Below, piece after piece: positions 1 to 5,221 of a stretch of 5,221 bases of DNA; position 1 is the stretch's first letter, and each line of letters begins with the position of its first letter. Made by a program: the position numbers and the translations under genes. The notes under the pieces were generated by a model, which was not told where the DNA came from, ran no database searches, and saw nothing but the letters and a program-made list of their open reading frames with translations. The stretch comes from Anaerolineales bacterium (lineage in GTDB: Bacteria > Chloroflexota > Anaerolineae > Anaerolineales > Villigracilaceae). The DNA lies in contig JAFGKO010000269.1 in assembly GCA_016928525.1 (NCBI GenBank), positions 1-5,221 of the forward strand, given 5' to 3'.

Positions 1-967
1 CGTCATAACTTCCCAGAACCAGCAGGCTGGGAAAGAAATACACCTGGTACTGGCGGGCGAAGGCCTGCATGCGGGCGATCAGCCGGGGCGCGTCTTCAGT
101 AAATACCACCGCATTGCCGCTCGGCCAGGCTAGGATCTTAATCCCGCTCGGGATCAGCCGCTCTGACGCGGCAAAGAGTTGGTCCTGCACGGCGAAAGTC
201 ATCTGGCGGTATTTTTCTTTTTGCGCCAGCTGGGCATCCTCGGGCTGCTCGAGGTAGGTGTAGAAAATGTTCTCCTCCGGCAGGCCAACGATGACCGAGC
301 CAACCTTGACCGTCCCGGGAGCAGGTGCGTCGAACACCATGCGGGCGCTGCCCCACACAAGAACAAGGACGAGGGTGGTGGTGAAAACGATCACCGGCGC
401 GCGCACTTTTTTGAACTCGAAACCGGCTTCCCACAGCGCGTTGAAGATCGCGGCGAACCAGCCCACCAGGAAGGACGGCCCCCAAACGCCGGTGAGTGAT
501 ACGAGCTGGATGAGAGGCTTCATCGAGAACAGGCTGACCGTCCAGTTCAAGACGGTTCCCAGCGCTTCGCTGTAGGAGAGCAAAAACTGGACGGCAATCA
601 GCGCGGTGGGGTAGACAAGGGTGGACAGCAGTGGGCTGCCCACGCGCCGATACAGCAGCCGGTCGGCGACGCACGGAATTAAGATATAGAGCGTGTAACT
701 GACGGCGATGATCACCTGGAAGAACACGGTCACCTGCACGGCGAGCCCCAGGAAAAAGATATGCGAGGCGAGCAGGAGAAACGGCAGCGCCAGGAGGACA
801 CCCAAAAAATTGTGCGCGTTCCGGAAATAGCGGATGAAGAAGACCCCCCCGATCCACACCAGGATGGGGATATTCCATTTTCCGCCCATGAACAAGAGAG
901 TCACGCAGCCCAGGATGAGCCAGAGGAAGTTGAGCAGCGCTGAGGTTTTCGCTGAGGGAGGGGTCAT
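1..967 (-). CDS. Lnt-like membrane acyltransferase / nitrilase-fold protein, N-terminal part (partial)
   Basis: The gene reads from ATG at 967 leftward with no stop for 322 codons and leaves the window. About seven hydrophobic segments (residues ~12-28, 33-48, 54-73, 76-97, 116-131, 152-175, 190-206) are followed by a soluble domain from ~220. The stretch LIQLVSLTGVWGPSFLVGWF (152-171) resembles the segment before the nitrilase domain in apolipoprotein N-acyltransferases, and KVGSVIVGL (221-229) fits the first nitrilase strand. In that family the periplasmic nitrilase domain transfers an acyl chain to lipoprotein N-termini using Glu-Lys-Cys. Here the strand that should carry the Glu reads ILAWPSGNAVVF, so the expected Glu is Ser283. 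The Lys and Cys lie outside the window. An AGGA ribosome binding site (978-981) sits 10 bases before the ATG, which supports this start. It may be a non-catalytic relative or another Lnt-like family; the exact substrate is unknown. Confidence 0.72.
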   Translation of the reverse strand, partial: MTPPSAKTSALLNFLWLILGCVTLLFMGGKWNIPILVWIGGVFFIRYFRNAHNFLGVLLALPFLLLASHIFFLGLAVQVTVFFQVIIAVSYTLYILIPCVADRLLYRRVGSPLLSTLVYPTALIAVQFLLSYSEALGTVLNWTVSLFSMKPLIQLVSLTGVWGPSFLVGWFAAIFNALWEAGFEFKKVRAPVIVFTTTLVLVLVWGSARMVFDAPAPGTVKVGSVIVGLPEENIFYTYLEQPEDAQLAQKEKYRQMTFAVQDQLFAASERLIPSGIKILAWPSGNAVVFTEDAPRLIARMQAFARQYQVYFFPSLLVLGSYD

Positions 968-1013
968 GCGGTTGGTTTCCTTTCTTGATCGGGGGTGAGC
1001 CAAAATTTCCTTG

Positions 1014-1043
1014 AGTGTATCGCCGGGCTGGTTGGAGTGTCAT
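1014..1043 (-). promoter_or_regulatory. Putative sigma-70-type promoter of the Lnt-like gene
   Basis: On the minus strand ATGACA (1043-1038, 5/6 to the -35 consensus) and TACACT (1019-1014, 4/6 to the -10 consensus) are 18 bases apart. They lie about 47 bases before the ATG at 967, with the ribosome binding site in between. Its place just downstream of a terminator-like hairpin fits the start of a transcription unit. This is sequence match only. Confidence 0.38.
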
Positions 1044-1059
1044 CCATCAAATGGTGGAG

Positions 1060-1109
1060 AAAAAAACAGGCCGGGCCGCTCCACCCCGGCAGGAGGGTGG
1101 AGTGGTCCG
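1060..1109 (-). terminator. Rho-independent terminator-like hairpin, minus strand
   Basis: Arms 1072-1086 and 1095-1109 form a 15-position stem around an 8-base loop. On the minus strand it is followed after 5 bases by seven Ts (the A run at 1060-1066). Two positions pair only as G-U in plus-strand RNA and are C-A mismatches in minus-strand RNA, and the 5-base gap before the T tract is longer than ideal, so efficiency is uncertain. It would end transcription of a minus-strand gene lying to the right, which is now missing because the ISL3 element begins at 1205. Confidence 0.45.
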
Positions 1110-1130
1110 ACGAAGATCGGCATTCGTCGG
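1107..1130. repeat. Perfect 8-bp inverted repeat overlapping the terminator stem
   Basis: CCGACGAA (1107-1114) and TTCGTCGG (1123-1130) form a perfect stem with an 8-base loop. Three bases (1107-1109) are shared with the terminator-like stem, so the two hairpins cannot both form completely. Apart from these hairpins and the promoter, the gene-free stretch 968-1204 shows no convincing gene. Minus-strand frames stay open across 1110-1204 and could be the remnant of a gene cut by the ISL3 end, but no family is recognisable. Confidence 0.5.
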
Positions 1131-1204
1131 CGCTCTCGCACTTGTCGGGCCACACAGCCGAGTCGTTCCGCCACATCAGCAAGGTGATCTGCCCCCCCAG
1201 AACT

Positions 1205-1226
1205 GGCTCATCCGTAAAAGGTGTGC
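1205..1226 (+). repeat. Left terminal inverted repeat of the ISL3 element (IRL)
   Basis: It begins GGCTCATCCG and ends AAAAGGTGTGC. It matches the reverse complement of 4187-4208 at 21 of 22 positions, the difference being T1215 against C. Beyond position 22 the similarity drops. It is the transposase binding and cleavage end nearest the start of the transposase. Confidence 0.92.
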
Positions 1227-1318
1227 TGAAGTAGCGACTATACTACAAGATCATCTTTCCAATTCTGGAGAACGATCTTGTGTGAGAGTCCTATTCACCT
1301 ACCCAACTATGAGATTTT
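1227..1318 (+). promoter_or_regulatory. ISL3 leader with possible -10 box and long imperfect hairpin
   Basis: The stretch between the left repeat and the insertion point has a TATACT box (1239-1244) without a good -35 partner. Directly behind it is a hairpin with outer arms ACAAGATC (1245-1252) and GATCTTGT (1274-1281), and an inner 5-6 bp stem (1256-1261 with 1266-1271) around the loop ATTC. In the uninterrupted element it would lie about 37 bases before the transposase ATG. Structures near the inside end of an IS often limit transposase translation from outside transcripts; that role is inferred here. The present insertion separates this leader from its gene. Confidence 0.42.
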
Positions 1319-1435
1319 GAGTGTGACGATCTCCGCCTCGTAAACGAGGCGGCTTCTCAGTCAACGCACGGCGCAACCGCCCACGTTATCGGCTGACCGC
1401 TCCGTCCAAGCGGTTGCGATCCTACGGATCGACAT
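1319..1435 (-). ncRNA. Candidate omega RNA (reRNA) scaffold of the TnpB element
   Basis: In TnpB elements the guide RNA comes from the 3' end of tnpB through the right end, and its guide is the flanking DNA. On the minus strand this region has three compact hairpins in series: 1417-1431 (6 bp, loop of 3), 1396-1414 (ACCGCT/AGCGGT, loop of 7) and the right-end hairpin 1333-1352 (8 bp, loop of 4). The first two lie inside the tnpB coding sequence. The scaffold should end at the element end near 1312-1319, and the guide would then read leftward into the ISL3 leader, beginning about CTCATAG or CATAG. The 5' end of the RNA is not defined by the sequence. Confidence 0.5.
1333..1352 (-). repeat. Right-end subterminal hairpin of the TnpB element
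   Basis: CCGCCTCG (1333-1340), loop TAAA and CGAGGCGG (1345-1352) form a perfect 8-bp stem, 4 bases behind the tnpB stop codon. With its GAAGCC lead-in on the minus strand it resembles the right-end hairpins of IS605/IS1341-type elements, which serve TnpA recognition and omega RNA folding. No T tract follows, so it is not a standard terminator. Confidence 0.75.
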
Positions 1436-2565
1436 AAAGCCAATGAAAGGATATTCCGAGCCGCATTCACGTCTCGGTCAAGGATCAGACCACAAACCGG
1501 GCATTCATGAACATGAACCGACAAACCTTTTGGAACAATCGATCCACATCCACTGCACGCCTGGGTCGTATTGGAGGGGTTCACGGCGATCACCGGAATA
1601 CCGGCATTTTCGGCCTTGTATTCCAGCATTTGTCGGAGCAGTCCAAACCCCGCATCATGCGAAGAAAGGGACAGGTATCGATTTCGGTTCATAAAGTCGA
1701 GGGAAAGATTTTCAATCGCAATCAGATCGTTGCTGGCAACCAGCCGAGAACTGATCTTGTGCAGATAATCCGCCCGTTGGTTCACGATGCGTTCGTGCAA
1801 GCGGGCTATATGCCGGTAGGTTTCTCGCTGGCGATGACTACCCCTGACCTGGCGGGAGGCCCGGCGATGCAGGCGGCGCAGTTTGGCCAGGTTTTTGCGC
1901 AGCCAACGCGGGTTTTCAATCAATTCCCCCGTCGAGAGCGCAGCAAGACTCTTCAAGCCCAAATCGATGCCAACCTGCCTTCCCGTCTGCACAACGCGCT
2001 TTTCAGGATCCGGGAGTTGAGAGTTGCCCCTTGGGGCAATTTCCAACATCAGACAGGCATACCAGCGCTCCCCCACCCGTTTGATAACCGCGTGCTTGAT
2101 CTGCGCTGTTTCTGGGATGGCGCGGTGGTAGCACAAACGAATTTCGCCAACGCGCTGCACGTACAACGATTTGCGCCCATGCGCATCCTGGCGCAGCTTG
2201 CAGCCATCTCCGTAAGTGTATTCAATGCTTTTGAAGCGGCTGCGGCTTTTATATCTTGGAAAGCCCGGCTTATCCCCGGCTTTCAGGCGGCGGAAGAAAG
2301 CCGTGAAGGATTTGTCCAGCCGGCGCAGCAGGTGCTGCAGGCTCGAAGCGTTCAGCTGGCCGAGCATGTCCGGATTTTCGTGACGCAGATCGCGGAAGTG
2401 TGCCCATTGCGCTCCATAGCGAACCCCTTTGCCCGTTTCCTGGTAGGTTGTGATGCGCTGTTCCAGCGCGGCATTATACAACAGCCGAGACTGCCAGAGC
2501 AGGAAATCCAGCTGCATTTCCTGCCCCGGATTTGGGCGAAGAAGGTATTTGAAAGTGCGTATCAC
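1357..2565 (-). CDS. tnpB: TnpB RNA-guided endonuclease (IS200/IS605 family)
   Basis: This 402-residue protein has the usual TnpB length and layout. The N-terminal half (1-195) carries the typical opening MIRTFKYLLRPNPGQ and the GFPRYKSRSRFKS motif (101-113). The split RuvC nuclease follows: motif I GIDLGLKSLAA (Asp201), motif II LIAIENLSL (Glu285) and motif III DRDVNAARNI (Asp365 the probable catalytic residue). Between II and III is a four-cysteine zinc finger (Cys337, Cys340, Cys355, Cys358). All expected catalytic and zinc residues are present, so the protein looks functional. TnpB proteins cut DNA next to a short target-adjacent motif under guidance of an omega RNA made from the element's right end, which helps the element persist after excision. 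The start is GTG at 2565, only 6 bases behind a TACAAT box and without a ribosome binding site, which suggests leaderless translation. The gene runs opposite to the surrounding ISL3 transposase. Confidence 0.95.
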   Translation of the reverse strand: MIRTFKYLLRPNPGQEMQLDFLLWQSRLLYNAALEQRITTYQETGKGVRYGAQWAHFRDLRHENPDMLGQLNASSLQHLLRRLDKSFTAFFRRLKAGDKPGFPRYKSRSRFKSIEYTYGDGCKLRQDAHGRKSLYVQRVGEIRLCYHRAIPETAQIKHAVIKRVGERWYACLMLEIAPRGNSQLPDPEKRVVQTGRQVGIDLGLKSLAALSTGELIENPRWLRKNLAKLRRLHRRASRQVRGSHRQRETYRHIARLHERIVNQRADYLHKISSRLVASNDLIAIENLSLDFMNRNRYLSLSSHDAGFGLLRQMLEYKAENAGIPVIAVNPSNTTQACSGCGSIVPKGLSVHVHECPVCGLILDRDVNAARNILSLALCRSVGSQPLGRSGQPITWAVAPCVD

Positions 2566-2571
2566 AGAACA

Positions 2572-2600
2572 ATTGTACTACGAATTACAGAAAGGAGCAG
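2572..2600 (-). promoter_or_regulatory. Putative tnpB promoter giving a leaderless mRNA
   Basis: TACAAT (2577-2572; 5/6 to the -10 consensus) lies 6 bases before the GTG start of tnpB. The -35 position 17 bases further up reads CTGCTC, a poor match. The spacing puts the expected transcript start at or next to the GTG. It lies inside the element's left end, so the element brings its own promoter. Confidence 0.4.
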
Positions 2601-2642
2601 AGCGGCTTCCTCGGCCGCCTGAAGGCGACCGTCCCCGCCGCT
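2601..2642 (-). repeat. Left-end subterminal hairpin of the TnpB element
   Basis: The inner stem pairs 2612-2619 with 2624-2631 (8 positions, one G-U when read as minus-strand single strand; loop TTCA). The outer stem pairs AGCGGC (2601-2606) with GCCGCT (2637-2642). Purine-rich internal loops (GGGGA and AGGAA on the minus strand) lie between the two. Such imperfect hairpins close to the cleavage site are what the Y1 transposase TnpA recognises at left ends of IS200/IS605 elements. Confidence 0.65.
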
Positions 2643-2643
2643 A

Positions 2644-2650
2644 AGATTTT
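2644..2650 (-). other. Shared junction sequence AGATTTT (second copy 1312-1318)
   Basis: The same seven bases flank both sides of the TnpB element. One copy belongs to the original ISL3 target, the other is the element's own end or cleavage-site sequence. On the minus strand they read AAAATCT, so the target-adjacent motif is probably within or overlapping this string. IS200/IS605 elements do not make target duplications, so this is best read as likeness between the target site and the right cleavage site. Confidence 0.55.
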
Positions 2651-4183
2651 ATGGAAGAACAAGGGCAGGAATTTACCATTGGGGCGCGCTCAACCAGCCA
2701 GCAGGGGATCTGCCCGAACTGCCATACCGTCTCCTCCCATGTGCACAATACCTATCAACGTCCTCCCGATGATCTTCCGATCAGCGATCATTGCGTGCGT
2801 TTGATCTTGGTAGTGAAACGGTACCGCTGCTTGAATCCGGCGTGTTCGAACAAGACCTTTGTCGAGGGTCATCCGGGGTTTTTGCCAAAGTATGCCCATC
2901 GCACCGATCGATTGACCCACTCGCTGCAAGCGATTGCTTTTGCTTGTGGTGGGGAAGCCGGTGCTCAATTGGCTAGCCATCTGCGCATGAGAACCAGTGG
3001 GGATACATTGCTCCGGCTGATCCGCCACTATTCTTTTGCAGAGGCGGCTACGCCGCGGGTGTTAGGCGTTGATGACTTTGCGCTACGCAGAGGGCAGCGC
3101 TATGGAACGATTCTGGTCGATCTAGAAAAACACTGTCCGGTGGACCTGTTGGAAGGGCGGTCGGCAGAGGGATAAACGAAGTGGTTGAAGGATCATCCTG
3201 GAAGCGAGTGGATCACCCGAGATCGCTCTACCGTATATAGCCGAGGCATCGCGGAGAGTGGCTCGAAGGCACAACAGATTGTGGATCGCTGGCATCTCCT
3301 GCGCAACCTACGCGAAGTGCTCGAGCGGATCTTATCCCGATTGTATACGCAGCTCAAAGAACTGCCGATCACGCCTGCCATGCAAAACTTGGCAGTCCCG
3401 ATCCTCCCGAAACGAAAAAAAAGACCACGAGCGAAATGACCCGGCAAAAGGCTCATCGAGCGGAACGCTTTGCGCGCTATGAGGCGATCCAGGCATTGGT
3501 GGCAGAAGGGATGTCTCTCCGTGAAATTGCTTTACGCTTAGGGATCCATCGCGTAAGGGTCCAACGATTTGCAAACGCAGCTACGTTTCCAGAGCGGGCT
3601 GCCCATCAAAGCCAATCCAGTATCCTGGTTCCGTTTCTTCCTTATCTTCAGAAACGATATTCGGAAGGATGTACGAAGTCAACAACTGTGGCGCGAAATC
3701 CGCGAACGAGGGTTTCCAGGAACCAGCAAACAGGTGATTCGGTGGGTACAGCAGACCAAAGCTGGTGGCCCATTGCGTCCGCCCGCCCTCCTGACTCCCA
3801 AACAGCTTGTCTGGGTCCTCCTCAATGATCGAGAGCAGCTGAAAAGCACTGAGCAGGCTTTCCTAGAGTTCGTTTGCCAGGATATGGTGGTTCAACGGGC
3901 TTATTCACAGTCCCAATCTTTTCGGAGCATGGTGCGGGAGCGGCAGGCAGAAAGGTTCCAGGATTGGCTGAGCGCCGCGGAGAAAAGCACGATTACCGAA
4001 TTGAAGCATTTTGCTAGTGGGTTGCGCCAAGATACTTCAGCGATATTTTCCGCCTTGAAAGAAAACTGGAGCAATGCCCAAACGGAGGGACAGAATACCC
4101 GTTTGAAATTATTGAAACGTCAGATGTATGGCCGAGCCAAGCTAGACTTGCTCAGGCAAAGAGTGCTCTATCGTACGCTTTGA
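2651..4183 (+). pseudogene. ISL3-family transposase, one in-frame stop and two frameshifts
   Basis: The composite reading of about 511 codons matches the family's length. The N-terminal zinc-binding part has Cys21, Cys24, Cys60 and Cys65 (CPNC ... RYRCLNPAC). A helical DNA-binding stretch lies at ~98-126. The DDE catalytic domain has [15 protein letters not shown] (Asp141), ITRDRS (Asp191, the likely second Asp), VDRWHLLRNL and, near the end, WSNAQTEG with the catalytic Glu codon at 4085-4087, followed by RLKLLKRQMYGRA. Lesions: TAA at 3173-3175 between RSAEG and TKWLKDHPG; a -1 shift at the A8 run 3415-3422 into the frame beginning TTSEMTRQKAHRAERF; and a +1 shift back near 3667-3682 before QQLWREIRERGF. 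The net frame is restored. The ATG at 2651 follows the TnpB element by at most a few bases, so the gene has lost its leader and any ribosome binding site. Inactive unless recoded; sequencing error could explain individual indels. Confidence 0.88.
3415..3422 (+). other. A8 run at the first transposase frameshift (possible slippage site)
   Basis: The zero frame reads CGA AAA AAA AGA, so a -1 slip on A AAA AAA leads into the frame that continues the transposase (AAG ACC ACG AGC). Without slipping, translation stops at TGA 3437-3439. Runs like this can support programmed -1 ribosomal frameshifting or polymerase slippage. They are also the commonest place for simple deletions and read errors. Confidence 0.45.
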
Positions 4184-4186
4184 CTT

Positions 4187-4208
4187 GCACACCTTTTGCG
4201 GATGAGCC
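4187..4208 (-). repeat. Right terminal inverted repeat of the ISL3 element (IRR)
   Basis: The reverse complement begins GGCTCATCCGCAAAAGG and matches the left repeat at 21/22 positions. It begins three bases after the transposase stop codon (TGA 4181-4183), a compact layout typical of insertion sequences. Confidence 0.92.
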
Positions 4209-4261
4209 CTTTTTCGGGGGAAGCCCACTTTCATATAGCTGCAAAACCAACGCAATACAAT
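4209..4261 (-). other. Remnant between the ISL3 end and the cassette core site
   Basis: If the GTTAGGC at 4262-4268 is a cassette junction, this stretch is the beginning of the next cassette, cut after about 53 bp. It contains an ATG (4234-4232, minus strand) whose frame, MKVGFPRKR, runs into the ISL3 end and stops within it. There is no clear ribosome binding site, so a truncated gene is only a possibility. Confidence 0.3.
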
Positions 4262-4268
4262 GCCTAAC
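4262..4268 (-). other. GTTAGGC core at the far end of the GNAT cassette (degenerate attC-like)
   Basis: The minus strand reads GTTAGGC, fitting the attC core GTTRRRY and identical to the core at 4971-4965. A 7-bp inverted repeat lies upstream (AAACGAC/GTCGTTT on the minus strand), enclosing the gene stop. The opposite core box is not recognisable, so this is either a worn attC or a chance match. Spacing and orientation relative to the GNAT gene are right. Confidence 0.4.
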
Positions 4269-4293
4269 AGCAAAACGACCAACCAGTCTGAAC

Positions 4294-4899
4294 TCAAAGT
4301 CGTTTCGTCATCTGAATAATGAAACGTGGCAGAAAGGGAAATGCGCTCTGCTGCAATTCGACGGTCATCCCATGACGCTCATAGAGCCTGCGAGCTCCCT
4401 CGTTTCTGGCAGAAGCATCGAGAACGAGCCGAGTGGATCCGCTTGCACGAGCCCGATCTTCAATAGCATCCAGCAAAGCCGATCCAACACCCTGACCACG
4501 AAATTCTTTGCTAGTAGCAATAGCTTGGAGATAAAAATCGCCATCTGTGTGAGTACCAAGAAACCGAAGGCGCGCACAGAGCAAAGTTACCCTCATTTTT
4601 TCAAAGATCTGTTCACCGGCAGCCTGTTTCAATGGTTGATCTGAATATCCGTGATGCTGTTCAGTCGTGTATCCCGTAGCCATACCAACGATGGTCTTGT
4701 TGCATTCGGCAAAGATTGCATGCTGGTAGGAGAAATCATGGTTGGGTTGAGTGTACGCCGCTGCAACGATGTCCGCGGCTTGTCGCCCCAGCATCAAACG
4801 AAATAGACCTTCGAAAGCTTCATCGAGGTAATATGCAAACTTCAAGCCTTCATCAATGGTAGGATTAGCAGATCGAAGGATCACCAAACGTTGATTCAC
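4294..4899 (-). CDS. GNAT-family N-acetyltransferase
   Basis: This 201-residue protein should transfer an acetyl group from acetyl-CoA to an amine. The acetyl-CoA binding motif A is clear: FYLQAIATSKEFRGQGVGSALL, with the pyrophosphate-binding loop RGQGVG at 134-139. Helix DAIEDRARASG (144-154) and the late segment LVLDASARNEGARRLYERHGM (158-178) are the usual motif B region, where NEGARRLYERHGM packs under the CoA. The N-terminal third (DEGLKFAYYLDEAFEGLFRLMLG) is helical and may shape substrate binding. The substrate cannot be told from sequence; such genes in mobile cassettes include antibiotic, toxin and small-molecule acetyltransferases. The start is GTG at 4899, the only in-frame choice, with GAAGGG (4917-4912) 12 bases upstream. 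It is a single-gene unit and lower in GC than the attC-like site in front of it. Confidence 0.9.
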   Translation of the reverse strand: MNQRLVILRSANPTIDEGLKFAYYLDEAFEGLFRLMLGRQAADIVAAAYTQPNHDFSYQHAIFAECNKTIVGMATGYTTEQHHGYSDQPLKQAAGEQIFEKMRVTLLCARLRFLGTHTDGDFYLQAIATSKEFRGQGVGSALLDAIEDRARASGSTRLVLDASARNEGARRLYERHGMTVELQQSAFPFLPRFIIQMTKRL

Positions 4900-4926
4900 T
4901 GATATGTTATTCCCTTCTTTGCACTC

Positions 4927-4955
4927 AATATACTTTGTTATGACTGTGTATCCAA
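4927..4955 (-). promoter_or_regulatory. Putative sigma-70-type promoter of the GNAT gene
   Basis: TTGGAT (4955-4950) and TATATT (4932-4927, 5/6 to the -10 consensus) are exactly 17 bases apart, 27 bases before the GTG start. The promoter is inside the cassette, between the upstream core site and the gene. Confidence 0.5.
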
Positions 4956-4964
4956 AAAAGACGT

Positions 4965-5095
4965 GCCTAACGCCCTGCGCGTCAGCCGCGCTGCGAGTTT
5001 ACTGAGATCGGCCTCAGTTCGAGCCGCGTTACATAACCAGAACCGCGCGGCTACCGACCGCGGCAGCGGCGTCGGACTGCACGCGCTTGTTAGCC
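4965..5095 (-). other. attC-like recombination site (131 bp)
   Basis: The site is bounded by GGCTAAC (5095-5089) and GTTAGGC (4971-4965) on the minus strand; the latter fits the conserved R' box GTTRRRY exactly and the former fits RYYYAAC with one mismatch. Next to the cores the two sides pair imperfectly: GCGCGT, CAG and GCTGC blocks recur on both sides with unpaired extra bases, as in the L boxes of folded attC. Inside are further stems: 5022-5028 with 5046-5052 (7 bp) and 5001-5006 with 5013-5018 (6 bp). Length falls in the known attC range, near that of Vibrio cholerae repeats. The better R' box gives a minus-strand orientation, the same as the GNAT gene. A GC-rich intergenic palindromic repeat of another kind is the alternative. 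Confidence 0.62.
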
Positions 5096-5221
5096 CGCAG
5101 ATATTTTCTCGCATACTCAATGCATGCAGTTCCTTATCAAGCTTGTATTATCACAACATTGTCAGTCAGGAATGTAATCCCATAACACATTGATAATTCT
5201 CCAAGTGTTATTGAACTTTGC
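5096..5221 (-). other. AT-rich edge region, possible end of the preceding cassette
   Basis: This stretch is clearly more AT-rich than the attC-like site beside it. On the minus strand two frames are open from the window edge: one stops at TGA 5164-5162 after 19 codons (ending NVLWDYIPD) and another about 28 codons in. Either could be the C-terminus of the preceding cassette gene. No family is recognisable and the choice cannot be made from what is visible. Confidence 0.25.

Follow-up and report, generated by a model that had tools for sequence, protein, structure and literature searches.

A tnpB-only IS200/IS605-type element nested in the broken transposase gene of an ISL3 element from an Anaerolineales bacterium

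Results

A tnpB gene inside a broken ISL3 element

The whole stretch of DNA that was analysed (the window, 5221 bp) holds an ISL3 element with a tnpB element nested inside it. Between the ISL3 repeats lie a broken ISL3 transposase gene and, on the opposite strand, a tnpB-only IS200/IS605 element. The following features were assigned:

1205..1226, plus strand: left terminal inverted repeat of ISL3, GGCTCATCCGTAAAAGGTGTGC, 21 of 22 bases identical to the right repeat
1267..1270, plus strand: GGAG, probable ribosome-binding site for the ISL3 transposase, lying 7 nt upstream of TTG 1278, by direct reading
1278..1322, plus strand: ISL3 transposase codons 1-15, LCESPIHLPNYEILS from TTG, matching the N-termini of the relatives P0001 and P0002
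1303..1322, minus strand: predicted reRNA guide, taken from the flank past the right end of the tnpB element, ACTCAAAATCTCATAGTTGG, antisense to transposase codons 9-15, by the rule given in PMC8612924
1323..2650, minus strand: tnpB-only IS200/IS605-type element, 1328 bp, with ends from comparison with relatives and length also from the transposase frame
1323..1356, minus strand: right end past the tnpB stop, with a hairpin at 1333-1352 and then TCAC as terminus; it would supply the 3' scaffold of the reRNA
1357..2565, minus strand: tnpB, 402 aa, with RuvC residues D201, E285 and D365
2601..2650, minus strand: left end with an imperfect hairpin at 2601-2642 (DNA fold z -2.08, reached by 8 of 200 shuffles)
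2651..2654, minus strand: CCAT (ATGG on the plus strand), putative target and transposon-adjacent motif, found beside the left end in relatives
2651..4183, plus strand: remainder of the ISL3 transposase gene, in which the reading frame meets a stop at 3173-3175 and changes twice
4187..4208, plus strand: right terminal inverted repeat of ISL3, pairing with 1205-1226

The 22-bp ISL3 ends which the initial annotation had placed at 1205 and 4208 were recovered, with a single mismatch between the two repeats. The ISL3 family typically makes an 8-bp target duplication. At the window element such a duplication is not visible (CCAGAACT versus CTTTTTCG flanking the ends), and a later change or a deletion adjoining the element could account for its absence; no paper on the ISL3 8-bp duplication with terminal inverted repeats was found in the open literature. 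Resembling 22-mers (2 mismatches), at most candidate ISL3 ends, occurred in 3 of 396 Anaerolineae genomes. Around the eight places with such 22-mers, no paired ends 800-4000 bp apart were present in the fetched pieces, which left no target duplication to read, and none of these loci was among the ISL3 matches at E <= 1e-8 (108 sequences compared).

To the right of tnpB, profile searches detected pieces of the ISL3 domains PF14690, PF01610 and NF033550 in order. Since the transposase gene is broken, the pieces scored with NF033550 (152.7, 41.2 and 119.5 bits) each stay under the whole-protein cut-off of 180. The transposase is of the DDE_Tnp_ISL3 type with an N-terminal zinc ribbon and is accompanied by terminal inverted repeats; the window ISL3 is a broken member of the ISL3 family. 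Its coding sequence, initially described as whole, is cut by the insert after codon 15 and is further damaged by the in-frame stop and by frame changes at about 3410-3440 and 3660-3690, for one of which an assembly error was considered as the source. This ISL3 copy cannot produce a whole transposase, and with both inverted repeats kept it might still be mobilised in trans.

The TnpB protein and its relatives

The tnpB product matched the NCBIfam profile guided_TnpB (NF040570) with 271.6 bits (cut-off 100), as well as PF01385, PF07282 and PF12323, and both the RuvC acidic residues and the zinc-binding TNB domain were found. This confirmed the oppositely oriented tnpB within ISL3 that the initial annotation had proposed; the transposase pieces lie to its right. 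The protein resembles TnpB of ISDra2 from Deinococcus radiodurans (PDB 8bf8, 8h1j); it matched 8bf8 with an E-value of 5e-50 over residues 4-388, and D191, E278 and D361 of ISDra2 align with D201, E285 and D365 of the window protein. E278 and D361 are presumably active-site residues of ISDra2 TnpB. For D191 this role is given in PMC8612924. By this alignment the window TnpB retains its three RuvC acidic residues.

No tnpA was found in 1323-2650, where the other frames are 64-83 aa long or belong to a 371-aa frame opposite tnpB that matched no Pfam family. Together with the TnpB profile matches this bears out the assignment as a tnpB-only IS200/IS605 element, a kind which we take to be IS1341-type. 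Four relatives (L112, L114, L115 and L110) carry a Y1 transposase gene, tnpA, directly upstream of tnpB, identified as PF01797 (Y1_Tnp) with 86.9-134 bits at a cut-off of 23. TnpB relatives are present in Anaerolineae, among them the tnpB-only loci L002/L003 (Levilinea, Leptolinea) and L004, which resemble the window element at both ends and have a 63-75% identical TnpB; unlike in the window, no ISL3 transposase was found in their fetched flanks. Viral contigs yielded two TnpB relatives, L117 (50%) and L118 (26%), and tblastn of TnpB against plasmids gave 3691 records, all below 60% identity.

Ends of the tnpB element

Downstream of tnpB, a hairpin followed by TCAC was present in 14 of 15 loci at >=47% identity, window included, and beyond this point the sequences diverge. 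The terminus reads GTCAC in all of these TCAC-ended relatives but L029. Twelve of the loci were recognised by script and two (L096 and L099) by eye, while the fifteenth, L075, ends before that point; the count includes L024 and L025, where one insertion is shared by two genomes. Among 47 distinct loci altogether, the script reported a hairpin with TCAC in 19, of which at least two placements (those given for L096 and L085) are spurious.

At the opposite end, 13 of the 17 loci examined, window included, have CCAT next to and outside an imperfect hairpin that they share (by eye for L024, L112 and L109). CCAT also adjoins the left end of the viral-contig relative L117. It was not seen at the left end of the other four, L098 (47% identity) and L070, L072 and L073 (below 40%). 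Because the script for CCAT and hairpin is unspecific, with further hits at unrelated sites in L113, L108 and L073, left ends were chosen by mutual likeness. The window has its right end at 1323 and its CCAT on the complement of 2651-2654; thus the element should span 1323-2650, or 1328 bp, with ...GATCGTCAC at its right border and CCAT/AAAATCTTAGCGGC at its left.

Subterminal hairpins lie near both ends (z -2.08 and -2.54, reached by 8 and 4 of 200 shuffles), and no terminal inverted repeat at 1323/2650 appeared in the repeat listing of the window. These features, together with insertion 3' of a fixed short motif and no target duplication (the frame is restored without one), are those of the IS200/IS605 class. 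Rfam at gathering thresholds gave no match in the window, and a promoter and terminator scan stayed at chance level.

The insert splits the transposase gene between codons 15 and 16

ISL3 relatives without the insert, which the initial annotation had called for, were found as proteins. The metagenomic transposases P0001 and P0002 are 82% and 81% identical to the window ISL3 and have 524 and 525 aa; all four of P0001-P0004 are uninterrupted and intact. P0001 starts with MCV-PIHLPGFEIEAQEEQKQE and P0002 with MCAYPIHLPGFEIGTHEDQEQE, and the N-termini MCV-PIHLPGFEIEA and MCAYPIHLPGFEIGT, respectively, both match window codons 1-15. Thus P0001 and P0002 share the N-terminus of the window ISL3, and differ from it in that the window copy is broken. 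In alignment A1, 13-17 residues lie upstream of the position of ATG2651 in eight of nine relatives, the ninth, P0006, being without an N-terminus.

From these comparisons the transposase start is most probably TTG 1278, left of the insert, and ATG2651 an internal codon. The N-terminus of the relatives contradicts the leader-ATG junction proposed initially, in which the insert sat right before an ISL3 start codon at ATG2651 with a weak GAG (1311-1313) as ribosome-binding site: the insert lies inside the gene, GGAG precedes TTG 1278, and ATGG at 2651 is the complement of the CCAT motif.

With TTG 1278 as start, a junction scan against six relatives left 827 of 1680 tried junctions open, and the best 12 listed of these all excise exactly 1328 nt, the same length that the ends of the tnpB relatives give independently. 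When the flanks are joined at 1322/2651 they read LCESPIHLPNYEILSMEEQGQE..., with the spacing seen in P0001 (FEIEAQEEQKQE), so that both the transposase frame and the family spacing are restored. The frame sets the excised length and not the offset, as other junctions that excise 1328 nt at a shifted position score slightly higher (882 and 881) than 1322/2651 (873); therefore the offset rests on the TCAC/CCAT comparison. Uninterrupted ISL3 DNA at the junction is expected to read ...GAGATTTTGAGT/ATGGAAGAA....

No uninterrupted ISL3 copy was seen as DNA, and the empty site was deduced from the proteins and from the ends of the tnpB relatives. An ISL3 relative was present in 52 of 396 Anaerolineae genomes, the six strongest being 39-47% identical and too distant for an empty site at the DNA level. 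None was detected at E <= 1e-60 in 147 genomes of the family, in a search run without a positive control, and neither ISL3 relatives nor the ISL3 terminal-repeat pattern were found in viral contigs. A DNA search of plasmids for distant matches to the ISL3 part returned one of 78 bases; tblastn of P0001 against plasmids returned 3286 records, of which the 15 listed have at most 42.5% identity and five unlisted ones fall in the 60-80% band.

Order of events

We consider it highly probable that a tnpB-only element entered an older ISL3 element 3' of a minus-strand CCAT, without target duplication, splitting the transposase gene between codons 15 and 16. Comparison supports both ends and the CCAT motif, the length excised and the frame regained, as well as the existence of relatives that lack the insert, while mobilisation by TnpA in trans and an reRNA with an ISL3-matching guide are the inferred parts of this explanation. 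The gene broken by the insert runs on undivided in relatives, and of the 108 sequences compared none but the window had tnpB and the ISL3 transposase together; almost all of these sequences had been retrieved through similarity to either gene, their flanks reach a few kb at most, and some of them overlap. ISL3 therefore came first and tnpB second, in agreement with the order given initially.

The junction initially proposed had a different basis. AGATTTT does occur on both sides, at 1312-1318 and 2644-2650, and two random window points have a 7-mer in common within 12 nt in just 2.1% of 20,000 draws; in addition, ATG2651 opens a 174-aa frame. If the insert had entered between a leader and this ATG, with its seam at AGATTTT and the transposase coding sequence left whole, an uninterrupted copy would read CTATGAGATTTTATGGAAG. 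However, the joined sequence GAGATTTTATG yields LCESPIHLPNYEILWKNKG..., a frameshift of the N-terminus; it removes 1332 instead of 1328 nt and is 4 nt short after joining. Such an insertion would also ignore the common TCAC end, leave the matching N-terminal codons unaccounted for, disregard the 13-17 residues that eight of nine relatives have before this position, and conflict with the stop and the frame changes further downstream. It is thus extremely unlikely. As the ends of the relatives and the frame-restoring 1328-nt excision both place the insert at 1323-2650, AGATTTT is not the seam: one copy belongs to codons of the host gene and the other lies inside the left end of the insert. That the repeat is a coincidence is unlikely but possible.

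The intact ISL3 ends around tnpB would also fit a resident passenger of this ISL3 lineage that moves with ISL3 and is no later invader. Yet the closest ISL3 proteins run through that very codon without a break, the two genes occurred together nowhere else in the compared set, with its short flanks, and the tnpB relatives examined lie in unrelated flanks, four of them with tnpA. We regard a passenger origin as very unlikely, and a later insertion of the tnpB element into ISL3 as the preferred explanation.

Discussion

The nesting described here is an ordinary nested insertion and a further example of an already known kind. The tnpB-only element would have been moved by TnpA supplied in trans, by single-strand peel-and-paste, and would have inserted 3' of CCAT on the minus strand of an existing ISL3 without duplication. 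ISDra2 has tnpA, whereas the window copy is without it; IS608 of Helicobacter pylori carries tnpA as well. According to PMC8612924, both ISDra2 and IS608 have a fixed motif and insert on its 3' side, and ISDra2 does so without duplicating its target. The window element is like ISDra2 in having the motif outside its left end and no target duplication, and differs in the motif itself, TTGAT in ISDra2 versus CCAT; with IS608 it shares a tetranucleotide motif, which there is TTAC (PMC8612924). In the open literature the narrowest search for tnpB nested in ISL3 returned no paper and wider ones a few, and none came up on CCAT as a TnpB TAM; either may still be published elsewhere.

The RNA of TnpB comes from the right end of the element, its last ~16 nt being derived from the flank, as stated in PMC8612924. 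By this rule the guide would be ACTCAAAATCTCATAGTTGG, or its first ~16 nt, directed against ISL3 transposase codons 9-15 with CCAT as the motif. An ISL3 copy that has been emptied, or a sister copy, would then be cut by TnpB if it has CCAT at this place, and repair would restore the insert. One may go further and imagine TnpB as a guide-driven parasite that cuts sister ISL3 copies, copies itself in, spreads through the ISL3 family of the genome and silences its transposases; we think this improbable. None of the eight relatives with residues at the motif-giving codon has Met there (Q, H, V, I, V, V, V, V), so an in-frame ATGG (CCAT) is expected to be absent and these copies should escape cutting under the motif rule. 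A TnpB gene drive has been reported in plasmids (PMC11870625), and guide-driven spread, if true, would extend it to multicopy insertion sequences.

The case shows that the frame of the gene split by a tnpB insertion can give both the order of events and the length of the insert. It also calls for caution in annotation, as an antisense tnpB element with a CCAT motif is followed on the other strand by ATGG, which resembles a start codon.

Surroundings of the ISL3 element

The ISL3 element is flanked by two neighbouring genes, both on the minus strand:
2-1003, minus strand, apolipoprotein N-acyltransferase-like gene, truncated at the window edge
4294-4899, minus strand, GNAT acetyltransferase gene (Pfam Acetyltransf_1)

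The product of the left-hand gene shares 96% identity with the metagenomic protein P0241, and its few named relatives were found in Anaerolineae (two), Thermoflexales (one) and bins of Bacteroidales/Bacteroidota (two); given this spread, assignment to a Chloroflexota host would be no more than conjecture. The GNAT gene stayed under the cut-off for all 15 NCBIfam models listed. Outside the ISL3 inverted repeats, CCCCC and GGGGG were observed within 1193-1204 and 4209-4220, respectively, and comparison of these two flanks revealed no 8-bp duplication. The two runs beside the ISL3 ends may be the remnant of a hairpin target or a chance occurrence. Within the transposase gene, a run of eight A residues (3415-3422) lies at the first frame change; this may reflect a mistake in sequencing or assembly.

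Relatives of the tnpB element

A tnpB element belonging to the group of the window element (50% identity) was detected in a viral contig (L117); its ends, CCAT and TCAC, match those of the window element, and its left end is located approximately 520 bases upstream of tnpB. At four further loci (L112, L114, L115 and L110), tnpA (Y1_Tnp) is positioned immediately 5' of tnpB and the CCAT left end of the window element is likewise present. Since tnpA upstream of tnpB is combined with the same left end, these four loci look like autonomous versions of the tnpB element.
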